Source of the DNA: an uncultured Gammaproteobacteria bacterium
Lineage (GTDB): Bacteria; Pseudomonadota; Gammaproteobacteria; Arenicellales; Poriferihabitantaceae
Direction: 5' to 3'
Length of the DNA stretch: 64,000 bases
Assembly: GCA_937992195.1 (NCBI GenBank)
Contig: CALKKV010000043.1
Coordinates: 1-64,000, forward strand
The position numbers and the translations under genes are program-made. This document shows positions 1 to 64,000 of the stretch, in pieces. Position 1 is the stretch's first letter. Each line of letters begins with the position of its first letter. Below the pieces are notes generated by a model that worked only from the letters and a program-made list of their open reading frames with translations, had not been told where the DNA came from and did no database searches.

Positions 1-192
1 GTAATCAGGCGCACCATCACTATCGGTATCAGGGCCACCTGTTGAGTCGCCCTCGATAGAGTCTGGAATACCATCATTATCAGAATCTGTTTCGCGGAAG
101 TCTGGGGTGCCATCACTATCCGTATCTGGACCACCATTGCTATCACCTTCGATTGAATCTGGGATTCCATCATTATCTGAATCGGTATCACG
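1..192 (-). repeat. Tandem 96-bp coding repeat (32-residue TSP3 unit)
   Basis: Bases 1-96 and 97-192 align with only scattered substitutions and no gaps, giving a 32-residue period that reads TDSDNDGIPDSIEGDS followed by a second DTDSDG calcium loop. The more distal repeats (200-850) are diverged in sequence and spacing. Near-identity at the window edge suggests recent duplication and probably more copies to the left. Confidence 0.8.
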
Positions 193-3039
193 ATAGTCGT
201 TTTCGCCGTCACCATCTGTGTCTTCGTATGCATCCAGCGGATCATCAACGCCATTGCTCGCGTCCCATAGCTGATCTGCATCGTCTACGTCGTCATATTG
301 GTTTTGCAAACCATCACTGTCCGTATCACCTGTATCACCAGTCGCTGGCAATCCGCTTTCAAAGCTATCAGGAATACCGTCATCATCGGAATCCGAATCT
401 AGATAATCCGATACTCCGTCACTGTCAGTATCTTCCGGCGCATCAAACGTGCCGCCAAAAGTTGTGTCGTTATCGTCGAACACATCAAGTACACCATCAC
501 TATCCGCATCGGCTGTCGCTGTGCTTGGGTCCTGAAAAGCTGCAGTCGGATCCGCTTCTACGGTATCAACGATACCGTCGTTATCCGAATCAATATCGAC
601 ATAGTCTTGCGAACCATCACTGTCAGTATCTACCGGGTCAGTCCCAGTATCCGCTGAAAGATCACCGTCTTCAAAAACATCGATAATGCCATCATCATCA
701 GAGTCCGCTTGACCATCTTCGCCAAGACTCACCGTACCATCGCTGTTTATGTCAGCAGCAATACCTGCTGCGTCACCGCTTTCAACGAGGTCACTAATAC
801 CATCATTATCTGAATCAAGATCTACGTGATCACCAACTCCGTCACCATCGGTGTCGCGCACTGTTTCATAATTAATCTCATGTACTGCAAGTGTGACATT
901 TGAATTTGCGCCATTTTGCTTCCAAGAATCAAACTCTATTCGAGTTGCTCCTTCAACAAATATCTCCAGGGTTTGAACTGTAAGATCAGGATTGGTTGAC
1001 TGGATGCCGTCACTGGTATACCTAAAGTCCGCTCCACTGGTCACTACTCCGGGAGTAATGTTTGAAAAGTTACTTGCGTCCAAGGTGATAGGATTACCGT
1101 CTGCATCGAATGCGCGGAATTCAACAGTATCAGCAAAGTCAATACCCGAGAGCGTGAAACCAACACCGCCAGAATCCTCGGCCAAATCAAAATCTAGTGC
1201 ATACGTCGAAAATTGTGTCGCACCATTCGCATCACCTTGTGTATTTTGTACCTGCAAATATAAATAGTCAGTCGGAACCCCTTGTTGCGGACCGTCGCGT
1301 AGCTCAACCCCATCATTCCACTGGATATCATTAGTGCCCCCAGTAACTAATGATGCGGTGAAATCAAAACTACCAACAACATTTCCATCAGCGTCTTGCA
1401 GCTCCCCGAGATCTTCAAGCAACAGCGATTCTGCCGTAGGATCCTGATCATCAGGAGAATCTATCAAATCCGTGTTGGTGGCAACTCCTGAGGTATTTAG
1501 ATCATCAACCGTACTATCATAAGCAAAGTTTCCTTCTTCGGTATCTAATATGCCGTCATTATCACTATCCAGATCATCAGCATCTGGTACACCATCACCA
1601 TCAACGCCCAACACACCCGCAAACGCAAACGCGTTACCCGCGTTGAGCGCTGCTGCTACTTCGATATCGCCTGTTGCGACTTCAAGCTCCCAGTCTCCGC
1701 CCGCAGCGGCATTACCGGTCAAGTCATCGGAAGCAGCCACATCCGCTTTGGTTAAATCAGCGAATGCTTCAAGAAATTCATTACCACCATGATCACCAAC
1801 ATCACAGCCGTAAAGTAGAATATCGCCGTTGTCCGCGAGTGCTTCACCCCATTGGGCTACCAGCTCTGCGTAATCATCCAGGTTATCTAACCCAATTGAC
1901 TCATTGCCCAGACGCACCTGTCCTGTAGAACCATGTGAAATCACATGGACGCCAGCAAGCTCATTTAGGTTATCTAGGGTTTGGGTAATTTGATCTACGG
2001 CGCTTTCATCAGTTTGCAAAACTACAACCAATGTACCGTCTATAAATATATGACTAGGGAGCGCTTGTTGCTCAGCGGCTTCTACCTCTTCATCTGATAC
2101 TTCAGGCGCTTCTGCTAACGGATCATTGTCGTCGTAAGAGAATTCGCCAAGCAGGTTTTCCAAACTATCTTCATCAACATCAATGGCTGCCCCGGAATTG
2201 CCATTGCTCAAAGAAGTTTGCTCTAGATCAGCAAGAACACCTGCTAAAAGATCTTCGTATCCTTCGATCGATGCGTCAATAAAAATCACTTCTTCTACAT
2301 CGGCATCATCATAGTCAACTATATCCGTGTCGACCTCTGTAATTACAGCAGCTTCTTCGGCTGCGTTTTCTTCAATTTCTTCTATTTCTTCTTCATTTAC
2401 TACGCTCTCTACACTATCTACACTATCCTGGCTTGGTGGTGCTTGGGCTTGAGGAACAACAGGCTCTATCAGGTCCTCATCATCTTCATTCACGTTTTGA
2501 GAATCAATTTCATCACCAAACTCTTCTTCTATAACCTCCAGCTCAGCTGAAGCTTCTTCCAGCAACTCTGCTGATGCAAGTTCATCACTAAAAACAGGCT
2601 GAACGTCTACCTCTAGTAACTCTGCTCCAGCTGCTTCATCTTCTTCGATAGCTGCCTCTAGCGCCTCTAAATCTTCAGAACTGTCTCCATCCTCAATGGC
2701 ACTCTCTTCATCAAGTGCGGCAACAGAATCTTCCGTGCTTGACTCTTCAGATTCGTCCAGCGCAACAGTATCTGCTTCAGCGGTGGGTTCACTTGCTGCA
2801 GACTGCTCTGGGGCAGGTGCTTCCGCCGGAATAGGTAAGCTCTCTTCAGCGCCATTTACAGCTTCATCCAGGAGATCGTCCGCGACGATCGCACCAGCTG
2901 CCGCGTCAAACATCTGACGTTTTTCTAGCGTCAGGAGTAAATTCGGTCGATAAAATCCAGTTCGATAACGCTTATAAAGTTCACGAACATCTGAAGATAT
3001 TGGGTTTAGCTTAGCTGAACTCGGCTTTTTTTCTTTCAC
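1..3039 (-). CDS. Giant surface/secreted protein with DUF4347 and thrombospondin type 3 repeats (N-terminal 1013 aa, C-terminus outside window)
   Basis: The frame is open from a GTG at 3039 to the window edge. A stop lies two codons upstream and an AGGTG ribosome binding site precedes the GTG, so the start is firm. Residues 25-40 carry LLLTLEKRQMFDAAAG, which resembles the LEPR-type N-terminal motif of many giant bacterial surface proteins. Residues 45-320 are very acidic and low in complexity. Residues about 330-480 match DUF4347, with ISHG (His369) and LYGC (Cys412), the His-Gly and Gly-Cys pair of caspase-like folds, then ASDDLTG. One TSP3 repeat follows, then a roughly 200-residue unassigned domain, then from about 725 an array of DxDxDG calcium-binding repeats. 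No classical signal peptide is seen, which with the upstream TolC gene suggests type I-like export (inference). The C-terminal secretion signal, if any, lies outside. Function unknown; adhesin-like is most likely. Confidence 0.88.
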   Translation of the reverse strand, partial: MKEKKPSSAKLNPISSDVRELYKRYRTGFYRPNLLLTLEKRQMFDAAAGAIVADDLLDEAVNGAEESLPIPAEAPAPEQSAASEPTAEADTVALDESEESSTEDSVAALDEESAIEDGDSSEDLEALEAAIEEDEAAGAELLEVDVQPVFSDELASAELLEEASAELEVIEEEFGDEIDSQNVNEDDEDLIEPVVPQAQAPPSQDSVDSVESVVNEEEIEEIEENAAEEAAVITEVDTDIVDYDDADVEEVIFIDASIEGYEDLLAGVLADLEQTSLSNGNSGAAIDVDEDSLENLLGEFSYDDNDPLAEAPEVSDEEVEAAEQQALPSHIFIDGTLVVVLQTDESAVDQITQTLDNLNELAGVHVISHGSTGQVRLGNESIGLDNLDDYAELVAQWGEALADNGDILLYGCDVGDHGGNEFLEAFADLTKADVAASDDLTGNAAAGGDWELEVATGDIEVAAALNAGNAFAFAGVLGVDGDGVPDADDLDSDNDGILDTEEGNFAYDSTVDDLNTSGVATNTDLIDSPDDQDPTAESLLLEDLGELQDADGNVVGSFDFTASLVTGGTNDIQWNDGVELRDGPQQGVPTDYLYLQVQNTQGDANGATQFSTYALDFDLAEDSGGVGFTLSGIDFADTVEFRAFDADGNPITLDASNFSNITPGVVTSGADFRYTSDGIQSTNPDLTVQTLEIFVEGATRIEFDSWKQNGANSNVTLAVHEINYETVRDTDGDGVGDHVDLDSDNDGISDLVESGDAAGIAADINSDGTVSLGEDGQADSDDDGIIDVFEDGDLSADTGTDPVDTDSDGSQDYVDIDSDNDGIVDTVEADPTAAFQDPSTATADADSDGVLDVFDDNDTTFGGTFDAPEDTDSDGVSDYLDSDSDDDGIPDSFESGLPATGDTGDTDSDGLQNQYDDVDDADQLWDASNGVDDPLDAYEDTDGDGENDYRDTDSDNDGIPDSIEGDSNGGPDTDSDGTPDFRETDSDNDGIPDSIEGDSTGGPDTDSDGAPDY

Positions 3040-3245
3040 GTTTCACCTGCTATAAAAGCATTCAAAATAATTTAATGCGGGTATCGCCTTTTGCTCATTT
3101 ACCCGCGCAAATACAACTTTATTTTCTCTAAAGTTAGGCAAAATTTAATCTACCAACGCTTTAGATACATCTCGATATTTGAATTTTACCGAGACAGACT
3201 TTTCTACTCTCAATTTTAGTCTGAGAAGTCAACCATACTCAACAG

Positions 3246-3289
3246 AAAAACTGCCTCTAAAGCATTGATATGAAAAAGTTTTAGAGGCA
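3246..3289 (-). terminator. Rho-independent terminator between the tolC-like gene and the giant gene
   Basis: Ten-base perfect arms TGCCTCTAAA (3252-3261) and TTTAGAGGCA (3280-3289) enclose an 18-base loop. On the minus strand the stem is followed by GTTTTTC. It lies 39 bases past the stop of the tolC-like gene, so the giant gene probably has its own promoter in 3040-3245. The long loop lowers certainty. Confidence 0.6.
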
Positions 3290-3327
3290 ACAAGATAAAC
3301 GGTTGTTTAATTAGAATAAGTGGTTTC

Positions 3328-4860
3328 TCAGAAGAAGTCGTTATTCAATCTAATCCACTGAGACTCAAATGCCGCACCAGAAGTCGCTGCATCTCCATCC
3401 ACCTCCGGGATAATATCCAAACCAATAGAATTCAAGATCCTTGCGAAAGCGGATTGTGTCTCTGCATACGCATAATTAGTTCGAAGTTGCGAAACCAATG
3501 CATCGGTTCTTGCACGAATCTTATCTAGGTCCGTCTCTTTCGAACTTGCTGACAAGATGTCCGCCATTTCTTGATTCACATCCGACAACTCCTGGCTTGC
3601 ACGATAACGCTGTAAGCTCAACTCATATCGCTTTAGCGATAGTCTTACCTGGGTCATCACCGCCATCGATAATGCCAATCTTCGTGCATCAGCTAGATCA
3701 ACCTGGGCCTGGCGAAACTTCTTCTCAGCCTGCACACCAAAAAGTCCTAGGATATTCCAGGAAAAATCCCAGCTAAAGTCTTCCCATTCATTATTGATCA
3801 AGAAGTCGTTCGCATTACGATGATAACCAACACCAACTTGAAGAGTTGGCAAGAAACGCAACATCGCTTTCTTCACTTCAAGCTGTGAAATGCGCAATCG
3901 GTAGTCTTCTTCTCTTAACTCAGGACGCATCAATAGCGCGTTATCGGCCAAACTCTCATAAGGACGCGTAATATCTTTCGGCTCCAAGTCTTCGCTCGGA
4001 CTCGACAGAGTAAAGTCCGCTTTCGGATGTACATTGATCAGTGCCGCCAAACGAATCTTCGCCAGCCCCATGCGCTCTTGTAATTCATATAGGGAATTTC
4101 GAATCCCAAGCAGACTCGCTTGATAACGCAGCGCTTCCTGACGACTTTGGCTTTGGCTCTGTGCCAGTGCATTCGATTGATTCAACGCTCCTTCAACCGA
4201 ACCAATCAGGCTGCCCATATTGTCTTCCAGCTCTTGTGCGATCCACGCTTTCCAATACGCGTCCACCACATCTTGCGTGATGTTTTGCAGTGTCTTTCTC
4301 TGGCGCTCTTTCGCAATCTCTACTTCTGCACTCGACTGACGTGCTGAGTGGTAGCTCAAACCAAAATCTAAAACATTCCACAAGAGTTCGAGATCTTGTG
4401 TCTCGGTGGTACGTTCCTGACTGGTCGACGGCGGTAAGCTTTCTTCACCGGTTTCAGTATTAATACTTCGCGCACCCGGATCATTGCTCCGGCGGTTATA
4501 GCCAGCGCTCGCAACCAGGTCTGGCAGTAATTCTCTGTTGGAGAAATCAAGCTGTTTAGTCGCCACCGCCAACTCCATAAACTTCACGCGACTATCCAGG
4601 TTGTAGCGCATTGATCGGATAATCGCTTCGCCGAGACCCAAAGAACCCGAAATCGGCTCCTGATCTTGAAACAGCGCTGCTTTGTCCGCGGCTATCCGGG
4701 CGTTGACGTCACCGGTGGTAACCGGGTCACTCTTCACCGAGCATCCTGCAATCAGTAAGGCAAATGACAGCCCTACTCCCATTCGGCTCAACTTTCCTGC
4801 GAACTTCGGCTGAAAACCACTACCTGCTGTGGTAGTAGTGACTTCGCTTTGAATTGGCAT
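3328..4860 (-). CDS. TolC-family outer membrane efflux/secretion lipoprotein
   Basis: A 510-residue outer-membrane factor of the TolC/OprM type. ATG at 4860 was chosen because TTAGGAG sits 7 bases upstream; a longer in-frame extension to 4911 lacks a ribosome binding site and overlaps the tail of the preceding gene. The N-terminus has a basic stretch, a hydrophobic segment and a lipobox LIAGC with the lipidated Cys at residue 40; Ser at +2 fits outer-membrane sorting. Two OEP repeats follow, each rich in long amphipathic helices (QRKTLQNITQDVVDAYWKAW in the first half). The family forms trimeric exit ducts for type I secretion or RND/MacB pumps. Lying between a LysM-like gene and the giant TSP3 gene, it most plausibly serves export of that protein; no ABC or membrane-fusion partner is inside the window. 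Confidence 0.88.
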   Translation of the reverse strand: MPIQSEVTTTTAGSGFQPKFAGKLSRMGVGLSFALLIAGCSVKSDPVTTGDVNARIAADKAALFQDQEPISGSLGLGEAIIRSMRYNLDSRVKFMELAVATKQLDFSNRELLPDLVASAGYNRRSNDPGARSINTETGEESLPPSTSQERTTETQDLELLWNVLDFGLSYHSARQSSAEVEIAKERQRKTLQNITQDVVDAYWKAWIAQELEDNMGSLIGSVEGALNQSNALAQSQSQSRQEALRYQASLLGIRNSLYELQERMGLAKIRLAALINVHPKADFTLSSPSEDLEPKDITRPYESLADNALLMRPELREEDYRLRISQLEVKKAMLRFLPTLQVGVGYHRNANDFLINNEWEDFSWDFSWNILGLFGVQAEKKFRQAQVDLADARRLALSMAVMTQVRLSLKRYELSLQRYRASQELSDVNQEMADILSASSKETDLDKIRARTDALVSQLRTNYAYAETQSAFARILNSIGLDIIPEVDGDAATSGAAFESQWIRLNNDFF

Positions 4861-4879
4861 CAATATACTCCTAAGTTGA

Positions 4880-5218
4880 TTAATTATGTGTAGGTAATAA
4901 GTAAGTGGCACTGAAGCTACATTCCAATCTTGGAACCAATCTTGGAATTCGGTGCTTCGTATTAGGATCGATCAGGTTTAAATCTTTGGTCAGATCAGGG
5001 TTCACTTCAAAAGTCAGCGGCCACTTCGTGAGCTGGCCATAGGCTTTCTCGGCGATGTTCCACAAGGTCTCGTTTTCTGTTTTGGGTAAAAGACTGAGGC
5101 CGAACAAACTGATGCGGTATCTTTTAAAAATACCGGTATTACTCTCCTTTCTGTCTTCGTCTGGCATTCCAATTTTCTTTGACACTCGGTGTTCCCCGTA
5201 ACGTTGCTCTGTCACCAA
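4880..5218 (-). CDS. Small LysM-like domain protein
   Basis: The residues ENETLWNIAEKAYGQLTKWP, followed by FEVNPDLTKDLNLIDPNTKHRIP, fit the LysM fold as found in xkdP/YgaU-like proteins (xDTLWxIAxxxYGxxxxWPxIFExNxDLIxDPxLIxPGxxxxIP). The start is uncertain: TTG at 5218 has no ribosome binding site, GTG at 5185 has GGGGA 8 bases upstream, and an ATG lies at about 5167. No signal peptide is evident for any of them. Its stop is 19 bases before the tolC-like start, so the two are probably co-transcribed. LysM domains bind peptidoglycan glycans; a role in anchoring or guiding the secretion apparatus is inference. Confidence 0.6.
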   Translation of the reverse strand: MVTEQRYGEHRVSKKIGMPDEDRKESNTGIFKRYRISLFGLSLLPKTENETLWNIAEKAYGQLTKWPLTFEVNPDLTKDLNLIDPNTKHRIPRLVPRLECSFSATYLLPTHN

Positions 5219-5866
5219 GTAGTAAGAACACTACGATATCAGCGACAAACTATCTAAAAACTCTTATGCCAGCTTAATCTAGCCGGCACTGAACATGCTG
5301 ACTAAAATAGAATCGATACGCCTGAGGAGCTGAATGATTGAAAGACATTCAGCTAATTAAGGTGCGCTCTATACAGCAATTAATTCCGCTTTTTTTCTAC
5401 TTCTTTAGAAGTGGCGCAGATATTAATAGAGTCAGCTCCCTCACTGGACGTAAATGTATCATGCCAAACACATTAAAAAAACAAAGGTTCAGAAGAAGTT
5501 CAGCAAATGTTTCAAGTCGTTACATTTGCGAATTTTAGCGCTATCAATCGACTTAAATATCATCTCTTCTAGCTCGTCTGCACCATCCATAAACATCAGC
5601 TACGGATAAAATCCAACTCTTTCACGATGCAATGTATTGTTTCGACGACGAACGGTGATAACGCACTATCGTGCAGGAAAAAACCACCTACTCTTCAAAA
5701 TGGGCCGACAGCAAAAACCGACCTTTCAGTTCAGTTTTAACGAGAACGAAATTAAGCAGCACGCATAATAATGTGTGTTTGAGTCACTAAAAATCAATTT
5801 AACATTAATTAGAAAACCCGATAGAGACCTACCCTGTCGAGAATTGATCACAAGAGATTGTACAAA
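5219..5866. other. 648-bp non-coding stretch upstream of the LysM-tolC operon
   Basis: No convincing gene. It must hold the promoter of the LysM-tolC genes and the 3' end of the GT41-like operon, all read leftward. An imperfect inverted repeat, GCCAGCT / AGCCGGC around TAATCT, sits at 5268-5287 and could be an operator or hairpin. A short plus-strand reading frame at 5338-5538 shows no recognisable protein character and I do not call it. Confidence 0.5.
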
Positions 5867-7621
5867 TCAGAGAGATTTCAACGTTGACAAGAATCCTGTG
5901 ACGAACTCTTCTACCTGAGTCAGTGAAGAGTTCTTTAGTCGCTCACGCATACCTGCCCTACTCGTGACAAGCGAGTGGGTGTCGTTACCAAGCGCAGCAG
6001 CTATAGAGATATAACTTTGCACGTTGTCAGAAAGATTTTCAGACATTCCAGCAGCGGTCAGAATACTTCCGGCCCTGGAATTTCCAATAATACGGTTGGC
6101 CATCGCAACTGGAGAAACGCCCATCCACATTGCATCTGCAAGCGCCATATCATCAGTAAGCGGAAACGGGCTAAGAAGCACATCGATTTCAGAATAGCAC
6201 TGGTATCGATCTTCAAAGCGCGACGATCGTGCTTGATAACTCACGCGATCATTTTTCACCCCAGCGGCTTCCAATAAATGATTTAACCTCTCTTCAATCA
6301 ATGTCGAAGGCAACAGCGAGTGGAAGATTTTAAGTTGTGCATTGGGCACCTGGTTCAAAATTTCGGCGAAAGCTCTAACGCTCGCTTCATTAATCTGCAT
6401 AGGGTTAGCAACCACGCCATAGGTTACCGCTTGACCTTTTTCTACGGGAGCAGCAGTTAACTTCGCATCATTGTCTCCGTCGTAAAAATACTGCCCCGAC
6501 GACAGGTGAATCAGACGTTCAGAGAGATCGACTTTATTGTCGTTATTGGTTTCACTTTTACGCTTTGTTAACGGCTGTATTTGCTTATCAACAAAGGCTT
6601 GATCCATTAGCGCTAATTCAGTATTTGAATGAAAAAACGGCCAGCTAATTTGTAAAGGAGCGAGGCGAGTTCTATAGAGCTGCATCAAATTATTTGGCAC
6701 TTGACCAGCACTATCGATTAACACATCGACAGGGTTTTTATTGAACAGCGCAAGAGACCCTTTCGGCGCCGCTGAATCTGTTTGATGAACTTCATCAAAT
6801 AACGAAGTGTACTCATCAGGATCGATCATTGGATTATTGCAAAACCCGATAAACTCAAATTCACTCTGCGCACGAAAACGTCGGAATGCCGGCAAAACAT
6901 ACTTCAAAAATGGCAGGCTAAAAGGACAAACAATCCAGGCGATCCTGGTCACCCCTTCCTTAACACCTTTATCTGATCGATTAATCAATGCCGAGCGCAT
7001 TAAAGCAATCTCACGATCTATTTCCTGCTCTGAAATATCGGCATCGTTCATCATTGCAAACAACCGCCGCTGCAGCGGATAAGTATAGCCAGGCCGCAAT
7101 AGCCTTAGGCGCATCGAAAGGTCGATTAACTCATCGCCTAATCCATAGTCCACATAGAGCTGCGAGAGAAACTCCAAGGCACGTTGATGTCCTGGTTCAT
7201 TATCAAGCACATGCTCAAAACTCGCCACTGCCTGTTTCAATTTCCCGGCGCCGCGATAGGCAAGCCCAGCATTGAAATAATACATATTACGCTCTGGCGC
7301 GATCTCAAGCGCTGCGTCAAAATACCTGCTCGCCTTTTCATATTGCCTGGTTTCCAGCAGCAAACAAGCGTAGTTGTTGTGCGCGGCCTCTGACTTTGGC
7401 CACAGCTCACATACCTTATCGCCAATCTCGAGCATTTCCTGCTTTCTTTCCAGCTTAAGCAGGCAATCAAATCGACCCAACCACGCTAAAGCATCTTCTT
7501 CGTTGCGCTCTAGCAACTCATCCCATTCGGCTATTGATCCGACGTAGTCCTTTACGCTGTACTTCTTTCTAGCACGCGCAACCGCTTGACGCCGGGTTTT
7601 AAATAAATAATTAGGCTTCAT
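5867..7621 (-). CDS. TPR protein with degenerate GT41 (SPINDLY/OGT-like) domain, probable pseudoenzyme
   Basis: A 584-residue protein with TPR-like helices over residues 30-180, followed by a region that aligns along its length with the GT41 domain of the upstream neighbour: RLAPLQISW against RPAPVQISW, and AMWMGVSPVAMAN against ALWMNTPVISLGG. The residues expected to bind or activate UDP-sugar are replaced: the HPVSFF histidine is gone (PFSLPF), DLAGH reads DSAGQ, the FNNLAK lysine reads MQ, and the GGKTHASR loop reads NRIIGNSR. It starts with an ATG overlapping the neighbour's end by 11 bases, so translation is coupled. This fits a non-catalytic partner, comparable in principle to GtfA/GtfB-type pairs (inference). 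Alternatively it is a transferase with a shifted donor specificity. Confidence 0.75.
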   Translation of the reverse strand: MKPNYLFKTRRQAVARARKKYSVKDYVGSIAEWDELLERNEEDALAWLGRFDCLLKLERKQEMLEIGDKVCELWPKSEAAHNNYACLLLETRQYEKASRYFDAALEIAPERNMYYFNAGLAYRGAGKLKQAVASFEHVLDNEPGHQRALEFLSQLYVDYGLGDELIDLSMRLRLLRPGYTYPLQRRLFAMMNDADISEQEIDREIALMRSALINRSDKGVKEGVTRIAWIVCPFSLPFLKYVLPAFRRFRAQSEFEFIGFCNNPMIDPDEYTSLFDEVHQTDSAAPKGSLALFNKNPVDVLIDSAGQVPNNLMQLYRTRLAPLQISWPFFHSNTELALMDQAFVDKQIQPLTKRKSETNNDNKVDLSERLIHLSSGQYFYDGDNDAKLTAAPVEKGQAVTYGVVANPMQINEASVRAFAEILNQVPNAQLKIFHSLLPSTLIEERLNHLLEAAGVKNDRVSYQARSSRFEDRYQCYSEIDVLLSPFPLTDDMALADAMWMGVSPVAMANRIIGNSRAGSILTAAGMSENLSDNVQSYISIAAALGNDTHSLVTSRAGMRERLKNSSLTQVEEFVTGFLSTLKSL

Positions 7622-9407
7622 TTTCGAGAATAATCTTTTTCTCTTGCTGTTGAATCTGCACCCACTCTATCCACTGTTGTCGCAGAATTCTGGCTACACT
7701 TTGAGAGAATCGTTGTTGGTTAGTTATTGAAGAGTCAGCTAATTTTTTACGTAGCGACTTTCTATATTGATTAAGCTGATCGGTGTCATTTGACAATGAA
7801 ACCGCTTTGTCAATGTAATGCTGTTTATCGCTCACCGCCAGCTCAGCAACACCTGTATAGTTCAAAATCGAATGCCCCACCCTGCTAGCATGAGTTTTTC
7901 CACCCAATGAGATCACTGGCGTATTCATCCATAATGCTTCAAACGTGGTAGTCGTTCCATTGTAGGGAAAACTGTCTAGAGCAATATCTACATTCGCATA
8001 CTGCTTGAGATGCCCTTCCAATTTTGATTGCGAGGTCTTAAAGCTGATTCGATTTTTCTTGATCCCGCGCTTTTCAAATTGATCTACAAAATATTGCTTA
8101 ACCCAGGGGTCCTTTAGCTCTCGGCGCTTTATCAGTAGCTTTGAGTCTGGCACCCTAGTCAAAATCTCGCACCACATATCTATACACTGCTCAGAAATTT
8201 TAGCCAAATTGTTAAAACTACCAAAGGTGATGTAGCCATTTTTCTCGACCGGTGATTCTTCCGATGGCTCGGGGGTACGCGGACTTGGAACGTAGCAAAG
8301 AAAACCTCCGTCGACCCGCAGTAGTTTCTCAGTATGATAAGTATCGCTTTCAGAAACAGGATCGGCGTAACGGTCGGTCAACCTAAAATCAATTCCACTT
8401 GATCCGGTCGTTGCCGGGTATCCAAGCCAGGAGATCTGTACAGGCGCCGGCCGCATATGAAACACATCCAACCTTCCAGATCCTGTGTGACCAGCAAGGT
8501 CAAACAGAATATCAATTTGATCGTCTAAAATTTGCTTAGCGACATTCTGCGCGCCGATACCAGCGATATTTCGAAACTCGTCTACTTGAGATGCGATCGA
8601 TTTGGTAATGTTATCCGGCTTTACCACGTCGCTGTAGGCAAAGACCTTGAACTGATCTCGATCAAGCTCTTTAAACAATGGTTCAACAAAAAAGCTTACA
8701 GGGTGAGCACAGTAGTCAGGACTTACAAAGCCAACGTTCAAACGCTTCTTTTCACCGAGCTCATTTAAATAAACGCCTACCCCTTTTTCAAAGGTATGTG
8801 TGTATTGTTCACCCCAAGTCTTTGCATCGGCGAAAATCATTTTAGGATTTTGTTCCGCCAGATAGTTTCTCCAGAACAACATACGCGCGTACATGTAATG
8901 CGGTTGTGGCGTCAACATCATTGCCCGTTGAATCGAGCGAAGACCCTCTTTCACCTGACCAGCTTTACACAGGATACTTCCCATTTTCTGGTAAGCAAAT
9001 GCGTAATGAGGATTCAGTTTTAAAGCTTGTTCAAGCAGTTCAACTGCTTCGCCGTGCCGATCTAAAGTGTTGTATCCAACGGCTAGGTTAGCCAGCGTCA
9101 CGACATTGTTTGGCTGAAGCTTATTGGACTTATCAAGAGCCTTCATTGCTTGATCAACATTTCCCGACTTTAGCAATACATTGCCAAGTAAGAAATGCAT
9201 CTTCGCATCATCGGAGTGCTTCGCTATGTAAGACTCCGCTAAGGAGGCCGCTCTCTCAAGCAAGCCTTTACGCACTAAATGACGAAACAACTTTTCTGCC
9301 TGCGCTGAATCTAAATCAGAAACAGGCAGGTTGTTGGCGTCGATTGCGCGGGTTGCAGCATCAAATTGCTTGCTCTCGATCAGTTGATTAACAGTGTCGT
9401 TTGCCAT
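7611..9407 (-). CDS. TPR-containing GT41 family glycosyltransferase (SPINDLY/OGT-like)
   Basis: A 598-residue protein. ATG 9407 was chosen over an upstream TTG at 9425. Residues 1-200 hold TPR units (for example AVGYNTLDRHGEAVELLEQA), and residues about 225-580 hold the GT41 catalytic region with the family marks intact: VSPDYCAHPVSFF (His235), DLAGHTGSGRLD (His307), RPAPVQISWLGYPAT, FNNLAKI (Lys403, equivalent to the essential lysine of human OGT), and GGKTHASRVGHS. Family members transfer sugar from a UDP donor to Ser/Thr (OGT) or Asn (HMW1C-like) of proteins, in the cytoplasm. The neighbouring secreted giant protein is an attractive substrate, since HMW1C-type GT41 enzymes are often encoded next to their adhesins. 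It is the first gene of a two-gene operon with the degenerate copy. Confidence 0.88.
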   Translation of the reverse strand: MANDTVNQLIESKQFDAATRAIDANNLPVSDLDSAQAEKLFRHLVRKGLLERAASLAESYIAKHSDDAKMHFLLGNVLLKSGNVDQAMKALDKSNKLQPNNVVTLANLAVGYNTLDRHGEAVELLEQALKLNPHYAFAYQKMGSILCKAGQVKEGLRSIQRAMMLTPQPHYMYARMLFWRNYLAEQNPKMIFADAKTWGEQYTHTFEKGVGVYLNELGEKKRLNVGFVSPDYCAHPVSFFVEPLFKELDRDQFKVFAYSDVVKPDNITKSIASQVDEFRNIAGIGAQNVAKQILDDQIDILFDLAGHTGSGRLDVFHMRPAPVQISWLGYPATTGSSGIDFRLTDRYADPVSESDTYHTEKLLRVDGGFLCYVPSPRTPEPSEESPVEKNGYITFGSFNNLAKISEQCIDMWCEILTRVPDSKLLIKRRELKDPWVKQYFVDQFEKRGIKKNRISFKTSQSKLEGHLKQYANVDIALDSFPYNGTTTTFEALWMNTPVISLGGKTHASRVGHSILNYTGVAELAVSDKQHYIDKAVSLSNDTDQLNQYRKSLRKKLADSSITNQQRFSQSVARILRQQWIEWVQIQQQEKKIILENEA

Positions 9408-9723
9408 GTATAAAATGTGTCCCAATACGCATGTTCATCTTAACAGGCGTCATTTGTCGCTTCGGCAGACCGCCTGAAAGAATAATCTCTAAAATCGTCA
9501 ATGATTGATTAGCACTTTTCCTTTTGGTTCATGAAACCGCCAAGGCCCCATAATTGTTCCGCCCCACAGGAACTTTTGAGGAGCGGAGTGTAACTGAAAC
9601 TGTAAGTCCGGAATACTACTCGGCCCTGAATCTCGCTAACACAACCAAATATCCGCTATAAAATACCAGTAATCGTGTTTTTTACCATTGAATTACCACT
9701 CTATAGGGGCCACTATCTTCTTT

Positions 9724-10044
9724 ATGAAAATACAGAATACTATTGAGCAAAATTTAGGCGCTTTGGATCCGGTCTATATGGAAGTAGTCAATGAAAGCGC
9801 AATGCATAACGTGCCCGATGGCGCCGAGTCGCATTTTAAGGTCACCATTGTCAGCGAGCAGTTCAACGGAAAGATGCTTATCCAGAGGCATCGTCAGGTG
9901 AACGCGCTCCTGGAAAATGAGCTAGAAAACTCGATTCACGCACTATCACTGCACACCAAAACTCCTGACGAGTGGTTTGAACAAGGGGGGAAGATTGGTG
10001 ACTCTCCGCAGTGTCTTGGTGGCTCAGCAATTGAGAACGAGTAA
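9724..10044 (+). CDS. bolA: BolA family protein
   Basis: 106 residues from ATG 9724 (MKIQNTIEQ); an upstream TTG adds 12 residues not typical of the family. VVNESAMHNVPDGAESHFKV and HALSLHTKTPDEW are hallmark BolA segments, and the C-terminal SPQCLGG is characteristic of the BolA1 type rather than IbaG. The fold is class II KH-like. BolA proteins pair with monothiol glutaredoxins through a conserved His and Cys to handle [2Fe-2S] clusters, and act as transcriptional regulators of morphology and stress genes. No ribosome binding site at ideal distance is seen. Read divergently from the GT41 operon, with 316 bases between them. Confidence 0.92.
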   Translation: MKIQNTIEQNLGALDPVYMEVVNESAMHNVPDGAESHFKVTIVSEQFNGKMLIQRHRQVNALLENELENSIHALSLHTKTPDEWFEQGGKIGDSPQCLGGSAIENE

Positions 10045-10068
10045 AAGGTATTACACAAATCTAAGCAA

Positions 10069-10234
10069 CCTCTGCAAAAGTCATGCGCGGAAAGCTTGCG
10101 CGAAAAATATCCATTGTCAGCGTTGCAAAACTTCGCAATAGCGCGCGACACCCGTCTCCTGCTTTTAAGTGCATTTCACGCCTTGCTATTGTATATTTTC
10201 CCTCTCAATCTTCCGCCCCAGACTTTTGCAGAGG
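10069..10234. mobile_element. MITE-like inverted-repeat element, copy A
   Basis: Perfect 14-base terminal inverted repeats CCTCTGCAAAAGTC (10069-10082) and GACTTTTGCAGAGG (10221-10234) bound about 166 bases with no coding capacity. The interior (GGAAAGCTTG, GCGAAAAATAT, CAAAACTTCGCAATAG) is shared in order with a second copy at 60558-60786. No clear target duplication is seen. The ends recall IS5-group inverted repeats (from memory, unverified). It lies 24 bases after the bolA stop. Confidence 0.75.
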
Positions 10235-10343
10235 CACCCAAAATATCTAGTCGACCAAAAGGTAATGATATTAAACTCTCGTTCAGCAGCAGTTCAGGTA
10301 CTTAGCGCATCAGTTCAGTTTGAATTGCGATCGCTGTGAGGCA

Positions 10344-10369
10344 CTTGAATTTGCCGACACGGGCATTAC
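10344..10369 (+). promoter_or_regulatory. Probable sigma-32 heat-shock promoter of hsp20
   Basis: A perfect -35 CTTGAA (10344-10349) is followed after 14-15 bases by GGGCATTA, a partial match to the sigma-32 -10 box CCCCATNT. The distance to the start codon leaves a leader of about 75 bases, enough for a thermosensor hairpin. The weak -10 match is the main doubt. Confidence 0.5.
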
Positions 10370-10382
10370 ATTAATTCCTGCA

Positions 10383-10449
10383 AGGGGAAGTCTCTCAGAG
10401 ATTCCCTAGCTTTTTATTAACTTAATATTGCTTCTCAGGAGAATATGTA
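10383..10449 (+). promoter_or_regulatory. ROSE-like RNA thermometer in the hsp20 5' leader
   Basis: The leader holds two hairpins. The first pairs GGGAAgTCTC with GAGATTCCC (10385-10406). The second places TTGCT (10428-10432) across a TCTC loop from the Shine-Dalgarno AGGAG (10437-10441), 8 bases before ATG. The UUGCU/AGGAG pairing with its internal G-G contact is the signature of ROSE elements that control hsp20 genes in proteobacteria. At low temperature the ribosome binding site would be closed. The assignment rests on reading alone, not on folding energies. Confidence 0.6.
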
Positions 10450-10917
10450 ATGAACACAATTGACTTAACCCCTCTTTACCGCAGCACCATCGGCTTTGAT
10501 CGCTTTGGCACACTGCTAAACGCCGCCTTGGGCGCAGAAAAAAATAGTTCAGCCGGTTACCCACCTTACAACATCGAGGTCGTTGGCGAAGATAACTACG
10601 CCATCACGATTGCTGTGGCTGGTTTCGAGGAATCTGACTTGGAGATCCTCGTAGAGAACGGCACACTCACAATCATTGGCAAACAATCCCAATCGAAAGA
10701 CGATGCCAGCTATCTGCATCGGGGAATTGCCAATCGCGCTTTCGAGAGAAAGTTTACTTTGGCAGATCATGTTGAAATTACAGGCGCCGAGTTACGTAAC
10801 GGCTTACTCAAACTAAATCTGGTTCGAGAAGTGCCGGAAGCAATGAAGCCAAGAAAGATTGCGATTAATGGCGCAGAATCAGTTTTAGATCATCCAAAGA
10901 CAGTGAAAGCAGCCTAA
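10450..10917 (+). CDS. Small heat shock protein, Hsp20/IbpA type
   Basis: 155 residues with an alpha-crystallin domain at about 38-130 (PPYNIEVVGEDNYAITIAVA, then LEILVENGTLTIIGKQ) and the closing PRKIAI, which carries the I-x-I motif used for oligomer contacts. YRSTIGFDRF near the N-terminus is typical of class A IbpA-like proteins. These ATP-independent holdases keep unfolding proteins available for DnaK and ClpB. AGGAG lies 8 bases before ATG inside a probable thermosensor hairpin, and a sigma-32-like promoter lies upstream. The gene is monocistronic, ending in a strong terminator. Confidence 0.93.
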   Translation: MNTIDLTPLYRSTIGFDRFGTLLNAALGAEKNSSAGYPPYNIEVVGEDNYAITIAVAGFEESDLEILVENGTLTIIGKQSQSKDDASYLHRGIANRAFERKFTLADHVEITGAELRNGLLKLNLVREVPEAMKPRKIAINGAESVLDHPKTVKAA

Positions 10918-10952
10918 TACAACTGTCTTTTAGATCATTTAAGTAAACGCAG

Positions 10953-10985
10953 ACGGTGGCAGCATCAAGCTGTCACCGTTTTTCT
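10953..10985 (+). terminator. Terminator of hsp20
   Basis: Arms ACGGTGgCAGC and GCTGtCACCGT enclose ATCAA and are followed by TTTTTC. It begins 35 bases past the hsp20 stop and reaches the tail of the convergent carboxypeptidase gene; with no A-tract on the other side it mainly acts for hsp20. Confidence 0.85.
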
Positions 10986-12123
10986 ATAAGGAATCTAGCA
11001 CTCTGTAAATCGCTTCGACATTTGACGCACCAAGATGCTCGGCGCGCTCAGGTGACCATCCCTGCAAAGCATGGGGGGTGTCAGCGGTATCTTTAAACGG
11101 CATTTCCAAAGTCATCGCCAGGGCACCAAACGTCTCCGCGACGTAGTTCGTACACATTGCCAAATTCGCAGTACCTGCAGCGGCGCGAGGATACCCGTGC
11201 GTTACCTGAAAATCCGGATTAATGATCATCAGCTCCTCTTTATAGTGATTCAGCAACGCTTCTCGCTCATCGCTCCACGACTTGACTCCCTCTGAAGAAG
11301 CAATAAAGTTATACGGCAGCCCTTCATCTCCGTGTACATCTAAACAAAAATCGACGCCAGTCTGATGCATTTTTTCTCTCACTAAATAGACTTCAGGACT
11401 GGTATCCAAAGTTGGCTCTAACCATTCCCGATTTAAATTTGCGCCTACGGCATTGGTGCGCAAATGCCCTCTCCTGCTGCCATCGGGGTTCATGTTTGGC
11501 ACCACATAGAACACCATCTGATTCAGAATCTCTCTGGATACTGCATCGTTGGTGTCTAGCAGACGACTGATAAAACCTTCCATCCACCATTCTGCCATGG
11601 TCTCTCCAGGATGCTGCCGGGCGATTGCCCAACCAACTTTTTTATCAGGACTCGGGGTTCCGATTTGAATCAAATCGATATCTTGCTCATCCAGGGTATA
11701 GCCCAGATTAAACAGCTCAGCTCTTGAAGAAGTTTGCGCGATTGAAACTAGATCGGCATGCTTCTCCATCGAATAGGGAGCAAAGTAAGCATAGTAAACC
11801 GAGTCATATGCTGGCTGGTGTTGGATCGTTAGCTCACCATCAGAGTAGAACGTATCGACTCGAAACCAAAACTGGCGATCATAAGAAGCGACCGCTCGAT
11901 ATCCCTCCCAGCCTTTCACATAGCTTGCGCTTCCTGCATTGATGATGCGCATAACACATTGTTTTTGAGATGCTCCGGTTAGCCGGAAATAAAACCACTG
12001 AAAAAATTCCGATTCATTGTCAGGCAATATCTCCAGGCGAATATTGGTCGCTTCATCGCACGACAACACATCAATATTGCCGCCATCAAAATTACTCGTA
12101 ATCTGCATAAAAGGTTGCATCAT
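10984..12123 (-). CDS. M14-family zinc carboxypeptidase (cytosolic carboxypeptidase-like)
   Basis: 379 residues. An N-terminal beta-sandwich domain (about 1-130, with WFYFRLTGAS and PYSMEKH) is followed by the M14 catalytic domain. Zinc ligands are visible in RQHPGETMAEW (HxxE) and LDVHGDE (His); NPDGSRRGH and NLNREW are substrate-binding segments, and LEMPFKD carries the catalytic Glu. This layout is that of bacterial homologues of CCP/Nna1 deglutamylases; the bacterial substrate is not established. There is no signal peptide, so it is cytoplasmic. Divergent from the next methyltransferase gene with only 56 bases between. Confidence 0.88.
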   Translation of the reverse strand: MMQPFMQITSNFDGGNIDVLSCDEATNIRLEILPDNESEFFQWFYFRLTGASQKQCVMRIINAGSASYVKGWEGYRAVASYDRQFWFRVDTFYSDGELTIQHQPAYDSVYYAYFAPYSMEKHADLVSIAQTSSRAELFNLGYTLDEQDIDLIQIGTPSPDKKVGWAIARQHPGETMAEWWMEGFISRLLDTNDAVSREILNQMVFYVVPNMNPDGSRRGHLRTNAVGANLNREWLEPTLDTSPEVYLVREKMHQTGVDFCLDVHGDEGLPYNFIASSEGVKSWSDEREALLNHYKEELMIINPDFQVTHGYPRAAAGTANLAMCTNYVAETFGALAMTLEMPFKDTADTPHALQGWSPERAEHLGASNVEAIYRVLDSL

Positions 12124-12179
12124 TTTTCTTGTAGGATAACACTACAAACTCGGTAAAAATAATTATTTCTAAAATCGAT

Positions 12180-12959
12180 ATGAGTCAGTCTTCACATTAT
12201 TCAGCTGCATCGTTAAACCACGCCTATGCAGCGCCTGAGATCGTGCATCAAAGACAACGCACTATCGACAACCTTGGTCTTTCTGCAGAGCAGAAAGTGC
12301 TTGATATTGGTTGCGGTACAGGCTTCTTGACCTTTGAAATTGCGAACAAAGTTGGCACAAATGGTCTGGTCTGCGCAATCGATAAAGAAGCAGACATGAT
12401 TCTTGCGACAAAAGAAAGGTGTAATGCACTACAACAAGTTGAAGCCACTGAAGGTGATGTTACTGCACTTAAATTTGCAGATAGTATTTTTGACGCTGCC
12501 ACCTGTACCCAGGTCCTGCTCTATGTCGAGAAAATAAACCAGGCGATTGCTGAAATGGTTCGTGTTGTAAAACCAGGCGGCACAATCGCTATACTTGAAA
12601 CCGACTGGCGAACAACAGTGATGCAAAGCAGTTTTCCAGATATTACCGATTCAATATATCAGGCTTGGGATAATACAGTTTCTAGTCCAAATCTGCCGGT
12701 AAAGCTAAATAAACTGCTCACAGATGCTGGACTAGTTGATATTTATGTTGAAGCAATTCCTTTGGTTAACACCGAGTTTGACCCAGGAAACTTTTCAGTA
12801 AGCTCTCTAAACTGGTTAAGCGCGAATGCGTACAAACAAGGCGCCATCACCAAGAAAGAGTCGGCGTTATGGCGCGAGGATCTCGAAAACCTCGGTCATA
12901 GCGGCGCCTATTTCTTTTGCGTTAACCGCTTTTTATTTATCGCTAAGAAGCCGCAATAG
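12180..12959 (+). CDS. Class I SAM-dependent methyltransferase (UbiE/Methyltransf_11-like)
   Basis: 259 residues with motif I VLDIGCGTGFLTFEIA, the acidic residue after strand 2 (CAIDKE), motif II EGDVTALKFADSIFD and motif III VVKPGGTIAILE, a standard Rossmann SAM-binding fold. The N-terminal SAASLNHAYAAPEIVHQRQ resembles arsenite and small-molecule methyltransferases, but no conserved cysteines support arsenic chemistry. The substrate is unknown. It converges on fabI, 38 bases apart. Confidence 0.85.
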   Translation: MSQSSHYSAASLNHAYAAPEIVHQRQRTIDNLGLSAEQKVLDIGCGTGFLTFEIANKVGTNGLVCAIDKEADMILATKERCNALQQVEATEGDVTALKFADSIFDAATCTQVLLYVEKINQAIAEMVRVVKPGGTIAILETDWRTTVMQSSFPDITDSIYQAWDNTVSSPNLPVKLNKLLTDAGLVDIYVEAIPLVNTEFDPGNFSVSSLNWLSANAYKQGAITKKESALWREDLENLGHSGAYFFCVNRFLFIAKKPQ

Positions 12960-12997
12960 CGAATCAAAAACGATTAATTACGATTCATTTCCGCCGA

Positions 12998-13801
12998 CTA
13001 CTCCGCCGGCTCATTGACAAAATAATCGCTAATGCCAACGGTATTAAATCCACCATCTACATAGGTAATCTCGCCGGTGATACCTGATGCCAGATCGGAG
13101 CAGAGAAATGCAGCAGTATTTCCCACTTCATCAATGGTCACAGCACGGCCAAGGGGTGATACATGCTCAAAATGACCCAGCATCTTTTTGAAGTTCTTTA
13201 TACCTGCAGCGGCCAGTGTACGAATCGGACCAGCAGAAATGCCGTTAACACGAATACCCTTGGCTCCGACAGATTGCGCCATATAACGAACATTCGCCTC
13301 GAGACTTGCTTTAGCAAGACCCATCACATTGTATGCTGGCATCGAACGAATTGAGCCGATATAGGTGAGGGTTAACATTGATCCATTTCTCCCTTCCATC
13401 AATGGCAATGCCGCTTTTCCCATGGCGGCGAAACTGTAGGAGCTAATTTCATGGGCTGTATTGAAGCCCTCTCGGGTTACCGCATCGAGATACAAACCTT
13501 CCAGTTCCGTTCCGGGGGCAAAAGCAATCGAATGCACTAACACATCAAGCCCATCCCATTGCTTCGCTAAATCTGAAAATAGCGCTTCAATTTGATCGTC
13601 TGAAGACACATCACAGGGTAGCACCACTTCCACCCCGAGCTCTGTAGCAAATTTCTCTACTCGCCCCTTCAACTTATCGTTAGGATAAGTGAATGCAAGC
13701 TCAGCGCCTTCCCGATGCATCGCTTGCGCGATTCCCCAAGCTATCGATCTGTTGCTTGCAATTCCCGCAATCAGAACGCGTTTACCCGTCATAAAACCCA
13801 T
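12998..13801 (-). CDS. fabI: Enoyl-[acyl-carrier-protein] reductase (NADH), FabI
   Basis: 267 residues from ATG 13801, which has GAGGA 6-7 bases upstream; the frame runs on to 14002 but that extension is antisense to rsmJ and not family-like. The FabI signature is intact: [13 protein letters not shown] for NAD binding, then Tyr147, Tyr157 and Lys164 in [19 protein letters not shown]. It catalyses the last step of each elongation cycle in type II fatty acid synthesis, reducing trans-2-enoyl-ACP, and is the triclosan target in bacteria that use it. It starts divergently from rsmJ with an 88-base gap. Confidence 0.96.
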
Positions 13802-13889
13802 GATGTATCCTCGAAATTCGCTGTTATTAGTGGTCTGGCTTATTATACCGATCCTATTCTCTACTGGACTAGCGTTTCTCTCAACAATA

Positions 13890-14621
13890 ATGCTTGATAT
13901 CGCCGTACTCAGCCAACAAGGACGTGAGAAAGAAATGCATGATCTTGCTGACTCTCTGGGGTTAGAGATCGTTGCAAAGTCGTCTGAATCAGGTTTCCTC
14001 ATACAATACGATCCGGAAAACAGACTGACAATCCATGCAAAATCTGTCCCGGGAAGTCCGGTCTATGTAGAAATAGCCGAATTGAATAAAGCGAGGGGTA
14101 AAGATCCGTTGATGAAGGCCATCGGATACAAGACTCGCTCTGTTTTCGACACCACGGCGGGATGGGCGAGTGATGCAATGCACATCGCAGGTCATAACAT
14201 TATGGTCACTGCCTGCGAAAGGAATCCTGTTATCTTCGCCTTGATTCGAGACGGTTTGAAACGTTGCGCAGACGCTAAATTTAGCAACAACCTATCATTG
14301 ATTTGCGCTGATAGTGCCGCAGCTCTGCTGGAAATTGAGAGCCAACCGGACGTTGTCTATTTTGACCCAATGTACCCGGCCAAAACCGGCTCCGCTGCGG
14401 CGAAAAAAAAGCTACAGATACTTCAAGAACTCTATCGTTTAAACCGCTATTCTCACGAACAGCCGAATCAAGATGAGGTACGATTGCTTGAAATCGCGAG
14501 ATCGGTGGCGAGCAAACGCGTGGTCGTAAAAAGGCCGCACCATGCACCGGCGATATCTCCCAACCCAAGCGGCGCGGTATCCGCGAAACTGGTACGATTT
14601 GATCTTTATTCTCCGCTATAA
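13890..14621 (+). CDS. rsmJ: 16S rRNA m2G1516 methyltransferase RsmJ
   Basis: 243 residues from ATG 13890, where the N-terminal [11 protein letters not shown] matches the family start; longer readings back to 13689 would overlap fabI. The segments [36 protein letters not shown] and [12 protein letters not shown] are those of RsmJ (YhiQ), including the DPMxP catalytic loop. It methylates N2 of a guanine near the 3' end of 16S rRNA using SAM. No clear ribosome binding site. rsmE follows after 13 bases, so two 16S rRNA methyltransferases are probably co-transcribed. Confidence 0.93.
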
Positions 14622-14634
14622 CGAACGCAGTTCA

Positions 14635-15396
14635 ATGTCTTCCCGCACACGTTCAGCCCCTCTTTTTTATCACTCAGATTGGTCTCCATCCACTACCTCT
14701 CAAGAGACAGAAAAATTGACCCTCTCAGGAGATGAAGCGAAACATGCAATGAATGCTCGAAGACTGCGTGAGGGAGACGCAATTGAGATATCCAATGGTC
14801 AAGGTGCCCATGGAATCGGTGTTGTTGAAACCGCTGCAACCAAACCGCCGCGATTGACCCTCAACATTGAGAAGATCACTTTAGAGCCACATCCAGCGAT
14901 AGAATTAGTTTTGGCAACTGCGCTGCCAAAAGGAGACCGTCAGAGCACACTGCTGGATATGGCCACTCAGGTAGGCATGCAACGTTTTGTTCCTCTGGAA
15001 TGTGACTTAAGCTCGGTCCGCTTCCAACCCAAAATGATATCGCGATGGCGTCGTATCCTGCTAAGCGGGTGCAAACAATCTCGCCGTGTTCACCTGCCAG
15101 ACATCGATCGACATAGCAATATAGAGCAGCTGCTGACTAGCATCGACGATTTCTCTGTGGTCCTATTTGGTGACCAAAACGGTGAAGCTGTTTTAGACAC
15201 TGCCGTCAACGAGATACAAGATTTACAACATATAATTGTTGCGGTAGGCCCAGAAGCGGGTTTCAGTGACAAAGAACTACAGCTTCTGAAAAATCACCCC
15301 AAGGCATTTGCCATTACCGCAGGACCCCACATTTTACGTACCGAAACAGCGGCGATTGTCTTACTATCGCTAGCTAATCAAATCGCGAAATTATAA
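14635..15396 (+). CDS. rsmE: 16S rRNA m3U1498 methyltransferase RsmE
   Basis: 253 residues from ATG 14635. The N-terminal PUA-like part (LTLSGDEAKHAMNARRLREG) is followed by a SPOUT methyltransferase domain with ATALPKGDR, QSRR and the knotted SAM site IIVAVGPEAGFSDKE and LGPHILRTETA-like GPHILRTETA. The enzyme methylates N3 of U1498 in the small ribosomal subunit. It sits between rsmJ and orn on the same strand. Confidence 0.95.
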   Translation: MSSRTRSAPLFYHSDWSPSTTSQETEKLTLSGDEAKHAMNARRLREGDAIEISNGQGAHGIGVVETAATKPPRLTLNIEKITLEPHPAIELVLATALPKGDRQSTLLDMATQVGMQRFVPLECDLSSVRFQPKMISRWRRILLSGCKQSRRVHLPDIDRHSNIEQLLTSIDDFSVVLFGDQNGEAVLDTAVNEIQDLQHIIVAVGPEAGFSDKELQLLKNHPKAFAITAGPHILRTETAAIVLLSLANQIAKL

Positions 15397-15457
15397 ATTC
15401 CCGAGTGTGTCGATGAATTATCGCTGCACCGACTGACTATTTAACTCAAGGACAACT

Positions 15458-16021
15458 ATGCATCCGCAAAATCTCGTTTGGATCGACCTCGAAATGACAG
15501 GCTTATCTCCGGAGAAAGACGTCATCATTGAAATTGCCACTATCATCACCGACGCGGAATTGAATCAAATCGCAGAAGGTCCGGTTATTGCAATAAAGCA
15601 ATCTCTGCAGCGCCTAGCGGATATGGACGAATGGAACACACGTACCCATACCGAAAGCGGGTTAGTAAATAGAGTTCGGGCATCCAGCTACAGCAACACC
15701 ACAGCAGAAAAAGAAACGCTAGATTTTATTCGTCAATACGTGCCAGGGAACCACTCGCCTTTGTGCGGAAATTCTATCTGTCAAGATCGGCGGTTTCTCG
15801 CGCGCTATATGCCAAAACTTGAAGCTTACTTACACTACCGAAATCTCGACGTTAGCTCGATAAAAGAGCTCATAGTTCGCTGGCGGCCGGATTTACTCCC
15901 CGGATTTCAAAAACGCAATACACACAAAGCACTTGACGATATCCAAGAGTCGATTGAAGAGCTAAAGTATTACCGGAAAACCTTTCTGAGGGCATCTCCG
16001 ACTCATAACACGAATAACTAA
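15458..16021 (+). CDS. orn: Oligoribonuclease
   Basis: 187 residues, a DEDDh 3'-5' exonuclease. Asp10 and Glu12 in [25 protein letters not shown] and the closing [11 protein letters not shown] supply the metal-binding acids and the catalytic His. It degrades two- to five-nucleotide RNAs, including pGpG from cyclic di-GMP breakdown, and is essential in many gammaproteobacteria. It lies 61 bases after rsmE and 25 before ggt. Confidence 0.97.
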
Positions 16022-16046
16022 CAGCTTGAACAAGCTATATAAAACC

Positions 16047-17711
16047 ATGCGCTATTTGTTTTTGATTCTAGTTTCGATTATTGGTTTATCTCATTCCGCA
16101 AAACTGTTGGCGGCAGCAGGAGTCGCTAGTGCGCATCCTCTGGCAACCGAAGCAGGAATAGAGATTTTGCAAAAAGGCGGCAACGCTTTTGATGCCGCTG
16201 TCGCAATTACCGCAGCCATAGCAGTGGTAGAGCCCAGTGGCTCAGGTCTCGGTGGTGGTGGTTTTTGGCTCATGCACCAAGCCAGTAGTGGAGAAAGTCT
16301 TATGCTCGATGGACGGGAGACCGCACCAGCGGCTGCGCATCGAGATATGTATCTAGATAACGCAGGCGAAATTATACCGAAGCTATCAATCGATGGCCCC
16401 CTTGCAGCGGGAATACCCGGAGAACCTGCAGCACTAGTATGGATAGCTGAAAACCGCGGAGTGTTACCCCTTGCTGAAAGCCTTGCGCCAGCAATTCGGT
16501 ATGCTGAAGAAGGATTTGAAATTGGAGAACATTATCAACGGTTGATGAATTTCCGCCATGAAACCGTGCTCGCTTCTCCTGCCGCAGCCGCTATTTTTCT
16601 CGACCAGGATAACGTTCCGGAACCTGGTTGGGTTTTGCGTCAACCGGACCTTGCAAACGTTTTACGCGCTATCTCTGACCAAGGCTTTGACGGATTTTAT
16701 CGCGGCCCAATAGCCAAAGCATTGGTTGAAGGAATACAAAACGCCGGCGGAATTTGGACCTTAGAGGATCTCGCCAACTATCGAGTTAAAGTCCGACAAC
16801 CGGTTAAAGCGAACTATCACGGTATGGAAATTACCTCGGCATCTCTTCCCTCTTCCGGTGGCTTGGTGATGGCCATCACCTTAAATCAGTTGTCCAAGTT
16901 AGATTTGTCTTCAACCAATTCTTTGACCCAGACTCATCTATTGGTGGAAGCAATGCGTCGCGCATATCGCGATCGCGCAGCCTACATGGGAGACAGTGAC
17001 TTTGTTGAAGTGCCGACAGAGAAATTATTAAGTGACTCGTACGCGAAATCTTTAAAGGAAACTATTTCTCAGTCGAAAGCCACGCCAAGTAGCGAGCTAG
17101 ATCCGATTGCAGTGGATGACGAAAAAGGCACAGACACAACACACTTTTCGGTGATTGATTCTGATGGAAATAGAGTCGCTGCAACGCTATCAATTAACTA
17201 TCCTTTTGGTTCCGGTTTTGTCGCACCGGGAACCGGTGTTTTGTTAAACGATGAAATGGACGATTTCTCTTCAAAGCCTGGAACGCCAAACGTTTATGGT
17301 TTAGTAGGCAACGAAGCGAATGCAATCGCGCCTGGCAAGCGTATGCTTTCCAGCATGAGCCCTACTTTTTTGGAAACAAACGACCGCATTGCCATTCTGG
17401 GAACACCTGGAGGCAGTCGTATTATCTCTATGATTTTACAAGGTGCCCTTGCCTTTCACAGCGGTGCTGACGCCAAGGAAGTGGTAAGTAAGGGGCGCAT
17501 TCATCATCAATATTTACCCGACAGAATCCAGTACGAACCTGATGCCGTTTCCCTCAAAGAAATTGTGCAACTCTACGCCAAGGGTCATTCCCTCACCCCG
17601 CGTGGTCGAACTTGGGGCAATATGCAGGCAGTCGTACTCGACAAGAAAAGCGGAGAATTAGACGCCGCTTCAGATCCGCGCGGTGAAGGGGCCGCCAGAG
17701 TTATAAAATGA
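16047..17711 (+). CDS. ggt: Gamma-glutamyltransferase proenzyme
   Basis: 554 residues from ATG 16047; an upstream TTG (16026) would add seven residues. A signal peptide (MRYLFLILVSIIGLSHSA) directs it to the periplasm. The N-terminal ASAHPLATEAGIEILQKGGN is diagnostic. Autocleavage is expected before Thr364 in the GTDTTHFSVID segment, giving large and small subunits, with that Thr as nucleophile; SSMSPTF and GTPGGSRI are further conserved small-subunit segments. It cleaves gamma-glutamyl bonds of glutathione and supplies Cys-Gly for uptake. It is the last gene of the rsmJ-rsmE-orn-ggt run and converges on the AOR gene. Confidence 0.94.
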   Translation: MRYLFLILVSIIGLSHSAKLLAAAGVASAHPLATEAGIEILQKGGNAFDAAVAITAAIAVVEPSGSGLGGGGFWLMHQASSGESLMLDGRETAPAAAHRDMYLDNAGEIIPKLSIDGPLAAGIPGEPAALVWIAENRGVLPLAESLAPAIRYAEEGFEIGEHYQRLMNFRHETVLASPAAAAIFLDQDNVPEPGWVLRQPDLANVLRAISDQGFDGFYRGPIAKALVEGIQNAGGIWTLEDLANYRVKVRQPVKANYHGMEITSASLPSSGGLVMAITLNQLSKLDLSSTNSLTQTHLLVEAMRRAYRDRAAYMGDSDFVEVPTEKLLSDSYAKSLKETISQSKATPSSELDPIAVDDEKGTDTTHFSVIDSDGNRVAATLSINYPFGSGFVAPGTGVLLNDEMDDFSSKPGTPNVYGLVGNEANAIAPGKRMLSSMSPTFLETNDRIAILGTPGGSRIISMILQGALAFHSGADAKEVVSKGRIHHQYLPDRIQYEPDAVSLKEIVQLYAKGHSLTPRGRTWGNMQAVVLDKKSGELDAASDPRGEGAARVIK

Positions 17712-17778
17712 ATTATCGGTCGTTGCAGTCGGTTCTATCACTCAAACGATTTCAACACACAAGACCAACATCCAGAAC

Positions 17779-19608
17779 TCAGCTAGCGGATATGCCGAGA
17801 CTACTTAGTTTCTCAGGTGTCGGCGCGCCAGAGTGATCCCAGCCCCGTTGCTCGTAGTACTGCGGTAGTAGAATATCCAGTTCATTCACCCCGCCTTTGG
17901 CAAAGCCACTGGGAACAGGATCTTTCAACATTCTCGGTGGTAGAGAATCGTCGGCGGAGGTCAAGCCCGCGGCATTATTAAACATGCGTTCGAGATTCCA
18001 TACGCGCTCACCCAACGAACGAATTCGTTCTTCGTCCCAGTCACCAGGACAAGTGGCGTTGATCATTCTCGCGAAATGCTCGTATCCCCACACCGCAGTG
18101 GTGAATAAACAAAGTCCTGAGGAATCCACCATCGAAACAAAGTCCTGCGAAGTCTTAACCGCTTCGGCCTTACCTTTGGTCCCAGCGTCCGCCATATCCT
18201 CCTCAAATGTGTCATGTCTAAGATGACATGCACCGCGATTGCTTGTGGCATAGCCCAACCCCATTCCCTGCATCGCCCGTGCGTCATAGCCGGCAAACTC
18301 CTGGCCTTTGGATGACATCGAAAGTTCTGGATGGCCATATTTTTCGCACATGAGTCTTGAACCGAGACCAAGTATTTGTCCAAAACCTTCATGCTTTCCG
18401 GTTTTTTCCGACATTACAACCAAGGCTTCAGCGCTTCCGAAACTGAGATCAACACCATCAGTGTCATCTAGCGTAATCACACCCATCTCGAACAGCTCCA
18501 TTGCCGCCGCCAAGGTCACTCCAAATGATATGGGGTCCATACCATGCTCATTCATCATAAAACCGGCAAACGTCATGGCATCTAAATCATCGACTTTCAA
18601 CACCGGCCCGAACGCAAATGCTGTCTCATACTCTAATCCACCTGAAGCAATAAGATATTCCGGTCGATCTTTTACACTAAAATGTGACGGATCAATTTTT
18701 GCAATTCTTCCACATGCAATAGTGCATCCAAAACAGGCTGCGTTTTTAATAAGATTTTTATGACCGCTTCTATTTGTAATCATGACCGCTTCATGATTCA
18801 CACTATCTGCTTGCGAAAAAGATACCTTGCGAAAATTTTCTGTAGGTAGACCACCAAACTCTTGCATGCTATCCAACATCGCAAGCGTGCCATAGCGCAT
18901 TAAACCTCTGCGCGCACTGCTGCCGTGCAGCTCTTTATTGACGCTGTTCGCAACCTCCATAAATGCTGCGCCATTGTCTTCAGTAACCCCAACGGTCCCT
19001 CTCGCAGCAATAGCCTTCAAATTCTTACTGCCCATGACCGCACCAACTCCTGATCGACCTGCCGCGCGATGTAAATCATTCACCACACATGCGTAGCGAA
19101 CAAGCTGTTCACCAGAAACTCCTATTGCTGCAACTTTAGTTAATGGATCCTGAGTTTCGCGGTGAATCCAAGCATCGGTTTCCCATACCGTCTTACCCCA
19201 AATTTCGTCAGCCGGTAACAGCTCTACTTGATCATCTTTTATCGACAGATATACCGGTTTTTCCGACTTCCCTTGAATAATTACCATATCGTAGCCGGCA
19301 TACTTTAACTCTGCTCCAAATTTGCCACCCGAGTTAGAGGCGGCAATCGCGTTTGTCAGTGGACCTTTTGTCACAACGCTGTATCGACCACTGGTTGAAG
19401 CCATAGTGCCGGTTAAAGGACCAGTTGAAAAGATAAGTTTGTTGTCGGCGCCAAGGGGATCAGCGGCAGGATCCATTTCTTCCCATAGGTACTTGGTAGC
19501 GAGACCACGACTTCCCAGGTACTGCTCGGCCCATTCCATATTCAGCGGCTCCGCAACTGCCGTTCCAGCGGTTAGATCAACGCGAAGTATTTTTTTATGC
19601 CAGCTCAT
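17779..19608 (-). CDS. Aldehyde:ferredoxin oxidoreductase family, tungsten-type
   Basis: 609 residues from ATG 19608 (GGAGAG 5-6 bases upstream). The AOR N-terminal domain is clear (ILRVDLTAGTAV, YLGSRGLATKYLWEE, STGPLTGT, SGRYSVVTKGPLT). The [4Fe-4S] ligands are Cys292, Cys295 and Cys299 in CFGCTIACG plus Cys500 in DSSGLCLF. The middle and C-terminal domains bind two pyranopterins that hold tungsten. Family members oxidise aldehydes to acids with ferredoxin, or act as the W-subunit of benzoyl-CoA reductases and related enzymes. No pterin-synthesis, ferredoxin or partner-subunit gene is adjacent, so the electron partner is unknown. The protein is full length and appears intact. Confidence 0.9.
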   Translation of the reverse strand: MSWHKKILRVDLTAGTAVAEPLNMEWAEQYLGSRGLATKYLWEEMDPAADPLGADNKLIFSTGPLTGTMASTSGRYSVVTKGPLTNAIAASNSGGKFGAELKYAGYDMVIIQGKSEKPVYLSIKDDQVELLPADEIWGKTVWETDAWIHRETQDPLTKVAAIGVSGEQLVRYACVVNDLHRAAGRSGVGAVMGSKNLKAIAARGTVGVTEDNGAAFMEVANSVNKELHGSSARRGLMRYGTLAMLDSMQEFGGLPTENFRKVSFSQADSVNHEAVMITNRSGHKNLIKNAACFGCTIACGRIAKIDPSHFSVKDRPEYLIASGGLEYETAFAFGPVLKVDDLDAMTFAGFMMNEHGMDPISFGVTLAAAMELFEMGVITLDDTDGVDLSFGSAEALVVMSEKTGKHEGFGQILGLGSRLMCEKYGHPELSMSSKGQEFAGYDARAMQGMGLGYATSNRGACHLRHDTFEEDMADAGTKGKAEAVKTSQDFVSMVDSSGLCLFTTAVWGYEHFARMINATCPGDWDEERIRSLGERVWNLERMFNNAAGLTSADDSLPPRMLKDPVPSGFAKGGVNELDILLPQYYEQRGWDHSGAPTPEKLSSLGISAS

Positions 19609-19782
19609 AGCGACTCTCCAATCCAAATATATCTCGAAGTGAATATTATCTTTTAGTCAATGCAAGTCATTGCCAAAGGCGTTTTTATGCAGCAAATGGA
19701 TTCCGCCACCACTAAAGGTTCAGAATCTCCTGCTCAAATTTTCTAGTGGAAAAGAATAGCAGAATTGACGACAAAATGTATT

Positions 19783-20319
19783 TCAGACTAGCGAAAAGAA
19801 ACAACCATCGCTGGTAACGCCAGGAGTATCATCTTCTGCAGTTTGCTCGAGCGCGATATCCGCTAGTTGGTAGAACACAGAACGGGTTAACTTCGCTTTA
19901 AGTCCATCGCGTACAGATATATAGGGACTGGGTTCGGCCGTTACCGGGTCAGTTTTCACTACTAAAGGATGCTTATTATTTGCGATCACAACCTCATCCA
20001 CATTGGTCCGAAAAGCGAGTTGTAGATCTCGCCCTTCGCCGATAAGTTTTAGCTCTTCAGCAATAAATGGCGCATCCAACACCGTTATTCGATACTTTGC
20101 AGGCGGAGTCATCAGGTAATACTGATTTTCTTGAAAAACTAAGACCGAAGAAAATAGTTTAACCAATGCGTGACGAGTTATCTTCCGACCTTCATGCACC
20201 CAATCACCGTTTACCTCAATACGCAAGTCAAAATCCACGGTTTTGGTCGGATGCCATGTTTCTACCGGTGGTCGATCGAACGCTTTCAGCTGATCAAAAA
20301 TACCTTCAAGGTTACCCAA
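19783..20319 (-). CDS. DUF1285 domain protein
   Basis: 178 residues matching the DUF1285 pattern: PVETWHP, LRIEVNGDWVHEGRKITR, LVKLFSSVL, YYLMTPPAKYRITVLDAPF, and RDGLKAKLTRSVFYQL near the end. The family is common in gammaproteobacteria and has no established function that I can state. Its start lies 17 bases after the hrcA stop on the same strand, so it is likely co-transcribed with hrcA. Confidence 0.85.
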   Translation of the reverse strand: MGNLEGIFDQLKAFDRPPVETWHPTKTVDFDLRIEVNGDWVHEGRKITRHALVKLFSSVLVFQENQYYLMTPPAKYRITVLDAPFIAEELKLIGEGRDLQLAFRTNVDEVVIANNKHPLVVKTDPVTAEPSPYISVRDGLKAKLTRSVFYQLADIALEQTAEDDTPGVTSDGCFFSLV

Positions 20320-20336
20320 CTTGAATCATTGCTTAT

Positions 20337-21398
20337 CTAGTGACGCTTGGCGGAAGACAGCGCGCTTCCAACCAGCCGAGCGGTTATATCCACAGCAGAT
20401 ATCACTTCGTTATAGTGCATACGAGTCGGACCAATCACACCGAGAACACCAACTCGCTCATTATCAACTTCATACGGCGCAGCAATCACACTACAGTCTT
20501 CCAGAATCTTATATCCTGACTCTTCACCGATAAATATTTGTACGCCCGATGTTTCCAGACTCTTTTGCAATAGATCGTAGAGGACTTGTTTGGTTTTAAA
20601 GGTATCAAACAATCCTTTAATTTTTTCCAGTTCAGCAAAATCGGGGATACCCAACAGATTATTTTCCCCACTGACTAACACTGAATCTTTTTCCGACTCT
20701 GATTCACTTTCAAACAATTCCCCTGCCATTTTGACAGCAGTCCGCATCTCTCTGTGCATGTCCTTATGATCACTGCGCATATGACGCGCCAAATCAGTTC
20801 TGACTGTATCGAGATTCCAGCTGTCGTAGGTCGCGTTAAAGAAATTTGCGGCTTCCACCAACTCACTATCGGAATAATCTTTATCTACCGCGAGAACACG
20901 GTTTTGTACCTGACCATCTTGAGTAATCAAGATTGCCAACACCCGCTGCGGAGATAATTTAAGAAACTCGATTTGTTTAAATGCCACACCTGTTTTAGTT
21001 GGCGTTGACAATACTCCGGCAAACGAGGTGATCTGCGAGAGCATATCGGCCGCACCGGTGAGGATACTTTTTTGATCTGATATCCCATCGAACACATCTC
21101 CATATTCACTAGCGGCTTGAGTCTGAATATTCCCAGCACTCATCAAACAGTTGATAAAAAACCGGTAGCCTTTTGGCGTAGGCACACGCCCGGCAGAGGT
21201 GTGTGGTGCATCAATCAAGCCGCACATCTCAAGATCAGACATCACATTACGAATGGTTGCAGGGCTGAGCTCCAGGTCGGTCTCCTTTGACAAAGTGCGA
21301 GAACCAACCGGTGTTCCATCATTGATGTACTTGCTGATCAATCCCATCAGAACTAGCTCTGCCCGAGAACCAGGAGTTATGTTTTCATGATCAGTCAT
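20337..21398 (-). CDS. hrcA: Heat-inducible transcription repressor HrcA
   Basis: 353 residues with an N-terminal winged helix (residues about 5-80: AELVLMGLISKYINDGTPVG, TIRNVMSDLEMCGLI, HTSAGRVPTPKGYRFF) and the C-terminal HrcA domain ending VGVLGVIGPTRMHYNEVIS. HrcA represses groE or dnaK operons by binding CIRCE elements and needs GroEL to stay folded. I found no CIRCE inverted repeat in this window, neither upstream of itself nor of grpE-dnaK-dnaJ, so its target is probably groESL elsewhere. Unlike many genomes, it is not linked to grpE. Confidence 0.95.
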   Translation of the reverse strand: MTDHENITPGSRAELVLMGLISKYINDGTPVGSRTLSKETDLELSPATIRNVMSDLEMCGLIDAPHTSAGRVPTPKGYRFFINCLMSAGNIQTQAASEYGDVFDGISDQKSILTGAADMLSQITSFAGVLSTPTKTGVAFKQIEFLKLSPQRVLAILITQDGQVQNRVLAVDKDYSDSELVEAANFFNATYDSWNLDTVRTDLARHMRSDHKDMHREMRTAVKMAGELFESESESEKDSVLVSGENNLLGIPDFAELEKIKGLFDTFKTKQVLYDLLQKSLETSGVQIFIGEESGYKILEDCSVIAAPYEVDNERVGVLGVIGPTRMHYNEVISAVDITARLVGSALSSAKRH

Positions 21399-21734
21399 TC
21401 GAAAATACTGTTACGATTGAATTCAAAATTGTCGCGCCGCCTTAAAGATATCGGTGTTTAGCGGCAAAAATCAATCGTCAATATTGTTTTTTGTTGTATC
21501 CGGCTTATACTTGAAGAATACCGCAGAAAATCGACCTCTTTCTGAAGTAAATATTACACTAAGAAATACTACAGCGAGGCGAAAATTCTGGAGATTCGAG
21601 TTTTGGCAAGCAACACAAGCATATTCAAGAAAGCGCACCAAACCATTGAATTGAAGTCGCGATACACCATGACTTAGATCGAAAACCGAAGCTCTTTTTT
21701 AATTTATAAAAACCTACTAACTCCCTGAAATATA
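21399..21734. other. Divergent intergenic region between hrcA and nadK
   Basis: 336 bases, AT-rich in places, with no gene of recognisable character. It must carry promoters for hrcA (leftward) and nadK-recN (rightward). I looked for a CIRCE element (TTAGCACTC-N9-GAGTGCTAA) and a sigma-32 promoter here and saw neither. Confidence 0.5.
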
Positions 21735-22598
21735 GTGAAAATATCTACTGTTGGACTGTTTGGAAAATTTCGGGATAGCAGCGTCTCTCCAATACTCGAG
21801 CAGGTTCGGGCATCTCTTGAAAAACGCAATTTGAAGGTCCTCCTAGGCAGCACAACCTCGGAAGATATTGACGGTGAGAGAATTGATGAAGAACAGGAAG
21901 ACTTGGGTGACGTAATCGATCTTGCCATGGTCGTCGGTGGCGATGGCACAATGTTGAGCACAGCGAGAAAGCTTGCGAAATATCAGGTCCCTGCTGTGGG
22001 CGTCAACTTGGGACGCTTAGGATTCCTCACCGATATTGCATTAGACGACCTAGAAGCCAGTATCGATGATATTTTGTCCGGGACGCATCGTACTGAGAAA
22101 CGCACATTACTTTCGATATCGATCAGTATAGAAGGAAAACAGCTTTACCAGGGACTCGCGGTGAATGATGCAGTGTTGTCTAAAGGAAATACCGGTCGAC
22201 TGGTTGAGTTTGAGACACATATCAACGACGTATTCGTCAGTCACACCCGTAGCGACGGTGTCATTATTGCTACCCCTACTGGCTCAACAGCATACTCGCT
22301 GTCTGCAGGGGGGCCGATTATTTATCCTACGTTGCCTGTTTTCAGTATTGCTCCCATTTGCCCGCATACACTAAGCAACCGGCCAATTATTATTGATAGT
22401 CGTGATCGCATAAGAATTAACGCCATCAAAACTTCTGAAACCCACGCCAACCTCTCTCTCGACGGCTCGATCGTACACAAGATTCAAGGTGGAGAAACCC
22501 TTGAACTCACGGCCGCCCCGCACCAACTTTCCATGATTAGAATGCGCTCTCATGACCATTTTGAAATTCTGCGATCAAAGCTTGGCTGGTCAGGATGA
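21735..22598 (+). CDS. nadK: NAD kinase
   Basis: 287 residues starting at GTG 21735. MVVGGDGTMLSTAR carries the GGDGT phosphate-binding motif, followed by GVNLGRLGFLTD, AVNDAVLSKGN and DGVIIATPTGSTAYSLSAGG, all diagnostic of NadK. It makes NADP from NAD and ATP (or polyphosphate). It overlaps recN by 4 bases (ATGA), the arrangement found in many gammaproteobacteria. Confidence 0.96.
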   Translation: MKISTVGLFGKFRDSSVSPILEQVRASLEKRNLKVLLGSTTSEDIDGERIDEEQEDLGDVIDLAMVVGGDGTMLSTARKLAKYQVPAVGVNLGRLGFLTDIALDDLEASIDDILSGTHRTEKRTLLSISISIEGKQLYQGLAVNDAVLSKGNTGRLVEFETHINDVFVSHTRSDGVIIATPTGSTAYSLSAGGPIIYPTLPVFSIAPICPHTLSNRPIIIDSRDRIRINAIKTSETHANLSLDGSIVHKIQGGETLELTAAPHQLSMIRMRSHDHFEILRSKLGWSG

Positions 22599-24265
22599 TC
22601 GATTGGATTGCCATCAGAAATTTCGCGATCACTGAAACGGTTGAACTGGAGCTGGGAGAACAATTCACAGCTGTTACTGGTGAAACAGGCTCTGGAAAAT
22701 CGTTGATGGTCGATGCGTTGAGTATTTTGCTAGGCGCTCGCGCTGACAATGCCTTAATTCAATACGGTAAAGACCAGGCGGAAATTCAAGCGAGCTTTAA
22801 CCTACCCGAATCCGACCCGGTGTTTGTTTGGCTCCATGCGCATGATTTGGCAGCGGATCAGGAATTGCAACTGCGGCGCATAATTCGAAGAAACAAGCCT
22901 GGACGCGGCTATATCAATGGCAAACCGGTTAATATTTCGATGCTGCGTGAACTCGGCCAGTCGCTGGTGGACATCCATGGCCAGCATGAACATCATTCTC
23001 TGATGCGGCGTCCTGTTCAACAGGCATTGCTTGACGAGGCCGCGGGCAATCAAAAACTGCTTGAGAAGATAGCGATTGAACACGATAAGATCTCTGACCT
23101 ACGAAGTCAGCTTGATCAGCTAAAAAACTCCCAACAAGCTATCGCTGAGCGTATCGATCTATTGAAATTTCAACTTGGCGAATTGGAACTCCTGGCACCC
23201 GTAGCGGATGAATGGGAACAATTGGAGATTGCACAGAAGCGATCGCAGCACAGCAGCGAACTGGTTTCTGGTACGCGAGAAGTTGCCAATACACTATTAC
23301 AAAATGATGATCAGAGCATTTATCTAGACCTCAATCGATTGCGTGCACAACTGCGACAACTCGAACCTCTGGATAATACGCTTGGTCCGATCGCAACGAT
23401 GCTTGATGAAGCAATTGTAAACGTTGAGGAAGCGGCTCAGCAGTTGAAACATCACTATGAAGGGATCGAGTTAGACCCTCAAGAGGCTCAAGAGTTGGAA
23501 CAACGAGTATCGAGCTACCACTCACTTGCACGCAAACATCGCGTTAACCCTTCAATGCTGGCCGGGCATGCAAAAAAACTGAGAAGAGAGCTCGACAATT
23601 TAAATAACCCTGAAGCTGAACGCGAACGTCTTGAAGATGACCTATCGAATGCGGTTGATGCGTACAAAGAAATCGCTGGCGAACTCAACAAAAAACGTAT
23701 CTCGACCTCTAAAAAACTAAGTAAAAATATTACCGATGCGATGCAGAATCTGGGTATGCAAGGCGGCTCTTTTCATATCGCGATACAGCCGGTAGCAGAA
23801 AATTCTTTTCCGCGTACTGGCACGGAAATCATTGAGTTCATGGTTACAGCGAACCCTGGGATACCACCACAACCTCTGGCAAAGATCGCGTCTGGGGGCG
23901 AGGTCTCTCGGATCTCGCTTGCGATTCAAGTAATTCTTGCAGATGCCGCTAGTGTACCGACACTTGTATTTGACGAAGTCGACGTCGGGATTGGCGGAAC
24001 GGTCGCCAATGTAGTGGGCGAAAGATTGCGGCAGCTGGGTCGTAGTAGACAAGTTATCAGTGTCACCCATTTGGCTCAGGTTGCTGCTAGGGCCGATCAC
24101 CATTTATCGGTAACTAAACGGAGCGAGAACGGTAAATCGGTGCTTGTTGAGATAGCCAAGTTAACTGACGAGGAACGGGTCCAGGAGATTGCACGTATGT
24201 CCGGCAGCGACAAACTCACCTCTCAATCTCGAGCTCATGCTGAGCAGTTGCTCGCAACTGACTGA
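22595..24265 (+). CDS. recN: DNA repair protein RecN
   Basis: 556 residues, an SMC-like ATPase. Walker A is GETGSGKS (residues about 30-37), the central part (about 155-360) is coiled coil, and the C-terminal head has the ABC signature KIASGGEVSRISLAIQ, Walker B LVFDEVDVGIGG and the switch histidine in VTHLAQVAARADHH. It acts in double-strand break repair. Start ATG overlaps the nadK stop, giving coupled translation. No LexA box was identified upstream of the pair. Confidence 0.97.
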   Translation: MIDWIAIRNFAITETVELELGEQFTAVTGETGSGKSLMVDALSILLGARADNALIQYGKDQAEIQASFNLPESDPVFVWLHAHDLAADQELQLRRIIRRNKPGRGYINGKPVNISMLRELGQSLVDIHGQHEHHSLMRRPVQQALLDEAAGNQKLLEKIAIEHDKISDLRSQLDQLKNSQQAIAERIDLLKFQLGELELLAPVADEWEQLEIAQKRSQHSSELVSGTREVANTLLQNDDQSIYLDLNRLRAQLRQLEPLDNTLGPIATMLDEAIVNVEEAAQQLKHHYEGIELDPQEAQELEQRVSSYHSLARKHRVNPSMLAGHAKKLRRELDNLNNPEAERERLEDDLSNAVDAYKEIAGELNKKRISTSKKLSKNITDAMQNLGMQGGSFHIAIQPVAENSFPRTGTEIIEFMVTANPGIPPQPLAKIASGGEVSRISLAIQVILADAASVPTLVFDEVDVGIGGTVANVVGERLRQLGRSRQVISVTHLAQVAARADHHLSVTKRSENGKSVLVEIAKLTDEERVQEIARMSGSDKLTSQSRAHAEQLLATD

Positions 24266-24413
24266 TAAACAAGATATTATCTACCGGAAGTGCTAGATAC
24301 TCGGTAAGCAGGATGTACGCAGACGAAACAATTACTGTGTGCTCTTTCAAATCGTATTTAGGGAATTCAACCCAGCCGCAATCAGGATGACACCACTCGA
24401 TCGTTAAAGAATT

Positions 24414-24914
24414 ATGCCAAGCGCAGCTAAATCTATTCAATCCCAAGACAAACGCACGCTTCGTCCCGCTGTTCTCGATGATGTCAGATCGATTTATCAG
24501 ATTCTGAAGCATTACAGCGACCGTGGTTTACTTTTGCCTAGACCAGAGAGCGATATTTATCAATCGATCCGCGAATTTGTTGTGGTCGAAAACTCTGACC
24601 GAATTGTCGCGTGCTGTGCGCTACAAATCTTCACTAGACAGTTGGGAGAAGTTCGTAGTTTAGCGGTAATGCCGGAATATGCGGGGGCGGGTATTGGCAC
24701 AGAAATCGTCGAAAGGATCGAACAAGAAGCAAACACAATAGGATTAACGCGACTAATGGCGTTAACCTACGAAGTGAAATTTTTTTCCCGTATGGGCTAT
24801 AAGGTAGTAGAGATGAATGTGCTTCCTGAAAAGGTGTGGGGGGCTTGTATTAACTGTCACAAATTCCGAAATTGTGATGAAATAGCGGTGCTAAAACTAC
24901 TTTCAGAGGATTAG
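24414..24914 (+). CDS. GNAT N-acetyltransferase, ArgA-like
   Basis: 166 residues. RPAVLDDVRSIYQILKHYSD, GLLLPRP and IREFVVVE, then EVRSLAVMPEYAGAGIGTEI (acetyl-CoA loop) and LPEKVWGACINCHKFRNCDE match the GNAT domain of N-acetylglutamate synthase and its short stand-alone relatives. The Cys-x2-Cys-x5-Cys in the tail is a family feature of unknown role. It may supply N-acetylglutamate for arginine synthesis, but could act on another amine. Monocistronic, 148 bases from each neighbour. Confidence 0.8.
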   Translation: MPSAAKSIQSQDKRTLRPAVLDDVRSIYQILKHYSDRGLLLPRPESDIYQSIREFVVVENSDRIVACCALQIFTRQLGEVRSLAVMPEYAGAGIGTEIVERIEQEANTIGLTRLMALTYEVKFFSRMGYKVVEMNVLPEKVWGACINCHKFRNCDEIAVLKLLSED

Positions 24915-25062
24915 ATCAGTTGATATGGAATGGTCTTTTGGAATCACCAAAAATTGATGATTGTGATCGCGGAACTTAAACCGTTTTCGACTGTTTGATT
25001 GGGTATAAAGAAAAATTCACAATCGTCAAAATTTTAATTCTTCAAATAGTTCTCGAAACTCT

Positions 25063-25416
25063 ATGACTCATCTCCCAAATTTCCAGCGACTGATTATTTT
25101 CTTTGGTTTAGTGGTTAGCCTAGGGGTGACAGGCGGATGCGTTTATCGCCAAGATATCCAACAGGGCAATGAAATCACGTCGGAGATGGTGGAACAAATC
25201 AGGCCGGGGATGAGTCGTCGAGAAGTGATACGCGTGCTGGGCTACCCACTGATCAATGATCCGTTTAATCGAGACAGATGGGATTACTACTATTCTCTAA
25301 AACGTGGAAAGAGCAAGGAAGTAACGAGTCAGTCTGCTACTTTGTATTTCGACGGCGATAATCTCGAGTCAATTGATTCACGACTTACCGAAGATAATAC
25401 TGAAGATAATAGTTAG
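25063..25416 (+). CDS. bamE: Outer membrane protein assembly factor BamE
   Basis: 117 residues with a lipobox VTGGC (lipidated Cys26) after a hydrophobic signal. VYRQDIQQGNEIT, QIRPGMSRREVIRVLG, PFNRDRWDYYYSLKRGK and LYFDGDNLESI are conserved SmpA/OmlA segments. It is the small lipoprotein subunit of the BAM complex that folds beta-barrels into the outer membrane. Convergent with dsbC; I see no convincing terminator in the 150 bases between. Confidence 0.95.
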   Translation: MTHLPNFQRLIIFFGLVVSLGVTGGCVYRQDIQQGNEITSEMVEQIRPGMSRREVIRVLGYPLINDPFNRDRWDYYYSLKRGKSKEVTSQSATLYFDGDNLESIDSRLTEDNTEDNS

Positions 25417-25566
25417 TAATCAATTCCAGAAGACGTCCGTAGTCAGTCGTTGCTCATAGTCAAGCGTGTAACCCCAATAGTCTCACTCTTCAAGCTGCCG
25501 TAGTTGAGCCCTGGATTGGCGTCAAGAACTCCTGGAAATATAATTGACTCGCATTCAGCGAACAAT

Positions 25567-26313
25567 CTAGTTCAGACCCGCCTCAGAAAGCAGTTTTTCC
25601 GGCGGCACATAGCCACCCAGTACCGTGCCATCGTCCAACATCACAAATGGTGTTCCTTGCACTCCCAATCGATGCCCAAGTGCATATTGATCCGCGACGG
25701 GATTTTCACACTCTATTTGTTCAATCTCCTTCCTGTTCTTGGCAATCGTCATCGCTCTCCCTTGATCTCCAGAACACCATACAGAGACCGCTTCGCGATA
25801 GCTCTCCGAATTCAACCCGGCGCGCGGCCACATCATATAACGGACTTTTAATCCGCCTCTGGCTAAAGCAGGAATATCCTTGTGAAATTTCTGACACCAT
25901 CCACAATCAGTGTCGGTGAAAACAGTCACATAACGCTCGCCCTGCTTGTCACCCATGATGATCATATTTGATTCTGGAACCTCGCCGAGTTCAACCAACG
26001 CTTCTTCTCTCGTTTTATTGCGTTTTTCCTGTGCCCAGCTAATTCTGCGCTCAGCATCAAAAACCTCACCGATCATTACAAATTTATCTCTGGAATAAAC
26101 ATATAGCGTTTCAGTACCGGCAACCACCTCGTATACATTTTCCATCGCGGTTAGCTCAACACTCGAAATCTCCATCGCTGACGGAATGATCTGTCCCAAA
26201 TTCGCTTTTACAGAATCTATCTCGGACTGCGCCCACGCTGAGGTCACAAGCGTTTGAGCAACAAAAGCCAGAGCCAGCAGAGAACAAACAGAGATTTTCT
26301 TCAGATTCAGCAT
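25567..26313 (-). CDS. dsbC: DsbC-type periplasmic disulfide isomerase
   Basis: 248 residues: signal peptide to about residue 28 (AWAQ), N-terminal dimerisation domain, linker helix, and thioredoxin domain with the active site CGWC at 137-140 in VFTDTDCGWCQKFH. The cis-proline is in GVQGTPFVML. E. coli DsbC has CGYC; Trp at this position is a mild departure. It corrects wrong disulfides in the periplasm, kept reduced by DsbD. It is the last gene of a five-gene leftward run that starts with the GT2 gene. Confidence 0.92.
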   Translation of the reverse strand: MLNLKKISVCSLLALAFVAQTLVTSAWAQSEIDSVKANLGQIIPSAMEISSVELTAMENVYEVVAGTETLYVYSRDKFVMIGEVFDAERRISWAQEKRNKTREEALVELGEVPESNMIIMGDKQGERYVTVFTDTDCGWCQKFHKDIPALARGGLKVRYMMWPRAGLNSESYREAVSVWCSGDQGRAMTIAKNRKEIEQIECENPVADQYALGHRLGVQGTPFVMLDDGTVLGGYVPPEKLLSEAGLN

Positions 26314-26361
26314 AGTGATTTCAATGAAATTTTTAGTAGTCGTAATCTTATTAGATCGTTA

Positions 26362-26847
26362 CTAATCACGAAAGTTCGTAAACTGTAGCGGAATACCCAG
26401 CTTTTGCTCTTTTAAAAACGCCATCACCTGCTGCAGATCATCGCGCTTTTTTCCGGTAACACGCACCTGCTCTCCCTGAATCGCCGCCTGCACCTTCAAC
26501 TTTTCTGCTTTTATCAATTTAACAATTTTTTTCGCTCTATCAGTATCAACACCCTGGAGTACCGTTATTTCCTGCATAGATTTACCCGTGGAACTGGCTT
26601 TAACCGGCGATTTATCAAGCGCATTTACATCAATGCCTCGTTTGGACAATTTTAATAGAAGCACATCCATCACTTGCGAAACTTTGAAGCTGTCATCCGC
26701 ATGCAGCGTCAGTTTAGGATCTGCCTCTTCAATGCGGGCATCACTGCCTTTAAAGTCGTATCGGTTGGTAATTTCCTTATTGGACATGTTGACGGCATTT
26801 TTTACTTCCTGCCAGTCTATTTCGGAAACTATATCAAATGAGGGCAT
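26362..26847 (-). CDS. yajQ: YajQ-family nucleotide-binding protein
   Basis: 161 residues with the family's opening [29 protein letters not shown], and the closing [17 protein letters not shown]. Two ferredoxin-like folds are expected. Some members (Xanthomonas) bind cyclic di-GMP and act with a LysR regulator, others bind tRNA or GTP; the role here is open. Small gaps (34 and 48 bases) link it to the neighbouring genes. Confidence 0.95.
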
Positions 26848-26881
26848 GGCCTGAGTCTAATTAAAAAAGGGAAAATAAAAA

Positions 26882-27484
26882 TCATTTTGCTCCTAACATC
26901 GCTTTTTTCAGAGAAGCTTGGATTGGATCGTCTGACAACCAAATGCCAAACAGCGCCTGCTTAAAAATCAAACCTGGGACAGTCACTTTGCTTTCCCCGT
27001 TTTTGAGCACCTCTACACCTTTCCCGGGAAGATAAATGAGATCAAACACATCTTTTTTTACAATTTCGTCAGCGAAGCCGCTCGCAAACAACTCAATTTC
27101 TGACTTAATCGGTTCAAGATTACCCTTTGTTGACTTCTCAAATCCGTCCCACAGTGCCGATTTCATTTTCTTCGAACTAATCAGTCCGGACACAATATTC
27201 AAGCGAACCGCCATTGCTTCGTCAGCAGCACTGATAGCGACCCCGTCATCGTTCTTCGTCTTGAGATATAAACCTGCTCTGTAAAGCGAGAGAAACGCTT
27301 TCTTCCGTTTTCCTTCACCTTGCTTTTGCAAACTATTACTCGAGAACGCCAAACTCGATGGAAATATTTCAGCCGCGAATAACGGCGTTGCGCCAGCAAC
27401 AATAAACGCAAAAACAACTAATCTGACCAGCCTCAAAGGCTGAGTTAGTAAGGCAAAGAAATAGTGGGTTAACCGAAAAATCAT
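26882..27484 (-). CDS. Chalcone isomerase-like exported protein
   Basis: 200 residues with an N-terminal hydrophobic signal ending at about residue 38 (LFAAE), then a Chalcone_3-type domain: FLSLYRAGLYLK, AVRLNIVSGLISSKKM, FDLIYLPGKGVEVLKNG, FKQALFGIWLSDDPIQASLK. Bacterial members are periplasmic or lipoprotein-like, and the catalytic chalcone chemistry of plants is not expected. Function unknown. Part of the leftward run between the nucleosidase-like gene and yajQ. Confidence 0.82.
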   Translation of the reverse strand: MIFRLTHYFFALLTQPLRLVRLVVFAFIVAGATPLFAAEIFPSSLAFSSNSLQKQGEGKRKKAFLSLYRAGLYLKTKNDDGVAISAADEAMAVRLNIVSGLISSKKMKSALWDGFEKSTKGNLEPIKSEIELFASGFADEIVKKDVFDLIYLPGKGVEVLKNGESKVTVPGLIFKQALFGIWLSDDPIQASLKKAMLGAK

Positions 27485-27513
27485 AGCGACGCCAATTAAA
27501 TAATAAATTCCAT

Positions 27514-28098
27514 CTACATTATAAGTCTATCACTGATCTCCGTGAGATTCTGACGCGCATCCGCGAGATAGCTGTTTAGTCTTGCAAAACTGAGTTGTGA
27601 AATCGGATTGCTCGGTCCATCAACGACCAGTTTGATCACCGACAGATTCTCGAGCAAGCCCGCTGACTGCAGCATTTGGGCGATATAGTATGCTTCCATA
27701 TCGACTACACCTTTATCCGGATATTTCTCTTGAGGTGTTAAAAAACTGTAACAGCTGGTGTTTGGTGACGTCCCTCTAGGGATTAGTTTATATCCTTGAG
27801 AGCCATCACTCGACTCCCCATTCTCTAATATCGTAGCCTCCAGAATAGCCGAAATAGCATACTGCGAAGACCCGGCCACGCCAAAATTCAACCACAGCAA
27901 TTTGTCGTCTGCCTCTGCGATAGATAGTTCCTTTTCCAACGCACATTGGATGTTTTCCCTACCTTCTCCAGTGATGCGTAAACACACCTTTGCACTCACA
28001 TAGCGACTCTTACTACCGCTCGCGTGATCCAGATCCAGACCATAGTGTTGTAGGAAAGCAGTTGCCTCGGCGTAATGGGCGACCAGAATAACTAGCAT
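27514..28098 (-). CDS. Nucleoside phosphorylase-like (MTA/SAH nucleosidase superfamily) protein
   Basis: 194 residues, short for the family. MLVILVAHYAEATAF opens like a nucleosidase strand, LLWLNFGVAGS corresponds to the GVAG phosphate/ribose loop, and VVDMEAYYIAQML is the DMEA-type ribose-binding segment of the superfamily, followed by a VKLVVDGPS stretch. Substrate unknown; hopanoid-pathway or futalosine-type nucleosidases have similar compact forms. It overlaps the GT2 gene end by 7 bases. Confidence 0.7.
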   Translation of the reverse strand: MLVILVAHYAEATAFLQHYGLDLDHASGSKSRYVSAKVCLRITGEGRENIQCALEKELSIAEADDKLLWLNFGVAGSSQYAISAILEATILENGESSDGSQGYKLIPRGTSPNTSCYSFLTPQEKYPDKGVVDMEAYYIAQMLQSAGLLENLSVIKLVVDGPSNPISQLSFARLNSYLADARQNLTEISDRLIM

Positions 28099-28922
28099 GG
28101 CGTTGTAGGATATTTATCGGAGATTGCTCTGTACAGCGCTGCCTCTTCTATCTTGCGCCGTTTTGCGGCTCCCAGCGCCAGGATATGACACTTTTGCTTT
28201 AGCACACTGATCGACTCCTTCTTATCCTCGCGGTCTAATTTCACTTTGTCCAGCATCCCCTCGATTGCGCGCACACGAAAGCGATCCATCCCCCAATGGG
28301 CCTGAGAGAGTTGATCAGAGTGACCGCCATATTTAATGAGTAAAGGCTGGTCAACAAGCAATGCGTCATACCTGCTAAATACCCGCAACCACAGCTCATA
28401 GTCTTCGCAGGCTAGAAACGTTTCATCAAATAAACCAACCTGCTGCAATATGTCTTGATGCAACAATGCCGAGGAGGGAGAAACACAACACAAAGGTAAA
28501 CACTGCTGATAGATTCTGCCTTCCGGTTTTCTATGTTTCTTCAGCTGATTGACTCTCTTTCCGTTTCGAATCCATATTTCATCAGTATGGCAGAACAGTG
28601 ACCCACCTGAATTTTTAAGCGCCTTTACCTGGTTAGCCAATTTTTCAGGCAACCATTCGTCATCAGAATCCAATAACCCTATCCAGTCACCCTTGGCTTT
28701 TTTGATGCCATTGTTTCGTGCCGCGCTCACTCCTTTCTGAGATTGCATGATGAGATTCACTGTCGGATAGCGGTCTCTCACCATTTCTGCTGTGCCGTCC
28801 TCGGAACCGTCATCAACCACCAATATCTCGTGGGGTTGATAGGTTTGGTGTATAACAGACTCAATCGCTCTGGGCAGAACGGCAATTCGATTCCAGGTAG
28901 GGATAATGACACTAATTTTCAT
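28092..28922 (-). CDS. Glycosyltransferase family 2
   Basis: 276 residues, a GT-A fold. ISVIIPTWNRIAVLPRAIES and EILVVDDGSEDGTAE bind the nucleotide, GVSAARNNGIKKAKGDWIGL leads to the metal motif LDSDDEW, and CEDYELWLRVF corresponds to the ED catalytic-base segment. Inverting sugar transfer to a lipid or polysaccharide acceptor in the cytoplasm is expected. It is first in the leftward run with the nucleosidase-like gene; donor and acceptor are unknown. Confidence 0.9.
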   Translation of the reverse strand: MKISVIIPTWNRIAVLPRAIESVIHQTYQPHEILVVDDGSEDGTAEMVRDRYPTVNLIMQSQKGVSAARNNGIKKAKGDWIGLLDSDDEWLPEKLANQVKALKNSGGSLFCHTDEIWIRNGKRVNQLKKHRKPEGRIYQQCLPLCCVSPSSALLHQDILQQVGLFDETFLACEDYELWLRVFSRYDALLVDQPLLIKYGGHSDQLSQAHWGMDRFRVRAIEGMLDKVKLDREDKKESISVLKQKCHILALGAAKRRKIEEAALYRAISDKYPTTPC

Positions 28923-28952
28923 CGATACAAATTTTTCACTACCCTAAAGTAC

Positions 28953-28981
28953 AAAAAACGGAGCTCTAAGCTCCGTTTTTT
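28953..28981 (-). terminator. Bidirectional terminator downstream of mdh
   Basis: ACGGAGCT and AGCTCCGT form a perfect 8-base stem around CTA, flanked by six A on one side and six T on the other, 22 bases after the mdh stop. It ends mdh transcription before the GT2 operon. Confidence 0.92.
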
Positions 28982-29002
28982 ACGCGTATAAGGGGTCAGC
29001 GG

Positions 29003-29974
29003 CTACATTAAATCAGACACTTCTTCCCGCTCTTCAATTAGCTCTTGCTCAGTCGCTTTCATTCGCTCGCGGCTGAAATCACTAATCTCTAGCCCCTGTA
29101 CAATTTCATACTTACCGCCCTGACAGGTCACAGGGAAAGAATACATCAATCCTTCGGCAATACCATAGCTACCATCTGAAGGAATGCCCATACTAACCCA
29201 ATCACCATCAGCAGTCCCCAACACCCAGTCTCGCATATGATCAATTGCCGCAGAACCCGCTGAAGCAGCGCTAGAGGCGCCGCGTGCCTTGATTATTGCC
29301 GCACCTCTTTGCTGAACGGTCGGTATAAAATCCTCGACTAGCCAGCTTTCTTCGATGTCTACAGACTTTCCTGACGCTTGTACGTTTGAGATGTCAGGAT
29401 ATTGTGTCGCCGAGTGATTCCCCCAGACAGTCATGCGAGAAATCTCCGCATGGTGCACACCGATTTTTGCAGAAAGCTGTGCCTTAGCGCGATTGTGATC
29501 AAGACGCATCATCGCGGTAAATTGACTCTTATCTAAATCTGGTGCATTTGCTGCTGCGATGAGCGCATTAGTATTCGCAGGATTACCAACAACCAGAACA
29601 CGAACACTTTTAGATGCGTGATCGTTCAATGCTTTGCCTTGAACAGAGAAAATTTTGCCGTTGTCCTTAAGCAAGTCTCCGCGCTCCATTCCTGGCCCTC
29701 GCGGCTTCGAGCCAACCAGCAATGCATAGTCAACATCCTTGAATCCGACATTTGGGTCATCAGAGGTTTCGATTCCCGCTAACAACGGAAAAGCACAATC
29801 TAATAGCTCCATCACAACGCCATTCAACGCGTCCATTGCAGGAGGAATTTCCACCAGCTGAAGAATTACCGGTTGATCATTTCCAAGCATATCGCCTGAG
29901 GCAATGCGAAATAACAGGGCGTAGGAAATATTGCCGGCTGCACCGGTAACCGCGACTCGAACAGGAGCTTTCAT
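29003..29974 (-). CDS. mdh: Malate dehydrogenase
   Basis: 323 residues of the cytosolic-type NAD malate dehydrogenase: [19 protein letters not shown] (NAD loop), [16 protein letters not shown] (mobile loop with catalytic Args), [26 protein letters not shown] and the catalytic His in [12 protein letters not shown]. It interconverts malate and oxaloacetate in the citric acid cycle. Unlike the E. coli Mdh (LDH-like), this is the longer type found in many aquatic proteobacteria. Monocistronic and divergent from mltD. Confidence 0.96.
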
Positions 29975-30121
29975 AGTAATTCTCTTGAAATTGGGATTTG
30001 GTGGGGATTATATGTGACAGAGGGATAGATGTCGTCTCCACCAATGGTGGCAAAAGACGAATCCCATCTCGGATTGGTTGTCAATATTGACTCAAATCAG
30101 GGTCAACCGTAGTATCCAGCG

Positions 30122-31612
30122 ATGATCGGAGGAAACATTAACATTACGCTGGCGGCGTTATTTCTGTTGGCGGGGACAGGCTGTGCCGGCTATGGCACAA
30201 GTCCGTCGGATATTGAATCATCCGGCTCTTTATCTGCGGCATCTTCGTCATCACCTGTTGCAGAGCGAGAGTCCGTTTTACTCAGTGAGCCATCGGTATC
30301 CTCCTTAGAACCCGATGTGATGTCTACCGCTATTACCGGAAACGCGGGTTTACTTGAGACACCAAAGCTTTATCTGCGCGAAGTAGAAATCAATACACTA
30401 CCCTCTGAAACCCAAGATACTCCAGCGCTAGCTGCGGTTCTACCTAAGCTTGAAAGTAGTGATAAAGGTCTTTGGAACGACTTGCGTAGAGGGTTTCGTC
30501 TCACCAATCTGGAGCAAAGCCCGGACCGCGTCGCGCGTTTTGAAAAGTGGTATTCCGACCATCCGAAGTTTTTTAAGCGACTTTCTGAACGCGCATACTG
30601 GTTCCTTCCCTATATTCTGGCTGAAGTCGAAGCACGCGATATTCCTTCCGAGGTAGCTATTCTGCCGGCTGTAGAGAGCGCGTTTAGACCAGACGCTACT
30701 TCCCGTTCACATGCTGCGGGAATATGGCAATTTATCAGTGCTACCGGAAAACGGTTTGGTCTCAGGCAAGACGGGTGGATGGATGCCCGCCGGGACTTAG
30801 TACAATCCACCCGTGCCGCTTTAGATTACCTTGAATACTTATCTCAAGAGTTTGACGGGGACTGGGAACTTGCATTGGCCGCTTATAACGCAGGCGAAGG
30901 AACGATTCGCAAGCAAATTCGAAGAAACAAATCTAAAGGCTTGCCAACCGACTATGCAAACCTAACACTGCGTAAGGAGACAACAGAATATATTCCTAGA
31001 CTATATGCTATTCGAAACATTCTACAGGACCCGGCTAAATTTAATATCCAGCTAGCTCCTTTGGAAAATATCCAACGGCTAAAGCAGGTCGATTTAAAGG
31101 CACAAACCGATTTAACTGTCATAGCGCAGATGGTTTCCTTAAACAGGAAACAGCTTCACTTCCTCAATCGTGGATATGTGCGTGGCGTAACACCACCAAA
31201 TGGCCCCCATACTATTGTTGTTCCAGCATCAGAGGCAGATCACGTTATTCTTAAACTCAGCAAGATGAAAGTTGAAGATAGAATGCAATGGGCACTTCAC
31301 CGCGTGAAGAAAGGCGAATATTTAGGAAAAATAGCCAGCATTCATGGCGTCAACGCCGACGCAATTCGGGCCGCGAATTCGATCAAGGACAACTTGATCA
31401 GTCCAGGTCAAGAACTTCGTATTCCGTTAAATGGAGGTGAACAATTCACTGCTAACGCGTCTGGAAAGAAAAATCACCGAGTAGCGAAAGGCGATACGTT
31501 GTGGAATATTTCCAAGCGGTATAGTGTTTCTCTGGGCAAGCTACTACGCTGGAATCAACTGCACAGCAAGAGTATTTTGCAACCCGGACAATCTTTGGTT
31601 GTTTTTCAATAA
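30122..31612 (+). CDS. mltD: Membrane-bound lytic murein transglycosylase D
   Basis: 496 residues. A lipobox LAGTGC (Cys21) makes it a lipoprotein. After a Ser-rich linker the SLT domain (about 155-290) has the catalytic Glu185 in LPAVESAFRPDA, then SHAAGIWQFISATG and LALAAYNAGEGTI. Two LysM domains close the protein (about 395-437 and 452-495: RVAKGDTLWNISKRYSVSLG). It cuts peptidoglycan between MurNAc and GlcNAc to form anhydro ends. It converges on rimI with 28 bases between. Confidence 0.94.
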   Translation: MIGGNINITLAALFLLAGTGCAGYGTSPSDIESSGSLSAASSSSPVAERESVLLSEPSVSSLEPDVMSTAITGNAGLLETPKLYLREVEINTLPSETQDTPALAAVLPKLESSDKGLWNDLRRGFRLTNLEQSPDRVARFEKWYSDHPKFFKRLSERAYWFLPYILAEVEARDIPSEVAILPAVESAFRPDATSRSHAAGIWQFISATGKRFGLRQDGWMDARRDLVQSTRAALDYLEYLSQEFDGDWELALAAYNAGEGTIRKQIRRNKSKGLPTDYANLTLRKETTEYIPRLYAIRNILQDPAKFNIQLAPLENIQRLKQVDLKAQTDLTVIAQMVSLNRKQLHFLNRGYVRGVTPPNGPHTIVVPASEADHVILKLSKMKVEDRMQWALHRVKKGEYLGKIASIHGVNADAIRAANSIKDNLISPGQELRIPLNGGEQFTANASGKKNHRVAKGDTLWNISKRYSVSLGKLLRWNQLHSKSILQPGQSLVVFQ

Positions 31613-31640
31613 CACTTGTTTAATTGAGGTCGGCTATTCG

Positions 31641-32144
31641 CTAACCGATCGCACGAGTCATCAAAATCGCATCTTCCCTTGCACTGAACTTATTTCCAGC
31701 TGCGCTTGGATAGTAGTTTTTTCGAACCCCCTTCTGAATAAACCCTGCGCCTTTGTAAAGTCTACGCGCAACCTTATTCCCTTCTCTCACTTCAAGCCAT
31801 ACTTCATTACTCTGCTTCTGCATCGCCTCGCTAAAAATTAACGAGAGAACCTCTCTACCAATACCCATTCTCTGGTACTTCAAAAAAATAACTAAATTTA
31901 ATATTTCAGTTACACCTTCATTGTGTTGCAACACAAAGTAACCAGCGTCTCCGGTATGCAAACAAACGATTTGGCAATCATCTTCGGATTTAAGACTTTG
32001 AGACAGGTCACCCATTGACCAGGGGTGCTCACTGGCCCTTTGCTCTCTTGCGAACAGCGACTCAATATCCTTTATAGACATTGGTCGAAGATACACTTTA
32101 TCCGCTGATTGCCTTTCTAGCTTTGACAAGGTCTTGCCAGACAA
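31641..32144 (-). CDS. rimI: Ribosomal-protein-alanine N-acetyltransferase RimI
   Basis: 167 residues, GNAT fold. VYLRPMSIKDIESLFAREQR, EHPWSMGDLSQSL, ILNLVIFLKYQRMGIGREVL (acetyl-CoA loop), WLEVREGNKVARRLYKGAGF and RKNYYP are RimI marks; the closing segment EDAILMTRAI is also typical. It acetylates the N-terminal Ala of ribosomal protein S18. As written it overlaps the holD-like gene by 47 bases; a GTG at the VYLRPM position would shorten it to the usual family start. Confidence 0.9.
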   Translation of the reverse strand: MSGKTLSKLERQSADKVYLRPMSIKDIESLFAREQRASEHPWSMGDLSQSLKSEDDCQIVCLHTGDAGYFVLQHNEGVTEILNLVIFLKYQRMGIGREVLSLIFSEAMQKQSNEVWLEVREGNKVARRLYKGAGFIQKGVRKNYYPSAAGNKFSAREDAILMTRAIG

Positions 32145-32883
32145 ATCGCTTATCCAAAGGGTGAGCCAGGAGATGTTTCAGGCCATAGGTAACGTATAGG
32201 CCGCTAGCCCCTCCTTGATAGCGATAGCTTTCTGACCGAAGAACATCTAATGGCTTATCCGTCTCAATAAGAAATTGCGCGAGTTCTTCTCCAAGAACCA
32301 TAATATTCGCTGGACGCTCCTCTTCGATTAAGGCAGAGAGACTGTTTTTAATTCCTCGCTCAGCATCCGCTTCAGAACACGCTTGCGACACCGCGATAGC
32401 CTCAATCACGTGACAGTCCGATTGAGATAAACCCAAAGCAAACCGTATAGCCTCAAACAAATTGGTTTCGGCTATTGCATGATCGTCCGACAGTGCGTAA
32501 ACAAAACACCATTTTGCCCCAGTTCGACGGCTCACCGTGGCAAGCCAGTCAACAGCCTCCGTTCCAGCGTTAGCATCGAAATTGGATTTTTCAACATCTG
32601 ACTTCGGCGATTGAACCGCAGCGTCAAAAGAATCATGATTATGTTTGACTGCTTCTTCGTTCTCGAAGTTTGAGGTCTGCTCTTTTATTGCCGTGGTTGT
32701 ATTATGTGTGGCAACAGAAAAAACAGCTGACTGGTCGGAAACGTCGACGTTGGAAGTCACCGCTTCAGAGCGCTGCCGCGACGAAGCAGTCACCTCCAGA
32801 ACGTTAGTAGGATGTCGCAACTTCCACACTTCAACTCCCATGGTTTTAAGAATTGCTGTCTGCTTTTCAGAATGCGAATTCAT
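32098..32883 (-). CDS. HolD-like protein (DNA polymerase III psi subunit-like)
   Basis: 261 residues. The N-terminal ILKTMGVEVWKLRHP resembles the chi-binding start of HolD (QLQQLGITQWSLRRP in E. coli as I recall it). A long low-complexity linker (about 30-105) leads to a C-terminal domain with WCFVYALSDD, IMVLGEELAQFL and YGLKHLLAHPLDKRFVWQDL; such UDG-like tails occur in pseudomonad HolD-type proteins (from memory). Position directly before rimI is the classic holD-rimI order. I infer a clamp-loader accessory protein, but a direct homology search is needed; E. coli HolD is only about half this length. Confidence 0.6.
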   Translation of the reverse strand: MNSHSEKQTAILKTMGVEVWKLRHPTNVLEVTASSRQRSEAVTSNVDVSDQSAVFSVATHNTTTAIKEQTSNFENEEAVKHNHDSFDAAVQSPKSDVEKSNFDANAGTEAVDWLATVSRRTGAKWCFVYALSDDHAIAETNLFEAIRFALGLSQSDCHVIEAIAVSQACSEADAERGIKNSLSALIEEERPANIMVLGEELAQFLIETDKPLDVLRSESYRYQGGASGLYVTYGLKHLLAHPLDKRFVWQDLVKARKAISG

Positions 32884-32945
32884 ATTAACTCATATTAAAA
32901 CTAGGTGAACAATTCGCACAATGACAGTGTTGTGGGTGCTGAAAA

Positions 32946-33746
32946 TCAATCCTTTGATTTTTTATCGTCTTCCAGCTCATCATCACCGCGATCAGGTAAA
33001 AAAGAAGGACTGGATTCATCGCCTTTTCTCCACCTTAAGACCCAACTTAACGGACCCGAACTCGCATAGCCAAAAGAGACCAAAAATAACACTGTAGGCG
33101 GATCAAAAAAGATCAAGACAAACATCAGCGCCAGGACAATAAGCACAACGAATGGCACCTGGTTTTTATGATCAAAATCTTTAAAACTACGGAATTTGAC
33201 ATTGCTCACCATCAACACCGCCGCCGACAGCGTTACAAAGGCGCTCAACCAAGCAATAAAAGGATCATCTCCTGCCACTTCAAAGTCAAACAAACACCAA
33301 ACCCAAAAAACAACGAATGCGCCAGCCGAAGGAGAAGGCAGACCAAAGAAGTACCTGTTTTCTTTTATCGTCAAAGTGTTAAACCGTGCAAGTCTTAGTG
33401 CGGTAGCAGCTGCATATAGAAATGCAATCAACCAGCCGGGTCGACCGATTGACTCTAAAGACCAAAAGTAAATAACAAGTGCCGGAGCAAGTCCAAACGC
33501 AATCAGATCGACCAGGCTATCGTACTCTCCGCCAAAATCGCTAGCGGTGTTTGTCCAGCGCGCTACACGACCGTCAAGACCATCCATAATCATCGCTACG
33601 AAAATAGCAAGCGCTGCGGTATCAAAGTTTCCCTGGGTTGCCTGAATAATTGCAAAAAAACCAAAGAATAGTCCCGCGGTCGTAAAAAGACTCGGAAGGA
33701 AGTAAATTCCTTTGTGAGCATTTTGGGAAGATTCGTTATCGCTCAT
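32946..33746 (-). CDS. pssA: CDP-diacylglycerol--serine O-phosphatidyltransferase
   Basis: 266 residues from ATG 33746 (a GTG four codons upstream is an alternative). The CDP-alcohol phosphotransferase motif is complete: DGLDGRVAR, eight residues, G, three residues, D, three residues, D. About eight membrane segments follow, with LRLARFN and FFGLPSPSAGAFV typical of the integral-membrane PssA type. The tail is charged (DDELEDDKKSKD). It makes phosphatidylserine; the adjacent psd turns it into phosphatidylethanolamine. Confidence 0.94.
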   Translation of the reverse strand: MSDNESSQNAHKGIYFLPSLFTTAGLFFGFFAIIQATQGNFDTAALAIFVAMIMDGLDGRVARWTNTASDFGGEYDSLVDLIAFGLAPALVIYFWSLESIGRPGWLIAFLYAAATALRLARFNTLTIKENRYFFGLPSPSAGAFVVFWVWCLFDFEVAGDDPFIAWLSAFVTLSAAVLMVSNVKFRSFKDFDHKNQVPFVVLIVLALMFVLIFFDPPTVLFLVSFGYASSGPLSWVLRWRKGDESSPSFLPDRGDDELEDDKKSKD

Positions 33747-33865
33747 ATGTTTGTTCACTAAAAGTGTTAACCAAATGAATTTGGAGCATGGGAAACCGAC
33801 CTGTCGCTTCGAGCCGGCAGCAACCTGAAGTTAATTCGGCTTCTACTGCTTATGATACCGCCTTA

Positions 33866-34510
33866 TCAGGAAAAGTTCGCGACTACATCGTTTCCGGATG
33901 TAACCCATTGACCGATATTGACGTTCAATGAAGTGCCTGTTGGGAGATATAAATCAACCCGGGACCCAAAGCGAATAAAACCATAGCGCTCTCCTGTGGC
34001 AACCTTATCTCCTTTCTTAACATAACTCAGAATGCGTCGAGCAACCAAACCAGCAATCTGAATGCTAATCACGTCCTCTCCTTGAGGCGTTCTAATCCAG
34101 ATCGCATTGCGCTCATTCTCAGTTGACGCCTTATCAAGCGCAGCATTAAAAAACTTGCCTGGATGGTACCAACAATCCTTAATTTCACCGGCAATAGGAA
34201 CCAAATTAGAATGCACAGAAAACACATTCATAAAAATGCTTACCTTAAGAGAAGTTACACCCTCAAGATAAGGATTGGGCATTTCCCCAATAAATACAAC
34301 CTGACCACTCGCAGGGGCAACTATGGCTCCCGCTTGATCAGTGATTTGACGTTTGGGGTCTCGAAAAAATTGGAATACAAATATCACTAACAGCCAAACC
34401 GGTATCGACCACCAACCCCAGACTAGAGTAGCTAAAATACCGCAGGCAAGCGAAGCAATCAGATGTACTCGACCCTCTCGGGCGAGAATAGGATAATCAA
34501 AGGTAGCCAT
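33866..34510 (-). CDS. psd: Phosphatidylserine decarboxylase proenzyme, short form
   Basis: 214 residues, the short Psd type. Two N-terminal membrane segments, FFRDPKRQ, VAPASGQVVFIGEM, FMNVFSVHSNLVP and the self-cleavage site RFGS at Gly182-Ser183, which yields the pyruvoyl group on the small alpha chain. It decarboxylates phosphatidylserine to phosphatidylethanolamine. It stands between ilvH (9 bases upstream) and pssA, an ilvI-ilvH-psd-pssA order seen in several proteobacteria. Confidence 0.94.
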   Translation of the reverse strand: MATFDYPILAREGRVHLIASLACGILATLVWGWWSIPVWLLVIFVFQFFRDPKRQITDQAGAIVAPASGQVVFIGEMPNPYLEGVTSLKVSIFMNVFSVHSNLVPIAGEIKDCWYHPGKFFNAALDKASTENERNAIWIRTPQGEDVISIQIAGLVARRILSYVKKGDKVATGERYGFIRFGSRVDLYLPTGTSLNVNIGQWVTSGNDVVANFS

Positions 34511-34519
34511 TTAAAGCTC

Positions 34520-35014
34520 TTATGCGCTGAGCGCGCGCTTACCGCGACCGATCCCGGAAACACCGGATCGAACTACTTCAATAATCTCGACCTGGGACAA
34601 AGCTTGGACGAAAGCATCAACCTTGTCACCGTTTCCCGTCATTTCTAGTGTGTAAGTGCTTTCCGTGACATCAATAATTCGACCGCGGAAGATATCAACC
34701 AGCCGCTTCACTTCTTCTCGTTGTTCACTACCTGCTGCCACCACTTTGACAAGCATCAACTCACGCTCAATATGCTGACCTTCTGTCAAATCAATCAATT
34801 TCACGACGTCGACCAGCTTATTCAACTGTTTGGTAATTTGTTCAATAATACTGTCTGTACCGCCAGTTACGATTGTCATTCTCGAAAGTGAGGGATCATC
34901 TGTTGGTGCAACGGTCAGGGATTCGATATTGTAGCCTCTAGCGGAAAACAATCCGGCAACACGAGACAATGCACCTGCTTCGTTTTCAAGCAAGACAGAA
35001 ATAATTCGTCGCAT
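34520..35014 (-). CDS. ilvH: Acetolactate synthase small (regulatory) subunit
   Basis: 164 residues. RIISVLLENEAGALSRVAGL and FSARGYNIESLTVAPTDD form the N-terminal ACT domain that binds valine for feedback inhibition; LMLVKV, IFRGRIIDV and GVSGIGRGKR mark the C-terminal half. Its ATG shares one base with the TAA of ilvI (TAATG), giving tight translational coupling. Confidence 0.97.
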   Translation of the reverse strand: MRRIISVLLENEAGALSRVAGLFSARGYNIESLTVAPTDDPSLSRMTIVTGGTDSIIEQITKQLNKLVDVVKLIDLTEGQHIERELMLVKVVAAGSEQREEVKRLVDIFRGRIIDVTESTYTLEMTGNGDKVDAFVQALSQVEIIEVVRSGVSGIGRGKRALSA

Positions 35015-36744
35015 TAAGCCAGCTCCCTCTCCTTGACTTCTTCCTGACCCGGAGCAAGATGCATTTCATGGTGCCCTTTACCCGCAGCGATCATTGGATA
35101 CACGTTGACAGTTGGATCCGTAATCACATCGACAAATACCAGTCGATCTTTCAAAGCAAACGCTTCTTCTAAGGTAGCATCCAGCTCTGCAGGCTTTTCA
35201 ACACGCATGCCAATATGACCGTAGCTTTCCGCGAGCTTAACAAAATCAGGAAGCGCATCCATATAAGAATGTGAATAGCGACGATCGTAGAAAAATTCCT
35301 GCCACTGCCGCACCATCCCCATATACTGATTATTCAGATTAATCACTTTTATTGGCAGTCCGTATTGCAGGCAACAGGACAGCTCCTGGATACACATCTG
35401 AATACTGGCATCACCAGTGATACAAATTACTGTGGCGTCAGGATAAGCCAGCTGAACACCCATAGCCGAAGGCAAACCAAACCCCATCGTGCCCAGCCCC
35501 CCGGAATTAATCCATCGACGCGGCTTTTCAAAGGCATAGTATTGTGCTGCCCACATTTGATGCTGGCCAACATCAGAACATACGTAAGCATCACCCTTTG
35601 TTATTTCACCTAATCGTTCAACTACCACTTGTGGAACAATCTTTTCTTCATTGGTTTTATAGGCAAGGGAGTCAAGGGACTTCCAACGGCCTATCTGCTC
35701 CCACCATTGATTAACCGCTGCGCGATCTATCTCATCAACCCGAGGTTCAAGCAGCTCTATCATTTGCTCCAGTACTTCCTGACAATCTCCAACGATCGGC
35801 ACCTCTACAGGTACGTTCTTACCAATCGATGACGGGTCAATGTCTATCTGAACGATTCTCGCACTAGGTGAAAACTTGGCAAGTTCGCCGGTTACGCGAT
35901 CATCAAACCTGGCACCAACTGCAATCATGACATCACAGTCATGCATCGCCATATTGGATTCGTAGGTTCCATGCATTCCGAGCATACCCAAAAAATTCTT
36001 GTTTGAAGCAGGTATCGCGCCAAGCCCCATCAAAGTACTGGTCGACGGATAGCTCAACATGTTTACCAGTTTTTGCACAGCGTCTTCTGCATTGCCAATC
36101 ACAGCACCGCCGCCGGTATAGATAATCGGTTTCCTGGCACTTAATAACAGATCAACGCCGCGTTTAACCTGTTTGGAATGCCCCCGTGTTCTTGGCTGAT
36201 AAGAACGCATATCAACCGACTCAGGATAATTATAGTCGGTCAGATTGGCTGTAATATCCTTAGGGATATCAACAACAACCGGCCCCGGGCGACCAGAGCT
36301 CGCAATATAAAACGCTTTCTTCATGGTTTCAGCGAGATCGTCGACATCGTTAACCAAAAAGTTATGCTTCACGCACGGTCGTGTGATGCCAACGGTATCA
36401 ACCTCCTGGAATGCATCGTCACCAATCAGATGCGAAGGCACCTGAGCAGTCAGCACGACCATAGGAATTGAATCCATATAAGCGGTCGCAATCCCGGTTA
36501 TCGTGTTTGTTACACCTGGTCCAGAGGTAACCAGCACAACACCCGGTTTGCCTGTTGCCCGAGCATAGCCATCGGCAGCATGGGTAGCACCCTGCTCATG
36601 TCTGACCAGTATATGTTTTACCTGATCTTGCTTGTACAGGGCGTCATAAATATGGAGAGCGGCCCCTCCGGGATATCCAAACAGGAATTCGATGCCTTCG
36701 TCTTGAAGACAGCGAACAACAATATCAGCACCAGTTAGCTGCAC
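35014..36744 (-). CDS. ilvI: Acetolactate synthase large (catalytic) subunit
   Basis: 576 residues from GTG 36744, with GAGGT 6-7 bases upstream. The thiamine-diphosphate glutamate lies in LVRHEQGATHAADGYARATG; VLVTSGPGVTN, RPGPVVVDIPKD, GARFDDRVTG and the metal/ThDP motif CITGDASIQMCIQELSCCLQ with NNQYMGMVRQWQ follow. It condenses pyruvate to acetolactate, the first common step to valine and leucine (and isoleucine). A terminator-like hairpin lies between the probable promoter and the start. Confidence 0.97.
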   Translation of the reverse strand: MQLTGADIVVRCLQDEGIEFLFGYPGGAALHIYDALYKQDQVKHILVRHEQGATHAADGYARATGKPGVVLVTSGPGVTNTITGIATAYMDSIPMVVLTAQVPSHLIGDDAFQEVDTVGITRPCVKHNFLVNDVDDLAETMKKAFYIASSGRPGPVVVDIPKDITANLTDYNYPESVDMRSYQPRTRGHSKQVKRGVDLLLSARKPIIYTGGGAVIGNAEDAVQKLVNMLSYPSTSTLMGLGAIPASNKNFLGMLGMHGTYESNMAMHDCDVMIAVGARFDDRVTGELAKFSPSARIVQIDIDPSSIGKNVPVEVPIVGDCQEVLEQMIELLEPRVDEIDRAAVNQWWEQIGRWKSLDSLAYKTNEEKIVPQVVVERLGEITKGDAYVCSDVGQHQMWAAQYYAFEKPRRWINSGGLGTMGFGLPSAMGVQLAYPDATVICITGDASIQMCIQELSCCLQYGLPIKVINLNNQYMGMVRQWQEFFYDRRYSHSYMDALPDFVKLAESYGHIGMRVEKPAELDATLEEAFALKDRLVFVDVITDPTVNVYPMIAAGKGHHEMHLAPGQEEVKERELA

Positions 36745-36759
36745 GGTTCACCTCAAAGC

Positions 36760-36783
36760 AAAAAAATCCGCGACTTGCGCGGA
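36760..36783 (-). terminator. Terminator-like hairpin in the ilvI leader (possible attenuator or ffh terminator)
   Basis: On the minus strand TCCGCG-CAAGT-CGCGGA is followed by seven T, ending 15 bases before the ilvI GTG. A plausible promoter lies just upstream, so the hairpin falls inside the ilvI leader. It could instead simply terminate ffh, which reads into this region from the right. Confidence 0.7.
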
Positions 36784-36808
36784 CAAGAAAAAGAAAAATT
36801 AGGAGTCA

Positions 36809-36838
36809 AGTATAAAGCTATTTTTCTCGACATTCCAA
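36809..36838 (-). promoter_or_regulatory. Probable sigma-70 promoter of ilvIH
   Basis: Reading leftward, -35 TTGGAA (36833-36838) and -10 TATACT (36809-36814) are separated by 18 bases. Transcription would start about 20 bases before the hairpin. No leader peptide with branched-chain codons fits in the short leader. Confidence 0.5.
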
Positions 36839-37015
36839 ACATTTAGAGAATGATTTACAAGCAAAGCGAGATAACAAGAACAGTTTTCCAAATCGACGCA
36901 AAATCCTCTTCTGGTTTGCGCAACCACTACTGTATGCGATCAGTCTTTAGGGGTATAAATCCGCACCATATTGCTGGTCTAAACCCGAGCCTCACAAGCG
37001 TAGGGCGAACAACAG

Positions 37016-38383
37016 CTACATCCCCATTCCCGGTGGCATTCCACCTTGCCCTTTTAACTGCTGCATCAAACTCCGCATTCCACCTTTCTTTTTCATTCGC
37101 TTCATCATTTTTTGCATTTGCGTAAACTGCTTCAACAAACGGTTCACATCCTGCACCTGGGTGCCGGAACCCAGCGCGATTCTCTTTTTCCGCGCACCCC
37201 TTAAAACAGCAGGAAAACGCCTCTCGTGAGGTGTCATGGAATTGATAATCGCAATGGTCTGGGCCGTTTGATGATCACCAACCTTATCCAGCGCTTTTTG
37301 CGGCAGGTTGCCCATACCTGGCAATTTATCGACCATACTCGCCATGCCACCCATATTTTGCATTTGCATCATTTGTTCACGGAAATCTTCAAGATCGAAA
37401 TCTTTTCCTTTGACAAACTTTTTGGCCAGCTTCTCGGCTTTTGTTTTATCGACTTTTCGCTCAACTTCTTCAACAAGGGAGAGCACATCGCCCATGCCAA
37501 GAATACGAGATGCCAAACGGTCTGGATGAAATGGCTCCAGCGCGTCCATTGATTCACCAACACCAATAAACTTAATTGGCTTGCCCGTGATATGTCGAAT
37601 TGACAGCGCCGCTCCACCTCTGGCATCACCATCCGTCTTTGTAAGCACTACGCCGGTTAACGGCAGCGCCTGATCAAACGCTCGCGCGCTGTTGGCAGCA
37701 TCCTGACCGGTCATACTATCTACTACAAACAACGTTTCAATCGGATCGATCGCCTTGTGAATTTGTTTCACCTCGTCCATCAATTCGCCGTCAACGTGGA
37801 GCCGACCGGCGGTGTCCACAATGACGACATCTCGACTGGTGACACGGCCGTGCTCTATGGCATTTCTGGCGATATCGACGGGCTTTTGATCTGCACTGCT
37901 GGCAAAAAAATCTGCGCCAACTGAAGCCGCAACCGTTTCCAATTGCTTGATCGCCGCCGGTCGATAGACGTCAGCACTGGTCACCAAAACTGATTTTTTA
38001 TCTCGGGTTTTTAATAAATTGGCGAGTTTACCTACGGTGGTAGTTTTTCCCGCACCCTGCAAACCGGCGACCAGTATAACGGCTGGAGGACGAGTGGCCA
38101 GATTGAGTCCGTCATTGGCGCTCCCCATTAAGCTCTCCAGCTCTTGCTGCACCACTTTTATTACCGCCTGACCGGGAGTTAAGCTACCAAGTACATCCTG
38201 ACCAATCGCTCTTTGTTTTGCTCGCTCGACAAACTCCTTTACTACTTCCAGAGAAACATCGGCTTCCAGCAGCGCAATCCGCACCTCGCGCATCGCTTCA
38301 GAGATATTTTCCTCAGACAGCTTTCCTTTGCCACTTAAGTTTTTGAACGTCGATTGCAGGCGTTCACTTAGTTGTTCAAACAT
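37016..38383 (-). CDS. ffh: Signal recognition particle protein Ffh
   Basis: 455 residues. N domain (1-85), GTPase domain with GLQGAGKTTTVGKLA (G1), VDTAGRLHVDGELM (G3) and TKTDGDARGG (G4), and a methionine-rich M domain from about 300 ending KKKGGMRSLMQQLKGQGGMP. It binds signal sequences and 4.5S RNA for co-translational targeting to FtsY. The divergent ypjD-like neighbour is the usual gammaproteobacterial arrangement. Confidence 0.97.
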   Translation of the reverse strand: MFEQLSERLQSTFKNLSGKGKLSEENISEAMREVRIALLEADVSLEVVKEFVERAKQRAIGQDVLGSLTPGQAVIKVVQQELESLMGSANDGLNLATRPPAVILVAGLQGAGKTTTVGKLANLLKTRDKKSVLVTSADVYRPAAIKQLETVAASVGADFFASSADQKPVDIARNAIEHGRVTSRDVVIVDTAGRLHVDGELMDEVKQIHKAIDPIETLFVVDSMTGQDAANSARAFDQALPLTGVVLTKTDGDARGGAALSIRHITGKPIKFIGVGESMDALEPFHPDRLASRILGMGDVLSLVEEVERKVDKTKAEKLAKKFVKGKDFDLEDFREQMMQMQNMGGMASMVDKLPGMGNLPQKALDKVGDHQTAQTIAIINSMTPHERRFPAVLRGARKKRIALGSGTQVQDVNRLLKQFTQMQKMMKRMKKKGGMRSLMQQLKGQGGMPPGMGM

Positions 38384-38585
38384 ATATACTCAATACTTAT
38401 TCAATTCATATTATGGAGAGACCGGTGCCTGAGAAATCATCTAAGGCAGAACATTAAGTGGTATTATTTTCTGCCAAATCCAGCTCAGGATCTCTATCGC
38501 CATTCGAAGTTTACATCTATTTGATCTAGCGATCGCGTAGATTTTAGAAAACCTCGGGAAACTTCTCTGAAAATATCAGCTTGTT

Positions 38586-39413
38586 ATGTTCGTCTTCGTC
38601 ACTCTTATTCTATACCTTGCTGGCGCATTGCTATTTTGGCGGCGGGTAAAAGGATACCAAGAGCATCCGAACACTTCCGAAAACAAAAAAAACAAGGGGC
38701 TGGTTCGCTGGGTTTATATCGGAATTGCCATGGTATTAAGCGTGTTACATAGCATTCACTTGTACTCAACCCTTCTTGTAAATGGCGACATAAATCTGGC
38801 TTTAGGAAATATATTTTCTCTCGTTTGCTTAATGACGATGATTATGTTTTGGTTGGGGGCGTTAGTTCGACAAATTACTAATCTCGGCGTAATCGTCCTT
38901 CCAATTGGATTCCTTGGTCTGTTTGCCAGTAGTTACACTCCTGGAACCGCGCTAATCTTGCAAGGCGCCCCACCATCACTTTGGGCGCATCTGACCATAG
39001 CGATTCTTGCATTTGGCTTTCTATGTATTGCTGCAGTGCAGGCTACCCTGTTGTTTTTGCAGGAAAAGCAATTGCAGAGCGCAAATCCGGGCGGCTTTTT
39101 CCCGGCGCTTCCTGCAATCCAGACTATGGAGCAGAATATGGTGCAGTTAACCATTTTGGGGGTGGCATTGCTCACGATCAATTTGGTCACTGGGTTGCTC
39201 TCGTCATGGCAGGTCCATGGCAAAACAATTGAGCTCAATCACCACATTTTGCTATCCATTCTTGCGTGGTTCGGCTTTACAACCCTGTTAATTGGAAGAA
39301 AAATGTTTGGATGGCGGGGACAGATCGCAGCAAAATGGACCCTCTTCGCCTTTTTCCTACTGCTTTTAGCGTATTTTGGCACTAGAATCGTCACCTCCAT
39401 TATATTGGCCTAA
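38586..39413 (+). CDS. Cytochrome c assembly-like membrane protein (YpjD/CcsA-HemX family)
   Basis: 275 residues with about eight membrane segments. SLWAHLTIAILAFGFLCIAA holds a conserved His of the CcsA/HemX fold, VLHSIHLYSTL another, and LNHHILLSILAW and FGWRGQIAAKW the C-terminal marks of the YpjD group. These proteins are related to heme handlers for cytochrome c maturation, but the role of the ffh-linked member is not established. Divergent from ffh, 202 bases between. Confidence 0.85.
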   Translation: MFVFVTLILYLAGALLFWRRVKGYQEHPNTSENKKNKGLVRWVYIGIAMVLSVLHSIHLYSTLLVNGDINLALGNIFSLVCLMTMIMFWLGALVRQITNLGVIVLPIGFLGLFASSYTPGTALILQGAPPSLWAHLTIAILAFGFLCIAAVQATLLFLQEKQLQSANPGGFFPALPAIQTMEQNMVQLTILGVALLTINLVTGLLSSWQVHGKTIELNHHILLSILAWFGFTTLLIGRKMFGWRGQIAAKWTLFAFFLLLLAYFGTRIVTSIILA

Positions 39414-39515
39414 AACATTGACCTAGCGGCCGATTCCAGATATCTTCGCTTTTCAGAAATTAGAACCAGATTATTCGTTAACATGAAGATTTTAAAGGCA
39501 TTTGGGGAAAGTCCT

Positions 39516-40199
39516 ATGAATAAATTTAGTCCAAAGTTAGCCGCCACAGCGTTTGCGGCAGTTTTGGTTGCAGGATGTAGTAGCGGCGGAGGCACTACAT
39601 CCAGCGGTGATGGTTTGGGAGTACAAACCACAGCGTCGAATATGTTGCTGCTCTCTTCACTGGCACCGGGGCCAGGTGGTGGTTTTGATGAAGAAACTAT
39701 TAGCGTCGATGCGTTCATCAATATTTGCGAATTTATGCCTGGCAGTGAATCAACCGATGAGGATGGCAATGTTACCGTTACACAGGACGAAACCGAGTTC
39801 GAGCCTGGCCTAACCACCAAGACAGGGTTATTAACCATCGTTGCCAGAGATCTGGTTGACGAATCGGGCCTGACGCCAGTGGAGTTTTTTCCAGAGGGTG
39901 TTGTTTTTACGCGATACCAAGTTTCTTTCACGTCACCAGATGCTTTTGCACCGAACTTACAAGATCGAACCTTTCAGCAAACATTGGTTATACCAAACGG
40001 CTCAGCTGAAGCGACTTTCTCGATCATTCTTGTCGACCTTGGTGTGATCCTGTCTGAATTCCAGCCTCAGTCTTCTGGAAGTATTGCTAGCTACAACGTA
40101 AGGGTAACTGCAAGCGGTGCGGAACTGAATGGTACTCCTATTAGCGTCAGTGCAGAGACTTTTCTTGAAATTGGTGACTTCGATCGGTGCGACAACTAA
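39516..40199 (+). CDS. Putative lipoprotein, unknown function
   Basis: 227 residues from ATG 39516, with GGGGA about 8 bases upstream; an upstream ATG at 39483 would put 11 extra residues before the signal. The lipobox LVAGC gives lipidated Cys21, followed by a Ser/Gly linker (SSGGGTTSSGDGLG). The remainder is acidic and predicted mostly beta, with a possible Ig-like sandwich (FTRYQVSFTSPDAFAP, ASYNVRVTASGAELNGTPIS). No family recognised. Ser at +2 favours the outer membrane. Confidence 0.75.
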   Translation: MNKFSPKLAATAFAAVLVAGCSSGGGTTSSGDGLGVQTTASNMLLLSSLAPGPGGGFDEETISVDAFINICEFMPGSESTDEDGNVTVTQDETEFEPGLTTKTGLLTIVARDLVDESGLTPVEFFPEGVVFTRYQVSFTSPDAFAPNLQDRTFQQTLVIPNGSAEATFSIILVDLGVILSEFQPQSSGSIASYNVRVTASGAELNGTPISVSAETFLEIGDFDRCDN

Positions 40200-40268
40200 C
40201 AACACAGTTGTGTGATAGAGTGCTTTGTCATCATCAGCTAAACGGTGTATCTTAGTCAGCGAAACAAG

Positions 40269-40715
40269 ATGAAGTACTATTTAAAAGCAGCATGGGTTTC
40301 CATGCTGCTTTTTTATTGCTCGGCGTCATTTGGGCAAAATGTTGGATACGATATTTATCTCACCGCAAAGGAAGAAAACAATCAGCCTTCAGAAGTGCGA
40401 GAAGAAGAGTTTGACTGCACTGATCGTATCTTCGTTGTCATCATCGTTGCCGGGTTATCCAATGACCAGCACGAGCTGAAAGTTCGATGGCTCGATCCTG
40501 CCGGAAATCAAAAGGAGTTGACGCGCTATAATTTCGAGGGACGCGCAATTACAAAAATCTGGGCCTGGTTGCAGTTAAACGGTCCAACTGGCGCAATTAT
40601 CGGGCAAATGTTCGACCCGTCTTTTGGGATGGAAGAATTTATTGGCGACTGGTTCGCCGAAGTCTATATAGATAATAAAAAGGTTTCCTTAAAACCCTTT
40701 CGCGTACTCTGCTAA
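40269..40715 (+). CDS. Small exported protein, unknown function
   Basis: 148 residues from ATG 40269. A clear signal peptide (MKYYLKAAWVSMLLFYCSAS, cleavage near SFGQ) precedes a compact domain with FDCTDRIFVVIIVAGLSNDQ, ELKVRWLDPAGNQKELTRYN and WFAEVYIDNKKV, reminiscent of Ig-like periplasmic domains; two cysteines (Asp-Cys-Thr and the C-terminal Cys) could form a disulfide. A perfect terminator-like hairpin lies inside the signal-peptide codons. Not recognised as a named family. Confidence 0.65.
   Translation: MKYYLKAAWVSMLLFYCSASFGQNVGYDIYLTAKEENNQPSEVREEEFDCTDRIFVVIIVAGLSNDQHELKVRWLDPAGNQKELTRYNFEGRAITKIWAWLQLNGPTGAIIGQMFDPSFGMEEFIGDWFAEVYIDNKKVSLKPFRVLC
40283..40314 (+). terminator. Terminator-shaped hairpin inside a coding region
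   Basis: AAAAGCAGCATGG and CCATGCTGCTTTT pair perfectly around GTTT and continue into further T. It starts 15 bases inside the ORF that begins at 40269 and 84 bases after the upstream lipoprotein stop. It may end the upstream transcript or attenuate the downstream gene. Confidence 0.75.
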
Positions 40716-40717
40716 TT

Positions 40718-41425
40718 CTATGGGTCTTTGTGGTTACCAGATTTCTGAGCCACATTGTCTCTGACATAGGCTGCGCTTAACTGCATCGGAGAACCAAGCG
40801 ATGCGATATCTGCCAGAGGGAAAAGGTTTCTTGCTTCTGGGTGATGATTACCCAATATCTCAATTTTCCTGTCTCCGATTTCGGGCGGCAAGCTATCTGC
40901 ATAAGCGTTCCAGCCAGAACCAACACCATATATCTGTATTGCTTTCAATCTGTCTGAATGAATCTCTTTTATACCCATAACGACATCTAGGACTGTTTGA
41001 GGGTCCGAAACTTGAGCCGCAAGAAGCGGAGTCGTTCCATTACAAGTGTCATAAAGACACCAGTAAACCTGCCCCATTCGCGCATCGATCGCACTCAATA
41101 CCACGCTATTCTCAATCGGTATCGCAAGTGCTGCTAACGAATGTAAGCCAACGGCTGACAGACCAGATGCGAATGCGAGACCCTGCGCAATACCGATACC
41201 AATGCGCAGACCAGTAAATGATCCCGGCCCCATATCCACAGCAATCGCATCCAATTCTCTCAAATTCGTTTTTCGTTCCAACAATAACTGTTCGACCATA
41301 CCGTGCACTAGCCGAGAGTGACCGTTTGCAACAACCTGCTGCCGCTGTGTAATTTCACCATTGAACCGCAGCGCAACCGAGCAATTCTCCGTTGCCGTCT
41401 CTATCGCTAACATATCTATGGTCAA
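40718..41425 (-). CDS. tsaB: tRNA threonylcarbamoyladenosine biosynthesis protein TsaB
   Basis: 235 residues. MLAIETATENCSVALRFNG, GHSRLVHGMVEQLL, IAVDMGPGSFTGLRIGIGIA and LSAVGLHSLAALA are TsaB marks of the ASKHA fold. With TsaD and TsaE it makes t6A37 in ANN-reading tRNAs. The TTG at 41425 has GGAG 7 bases upstream and overlaps the previous stop (TTGA); the more family-like ATG at 41413 lacks such a site, so TTG is preferred. Coupled with the helicase gene before it. Confidence 0.93.
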   Translation of the reverse strand: MTIDMLAIETATENCSVALRFNGEITQRQQVVANGHSRLVHGMVEQLLLERKTNLRELDAIAVDMGPGSFTGLRIGIGIAQGLAFASGLSAVGLHSLAALAIPIENSVVLSAIDARMGQVYWCLYDTCNGTTPLLAAQVSDPQTVLDVVMGIKEIHSDRLKAIQIYGVGSGWNAYADSLPPEIGDRKIEILGNHHPEARNLFPLADIASLGSPMQLSAAYVRDNVAQKSGNHKDP

Positions 41426-43338
41426 CGCACTTCTCCAAAGAACTGTTCGACATGATGCATTTGCTTGGTTATCGACATCGGCGGCAGGCTGTCCAAAAAT
41501 TTTTGACCGTATCTTTTTGTTGTCACTCTAGGATCACATATCACCAGAACACCACGATCCGTTTCGGATCGAATCAGTCTGCCCGCTCCCTGCTTTAGGG
41601 CGATTGCAGCATCGGGAACCTGAATTTCCATAAACGCATTCCCTCCCATCTCTTCACAGGCCTGTAATCGGCTCTTTAAAACCGGATCACCTGGAGAGGC
41701 AAACGGTAGTTTATCGATAATCACGCATGAGAGCGCATCACCTTTAATATCAACCCCCTCCCAAAAACTGGAAGTGCCAAACAACACTGCATTACTTGTG
41801 CGTTGGAATCGATCCATTAACTCGCTGCGCGGCGATTCGCCCTGCAACAATAAAGGAAAGCGGCTCTTTGTTTTCATCTTTTTGTACACTGCATTCATCA
41901 TGGAATAGCTGGTAAAAAGACAAAAGGCCCGACCGTTGCTCGCCTCAGTGACTTGATAAATTATCTCGAACACGCTAGCGGCGAATTCCCGCTCCCTCGG
42001 GTCTGGCATATCCGTTGGCAGAAACAACAGTGCGTTATTCGGATAATCATAGGGGCTGACCCAGTTTCTAAAACTCGCGTGGGACAAGCCCAAACGATCA
42101 CTAAACGCGGTAAAATCATTACCAATCGCAAGGGTCGCAGAAGTGAAAACCCATGACTTTGCACGACCCATAACGGCGTTAAAGCGCTGACTGACTTCCA
42201 TTGGCGTGCCGTTTAGCCGCACATGACGTTGAGAAACATTGACCCAACGAATGAGATTATTGTCTCGACCAGAAATCCATTGATCAAGCAGACTTTGTAT
42301 GTGGAGAGCTCTGTTAAAGCATCTTTCCAGCGACTCACCAGCTACCGCAGCAGACTCCAGAGTCTCTAACAGTGCGTCTAGTGCAACCTGCAGGGTTTCA
42401 AGCGCCCTTTGAAACTGCGCATTCTGCACTTGTTCGAGCTCGACAGACTGATCAGCAAATGATGCTACGCTTTGATACAACCCGTCCAAAGCGCGTTCTA
42501 CCGGAGGAATTACCGAAACAAAATCGCTCGCGCTTCGATCTTCACTTTCAGCGGTAACAATATCTCTGCAAAGCTCACTCAGCTGAAAGCTCGAAATATA
42601 AAAACCAAAAAAATTGGATGCGATTTCAGAAATCGCATGGGCTTCGTCAAATATAACTGCGTCATAGTTAGGAAGCAGTTCACCAAAACCGTCATCCTTT
42701 AAAGACAAATCTGAGAAAAACAAATGGTGATTAACAACCACCACTTCCGCCTCCATCGCTTTTTGACGCGCCTTAACGACAAAACACTTTTTAAAATCCG
42801 GACACTTACCACCAAGGCAATTATCCGCTGTAGAAGTGACCTCTCTCCAAATTGGTGCCTGATCGCTGATCTCACTCACTTCCGCAATATCACCGACTTC
42901 GGTCTTACTCGCCCAGCGTTCAATCACACTGAACGACAGATTCTGTTTCTTACCTACTATAGAACTCTGACCACTATTTAGTTTCAAGCGGTAGGGACAA
43001 AGATAATTTGATCTTCCCTTCAGCATCACAGCGTTTACCGGCTTGTTAAGCATATGGCTAACTGTCGGGATATCTCGGTGAAATATCTGGTCCTGAAGGT
43101 GTTTTGTACCGGTTGATACGATTGTGCGGCTTTTGCTTTGAACAATCGGTACAAGATAGGCAAAGGTCTTTCCTGTTCCTGTGCCGGACTCAGCAACCAG
43201 AGTGCCGCCGTCGTTCAGAACGTGAGCCACCTCAGATGCCATTTCCTGTTGCGCCTGTCGCGCGGTAAATCCTTCCAGGTTGTCAGCAAAGGGGCCATCC
43301 GCTGACAGCGCGAAAGCGGCTTTTTCAGGGTAAGACAA
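41422..43338 (-). CDS. YoaA/DinG-type Fe-S helicase (XPD-like)
   Basis: 638 residues, superfamily 2. Walker A AESGTGTGKTFAYLVP; the four iron-sulfur cysteines are in SNYLCPYRL and CLGGKCPDFKKCF; DEAH in VIFDEAHAISEIASNF; motif VI QGAGRLIRSETDRGVL. The C-terminal half and FWEGVDIKGDALSCVIIDKLPF fit YoaA better than DinG. YoaA-type helicases work with the chi subunit of DNA polymerase III in repairing stalled synthesis (known in E. coli). It is 1 base from rmlD and overlaps tsaB by 4. Confidence 0.93.
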   Translation of the reverse strand: MSYPEKAAFALSADGPFADNLEGFTARQAQQEMASEVAHVLNDGGTLVAESGTGTGKTFAYLVPIVQSKSRTIVSTGTKHLQDQIFHRDIPTVSHMLNKPVNAVMLKGRSNYLCPYRLKLNSGQSSIVGKKQNLSFSVIERWASKTEVGDIAEVSEISDQAPIWREVTSTADNCLGGKCPDFKKCFVVKARQKAMEAEVVVVNHHLFFSDLSLKDDGFGELLPNYDAVIFDEAHAISEIASNFFGFYISSFQLSELCRDIVTAESEDRSASDFVSVIPPVERALDGLYQSVASFADQSVELEQVQNAQFQRALETLQVALDALLETLESAAVAGESLERCFNRALHIQSLLDQWISGRDNNLIRWVNVSQRHVRLNGTPMEVSQRFNAVMGRAKSWVFTSATLAIGNDFTAFSDRLGLSHASFRNWVSPYDYPNNALLFLPTDMPDPREREFAASVFEIIYQVTEASNGRAFCLFTSYSMMNAVYKKMKTKSRFPLLLQGESPRSELMDRFQRTSNAVLFGTSSFWEGVDIKGDALSCVIIDKLPFASPGDPVLKSRLQACEEMGGNAFMEIQVPDAAIALKQGAGRLIRSETDRGVLVICDPRVTTKRYGQKFLDSLPPMSITKQMHHVEQFFGEVR

Positions 43339-43339
43339 G

Positions 43340-44239
43340 TTAAGACTGCCGCTGCAAACAACGGGCTAACGCACTTTTCCAGCTGTCGAGTTCGATATTG
43401 AAATCAGCCTTTAATTTTGCGTTGTTTAAAACCGAATAGTGAGGCCTGGGCGCAGGAGTTGGGTATTCATCGGTGCTAATTGTTGAAACACTGACGTGAT
43501 GATTGTTAGATAACTGCATAATTTCCCGACAAAAGTCAGACCAGTTGGTGATACCAGAACCTGTCGCATGGTAAATACCATACAAAGAAACATCAGGAGC
43601 CGTGATCATCTTACGCATTACTTGAATCGTTGCAGCAGCGAGATCATCTGCCAAAGTTGGACTACCATATTGATCTCCAACCACGCTTAACGCATCTCTG
43701 TCTTTCGCAAGCTCCAACATTGTGTTCACAAAATTCTTACCATTTTTAGAGTACACCCATGCAGTTCTGAAAATGAAGTGTTGCGGCAGTAACTGCGCAA
43801 CATTTTGTTCTCCCGCCAGTTTCGTTTTTCCATACACGCTTTGCGGGTTCGGAGAATCAGACTCTAGATAAGGAGTTTTAGCGTTTCCATCAAAAACATA
43901 GTCCGTAGAATAGTGCACCATGGCAGCACCAACATCGCGGCAAGCTTCGGCGATCACACGGGGGGCTTCGGCATTCAACTGATAAGCAAGGTCGTACTCG
44001 CTTTCTGCTTTATCTACGGCGGTATGTGCTGATGTATTGATAACCCAATCGGGTTTTTCCTCCATCACCAATGCTCTAGTCGCCTTACTATCAGTCAAGT
44101 CAACATCTTCAATATCCGTCGCAGTGACGGAAAAATCTCCAGGATCAACATGATACGAAGGAGTTTTTAGTTGCGTTACTAATTGACTACCGACTTGGCC
44201 GTGCTTGCCAAATATAAGAACTTTTACAGGAGAAGGCAT
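43340..44239 (-). CDS. rmlD: dTDP-4-dehydrorhamnose reductase
   Basis: 299 residues, extended SDR. KVLIFGKHGQVGSQLVTQL is the NAD(P) loop, VINTSAHTAVDKAE and HYSTDYVFDGNAKTPYLESD are family marks, and YGKTKLAGE holds the YxxxK pair. It reduces dTDP-4-keto-L-rhamnose to dTDP-L-rhamnose, the donor for O-antigen or other surface glycans. rmlC lies upstream, 48 bases apart; rmlA and rmlB are not next to them. Confidence 0.94.
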   Translation of the reverse strand: MPSPVKVLIFGKHGQVGSQLVTQLKTPSYHVDPGDFSVTATDIEDVDLTDSKATRALVMEEKPDWVINTSAHTAVDKAESEYDLAYQLNAEAPRVIAEACRDVGAAMVHYSTDYVFDGNAKTPYLESDSPNPQSVYGKTKLAGEQNVAQLLPQHFIFRTAWVYSKNGKNFVNTMLELAKDRDALSVVGDQYGSPTLADDLAAATIQVMRKMITAPDVSLYGIYHATGSGITNWSDFCREIMQLSNNHHVSVSTISTDEYPTPAPRPHYSVLNNAKLKADFNIELDSWKSALARCLQRQS

Positions 44240-44287
44240 TTTAAATTTGGACTGGTTACGCTTTAAAAAAATAGCAGGTAAATACAG

Positions 44288-44824
44288 CTATTGGATATGA
44301 ATATCTCGCAGCCTGCCGGCACCTTGATCCTTCTCAGAAACTGTAGGATTTTCTATCGGCCAGGATATGTTGACGTCGGGATCGTCCCAGCGAATACCGG
44401 TGTCGTCCTCAGGTTTATATAATGAAGTGCATTTATAAACTACATCAGCCAGTTCACTTGTTACGCAGAACCCATGGGCATAACCTGAAGGTACATAAAG
44501 CTGCTGCTTATTGTCCGCGCTGAGTGTGACACCCACCCATTGGCCGAAAGTTGGTGAATCCGCGCGTACATCTACCGCTACATCGAAGATCTCACCATTC
44601 AACACGCGCACTAATTTCCCCTGCCACTGAGGATATTGAAAGTGCAATCCGCGAAGTACACCATATGAGGACCTGGAGTGGTTATCCTGGACGAATTCAT
44701 CTGGAAGCCCAAGATTAGCGAAGGTAGCCTGATTAAATGTTTCCATAAAAAAGCCGCGCTCGTCTCCATGCACCTTAGGGGAAAGCACGACAACACCAGG
44801 TAATTTCGTTTTCTCGACTTTCAA
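44288..44824 (-). CDS. rmlC: dTDP-4-dehydrorhamnose 3,5-epimerase
   Basis: 178 residues, cupin fold. LSPKVHGDERGFFMETFN, FVQDNHSRSSYGVLRGLHFQ (catalytic His of GLHFQ), GKLVRVLNGEIFDVAVDVR and YVPSGYAHGFCV are RmlC signatures. It epimerises the 4-keto sugar at C3 and C5 before RmlD. It is 107 bases beyond the dnaJ end on the same strand. Confidence 0.96.
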   Translation of the reverse strand: MKVEKTKLPGVVVLSPKVHGDERGFFMETFNQATFANLGLPDEFVQDNHSRSSYGVLRGLHFQYPQWQGKLVRVLNGEIFDVAVDVRADSPTFGQWVGVTLSADNKQQLYVPSGYAHGFCVTSELADVVYKCTSLYKPEDDTGIRWDDPDVNISWPIENPTVSEKDQGAGRLRDIHIQ

Positions 44825-44931
44825 GAAAGACCCTCGGAAAAACTACGCATTATACTTTAGCTTGCGCTACTTCGATTCAAAACTAAAGCGAAAGTAAACG
44901 TCTAACTGTTCAGCTAAGTCAAGCGACCAAA

Positions 44932-46068
44932 TCAAGTAACCAAATCATCGAAAAAAGATTTAATTTTCGAAGTCCAGGAGCCGCGGCGTGGAGAATGTTT
45001 ATCTCCCCCTTTCGACAGTTCGTCCTCCAGTTGCTTCAACAAGTCTTTTTGTTTCTTACTCAGATTAACGGGTGTCTCCACGACGATCTTGCTATACAGA
45101 TCACCCTGCGCACCATTTCGTACATTTCGCACCCCCTTACCACGCAATCTGAAGACTTTCTCAGACTGGGTTTCTGGCGGAATCTTGATATTCGCACGAC
45201 CGGAGAGTGTCGGCACCTCTACCGAACCACCCAACGCCATGGTGGTGAAACTCACGGGCACCTCGCAGTAGAGGTTGTCGCCATCTCGCTCAAAAATATC
45301 ATGCTGAAGAATTCTGACCTGTACATACAAATCCCCTTGACGCGCGCCGGGACCGCCACTTTCACCCTCTCCACTTAAGCGAACTTGGTCCCCTTCATCA
45401 ACACCAGCAGGAATTTTGACCGATAACGTTTTTTCGTCGCGTACCATTCCCTGACCACTGCAGGAACTACATGGGTCGGAAACGACCTTTCCCTGGCCGC
45501 GGCACTGAGGACAGGTTTGCTGCACTGAGAAAAACCCTTGTTGCATTCTGACCTGACCCTGGCCGTGACAGGTGCCGCAGTTGGTTGGTTCAGAACCCGG
45601 ACGGGACCCTGAGCCCTTACACGTAGCACAATTAGACATTCGCGGCACCCGAATGGTTTTTTCCATTCCATGCACCGCTTCTTCCAGGGTTAGTTCCAGA
45701 TTATATCTAAGGTCAGCGCCTCGACTTTGCCGTCGACCTCCAGCGCCACCGCCGCTACCGCCAAAAATATCGCCGAAAATATCGCCGAAAATATCGCCTA
45801 CTCCACCACCACCAAATCCGCCGCCGCCCATACCAGCGGACTGATCGACACCTGCATGCCCAAACTGATCGTATGCGGCCTTCTTTTGCGGATCTGAAAG
45901 AATATCGTAAGCTTCCTTTGCCTCTTTAAACTTCTCATCGGCAGATTCATCGCCTTGATTGCGATCGGGATGATATTTCATCGCAAGTCGACGATAAGCT
46001 TTTTTTAGCTCCGCCGCATCAGCACTCTTACTGACGCCTAAAACTTCGTAACAATCTCGTTTGGACAT
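44932..46068 (-). CDS. dnaJ: Chaperone protein DnaJ
   Basis: 378 residues. J domain 1-70 with [11 protein letters not shown] (HPD), a Gly/Phe-rich region ([20 protein letters not shown]), four zinc-finger repeats ([32 protein letters not shown]) and C-terminal substrate-binding domains. It delivers clients to DnaK and stimulates its ATPase. A terminator-like hairpin separates it from dnaK, suggesting lower expression than dnaK. Confidence 0.97.
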
Positions 46069-46082
46069 AGGTCAAATAATCA

Positions 46083-46112
46083 AAAAGCGGGATCAGTATT
46101 GATCCCGCTTTT
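46083..46112 (-). terminator. Intrinsic terminator between dnaK and dnaJ
   Basis: Leftward reading gives GCGGGATCA-ATAC-TGATCCCGC followed by TTTTTGATT, 20 bases past the dnaK stop. The stem is perfect over nine pairs plus flanking A/T. It probably lets part of the transcripts stop after dnaK, a known way to make more DnaK than DnaJ. Confidence 0.88.
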
Positions 46113-46131
46113 ATTGTAGATCCAAAAGGAC

Positions 46132-48060
46132 TTAGGCTTTTTTATCGCCGTCGTCCACTTCTTCAAACTCGGCATCAACAACATCATCGTTATTGCCGCC
46201 ACCGTCATCGGCTGCCGGCTCAGCTTCTGCAGCACCCTCAGCACCCTGGGAATACATCTGCTCGGCCATTTTATGACTCGCCTGGGTTAACGCCTCGGTT
46301 TTACTCGTAATCGCATCTTTATCATCGCCTTTCAAAGCTTCTTCAAGTTCAGCAACAGCTGCTTCGATCGCCGATTTTTCAGATGCATCCAGTTTATCAC
46401 CCAACTCTTCCATGGACTTAGTGACACCATGAATCATTGCTTCGCCTTGGTTACGCGCATCTACCAATTCACGTGCCTTACGATCTTCGTCGGCGTGCTC
46501 CTCAGCGTCCTGCACCATCTTTTCGATCTCTTCATCTGAAAGACCTGAACTGGACTTAATTACAATCTTGTTTTCTTTTCCTGTCGCTTTATCTTTGGCG
46601 GAAACATTCAAAATACCGTTTGCATCAATATCAAGCGACACCTCGATTTGAGGTACACCACGTGGTGCCGGCGGTATCTCGGTGAGGTCGAATCGGCCAA
46701 GGGACTTATTGCCACCCGCCATTTCTCTTTCCCCTTGCAAAACATGTACCGTTACAGCATTCTGATTGTCAGCTGCGGTAGAGAAAACCTGACTTGCTTT
46801 AGTCGGAATCGTCGTATTTTTCTCGATTAGCTTAGTCATGACCTCTCCATAGGTTTCAATACCCAGGGAAAGAGGGGTCACGTCGAGCAGCAGAACGTCT
46901 GTGACATCACCACCAAGCACGCCTCCCTGAATCGCAGCCCCCACAGCGACAGCTTCATCGGGATTCACATCTTTACGTGGTTCTTTACCAAAGAAGTCTT
47001 TTACCACTTCCTGCACCTTCGGCATTCTGGTCTGACCACCAACCAAGATTACGTCGTCAATTTCAGAAGCGCTCATGCCGGCATCATTCAAAGCAATTTT
47101 GCAGGGCTCTAGAGTACGTTGCAGCAGATCGTCAACCAGTGACTCCAACTTGGCGCGACTCAACTTCATATTTAAGTGCTTTGGGCCACTAGCATCAGCG
47201 GTAATGTAAGGCAGATTCACTTCAGTCTGACTGCTGGACGAAAGCTCAATCTTGGCTTTCTCAGCGCCTTCTTTCAGTCTTTGCATGGCCAAAGGGTCGC
47301 CACGTAGATCCATACCCTGATCTTTTTTGAATTCGTCCGCTAGATAGTCAATCAACCTACGATCAAAATCTTCGCCGCCAAGGAAAGTATCACCGTTAGT
47401 GGATAACACTTCAAACTGGTGTTCCCCTTCTATTTCGGCAATTTCAATCACTGACACGTCAAATGTGCCACCACCAAGGTCATATACGACGATCTTGCGA
47501 TCACCTTTTGCCTTATCCATGCCATAGGCCAGTGCCGCAGCGGTTGGCTCATTAATAATCCGCTTTACGTCTAGACCTGCAATCTTTCCGGCATCTTTTG
47601 TCGCCTGACGCTGAGAGTCGTTGAAATACGCCGGGACCGTGATTACCGCCTCGGTTACCTCTTCACCCAGGTAATCCTCTGCGGTTTTCTTCATTTTTTG
47701 AAGAATACGTGCTGAAACTTCGGGGGCAGCCATTTGCTTTCCACCCGCTTCAACCCAGGCATCACCATTTTTAGCCTTAACAATCTTGTAGGGCATGATA
47801 TCCATATCTCGCTGCACAACTTCTTCATCAAACTGACGTCCGATGAGCCGTTTTACCGCGAAAACTGTGTTTTCTGGATTGGTAACGGATTGACGCTTGG
47901 CCGACTGACCGACCAGCACCTCGTCATCATTGGTGAATGCTACAATAGACGGTGTCGTGCGATCGCCTTCACTATTTTCGATGACCTTGGGTGTATCTCC
48001 CTCCATCACCGCTACGCAGGAGTTGGTAGTACCGAGGTCGATACCGATGATTTTAGCCAT
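46132..48060 (-). CDS. dnaK: Chaperone protein DnaK (Hsp70)
   Basis: 642 residues. [55 protein letters not shown] and [13 protein letters not shown] are the nucleotide-binding domain signatures; [14 protein letters not shown] marks the linker, followed by the substrate-binding domain and lid, and an acidic tail ending in [10 protein letters not shown] (the EEVD-like end of bacterial DnaK). AGGAC lies 9 bases before ATG. It is 115 bases after grpE, with a GGGTA-TT-TACCC palindrome at 48131-48142. Confidence 0.98.
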
Positions 48061-48175
48061 GCTAATTTGTCCTCTTAAATCTGGGAATTACGAAACTCAT
48101 TCTGATATGCGGATTAACCTTTGTATTACAAGGGTATTTACCCGAAAACTGCGATAAATCTCACTAAAAAATCGA

Positions 48176-48802
48176 TCAACTGGCGACGACAACCATCGCA
48201 GGTCGCAACAGACGATCTTTCAGCATAAAACCTTTCTGCATAACGTCCACAATATGGTTGGATTCGACCGTCTCAGAGGGAATCATGCTGATTGCTTGAT
48301 GTTGCTCGGGGTCAAATTTCACCCCTGGACCAGCTTCCACCTCAACAACAGCGAACTTGGTCATCACGCTATCGAGCTGTTTCAGGGTAAGTGAAAGCCC
48401 TTCCTTCATTTTTTCAACGGCACCCTGATCGGACTCATCCAGTTCCACTAATGATGCCTGATCAAGGCTGTCCTTAACGTTGAGCAATTCAGAGGCAAAC
48501 CCCTCAATCGCAAACTTTCTTGCGGTAGTCACCTCATTCTGCGAACGCCTTCGAATATTTTCCATCTCAGCCTTGGCGCGAAGATACCCATCTTTCATCT
48601 CCTGCACTTCTGCTCGGGATTCCGATAATGCTTCTACCAGCTCCTCGACCGATAAGTTATCCAGCTCTTCATCGCTACGTTCGATATTATTCTCCGTATT
48701 TGCCGGCTCTTCATGTGCTTCAGTTTCAGATTCTGTCTCCTTTTCAGACGCAGCGGCTTTTTCAGCCTGATCTACGTCTGCGATTTCTTCTTCAGTACTC
48801 AT
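48176..48802 (-). CDS. grpE: Nucleotide exchange factor GrpE
   Basis: 208 residues. An acidic N-terminal stretch (about 1-50), a long coiled coil (SEARAEV-type helix around SESRAEVQEMKDGYLRAKAE), and the C-terminal KFAVVEVEAGPGVKFDPEQH and MQKGFMLKDRLLRPAMVVVA of GrpE. It releases ADP from DnaK and its helix acts as a thermosensor. First gene of grpE-dnaK-dnaJ behind a sigma-32-type promoter. Confidence 0.96.
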   Translation of the reverse strand: MSTEEEIADVDQAEKAAASEKETESETEAHEEPANTENNIERSDEELDNLSVEELVEALSESRAEVQEMKDGYLRAKAEMENIRRRSQNEVTTARKFAIEGFASELLNVKDSLDQASLVELDESDQGAVEKMKEGLSLTLKQLDSVMTKFAVVEVEAGPGVKFDPEQHQAISMIPSETVESNHIVDVMQKGFMLKDRLLRPAMVVVAS

Positions 48803-48866
48803 TGTTCATCTCTATCGTCATACTATCGGCAACCACTGACCGATGATTTCACTAAAACTAGGCTGG

Positions 48867-48894
48867 AAATGGGGACTGAGTTCATAACCACAAG
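48867..48894 (-). promoter_or_regulatory. Sigma-32 heat-shock promoter of grpE-dnaK-dnaJ
   Basis: Reading leftward, CTTGTG (48889-48894), 14 bases, then CCCCATTT (48867-48874), an exact match to the sigma-32 -10 consensus and four of six in the -35. It is about 65 bases before the grpE ATG. Confidence 0.85.
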
Positions 48895-49061
48895 CACTCA
48901 AACCAATTAATTTTTGATTGCCTCGCATCTATTTGCGACCGAATCAGCATTCGCCGGGTAAAATACCTCGGTTTTGGGCCTTTTTATTCCTCTATTTACG
49001 TTCAAATAGCCGAAACAGGGTCGCACTCTAGACTTGGGGTTTTTCGCGTTATAGGGTCTCG

Positions 49062-49394
49062 TTATATAGAAAACGAGGAACCACAACCACAGGTAGTGCT
49101 GGCATTTGGATTATTGACTAAAAATCGCGCTCCCATCAGATCATCCTTGAAATCAATCTCGGCTCCTCCGAGATACTGCAAGCTCAGCATATCAACCACT
49201 ATTTTGATCCCGGACTGCTCGATTGAAATATCATCTTCCTGCTTTTCTTCATCAAACTGAAAGCCATACTGAAAACCGGAGCATCCTCCTCCCTGGATAT
49301 AGACTCTTAACATCAGATCAGGATTCTCCTTGGATTCAAGAAGTTGGTTGATTCTGTTTACGGCACCACTGCTAATTTTTAGGTCTGTTTGCAT
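49062..49394 (-). CDS. erpA: Iron-sulfur cluster insertion protein ErpA
   Basis: 110 residues from ATG 49394; TTG 49406 would give 114, the E. coli length, but a TATAAT at 49421-49426 would then leave almost no leader. Cluster ligands Cys38 (GGGCSGFQYGF), Cys102 and Cys104 (TTCGCGSSFSI) are present; LRVYIQGGGC and DMLSLQYLGGAEIDF are A-type carrier marks. It hands [4Fe-4S] clusters to apoenzymes including those for isoprenoid synthesis. Same strand as grpE but with its own promoter. Confidence 0.94.
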   Translation of the reverse strand: MQTDLKISSGAVNRINQLLESKENPDLMLRVYIQGGGCSGFQYGFQFDEEKQEDDISIEQSGIKIVVDMLSLQYLGGAEIDFKDDLMGARFLVNNPNASTTCGCGSSFSI

Positions 49395-49541
49395 CGATTT
49401 ATTCAATCACTGTTGATCCTATTATATCGTGACGGGAGCGCCAATATTCAATCTAATTAATCACTGATTCAGTCAATCTCATTAACCCCGCCATTTCACT
49501 CGCGGCATATTGGAACGTTGGTACAAATCCGCTCAAGTCTT

Positions 49542-49781
49542 CTATTGCGGTCCTGGTAACCGGGCGTGAAACGAGGCAGTGCCTGTGAATCGACTGATTT
49601 CACCGTTGATGAGCACTTCTCCAGCTGTCATTCCATCGATATATTCTTGATCACCCATCGAATATCCCTGCCTCAGAATTTGCTCTGACTCCGCCATTAA
49701 GCGCTTTTTGTCAGCCATTGAAACTGAATATCCATTAAACGGGGCCGCAAAACTGGATTTTATATCAAACTTTATCGTCAT
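49542..49781 (-). CDS. Hypothetical small protein
   Basis: 79 residues with AGGA 4-5 bases before ATG (AGGAAAGAATG). MADKKRLMAESEQILRQGYS reads like a helix, followed by GDQEYIDGMTAGEVLINGEI. No family recognised and no signal or membrane segment. It lies between erpA and the SDR gene, 147 bases from erpA. The ribosome binding site and sensible composition favour a real gene, but a chance frame cannot be excluded. Confidence 0.45.
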   Translation of the reverse strand: MTIKFDIKSSFAAPFNGYSVSMADKKRLMAESEQILRQGYSMGDQEYIDGMTAGEVLINGEISRFTGTASFHARLPGPQ

Positions 49782-50041
49782 TCTTTCCTACAAGCCTCGC
49801 CCCTGTTGTGATCCAGCGGGTTCTTACCTTCAATTCTCAGAGCCGAACCGCGACGTATTCGATGATGATAGTTGCGCGACTGGTTGGTTGAGTTCTGGTG
49901 ATTATTTTCCTGCAAAGCGCATTGCGGCTACCTGGTATTTGAAAAGCAACCAGATTGCATAATTCAAAGCATTAAAAAGAGTTAAAATGCGGATGGACGG
50001 TACCCCACTCTTAACTGTATATAACCATAATAACCGACAAT

Positions 50042-50815
50042 ATGACCTCTTCCTCCACTCCCAATAGATTTGAACTTGCAGCGAAGACATTTGTGATCAC
50101 TGGGGCAAGCTCGGGCCTTGGTCGCGCGATGGCTGGTTTTTTATGTGATGCTGGAGCCGATGTGGTATTAATTGCCAGGCGAAAAAACGAACTGGCAGCG
50201 GCAAGTGAAGCGATCAATCAGATCGGTAAATGCAGCTATATCTCGGCTGATCTCAATCAGCGGGAAAAGCTCGAGGATCTGGCCAAGCAATGTATAGATA
50301 TAAACGGCCGTGTTGATGGGATCGTGAATGCCGCTGGCTTGAACCCTCGCCTACCTGCTGAAGAAGTTTCTCTTGAAACCTGGGATAGCACATTAAACTT
50401 AAATCTTGCGGTACCCTTTTTCTTTTCCCGATGTTTTGTAAAACAAATGGCGGAACGTGGCGAGGGACGAATTATCAATATTGCTTCTTTACAATCTGCG
50501 AGAGCGTTTCCCAACGGCTTGCCCTACGGTGCTTCTAAAGCAGGTGTTTGTCAGTTGACTCGCGCTATGTCGGAAGCCTGGTCTAAATACGGGATCACGT
50601 GTAATGCTATTGCGCCCGGCTTTTTCCCAACAGAATTGACGGCAGCAGTTTTTGATAATCCCGAAACGAGAGACTGGGCGGCGAATCAAACCACCATTGG
50701 ACGCAACGGTGAGCTCGAAGACCTCGCTGGTCCAACACTCTTTTTCGCATCCAAGGCTTCTGCATATGTTACAGGACAAACTCTTTATGTTGACGGCGGC
50801 TTTACCGCCCGCTAG
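50042..50815 (+). CDS. Short-chain dehydrogenase/reductase (gluconate 5-dehydrogenase-like)
   Basis: 257 residues, classical SDR. TFVITGASSGLGRAMAGFLC binds the cofactor, NAAGLN follows, IINIASLQS carries the catalytic Ser, YGASKAGVCQL the Tyr and Lys, and ITGQ-type YVTGQTLYVDGGFTAR closes the protein. Closest in style to gluconate 5-dehydrogenase (IdnO) and related sugar-acid dehydrogenases. It is followed after 57 bases by a zinc alcohol dehydrogenase, an arrangement like idnO-idnD, which supports a hexonate or polyol substrate (inference). Confidence 0.85.
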   Translation: MTSSSTPNRFELAAKTFVITGASSGLGRAMAGFLCDAGADVVLIARRKNELAAASEAINQIGKCSYISADLNQREKLEDLAKQCIDINGRVDGIVNAAGLNPRLPAEEVSLETWDSTLNLNLAVPFFFSRCFVKQMAERGEGRIINIASLQSARAFPNGLPYGASKAGVCQLTRAMSEAWSKYGITCNAIAPGFFPTELTAAVFDNPETRDWAANQTTIGRNGELEDLAGPTLFFASKASAYVTGQTLYVDGGFTAR

Positions 50816-50872
50816 TCATACTTCCAGCACAACTCCATACGGATCATTGTATCTATACCTAATTAAATTATT

Positions 50873-51865
50873 ATGAAAGCACTTGTTTATACCGCAAACC
50901 AAGAAATGACCTATCGCGAAGAACCAGCACCGGTTCCGGATGCCGGTGATGCACTTATCGCCATTCAGTCAGTCGGTATTTGCGGTTCTGATATGCACGC
51001 TTATCTCGGTCATGATGAAAGGCGAGTGCCGCCATTGATACTCGGACACGAAGCGGTAGGAACAGTACTGGAAGGCAAAAACCCGGGGCATAAAGTGGTG
51101 CTGAATCCGCTAATCGCTTGTGGTGTTTGCGATAGCTGTATTGATGGCAGACAAAATCTGTGCGCTGACCGTGACTTGATTGGAATGTATCGCGCGGGTG
51201 CGTTTGCCGAGCAGATAGCGATTCCGGAACGTAACCTGATTGCCGTTCCGGATGATATGAGCACCGCCCATGCGGCTCTGACGGAACCAGGTGCAACTGG
51301 ACTACACGCCGTATTATTGGCAGAAAACACGATGAAGCGGCCCATCAGCGAATCACGAGCGCTAGTGATCGGAGCCGGTTCAGTTGGGCTTCTGACAGCG
51401 TTGATTCTGAAGGACAAAGGCGTGATGCATATTGATATTGCGGAAACTAATCAGCTACGTCGTGATACGGTGATTCAGTATACGGACCTTAATACTATTG
51501 ACCCTTTAGCGCAGAAACTGCTCGCATCAAATTACGATGTAGTATTCGACGCAGTAGGCGGAGAGCACACCCGTAACAGTTCGATTGAATCGGTAAAGCC
51601 TGGTGGTGTGATCGTCCACATTGGACTCATGGATAACAAGGGCTCGGTAGATATGCGAAGACTAACGTTACAGGAAATCACGCTGATCGGTTGTTATACC
51701 TATTCTCCTCTCGATCTGCAGGTCACCATGAACAAGTTGTATACCGGCGCACTGGGGGCATTGGAGTGGATTGAAGAACGCCCACTTTCAAATGGGGCAA
51801 TCGCCTTTACTGATTTATTGAAAGGTCAGTGTGCTGCTCCCAAAGTCGTGCTTCAAGTGCAGTAA
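50873..51865 (+). CDS. Zinc-dependent alcohol dehydrogenase (MDR, sugar-alcohol type)
   Basis: 330 residues. Catalytic zinc site from the VGICGSDMHAY cysteine and LGHEAVGTV; structural zinc site CGVCDSCIDGRQNLC; cofactor loop VIGAGSVGLLTALILKDKG with an acidic residue (DIAET) after strand 2, favouring NAD. It resembles galactitol, idonate or threonine dehydrogenases; the exact substrate is unknown. Probably co-transcribed with the SDR gene and controlled by the adjacent IclR regulator. Confidence 0.86.
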   Translation: MKALVYTANQEMTYREEPAPVPDAGDALIAIQSVGICGSDMHAYLGHDERRVPPLILGHEAVGTVLEGKNPGHKVVLNPLIACGVCDSCIDGRQNLCADRDLIGMYRAGAFAEQIAIPERNLIAVPDDMSTAHAALTEPGATGLHAVLLAENTMKRPISESRALVIGAGSVGLLTALILKDKGVMHIDIAETNQLRRDTVIQYTDLNTIDPLAQKLLASNYDVVFDAVGGEHTRNSSIESVKPGGVIVHIGLMDNKGSVDMRRLTLQEITLIGCYTYSPLDLQVTMNKLYTGALGALEWIEERPLSNGAIAFTDLLKGQCAAPKVVLQVQ

Positions 51866-51925
51866 TCTGCGGCTGAGTAACCCGATAACGCGACACAATA
51901 CTTAGGGGATAGTGAGTCTTCAACG

Positions 51926-52687
51926 TTACTCATCTTCGGCCAACTTCGCCAAATCAATTGCGGCCTCACGTAAAAACGGCAGGTAGCGATCACTGTGATT
52001 GATTGAAATGCGTGACACAGGAGCCTGAATGGCAAGAGAACTGTAAAACCGCCCCTGTTTATCCGTGATCGGTACCGCGATAGCAATCACGTCATCGTAC
52101 AATTCCTGATTGTCGATCGAGACCTGCTGCCGTTCGATATTATCTATTTCAGCAAGTAACATATCCGGATTAGTAATGGTGTTTTTAGCGCGTGCCTCAA
52201 GCTTCAACTTATTAATTACCGCCTTGCGCCGAGATTTGGGCAACGTACTCAAATAAAGTTTGCCACTAGCGGTACAGTAAAGTGGAACCCGCATCCCGAT
52301 CGAAAACTGCAAACGCAATGGTGCTTTGGTTTCAACGCGATCGGAATAAGCCATGTGCAATCCATCTGGGTATGCGATATTGCAGGTTTCACCGACCTTT
52401 TCAGACAGTTCGGTCAAAATAGCGTGGCGCGTTGCTCCAAACCGAGCGTTAGCAAGGACTCCTACCGCGACGTCATAAAGGCAGTTTCCCGGCTGATAGC
52501 TCTTACCATCGATTCTTTTGAGCAGATAGCCTCGCGCTTCAAGCTTGGCACAGAGTCGGTGCGCTGTTGCCTTGGGCAAATTCAGCGCCTCGTTAATCTC
52601 GGTTGCGCTCAGTGGCTTCGTCGATACAGCCACGGTATCAAGAATATCGAGCACCCGATCGATTGTTGATCCGCGTTCGCGTTTCAT
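51926..52687 (-). CDS. IclR-family transcriptional regulator
   Basis: 253 residues. The N-terminal winged helix (TIDRVLDILDTVAVSTKPLS, EINEALNLPKATAHRLCAKL) is followed by the IclR effector domain (CNIAYPDGLHMAYSDRVET, RVPLYCTASGKLYLSTL, DNQELYDDVIAIAVPITD). It likely senses a small organic acid. It converges on the alcohol dehydrogenase gene (60 bases) and lies 91 bases downstream of the TRAP permease end, so it is placed to regulate either or both. Confidence 0.9.
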   Translation of the reverse strand: MKRERGSTIDRVLDILDTVAVSTKPLSATEINEALNLPKATAHRLCAKLEARGYLLKRIDGKSYQPGNCLYDVAVGVLANARFGATRHAILTELSEKVGETCNIAYPDGLHMAYSDRVETKAPLRLQFSIGMRVPLYCTASGKLYLSTLPKSRRKAVINKLKLEARAKNTITNPDMLLAEIDNIERQQVSIDNQELYDDVIAIAVPITDKQGRFYSSLAIQAPVSRISINHSDRYLPFLREAAIDLAKLAEDE

Positions 52688-52778
52688 CCGTCCCGCCCTT
52701 TAAAAGGAAAGAAATCGATATACAGAGTACTAGCCAATAACCCAATGACTAGGGAACCCGAAGGAGGCAAATCATCAC

Positions 52779-55253
52779 TCACCCACCCGACATAACTTTG
52801 GGTAACCAAAGCACGAGTTGCGGGAAGACAAACAGCAAGATTAAACCAACCAGTTGAATCAACATAAACTGCATCATCCCAAGATAGATGTCTTTGAGAT
52901 CCCAATTAGGCACGACCCCCTTCAGGAAGTATGCTGACAAGGCTACAGGTGGCGACAACCAAGCTGTCTGCAGGTTTACAGCAACAAGTATGCCAAACCA
53001 TACCATTAGCTCGTAGCGATCCAACCCGTGTATATCCAAAGCCTCAACCGTTGGAAGCAAAATTGGTACAACGATCAAAACAATAGGCACCCACTCCAGT
53101 GGCCATCCCAGGAGAAATATCAGCGCCATAACCATGAGCAAAATCAAATAAGGCGACATATCAAGGCCGAGTAGCAGTTCCGTCATCATCTTTGGAGTAC
53201 CCAGGGCACTGAACTCAGCACCAAAGAAATTAGATGCTGCAACGAGGAACATAATCAAAACCGTGATCTCCAGCGCCTTAATTAGACTGTCAAAGAAACT
53301 TGGGATCGTAAATTTGCGGTAAACGAGTGATAACAAAATGGCACCAAAGGCACCCATCGCCGCCGCTTCAGCAGGTGTGGCAATGCCAAGTAGAATCGAA
53401 CCTAAAGCAAACGAAATCAGGATCGTGGGCGGCATCAATCCAGCGAAGAACTCATCCCAGAGCTCCGAGAAACGGAACTCCTTGTCGGCCATAGCGCCAT
53501 AAATAGGCCTGCCGAGATATGCCAGAAGCACAGTAAATGCGGCAAAAGTGATCGACCAGATCGGCAGACCACCGCCCTCACCCATATTCGCAAAGATCAT
53601 ATAAAGATGGAAGAGAACCGCTATCGGAACAACTATCCTAAGTACATTCAATCGACGGTATGCAGCATATGCGACAGCGCAAACAATGCTAAAAGCGAAT
53701 AAGCCGCCAAATGGAATCAAACCTCCAAAAGCGCCGCCCATAGCCAGGCCAAAGACGCGGCAAACGGTCAAAACACCCAAACAAATTAACGCAACCTCAG
53801 CACCATAAAATGCGGAAGTTTTGGGTTGATCTTCTTCTGACAAAATCGGCCCAAGACTCGGATTCAACCAGCAACGTCCCAGCGTGTAGATTAAATAAAG
53901 CGATGCAAGCATAGCGCCAGGAATAAAAGCACCACGGAAGAGATCAAGAGTTGATACTTCCAATACAGGTCCCATAACGATTAGCATAATTGACGGCGGA
54001 ATCAGTATTCCCAGCGTACCGCCTGCCGTGATGGTTCCGGCCGCAAGCTTGACGTCATAACCGGATCTGGTCATGGTCGCCCCTGCCATGATTCCAAGCA
54101 GGGTCACGGAGGCGCCCACGATACCAGTGGCTGCTGCAAAAATCGTAGACACGATCAGAACAGCGATGAACAACGCACCGCGAACACGTGACATAATCAT
54201 CTGGATCGACGCAAATAGCCGGTCCATCAAACCCGCTGCTTCCATCACTATTCCCATTAGCACAAACAACGGCACCGCCATGAGCTGATCGTTTAACATG
54301 GTGGAGTTTGTATTCAACGTCATCAAGAGCGTGGTCAACTTAAAGTTGGCGCCCCAAATGCCGAAGACAAAAGCAAGGAAGATCAATGTAAAAGCAATTG
54401 GAAAACCGATAAAGATCACAAAGAGCATGGCCCCCAACATGATCAATCCGATGGTTGCTTTGTCCAGATTTGGCCGAGCGGACATGAGTCCTGAAAACCA
54501 TTCGCCGCCGGGAACCATAGACGGTTGAAAAACCGCCAGAACGAGCCAGGTCAGTGCGATAATATAAACAGGCAAGGCTCTTACGAATATACGTTCTCGC
54601 TCTTTACCCATTTTATGAAATGCGCGAAAAATTTCAGGGATACCTTGCAACATCAAGAGGAAGGCACCGACGGGCATCGCCAAGCGCGCTGGCCACAAAA
54701 GTGGTCCCCAGGCACTGTCGACCTGCATGGTTTCGCCTCTTGAATAGGCAAGCCACCAGAACTCAGAGGCGATAACGGTAAAGAAGATCATCGAAGGCAT
54801 AAAGAACAAAAGGTACAGTAGTGCATCTACTGTCGCTTGTGTCTTTGCCGACCAATTTCGATAAAGAAAGTCAGCGCGAATATGTACCCCGCGCATCAAA
54901 CCGTAGCCCGCGGCCGCCATGAACATCACTCCGGCGATCATGCGACTGGTATCATATACCCAGAGTGTGGGGCCAAGTCCCAGACTTCGGGCGAGATTTT
55001 CGAACCCTGCATCCTGCAAGATCGCGAAGGAATTTCGCGAAATGACTTCGAGCACCACTACGACAATGAGCGGTATCATGAGCAGGGCAATAATCTGGCC
55101 GGCCCGGTAGTTAATTACATCTATGGCTGCGGTTATTGGGCGTTGCCAGGAAGTCATATCCTCCGGCGTTTCACCTGGCGCCTCGGCACGACGCTCTGCA
55201 ATCAGTTCATCAGCGATCTCAAGATCTTCCGGATTTACCTCTTCTTCAGCCAT
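52779..55253 (-). CDS. Fused TRAP transporter permease (DctQ-DctM)
   Basis: 824 residues. The first roughly 240 (four membrane segments, WWLAYSRGETMQVDSAWGPL) match the small DctQ subunit; from about 255 on, a DctM large subunit with roughly 12 membrane segments (FVIFIGFPIAFTLIFLAF, FAAATGIVGASVTLLGIMAG, AGTITAGGTLGILIPPSIML, FALGSILLGIATPAEAAAMG). The M part contains an extra insertion near 560-700 (ALICLGVLTVCRVFGLAM), as in other large TRAP fusions of this kind. It drives sodium-coupled uptake of the ligand delivered by the adjacent binding protein. Confidence 0.92.
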   Translation of the reverse strand: MAEEEVNPEDLEIADELIAERRAEAPGETPEDMTSWQRPITAAIDVINYRAGQIIALLMIPLIVVVVLEVISRNSFAILQDAGFENLARSLGLGPTLWVYDTSRMIAGVMFMAAAGYGLMRGVHIRADFLYRNWSAKTQATVDALLYLLFFMPSMIFFTVIASEFWWLAYSRGETMQVDSAWGPLLWPARLAMPVGAFLLMLQGIPEIFRAFHKMGKERERIFVRALPVYIIALTWLVLAVFQPSMVPGGEWFSGLMSARPNLDKATIGLIMLGAMLFVIFIGFPIAFTLIFLAFVFGIWGANFKLTTLLMTLNTNSTMLNDQLMAVPLFVLMGIVMEAAGLMDRLFASIQMIMSRVRGALFIAVLIVSTIFAAATGIVGASVTLLGIMAGATMTRSGYDVKLAAGTITAGGTLGILIPPSIMLIVMGPVLEVSTLDLFRGAFIPGAMLASLYLIYTLGRCWLNPSLGPILSEEDQPKTSAFYGAEVALICLGVLTVCRVFGLAMGGAFGGLIPFGGLFAFSIVCAVAYAAYRRLNVLRIVVPIAVLFHLYMIFANMGEGGGLPIWSITFAAFTVLLAYLGRPIYGAMADKEFRFSELWDEFFAGLMPPTILISFALGSILLGIATPAEAAAMGAFGAILLSLVYRKFTIPSFFDSLIKALEITVLIMFLVAASNFFGAEFSALGTPKMMTELLLGLDMSPYLILLMVMALIFLLGWPLEWVPIVLIVVPILLPTVEALDIHGLDRYELMVWFGILVAVNLQTAWLSPPVALSAYFLKGVVPNWDLKDIYLGMMQFMLIQLVGLILLFVFPQLVLWLPKVMSGG

Positions 55254-55433
55254 ACCCTTATCTCCACATTTATGTTTGTGCCCATTTTGGGAACTTACTT
55301 ATTATTGGAACCTCTGCGAAACTGTGGCGTTTGGTCTGAACGGTGAATCAAGCTCTAAATACAAACTGATCAGTCATAACTTTGTAGATGTTCCGTGACA
55401 GGGCAATTGATTAGCCCTGATAAACAGTACGAA

Positions 55434-55458
55434 GCGAGGCCCTAACCAAGGGCCTCGC
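55434..55458 (-). terminator. Strong hairpin between the TRAP binding-protein and permease genes
   Basis: GCGAGGCCCT and AGGGCCTCGC form a perfect 10-base stem around AACCA, 11 bases past the binding-protein stop. No long T tract follows on the leftward strand, so partial termination or mRNA stabilisation of the binding-protein part is likely, giving more binding protein than permease. Confidence 0.7.
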
Positions 55459-55469
55459 AACGATAGTTT

Positions 55470-56567
55470 TTACTTCAGTGTATCTGCGTGAGCACGACCC
55501 AAACTTGCATTTGAGGCTTGAGCTCCAGACCAGAATGGTACTACGGTGTCGGCGAAGTCCTTCTGGGATTGCCATACTTCTGCGAAGAACGCATTTTCTG
55601 CTGCCGCAGCTTCGAGCGACTTCCTAGCGGCCGCCATGTACTCTGTGAAGTAATCCGCTGGAGTATCTTCCAGAATAACACCATGGTTATCTGTCAGATC
55701 TTTTAGCGCCTTACCGTTCTCATAAATTCGATAGGACAAGGATTTCGACAGAGAAGCGTTTGCCGCAACTTCCAGGGCTTTTTGCTCAAGCGGAGTAAGC
55801 GAGGCGTAGAAATCACCATTCACATACATATCCGCGTTCACAACTACCTGGTGCAGACCCTGCAGGTAGTAATGCTTTAGCACTTTTTGGAAACCAAAGA
55901 CCGAGTCAGGCTTCGGGCAGCACCATTCAGCTGCATCGATGGTACCTTTTTCGAGGGCTGGTAAAATATCGCCGCCACCCATAGCAACCGCTGGAACACC
56001 GATTTCAGCATATGCAGCGCCAACCATGCCAGGAGGTGCACGGAAACGTAATTTACGGAAATCATCCATTGATTTAATTGGCTCAGGGAACCAGCCAAGC
56101 GCTTCAGGACCTACTGGTTGCAGCATGAAACCTTTGACATTTACCCCCATTTCGTCCCACAAGCGATCATACAACTCTTTACCACCGCCGAACTGGAACC
56201 AGCTAAGAAAAGCGATATTATCGAGACCAACACCGGCACCTGCAACAGGTGCACCGAACAGGTTAGCAGCAACGTGCTTGCCACCCCAATAGTGTGTCCA
56301 AGCAAAGCCACCTTCAACGAGACCCGCGTCCACAGCATCTATAATGTCTCGTGGTCCAACAACCGCACCTGCTGGCAGTACTTCGACGGTAAGCGACCCA
56401 CCTGTCAATGCAGCAACGTCTTTACCGAACTCCCTCAACATAACGACTTCGTCAGCTGAGGTCGCTAGCACCGACTGGATACGTAAGACCTTGTCAGCTG
56501 CTATGGCAGAAGAAGCCATGAGCGCTAACGCTGCTGCACTAGCAGCTAAAGATTTAAGTTTGATCAT
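55470..56567 (-). CDS. TRAP transporter substrate-binding protein (DctP/TakP-like)
   Basis: 365 residues with a signal peptide (LAASAAALALMASSAIAADK). GPRDIIDAVDAGLVEGGFAW, KSMDDFRKLRFRAPPGMVG (Arg of the FRAPP segment is the usual carboxylate contact), GGGDILPALEKGTIDAAEW and YYLQGLHQ match the DctP fold, closest in style to TakP-type 2-oxo acid binders. Ligand unknown. It is first in the operon with the fused permease and divergent from the GMC oxidoreductase gene. Confidence 0.92.
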   Translation of the reverse strand: MIKLKSLAASAAALALMASSAIAADKVLRIQSVLATSADEVVMLREFGKDVAALTGGSLTVEVLPAGAVVGPRDIIDAVDAGLVEGGFAWTHYWGGKHVAANLFGAPVAGAGVGLDNIAFLSWFQFGGGKELYDRLWDEMGVNVKGFMLQPVGPEALGWFPEPIKSMDDFRKLRFRAPPGMVGAAYAEIGVPAVAMGGGDILPALEKGTIDAAEWCCPKPDSVFGFQKVLKHYYLQGLHQVVVNADMYVNGDFYASLTPLEQKALEVAANASLSKSLSYRIYENGKALKDLTDNHGVILEDTPADYFTEYMAAARKSLEAAAAENAFFAEVWQSQKDFADTVVPFWSGAQASNASLGRAHADTLK

Positions 56568-56932
56568 ATCTACTCCTCTTGGTTAAGAAAGCCTTCGTTT
56601 GTAGGCGTCACGAGGTTGAAGGCAGCGCCTCGGAGCTTTTTGGGTCAGCATTATGACCCCGGTTTTATGGCGGAAGCCGATACAACTTGAGTGTCAAAAA
56701 ACCGACAAAATAAGATTATAATGAGACTTCCTGTCTCGATGCTACAACTTTTTGCAGTTGAGTAACAGAGCTTTACCCATATTTATTTCTGCTTCGGCGA
56801 CGTAAGATTCAAGCCTCATGCTAATTTCACGAGAATAGATTCACTATCTGATCTTAAACAAGAAAATTTGTTCCATTTTAGCAGCGCTTATTGTATCGTT
56901 GAATCGAAATATATTTAACTTTTAGGGTGCTT
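56568..56932. other. Divergent regulatory region between the TRAP operon and the GMC gene
   Basis: 365 bases with no reading frame of protein character. It must hold two outward promoters, and is a candidate place for an IclR operator, but I could not single out a convincing inverted repeat or promoter pair by eye. Confidence 0.45.
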
Positions 56933-58525
56933 GTGGATCAATTTGATTATATCGTCGTTGGCGCTGGATCAGCTGGCTGCGTGCTCGCTAATCGTCTGTC
57001 AGCGAACCCGGCAAACAAAGTGTTGTTGCTCGAAGCCGGCGGTAAAGACTCAAGCCCGTGGTTACACATTCCGGTCGGATATTTTAAGACCATGCATAAC
57101 CCGGCTTTCGACTGGTGTTATACGACTGAGCCTGATCCCGGTATCGCCAACCGTAAGCTTCAATGGCCGCGTGGTAAAGTGCTCGGTGGCTCCAGTGCGA
57201 TCAATGGTCTGCTCTACGTTCGCGGTCAGCCTGAGGACTACGATCGCTGGGTCGCGCTCGGTAACCCGGGGTGGGCTTACCAGGATCTGCTGCCATATTT
57301 TAAAAAATCTGAAGATAACTCACGCGGTGCCGATGCATTTCACGCCACCGGTGGACCACAAAAAGTTTCGGACTTGCGCCTGCGTCGCCCGATAGCTGAA
57401 AAATTCATCCAGGCTGCCACTGAAATTGGTATTCCGCAGAACGAAGACTACAACGGTAGCCATCAAGAAGGTGTCAGTTATTTTCAGCAAACCGCACATA
57501 ATGGGTTTCGCTGGAGTACGGCGAAAAGCTTTCTACGTCCTGCTCGCAGTCGTACCAACCTTAGTGTGGTGACCCGTGCCCAGGTCACCCGACTCGTGTT
57601 AAAAGGCAAGCGTGTCACCGGAGTTAACTACCGACATGGCAATGAACAAAAAACCGCCAATGCCAGCGCTGAGGTGATTCTCAGTGCAGGTGCGATTAAT
57701 TCGCCACAAGTTCTCCAGAACTCCGGAATAGGCGATCCGGCTTGGCTTGGGCAGGCAGGTATCGATACGCTCCATGCCCTGCCTGGCGTCGGAAAGAACC
57801 TGCAGGACCATTTGCAGATACGTCTGGTGTTCAAAACCAGTCAGCATACGCTCAATGATGAATTGAATAACCCGTTAAAACGCATGAAAGTTGGCATGCA
57901 GTACATGCTCTCACGCACTGGCCCACTGACACTGGCAGCAAGCCAAGTGACAATCTTCACGCGCTCTAACGAAGACGTCGAGCGTCCCGACATTCAGTTC
58001 CACATGCAACCGCTTTCGGCCGACAAACCCGGCGACGGCGTGCACCCGTTTTCAGCATTTACCTCTTCGGTGTGCCAGTTGCGTCCTTTCAGCCGCGGCA
58101 AGGTTGTGGTTGAATCCAGCGACCCGATGGCCTACCCAAAAATTTATCCCAACTATTTATCGGATGAGCGCGACGGTGCGGTAGCAATTGGCGGCATCAA
58201 GGTTGCACGCCGAATAGCCGAAGCGCCAGCTCTGCGTGATTGCATTATCGACGAATACGTGCCGGGGCGCGAATACCAAAGTGACGAAGAACTACTCGAT
58301 GCTGCGCGCCAACACAGCCAGACTATTTATCACCCGACATCTACCTGCAAAATGGGAAACGACGATGCAGCCGTAGTCGATCATCATCTACGCGTGCATG
58401 GCATCGAAGGTTTACGCGTTGCCGATGCTTCGATCATGCCAGAAATAGTTTCCGGCAATACCAACGCACCGACCATCATGATTGCGGAAAAGGCTGCCGA
58501 TATGATACTCGGAAATAAATCTTAA
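56933..58525 (+). CDS. GMC-family flavoprotein oxidoreductase (choline dehydrogenase-like)
   Basis: 530 residues from GTG 56933, chosen because TTAGGG lies at proper distance; GTG 56927 overlaps that site. [20 protein letters not shown] is the FAD loop, [23 protein letters not shown] signature 1, and [19 protein letters not shown] signature 2. The active-site His is in [10 protein letters not shown] and the Asn in [18 protein letters not shown]. Likely an alcohol or choline dehydrogenase; no betB or betI is adjacent, so another alcohol is possible. By eye the gene is more GC-rich than its neighbours. Confidence 0.9.
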
Positions 58526-58662
58526 GATGTCACTAATCGAAACGTGAACGACCAATTGGATTGTAGTAAACGGACATCATTTGTATCGCAGATACGATAC
58601 TCGATACCGTGCTCTTGATGCTGGTTGTTTTTCAGGCTTAACTAACTAGAGGAGGAATCTCA

Positions 58663-59073
58663 TTGTATAAATCCATTCTTATTCCAATCGACTTAGGAAA
58701 TATTGATAAGGTCAATTCCTTAATTGATCATGCATCTTCGCACAGCAGCAGCAACGCTAAAATTGTTTTACTGAACGTAGTGGAAGAAATTCCAAGCTGG
58801 GCTCTAGCAGAACTACCGCGTGGAAGCCTTGATAAGTCTGTCCAGACTTCAGCAGAAAAATTGAAGGCGCTTGCTAAGTCCTGCAATATCGAAGTAGAAG
58901 TCGATGTCCGGATCGGCCCTCCCTATCAAACCATTCTTGAAGTTGCGAACGAAAAGAATGCGGAACTGATAATCGTTGCTTCTCATCAACCAGGACTTCA
59001 GAACTACTTTCTTGGATCAACTGCAGCCAAAGTTGTGCGTCATGCAACCTGCTCAGTATTGGTAGTCCGTTAG
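58663..59073 (+). CDS. Universal stress protein, UspA family
   Basis: 136 residues from TTG 58663, supported by AGAGGAGGAA 7-8 bases upstream and by the family start (YKSILIPIDL). VLLNVVEEIPSWALAELP, IIVASHQPGLQNYFLGSTA and KVVRHATCSVLVVR are Usp segments; the G-x2-G-x9-G-S/T ATP motif is only partly present, so ATP binding is uncertain. Single-domain Usps often accompany TRAP operons. It ends in an inverted repeat CCGTTAGC / GCTAACGG at 59067-59096 that may act as a weak terminator. Confidence 0.88.
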   Translation: MYKSILIPIDLGNIDKVNSLIDHASSHSSSNAKIVLLNVVEEIPSWALAELPRGSLDKSVQTSAEKLKALAKSCNIEVEVDVRIGPPYQTILEVANEKNAELIIVASHQPGLQNYFLGSTAAKVVRHATCSVLVVR

Positions 59074-59136
59074 CCGAAAATAAATTCAGCTAACGGGCAA
59101 GGAAACGTAGCGCAGCACTTTAGTCGGATCCAGATC

Positions 59137-60402
59137 TCAGGCAGCAGTACTAGCAGCACTTGAGATTTCTCTCATAACATCGAGAAACTTCGCAACCTCC
59201 TGTTCTGAGTTATAGTGACACACGGAAACACGAATGCAAGTTTCAAGCCCAAGGGGTGTAAGAATGTTGCCAGAAAAATAATCGTTCTTGCGAACATGGG
59301 TGCGAATACCATTTTCATTTAGTTCAGTGACAACTTCCGCTGAAGGCTTTCCTTCCACCCAAATTGAAACCAGTCCTTCTCTTGATGGATTGTCTGCGCC
59401 GCCAACAATATACACCCATGGCAAATCGCGTAACCCGGTTCTACCCTGCACACCGTTAATCATGCCGTTAACCAAAAACGCTTCTTGCGCAGCCATTGCG
59501 TCACCAGCAGCAACCAATCGATCGCGGCGATCTTCTGACTGCGTAAAGTGACTGCCCAACCAATCGAGGTAATTCACAACCTCGGAAAAAGTCGCATAGG
59601 CAGAAGTATCTCGCGTCCCCAGTTCCCAAAAATCTGCAGCGGTTCCGTCGAGATGATCATGATCTAACACACTCATACGCGGAGAAAGCCAGGCCGCTCC
59701 GTAGTTGTGTTTGGAAAACACTTTGTATCCCGACAGCGCACATGCGTCAATGTTGTAGTCTGAGATATCCATGGCACCATGAGCAGCGTGCTGTATACAG
59801 TCCACTACGATATAACAGTCAGGTGCAGTGTCACGAATCACCTCCACCACTGCCTTAACATCCACCGCCATTCCGCTCACGGGACTGGTTTGAATGATCG
59901 TAGCAACGCGCGTTTGTGGAGTGACTACTTTGGCATAGTCATCTGGAGTAACGCAGGTCGTATCTTTATCGTGGACCACGGAAAGATATTCTTTGCCAGC
60001 GATTCGCGCCCATCGTTTTGCCGCACTCACCGTGGCAGGATGTTCAAGAGTACTGCCAACGACGTTACCGCCTTTATCGCTGCCCAAAACAGCTGCACTC
60101 ACCAGGCGAAACAATAGTTCTGTCCCACTCTCTCCGACAAAAACCATTCCCGCTTTTGCGCCAAAGAAAGTCATTAAATCCTGCTTGCCCAATGCAATAA
60201 GGCGCACCAGCTCATGGGAAGCAGCATTATCACGACCCTGATTGTCTGGAATAGCGGACAGATGGCTATTCACCTCAACCACCGATTTTAAGGTCAGAGA
60301 ACCACCGGCATTTTCAAAAAATGCTCTTGGCCCCTGATAGGGACAGCTATCTACGTGATGAAACTTTTCTCGGACCTGCTGTAAAAGATCTTTTTCGAAC
60401 AT
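59137..60402 (-). CDS. Class V aminotransferase-fold PLP enzyme (cysteine desulfurase-like)
   Basis: 421 residues. GSTLEHPATVSAAKRWARIA, IVVDCIQHAAHGAMDI (Asp201 contacts the pyridine nitrogen) and SGYKVFSKHNYGAAW with the PLP lysine Lys227 define the fold. The N-terminal FFENAGGSLTLKSVVEVNSH and the C-terminal IRVSVCHYNSEQEVAKFLDV fit SufS/IscS relatives and isopenicillin epimerase-like members, but no cysteine is seen at the desulfurase active-site loop by eye. Substrate unknown; placement next to amine-oxidising genes suggests an amino-acid or amine derivative. Confidence 0.82.
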   Translation of the reverse strand: MFEKDLLQQVREKFHHVDSCPYQGPRAFFENAGGSLTLKSVVEVNSHLSAIPDNQGRDNAASHELVRLIALGKQDLMTFFGAKAGMVFVGESGTELLFRLVSAAVLGSDKGGNVVGSTLEHPATVSAAKRWARIAGKEYLSVVHDKDTTCVTPDDYAKVVTPQTRVATIIQTSPVSGMAVDVKAVVEVIRDTAPDCYIVVDCIQHAAHGAMDISDYNIDACALSGYKVFSKHNYGAAWLSPRMSVLDHDHLDGTAADFWELGTRDTSAYATFSEVVNYLDWLGSHFTQSEDRRDRLVAAGDAMAAQEAFLVNGMINGVQGRTGLRDLPWVYIVGGADNPSREGLVSIWVEGKPSAEVVTELNENGIRTHVRKNDYFSGNILTPLGLETCIRVSVCHYNSEQEVAKFLDVMREISSAASTAA

Positions 60403-60557
60403 GGATTTGCATTAAAGGAAAACAAATCCAGAGTATATCTTGTTCAGTCAATCGGAATAGGTCTTACTGGCCTTTCTATTTTAACGATAAAACAGTCTTA
60501 AAATTTTTGCGCAGCGAGGCGGCACCTACGCCGCTAGTTCACAGCACATCCACTAAA

Positions 60558-60786
60558 GGAACCTCTGCAAAAGCCATGACTGGAAAGCTTGAGCGAAAAA
60601 TATTCAATATCAGCGTTACAAAACTTCGCAATAGTGCGCGGCCCGGCTCCTGCTATGACGTGTATTTTGCGCCTTGATCTTGAATATTTTTCATCGCAAT
60701 CTTCCACGTCGCGCCGGCCGCACCTCGCCGGCCGCACCTCGCCGGCCGCACCTCGCCGGCCGCACCCAAACTTTTGCAGAGGCTCC
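60558..60786. mobile_element. MITE-like inverted-repeat element, copy B
   Basis: The ends GGAACCTCTGCAAAAG and CTTTTGCAGAGGCTCC pair with one mismatch. The interior repeats the sequence of copy A (10069-10234) in the same order, and the whole element is an imperfect palindrome (AAAAATATTCAA near the left, TTGAATATTTTT near the right). It also contains a GC-rich array absent from copy A. No clear target duplication. Its right end forms part of the stop codon of the next gene. Confidence 0.78.
60712..60767. repeat. Four tandem 14-bp GC-rich units inside the MITE-like element
   Basis: CGCCGGCCGCACCT repeats at 60712, 60726, 60740 and 60754, the last with a final C instead of T. Each contains the palindrome CCGGCCGG-like GCCGGC. 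Copy A has only CCGCCCCA at this point, so the array expanded within copy B or was lost in A. Confidence 0.9.
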
Positions 60787-63215
60787 TAAGCTCTTAATTT
60801 ATCACCTGCAGGGTCGAAAAGCGGTTTTTCAAGCATAGTGGCCTTGGTTGGAATACCCAAAACAGCCACTTCAAAATCTTCCCCTGGTTCTGCAAACTCC
60901 AGGTCTACATAACCAATTGCAACCGAAGTGTTATAGGTAAAACTGTAAGAACCCGAAGTAACTCGACCCGCATACTTACCGCCTTTAAAGATTGGCTCTC
61001 CGCCCCAGGCGTCCGCGCCTTCGGCACCGGGTTTCGTGTCAATTGTGAAATAACACATGAGCTGTCTTGGCGGATTGTCTTTGATTTTTAAGTAGTTTTC
61101 ACGACCGTGAAATTCTGGCTTGTCATGCTTCACAAGAAAGTCCATACGCGATTCCTTTGGCAACCACTCCGGAGAATATTCTCGGCTCCAGCTCCCATAA
61201 CCTTTTTCAATACGCATAGATCCTAATGCCCGTGACCCGACCGGTCGAACACCAAACTCTTCTCCATTTTCAAAAATAGCCTGATACAACTGAAGCTGAT
61301 TTTCTTCGGCAACATACATCTCATAACCCAGGTCCCCAGTAAAAGAAACGCGGATCATGGTGACGTCATAACCATCAAAATTAATTACCCGATTGCGCAT
61401 AAAACGCAAGTCTTCATTACCTAGAGAAAGTCCTGTCATTTTTTCCATCAGTGCACGTGCATTAGGACCAGCAACGTTAAACCCACACATTTCTTGCGTG
61501 ACCGATTCAAAAGAAACACCTTCTGCAGGCAAGTACTCGTCAAACAACCTTTTATGGTAATCCTCAGCAATCCCCGAACCCACCATAAATAGCCTTTCAT
61601 CTTCAAGGCGGGCAACGGTGAAATCGCCAGCCAAGCCTCCTCTTAAACTCAGCAATGGCGTCAGGCAAGTTCGACCGTTTTCCTTTGGCACATGGTTTGC
61701 AATAATTTTGTCGAGCCAGGTACATGCGTTTGGACCAGTAATCAGATACTTCGCAAAGTTTGATGTATCCACTACACCAACGGATGTTCGCAGCGTATTT
61801 GCCTCTTCACCCATCACATCAAACCAGCGCGGACGCTCAAATGTAAACTCGTCTTCCTGCTTCACCCCCTTTGGCGCATACCAATGCGGATGCTCATAAC
61901 CAAATGAGAAACCAAATACTCCGCCCATCGATTTCTGCATTGCATATACCGGACGGGTTTTAAGCGGTCGGCCAGCCGAACGTTCTTCGTTCGGGAAGTG
62001 AATACTAAAACGCGTCCCATAAGTATCTAATGCCCTTGCTTTTGCATAATCGGTGGTTGCCCATTCACCAAATCGCGTCACATCCCAGGGGAACATATCT
62101 AGTTCGGGTTCGCCTTCAACAATCCATTGGGCGAGGGTTAATCCAAGACCAGCACTTTGACTAAACCCTGGAATAATGCCATTACAGCACCAATAGTTTT
62201 TCAACCCTCTAGCGGGGCCTAATAACGCAGAGGAGTCTGGTGACCAAATCATCGGGCCGTTGATCACATTCTTTACCCCGGCCTCAGCCAGTGCCGGAAT
62301 GCGCTCACATGCCCGCATCACATTGTCAGAGATTCGATCCAAGTCTTCCTGCAAAAGCTCATGACCAAAATCGAGTGGCGTACCATCCTCCGCCCAAAAG
62401 CGCCCGTCTTTCTCATATGCCCCAACTAAAAGCCCCTTGCCTTCTTGTCGCAAATAGTACTCCATGTCACGATCGGCGACGGAGGGCAGCTCACGATCCA
62501 ACGCTGCAATTTCAGGAATTTCTTCCGTTACAAAATACTGATGCTCCATCGTCATCAAAGGGAGATTTAAGCCGGCAAGTTTTCCTACCTCTCTTCCCCA
62601 AAGGCCAGCAGCATTGACGACATGCTCTGCGTGCACAGTGCCTTTATCAGTGACCACATCCCAGCTACCGTCAGCGCGCGGATTAGTCTCGATCACAGGG
62701 GTGAAGCGGTGAATCTCTGCGCCATTCTTTCGTGCACCCTGAGCATAAGCGTGTGTGACCCCGGAAGGATCAACATGACCAGCCGCCGGTTCAAACATTG
62801 CACATTTGACGCCTTGAAGGTCGAGCAAAGGATGCAACTCTTTTGCCTCATCCAGTGAAATCTCATAAAAGTCGGCGTCAAAAGCATGGGCCTTGGCCGC
62901 CTGAATACGAAGCTGATGCACACGATCATTGGTACAGGCCAGATAGATTGAACCAGCGTTATGCAGGCCGCAAGACTGACCGGTCTCTTTCTCCAAATCC
63001 TTATAAACTCCCATCGTATAGTACTGCAGTCGGGAGATGTTGTTGTTGTCGTGCAGTCCATGGGTGTTTGCTGCAGCGTGCCAGGTAGAGCCCGAGGTCA
63101 GCTCGTTGCGTTCCAACAGCATGACATCAGTCCAGCCAAGTTTGGTCAGATGATAAAGAATACTGCAGCCTACTAGACCGCCACCAATTACAACTACCTG
63201 CGCGCTTGATTTCAT
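60786..63215 (-). CDS. Dimethylglycine/sarcosine dehydrogenase-like flavoprotein (DAO + GcvT domains)
   Basis: 809 residues. The N-terminal DAO domain has VVVIGGGLVGCSILYHLTKL and SGSTWHAAANTHGL, where His46 is the expected covalent FAD site of this family. An FAO-type middle part is followed by the aminomethyltransferase (GcvT) domain from about 420 (VGVVDTSNFAKYLITGPNA, SRALGSMRIEKGYGSWSREY) and its C-terminal barrel (GRVTSGSYSFTYNTSVAIGY). Such enzymes demethylate N-methyl amino acids and pass the methyl as 5,10-methylene-tetrahydrofolate. Its TAG stop is built partly from the end of the MITE-like element; the C-terminus is still family-like. Confidence 0.9.
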   Translation of the reverse strand: MKSSAQVVVIGGGLVGCSILYHLTKLGWTDVMLLERNELTSGSTWHAAANTHGLHDNNNISRLQYYTMGVYKDLEKETGQSCGLHNAGSIYLACTNDRVHQLRIQAAKAHAFDADFYEISLDEAKELHPLLDLQGVKCAMFEPAAGHVDPSGVTHAYAQGARKNGAEIHRFTPVIETNPRADGSWDVVTDKGTVHAEHVVNAAGLWGREVGKLAGLNLPLMTMEHQYFVTEEIPEIAALDRELPSVADRDMEYYLRQEGKGLLVGAYEKDGRFWAEDGTPLDFGHELLQEDLDRISDNVMRACERIPALAEAGVKNVINGPMIWSPDSSALLGPARGLKNYWCCNGIIPGFSQSAGLGLTLAQWIVEGEPELDMFPWDVTRFGEWATTDYAKARALDTYGTRFSIHFPNEERSAGRPLKTRPVYAMQKSMGGVFGFSFGYEHPHWYAPKGVKQEDEFTFERPRWFDVMGEEANTLRTSVGVVDTSNFAKYLITGPNACTWLDKIIANHVPKENGRTCLTPLLSLRGGLAGDFTVARLEDERLFMVGSGIAEDYHKRLFDEYLPAEGVSFESVTQEMCGFNVAGPNARALMEKMTGLSLGNEDLRFMRNRVINFDGYDVTMIRVSFTGDLGYEMYVAEENQLQLYQAIFENGEEFGVRPVGSRALGSMRIEKGYGSWSREYSPEWLPKESRMDFLVKHDKPEFHGRENYLKIKDNPPRQLMCYFTIDTKPGAEGADAWGGEPIFKGGKYAGRVTSGSYSFTYNTSVAIGYVDLEFAEPGEDFEVAVLGIPTKATMLEKPLFDPAGDKLRA

Positions 63216-63400
63216 GTTCCAATTCCGGAGATGTCAGGTTTTAAGACTAAAACCAGAGTGTTTAGTCGCCAACCGATTGTTCTCTATTTTTCCTAGAAAA
63301 CTGAGAATGTATTGCCTAAATGAAAAACGAGACATGCATGTTTCGGGCGTCAGTCATAGCTCGCAGAGTCTTTCAGGGTGGTTTTATTCTTATCAACACA

Positions 63401-64000
63401 CTAACCAATCGATTCGACATATTCGACAATCCGTCCTGCTGCAACGACCAATTTCTCTTCGCTGACACAAAGACTAATTCTAAGCAGTCCAACCCCGCTG
63501 GCACCAAAGCCATCACAAGGCAATACGGCGACATCATGTTGCTCCAGCAATCCAGTGGCAAAAGCCTTACTGGACAATGGCAATTCCCGGATATCGAACA
63601 CAACAAACATCCCCCCTTCAGCGCTAAAAAGCTTCAAACCCGGGACATCTTTCAATCTAGAAACCAAAGCGTCTCTTCGATTCGCCATGGCGTCGCGTAC
63701 TATCTCGGCAGTAACATAGTCATGTTTCACTGCTTCTGCCGCAGCATCTTGAATAAATGGCGGTAATCCATAGGACATACAGGTAGACAGGTTATACAAG
63801 TGATCAATTAACTCACTGGGACCCACAACCCATCCTACCCGCCAACCGGTCATACGATGCGATTTGGAAACACTCGAGACCGTAATGCAGCGGGTTTCTA
63901 TATCGCAGAGATTGGCAGCACTAAATCGGTCTTCCTCAGGAACAATTGGCTGATATACCTCATCACTGATCAACCATATATTGTTCTTTTTACACAGTTC
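63401..64000 (-). CDS. Class I/II aminotransferase, C-terminal part (N-terminus outside window)
   Basis: The frame is open to the window edge, giving the last 199 residues. LCKKNNIWLISDEVYQPI has the Asp and Tyr that contact PLP, SVSKSHRMTGWRVGWVVG the Schiff-base lysine (SKS) and phosphate Arg, and GVGLLRISLCVSEEKL the substrate-carboxylate Arg. It resembles aspartate/aromatic or branched-chain-type aminotransferases; substrate unknown. Same strand as the DMGDH-like gene, 185 bases upstream of it. Confidence 0.9.
   Translation of the reverse strand, partial: ELCKKNNIWLISDEVYQPIVPEEDRFSAANLCDIETRCITVSSVSKSHRMTGWRVGWVVGPSELIDHLYNLSTCMSYGLPPFIQDAAAEAVKHDYVTAEIVRDAMANRRDALVSRLKDVPGLKLFSAEGGMFVVFDIRELPLSSKAFATGLLEQHDVAVLPCDGFGASGVGLLRISLCVSEEKLVVAAGRIVEYVESIG

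Follow-up and report, generated by a model that had tools for sequence, protein, structure and literature searches.

The window, that is, the whole stretch of DNA analysed here, is 64 kb long and opens contig C43, which belongs to the fragmented 3.76 Mb genome of a marine-type proteobacterium. The window starts at base 1 of that contig, and the locus can be read further to the left only via other contigs and genomes. The minus strand of this end encodes, in order, a GT41 glycosyltransferase, an overlapping GT41-like protein (hereafter GT41'), a small ORF with a LysM region, a TolC-family lipoprotein and, cut off at the contig start, a giant DUF4347/TSP3 protein, with a 648-bp gap after the GT41 pair (Table 1). 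An earlier sequence-only reading had placed these ORFs on one strand in this order, which is correct, as are its calls of the GT41, TolC and giant genes; the LysM partner, the HMW1C label and the type I label that it attached to the locus did not hold. Taken as a whole, that observation is partly confirmed and mostly right, and the interpretation built on it is partly supported. It had also raised the question of gene order in relatives: the sister species (G002) keeps the order GT41, GT41', giant with a gap of 603 bp, and because of this shared order and similar spacing the arrangement goes beyond chance. The intergenic DNA between GT41' and the giant shows no similarity above shuffles between the two genomes.

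Table 1. Features at the start of the window (positions counted from base 1 of contig C43)
Feature	Position	Strand	Basis
GT41 glycosyltransferase P0005, 598 aa, TPR repeats, predicted SPINDLY/OGT type, motifs intact	7611..9407	-	PF13844 205 bits; SPINDLY 355 bits
GT41-like TPR protein P0004 (GT41'), probable pseudo-enzyme partner	5867..7621	-	Motifs lost; 62% conserved in G002
Remnant ORF, best read as LysM tail of a lost giant (LysM at about 5077-4937)	4880..5218	-	DNA alignment with giant end-tolC junction on C65
TolC-family outer-membrane lipoprotein (OEP)	3328..4860	-	PF02321 97.7 bits; 90.6% identity to TolC of C65
Giant protein, truncated at the start of the contig (N-terminal 1013 aa)	1..3039	-	DUF4347, then TSP3-like repeats
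N-terminal leader RPNLLLTLEKRQMFDAAAGA of the giant, proposed export signal	2890..2949	-	Motif count; no hydrophobic signal peptide
DUF4347 domain of the giant	1609..2064	-	PF14252 161 bits
Acidic thrombospondin type-3-like repeats of the giant, up to contig end	1..858	-	Weak match

The GT41 protein P0005 matches the Pfam family with E 1.7e-60, combines TPR repeats with both GT41 halves and retains the motifs GHT, FGSFNNLAK and LDSFPYNGTTTT (the catalytic set tested was GHT, FGSFNN..K and LDSFPYNG). Its closest solved structure is plant SPINDLY, followed by OGT (236 bits); the HMW1C-like match scores 31.7 bits. The TPRs, the two halves and the motifs point to an enzyme of the SPINDLY/OGT type, which would attach O-linked sugars. 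An HMW1C-type N-glycosyltransferase is ruled out, given that the NCBIfam NGT model yields 38 bits vs a cut-off of 1000, SPINDLY is the closest structure and TPRs are present; the HMW1C fold differs from TPR (PMC3983070). P0004, the gene of which overlaps that of P0005 by 11 bp, is a weaker GT41 match (E 9e-13) lacking all three catalytic motifs, with GQV, YGVVANPMQI and LSPFPLTDDM in their place. Compared with the sister species, GT41 is 75% identical with low dN, and GT41' is 62% identical with dN 0.30; synonymous sites are saturated, giving no dN/dS value for these genes, and amino-acid-changing differences in GT41' are far fewer than silent ones. Because the motifs are lost yet the protein is conserved with few such differences, P0004 looks like a retained non-catalytic partner of the GT41 enzyme. 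Similar GT41/GT41-like pairs are found in G032 (L033) and G057:C9 (L162).

The TolC-family lipoprotein was called correctly from the sequence, with an OEP/TolC match of E 1e-27 and the lipobox LIAGC. Its start is probably the ATG at 4860, which gives 510 aa, and the ORF-list start at 4911 probably lies too far upstream, as indicated by the alignment with the paralogue encoded on C65 of the same genome. The two copies differ with dN/dS 0.035; purifying selection acts in this module. The small LysM ORF is best read as the leftover of a giant that suffered an internal deletion. Its LysM part, together with the DNA up to the tolC start, aligns with the junction between giant end and tolC on C65; the TAG stop of the giant is TTG in the remnant, and the frame continues across the intergenic region. 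The N-terminal half of the ORF has no good match; it bears a weak similarity to giant N-termini (KRYR...LL; shuffle fraction 0.006-0.014) and is possibly a stub of one. Pfam LysM is present at the C-terminus of four giants, above the cut-off in three, and the complete or C-terminal giants of the genus end in LysM (L042, L043, L046, L133). The domain thus belongs to the giants, a separate peptidoglycan-binding partner protein is ruled out, and what had been taken for a LysM-like protein appears to be the decayed tail of a lost giant.

The DUF4347/TSP3 identification of the window giant stands, with E 2e-47 for DUF4347 and weak TSP3 repeats; for the latter, a paralogue that is complete, on C77, reaches 293 bits. 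The N-terminus bears the leader RPNLLLTLEKRQMFDAA, and a classical hydrophobic signal peptide was found in none of the giants checked, that of the window included. The leader motif LExRx(M/L)(F/W/L)(D/S) occurs in 27 ORFs of 600 aa or more, each time among the first 150 residues, and in 0/882 shorter ORFs of the same loci, a count that is descriptive and not an independent test, the pattern having been made after inspecting several such N-termini. Its form varies with the exporter subtype (see below): FDGA/FDAA accompanies the operon lacking SecA, LWDA the C20-type SecA subtype and LSAD the more divergent SecA loci. Mainly because of this agreement, the leader is proposed to be an export signal recognised by the exporter. 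The LSAD-form giants match the NCBIfam model LEPR-XLL (NF012209) above its cut-off; the window giant (LEKRQMFDAA) yields no match to it at E<=1. A DUF4347 domain also lies within a 13,078-aa open frame (G035:C20:8699-9151).

The remaining parts of the locus are split among contigs. In the window genome, C65 carries a giant end with LysM followed by two TolC genes, HlyD and an HlyD fusion, and C13 a giant end, a tolC remnant without its interior and the start of another giant. In the sister species, C77 holds GT41, GT41' and a giant start, and C60 a giant end (TSP3, LysM) followed by TolC, HlyD and an HlyD fusion, each contig terminating within the giant. No assembly of the genus has the whole module on a single contig, and no exact end overlaps of 15-400 bases join C43, C13 and C65, the linkage of which was then based on synteny. 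Two relatives (G003 and G004) lack the window-type TolC and any full-length match to the window GT41, and in them the genes flanking C43 (M14 peptidase, Hsp20) and C65 (S41 peptidase, dehydrogenase) share a contig, with about 3.6 and 6.7 kb between them, in differing orientation. The short distance between the flanks in these relatives, which lack the module, makes a single chromosomal site for it probable. The likeliest history is insertion at that site followed, in the window genome, by expansion as giant and tolC units were duplicated and partly lost; other causes of the duplicate pattern, such as a mixture of strains in the assembly, are kept in view because C13 and C65 share 99% identity over 300 bp of their giant ends.

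An M50-protease/HlyD fusion (M50-HlyD), with HExxH intact in the alignment, is encoded in 17/109 genomes of the order. DUF4347 is found in 15 of the 109, all of them among these 17 (Fisher p 1e-16, or 1e-6 by genus, both made optimistic by relatedness). In a large genome collection, 37 M50-HlyD loci of further genomes were found; at least 17 of them show the complete set of TolC, HlyD, HlyD fusion and M50-HlyD, and at 11 a DUF4347 giant is encoded no more than 10 kb away. Cultured carriers include Nitrospirillum, Xenophilus and Azohydromonas, and the named relatives among the carriers include Arenicellales. In Nitrospirillum viridazoti CBAmc (L106), pqqB-like and radical-SAM PqqE-like ORFs were noted by eye within 10 kb of the exporter operon. 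The window genome holds all four parts of the proposed exporter, on C43/C65 and on C74 and in no single operon; transport of the giant across the envelope is a prediction from these genes, and the M50-HlyD of C74 would be the one that serves the window giant. On C74 this gene directly precedes genes for a GT41-GT2 protein and a GT4, as it does on C126 of the sister species. At this place (L044:1588-7678) the GT4 protein starts with ILFIHPNYPGQFK, and similar GT4 openings occur near exporter/GT41 loci in L080, L122 and L162. Among the matches that Foldseek listed for models of M50-HlyD and of the HlyD fusion were adaptor parts only (MacA, EmrA, MexA); the features noted in the predicted N-terminal domains are a winged-helix-like order of strands and helices and a GAF-like character.

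A second exporter subtype (C20 of the window genome, G002:C57, G003, G030, G034 and G072) consists of more distant homologues accompanied by a SecA paralogue of 635-704 aa. On C20 (L047:11506-13431, L040), the 641-aa paralogue lies beside M50-HlyD, HlyD fusion, HlyD, TolC and a DUF4347 giant of 4173 aa, an arrangement that recurs in several related genomes. A small ORF (KVRWDDSDMSTSYANVCNVSSTREEVTLLFGTNQ) that is conserved at divergent-SecA loci (L072, L079, L080) is located upstream of the HlyD-fusion gene.

These operons bear directly on the type I-like route suggested earlier, for which an ABC exporter and HlyD were expected near the giant. TolC with an HlyD adaptor is indeed linked to the giant on C65 and G002:C60. 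No HlyB-like full exporter is encoded on C20, C65, C74, C77, C13 or the left end of C43, where the contig ends, and no ABC ATPase was seen in the linked giant loci (in other genomes by ORF reading); the M50-HlyD fusion stands where the ABC exporter would be expected. As for a C-terminal signal with RTX repeats, the visible C-termini of giants are LysM, with no hemolysin-type calcium-binding Pfam match. The comparison with two-partner secretion does not carry over either, as the duct is TolC-like and no TpsB lies beside the giant, the sole ShlB match above the cut-off being on C39. Literature on DUF4347, on LEPR-XLL and on M50 with HlyD amounted to incidental papers or none, preprints and most subscription papers being outside the scope of the search, and the M50-HlyD/TolC operon accompanying leader-bearing giants is apparently undescribed and widely conserved.

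Together, the genes, their motifs and order, the co-occurrence of giants with exporter operons and the purifying selection, all directly observed, can be accommodated in a model in which the window holds one end of a chromosomal module responsible for producing, modifying and exporting giant surface proteins; we rate its chances as slightly better than even. Synthesis of the giant would take place in the cytoplasm, and a short leader (a basic stretch and RPxLLxxLExRxMFDxA) would replace a classical signal peptide. In the same compartment, O-linked sugars would be added to the giant by the SPINDLY/OGT-type GT41, which probably forms a complex with the inactive GT41'. The M50-HlyD fusion of the inner membrane would recognise the leader, a step suggested by the agreement of motif and exporter and by the predicted N-terminal fold, and its protease part may clip the leader. 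M50-HlyD, the HlyD adaptor, the second HlyD fusion and the TolC lipoprotein would form a channel through both membranes. The acidic TSP3 repeats would be exposed outside, and the C-terminal LysM would bind peptidoglycan and keep that terminus in the periplasm. We infer all four functional steps, and with them the glycosylation of the giant; the earlier linking of glycosylation, a TolC duct and a giant protein is supported in that these genes form a real locus.

The tie between GT41 and the giants has a rival explanation: the M50-HlyD/TolC operon might export the giants while the GT41 pair modifies other targets and adjoins the giant by chance of insertion, a reading that we regard as unlikely but deserving of weight. 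The sequence-only reading had named separate occurrence of GT41 and giant genes among relatives as evidence against their linkage, and such separation is seen in part. In G032 a GT41 pair adjoins an SdrD_B-type ORF without DUF4347, most giant loci have no GT41 nearby, and other GT41 genes lie beside repeat surface ORFs (G034 and G013, besides the SdrD_B case) or unrelated genes. A further GT41 gene of the window genome (C78, L045:12682-15390) adjoins an EF-P-like gene, identified by eye, as it does in the sister genome (L137), and one class of the related HMW1C-like enzymes has been reported to lack a neighbouring substrate gene (PMC3983070). Against a chance neighbourhood, 6 of the 19 GT41 loci in the 17 M50-HlyD carrier genomes lie near giant or exporter genes, which is above expectation (binomial p 7e-5 at an assumed genome coverage of 4%; 3e-3 with the two sister genomes merged): C43 and C74 of the window genome, their two counterparts in G002, a locus of G069 beside the M50 gene (L086) and one of G060 at about 8 kb. 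Those on C43, C74 and L086 touch giant or exporter genes. Within the genus, moreover, two genomes have both GT41 and the type-B TolC, and three have neither. The link between GT41 and giants is therefore supported in the genus, incomplete elsewhere and not general. In L034 and L035, GT41 genes lie beside Asn/Ser-rich ORFs with NSSNI repeats that resemble coiled-coil adhesin stalks.

Two other explanations concern the export route. A conventional type I system could export the giant via the window TolC, leaving the M50-HlyD operon to do something else; the genome does carry a type I-like ABC transporter, its strongest HlyB-like gene (C35, 632 bits, below the cut-off of 725), adjoining an HlyD-like gene. 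This system is linked to no giant, whereas HlyD and the HlyD fusion directly follow TolC behind the giant end (C65, G002:C60), all 15 giant-bearing genomes have M50-HlyD, and ORF reading of the giant operons of other genomes revealed no ABC exporter gene; we consider this route improbable. The C35 protein itself (L150:157-3198) has 1013 aa and, by eye, an N-terminal cyclic-nucleotide-binding-like region. Still less probable is that the Ala-rich FDAAAG site and the giant form a LapA/LapG-like retention system in which the site is no export signal. The leader end AAAG/AAAA resembles LapG sites, which counts for this reading, but no region of the size of a retention domain precedes the Ala-rich site, and the motif varies with the exporter subtype (LWDAT, LSAD), which argues against a LapG site.

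A broader view can be advanced tentatively, at somewhat less than even confidence: giants with LExR leaders may constitute a separate secretion class of Proteobacteria, with a TolC duct, HlyD adaptors and an inner-membrane M50-HlyD receptor replacing the ABC exporter, one subtype being driven by a SecA paralogue, another having no ATPase of its own, and coupling to GT41/pseudo-GT41 in the genus studied here. Export of very large LExR/DUF4347 proteins from Gram-negative cells is not described in the literature searched, and the conserved giant-linked operon, with M50-HlyD, a SecA paralogue in one subtype and no ABC pump, makes the question testable in cultured species, e.g. Nitrospirillum viridazoti CBAmc. 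The GT41/pseudo-GT41 pair is a possible Gram-negative parallel to the streptococcal systems that glycosylate and then export.

The locus shares features with several known systems and is distinct from each. Like the LEPR-XLL giants (NF012209), it encodes a very large protein with a short N-terminal LExR motif, but the window giant falls outside that model. The daptide M50 metalloprotease (NF041824) aligns with the N-terminal domain and M50 part of the C20 M50-HlyD fusion at 169.6 bits, below the cut-off of 300, and the fusion, which has an additional HlyD part, is associated with giants and not with small peptides. The giant adhesins of type I systems (LapA/BapA) have in common with the locus a TolC duct, HlyD-like adaptors, a giant substrate and the lack of a classical signal peptide, whereas the linked loci studied here have M50-HlyD and a second HlyD fusion, no visible ABC component and a proposed N-terminal signal. 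HMW1C/two-partner adhesin loci likewise place a GT41 gene beside a giant surface protein, with cytoplasmic glycosylation before export proposed; the window enzyme is of the TPR/SPINDLY type, TpsB is not nearby and the duct is TolC. The streptococcal accessory Sec system (GtfA/GtfB, SecA2) also combines a glycosyltransferase pair with a giant adhesin, and a SecA paralogue occurs in the C20 sister subtype; here the envelope is a Gram-negative one with TolC/HlyD, the enzymes are GT41, and the C20 SecA scores under every SecA2 cut-off. For the partner role of GT41', GtfA/GtfB may serve as an analogy (PMC6973325).
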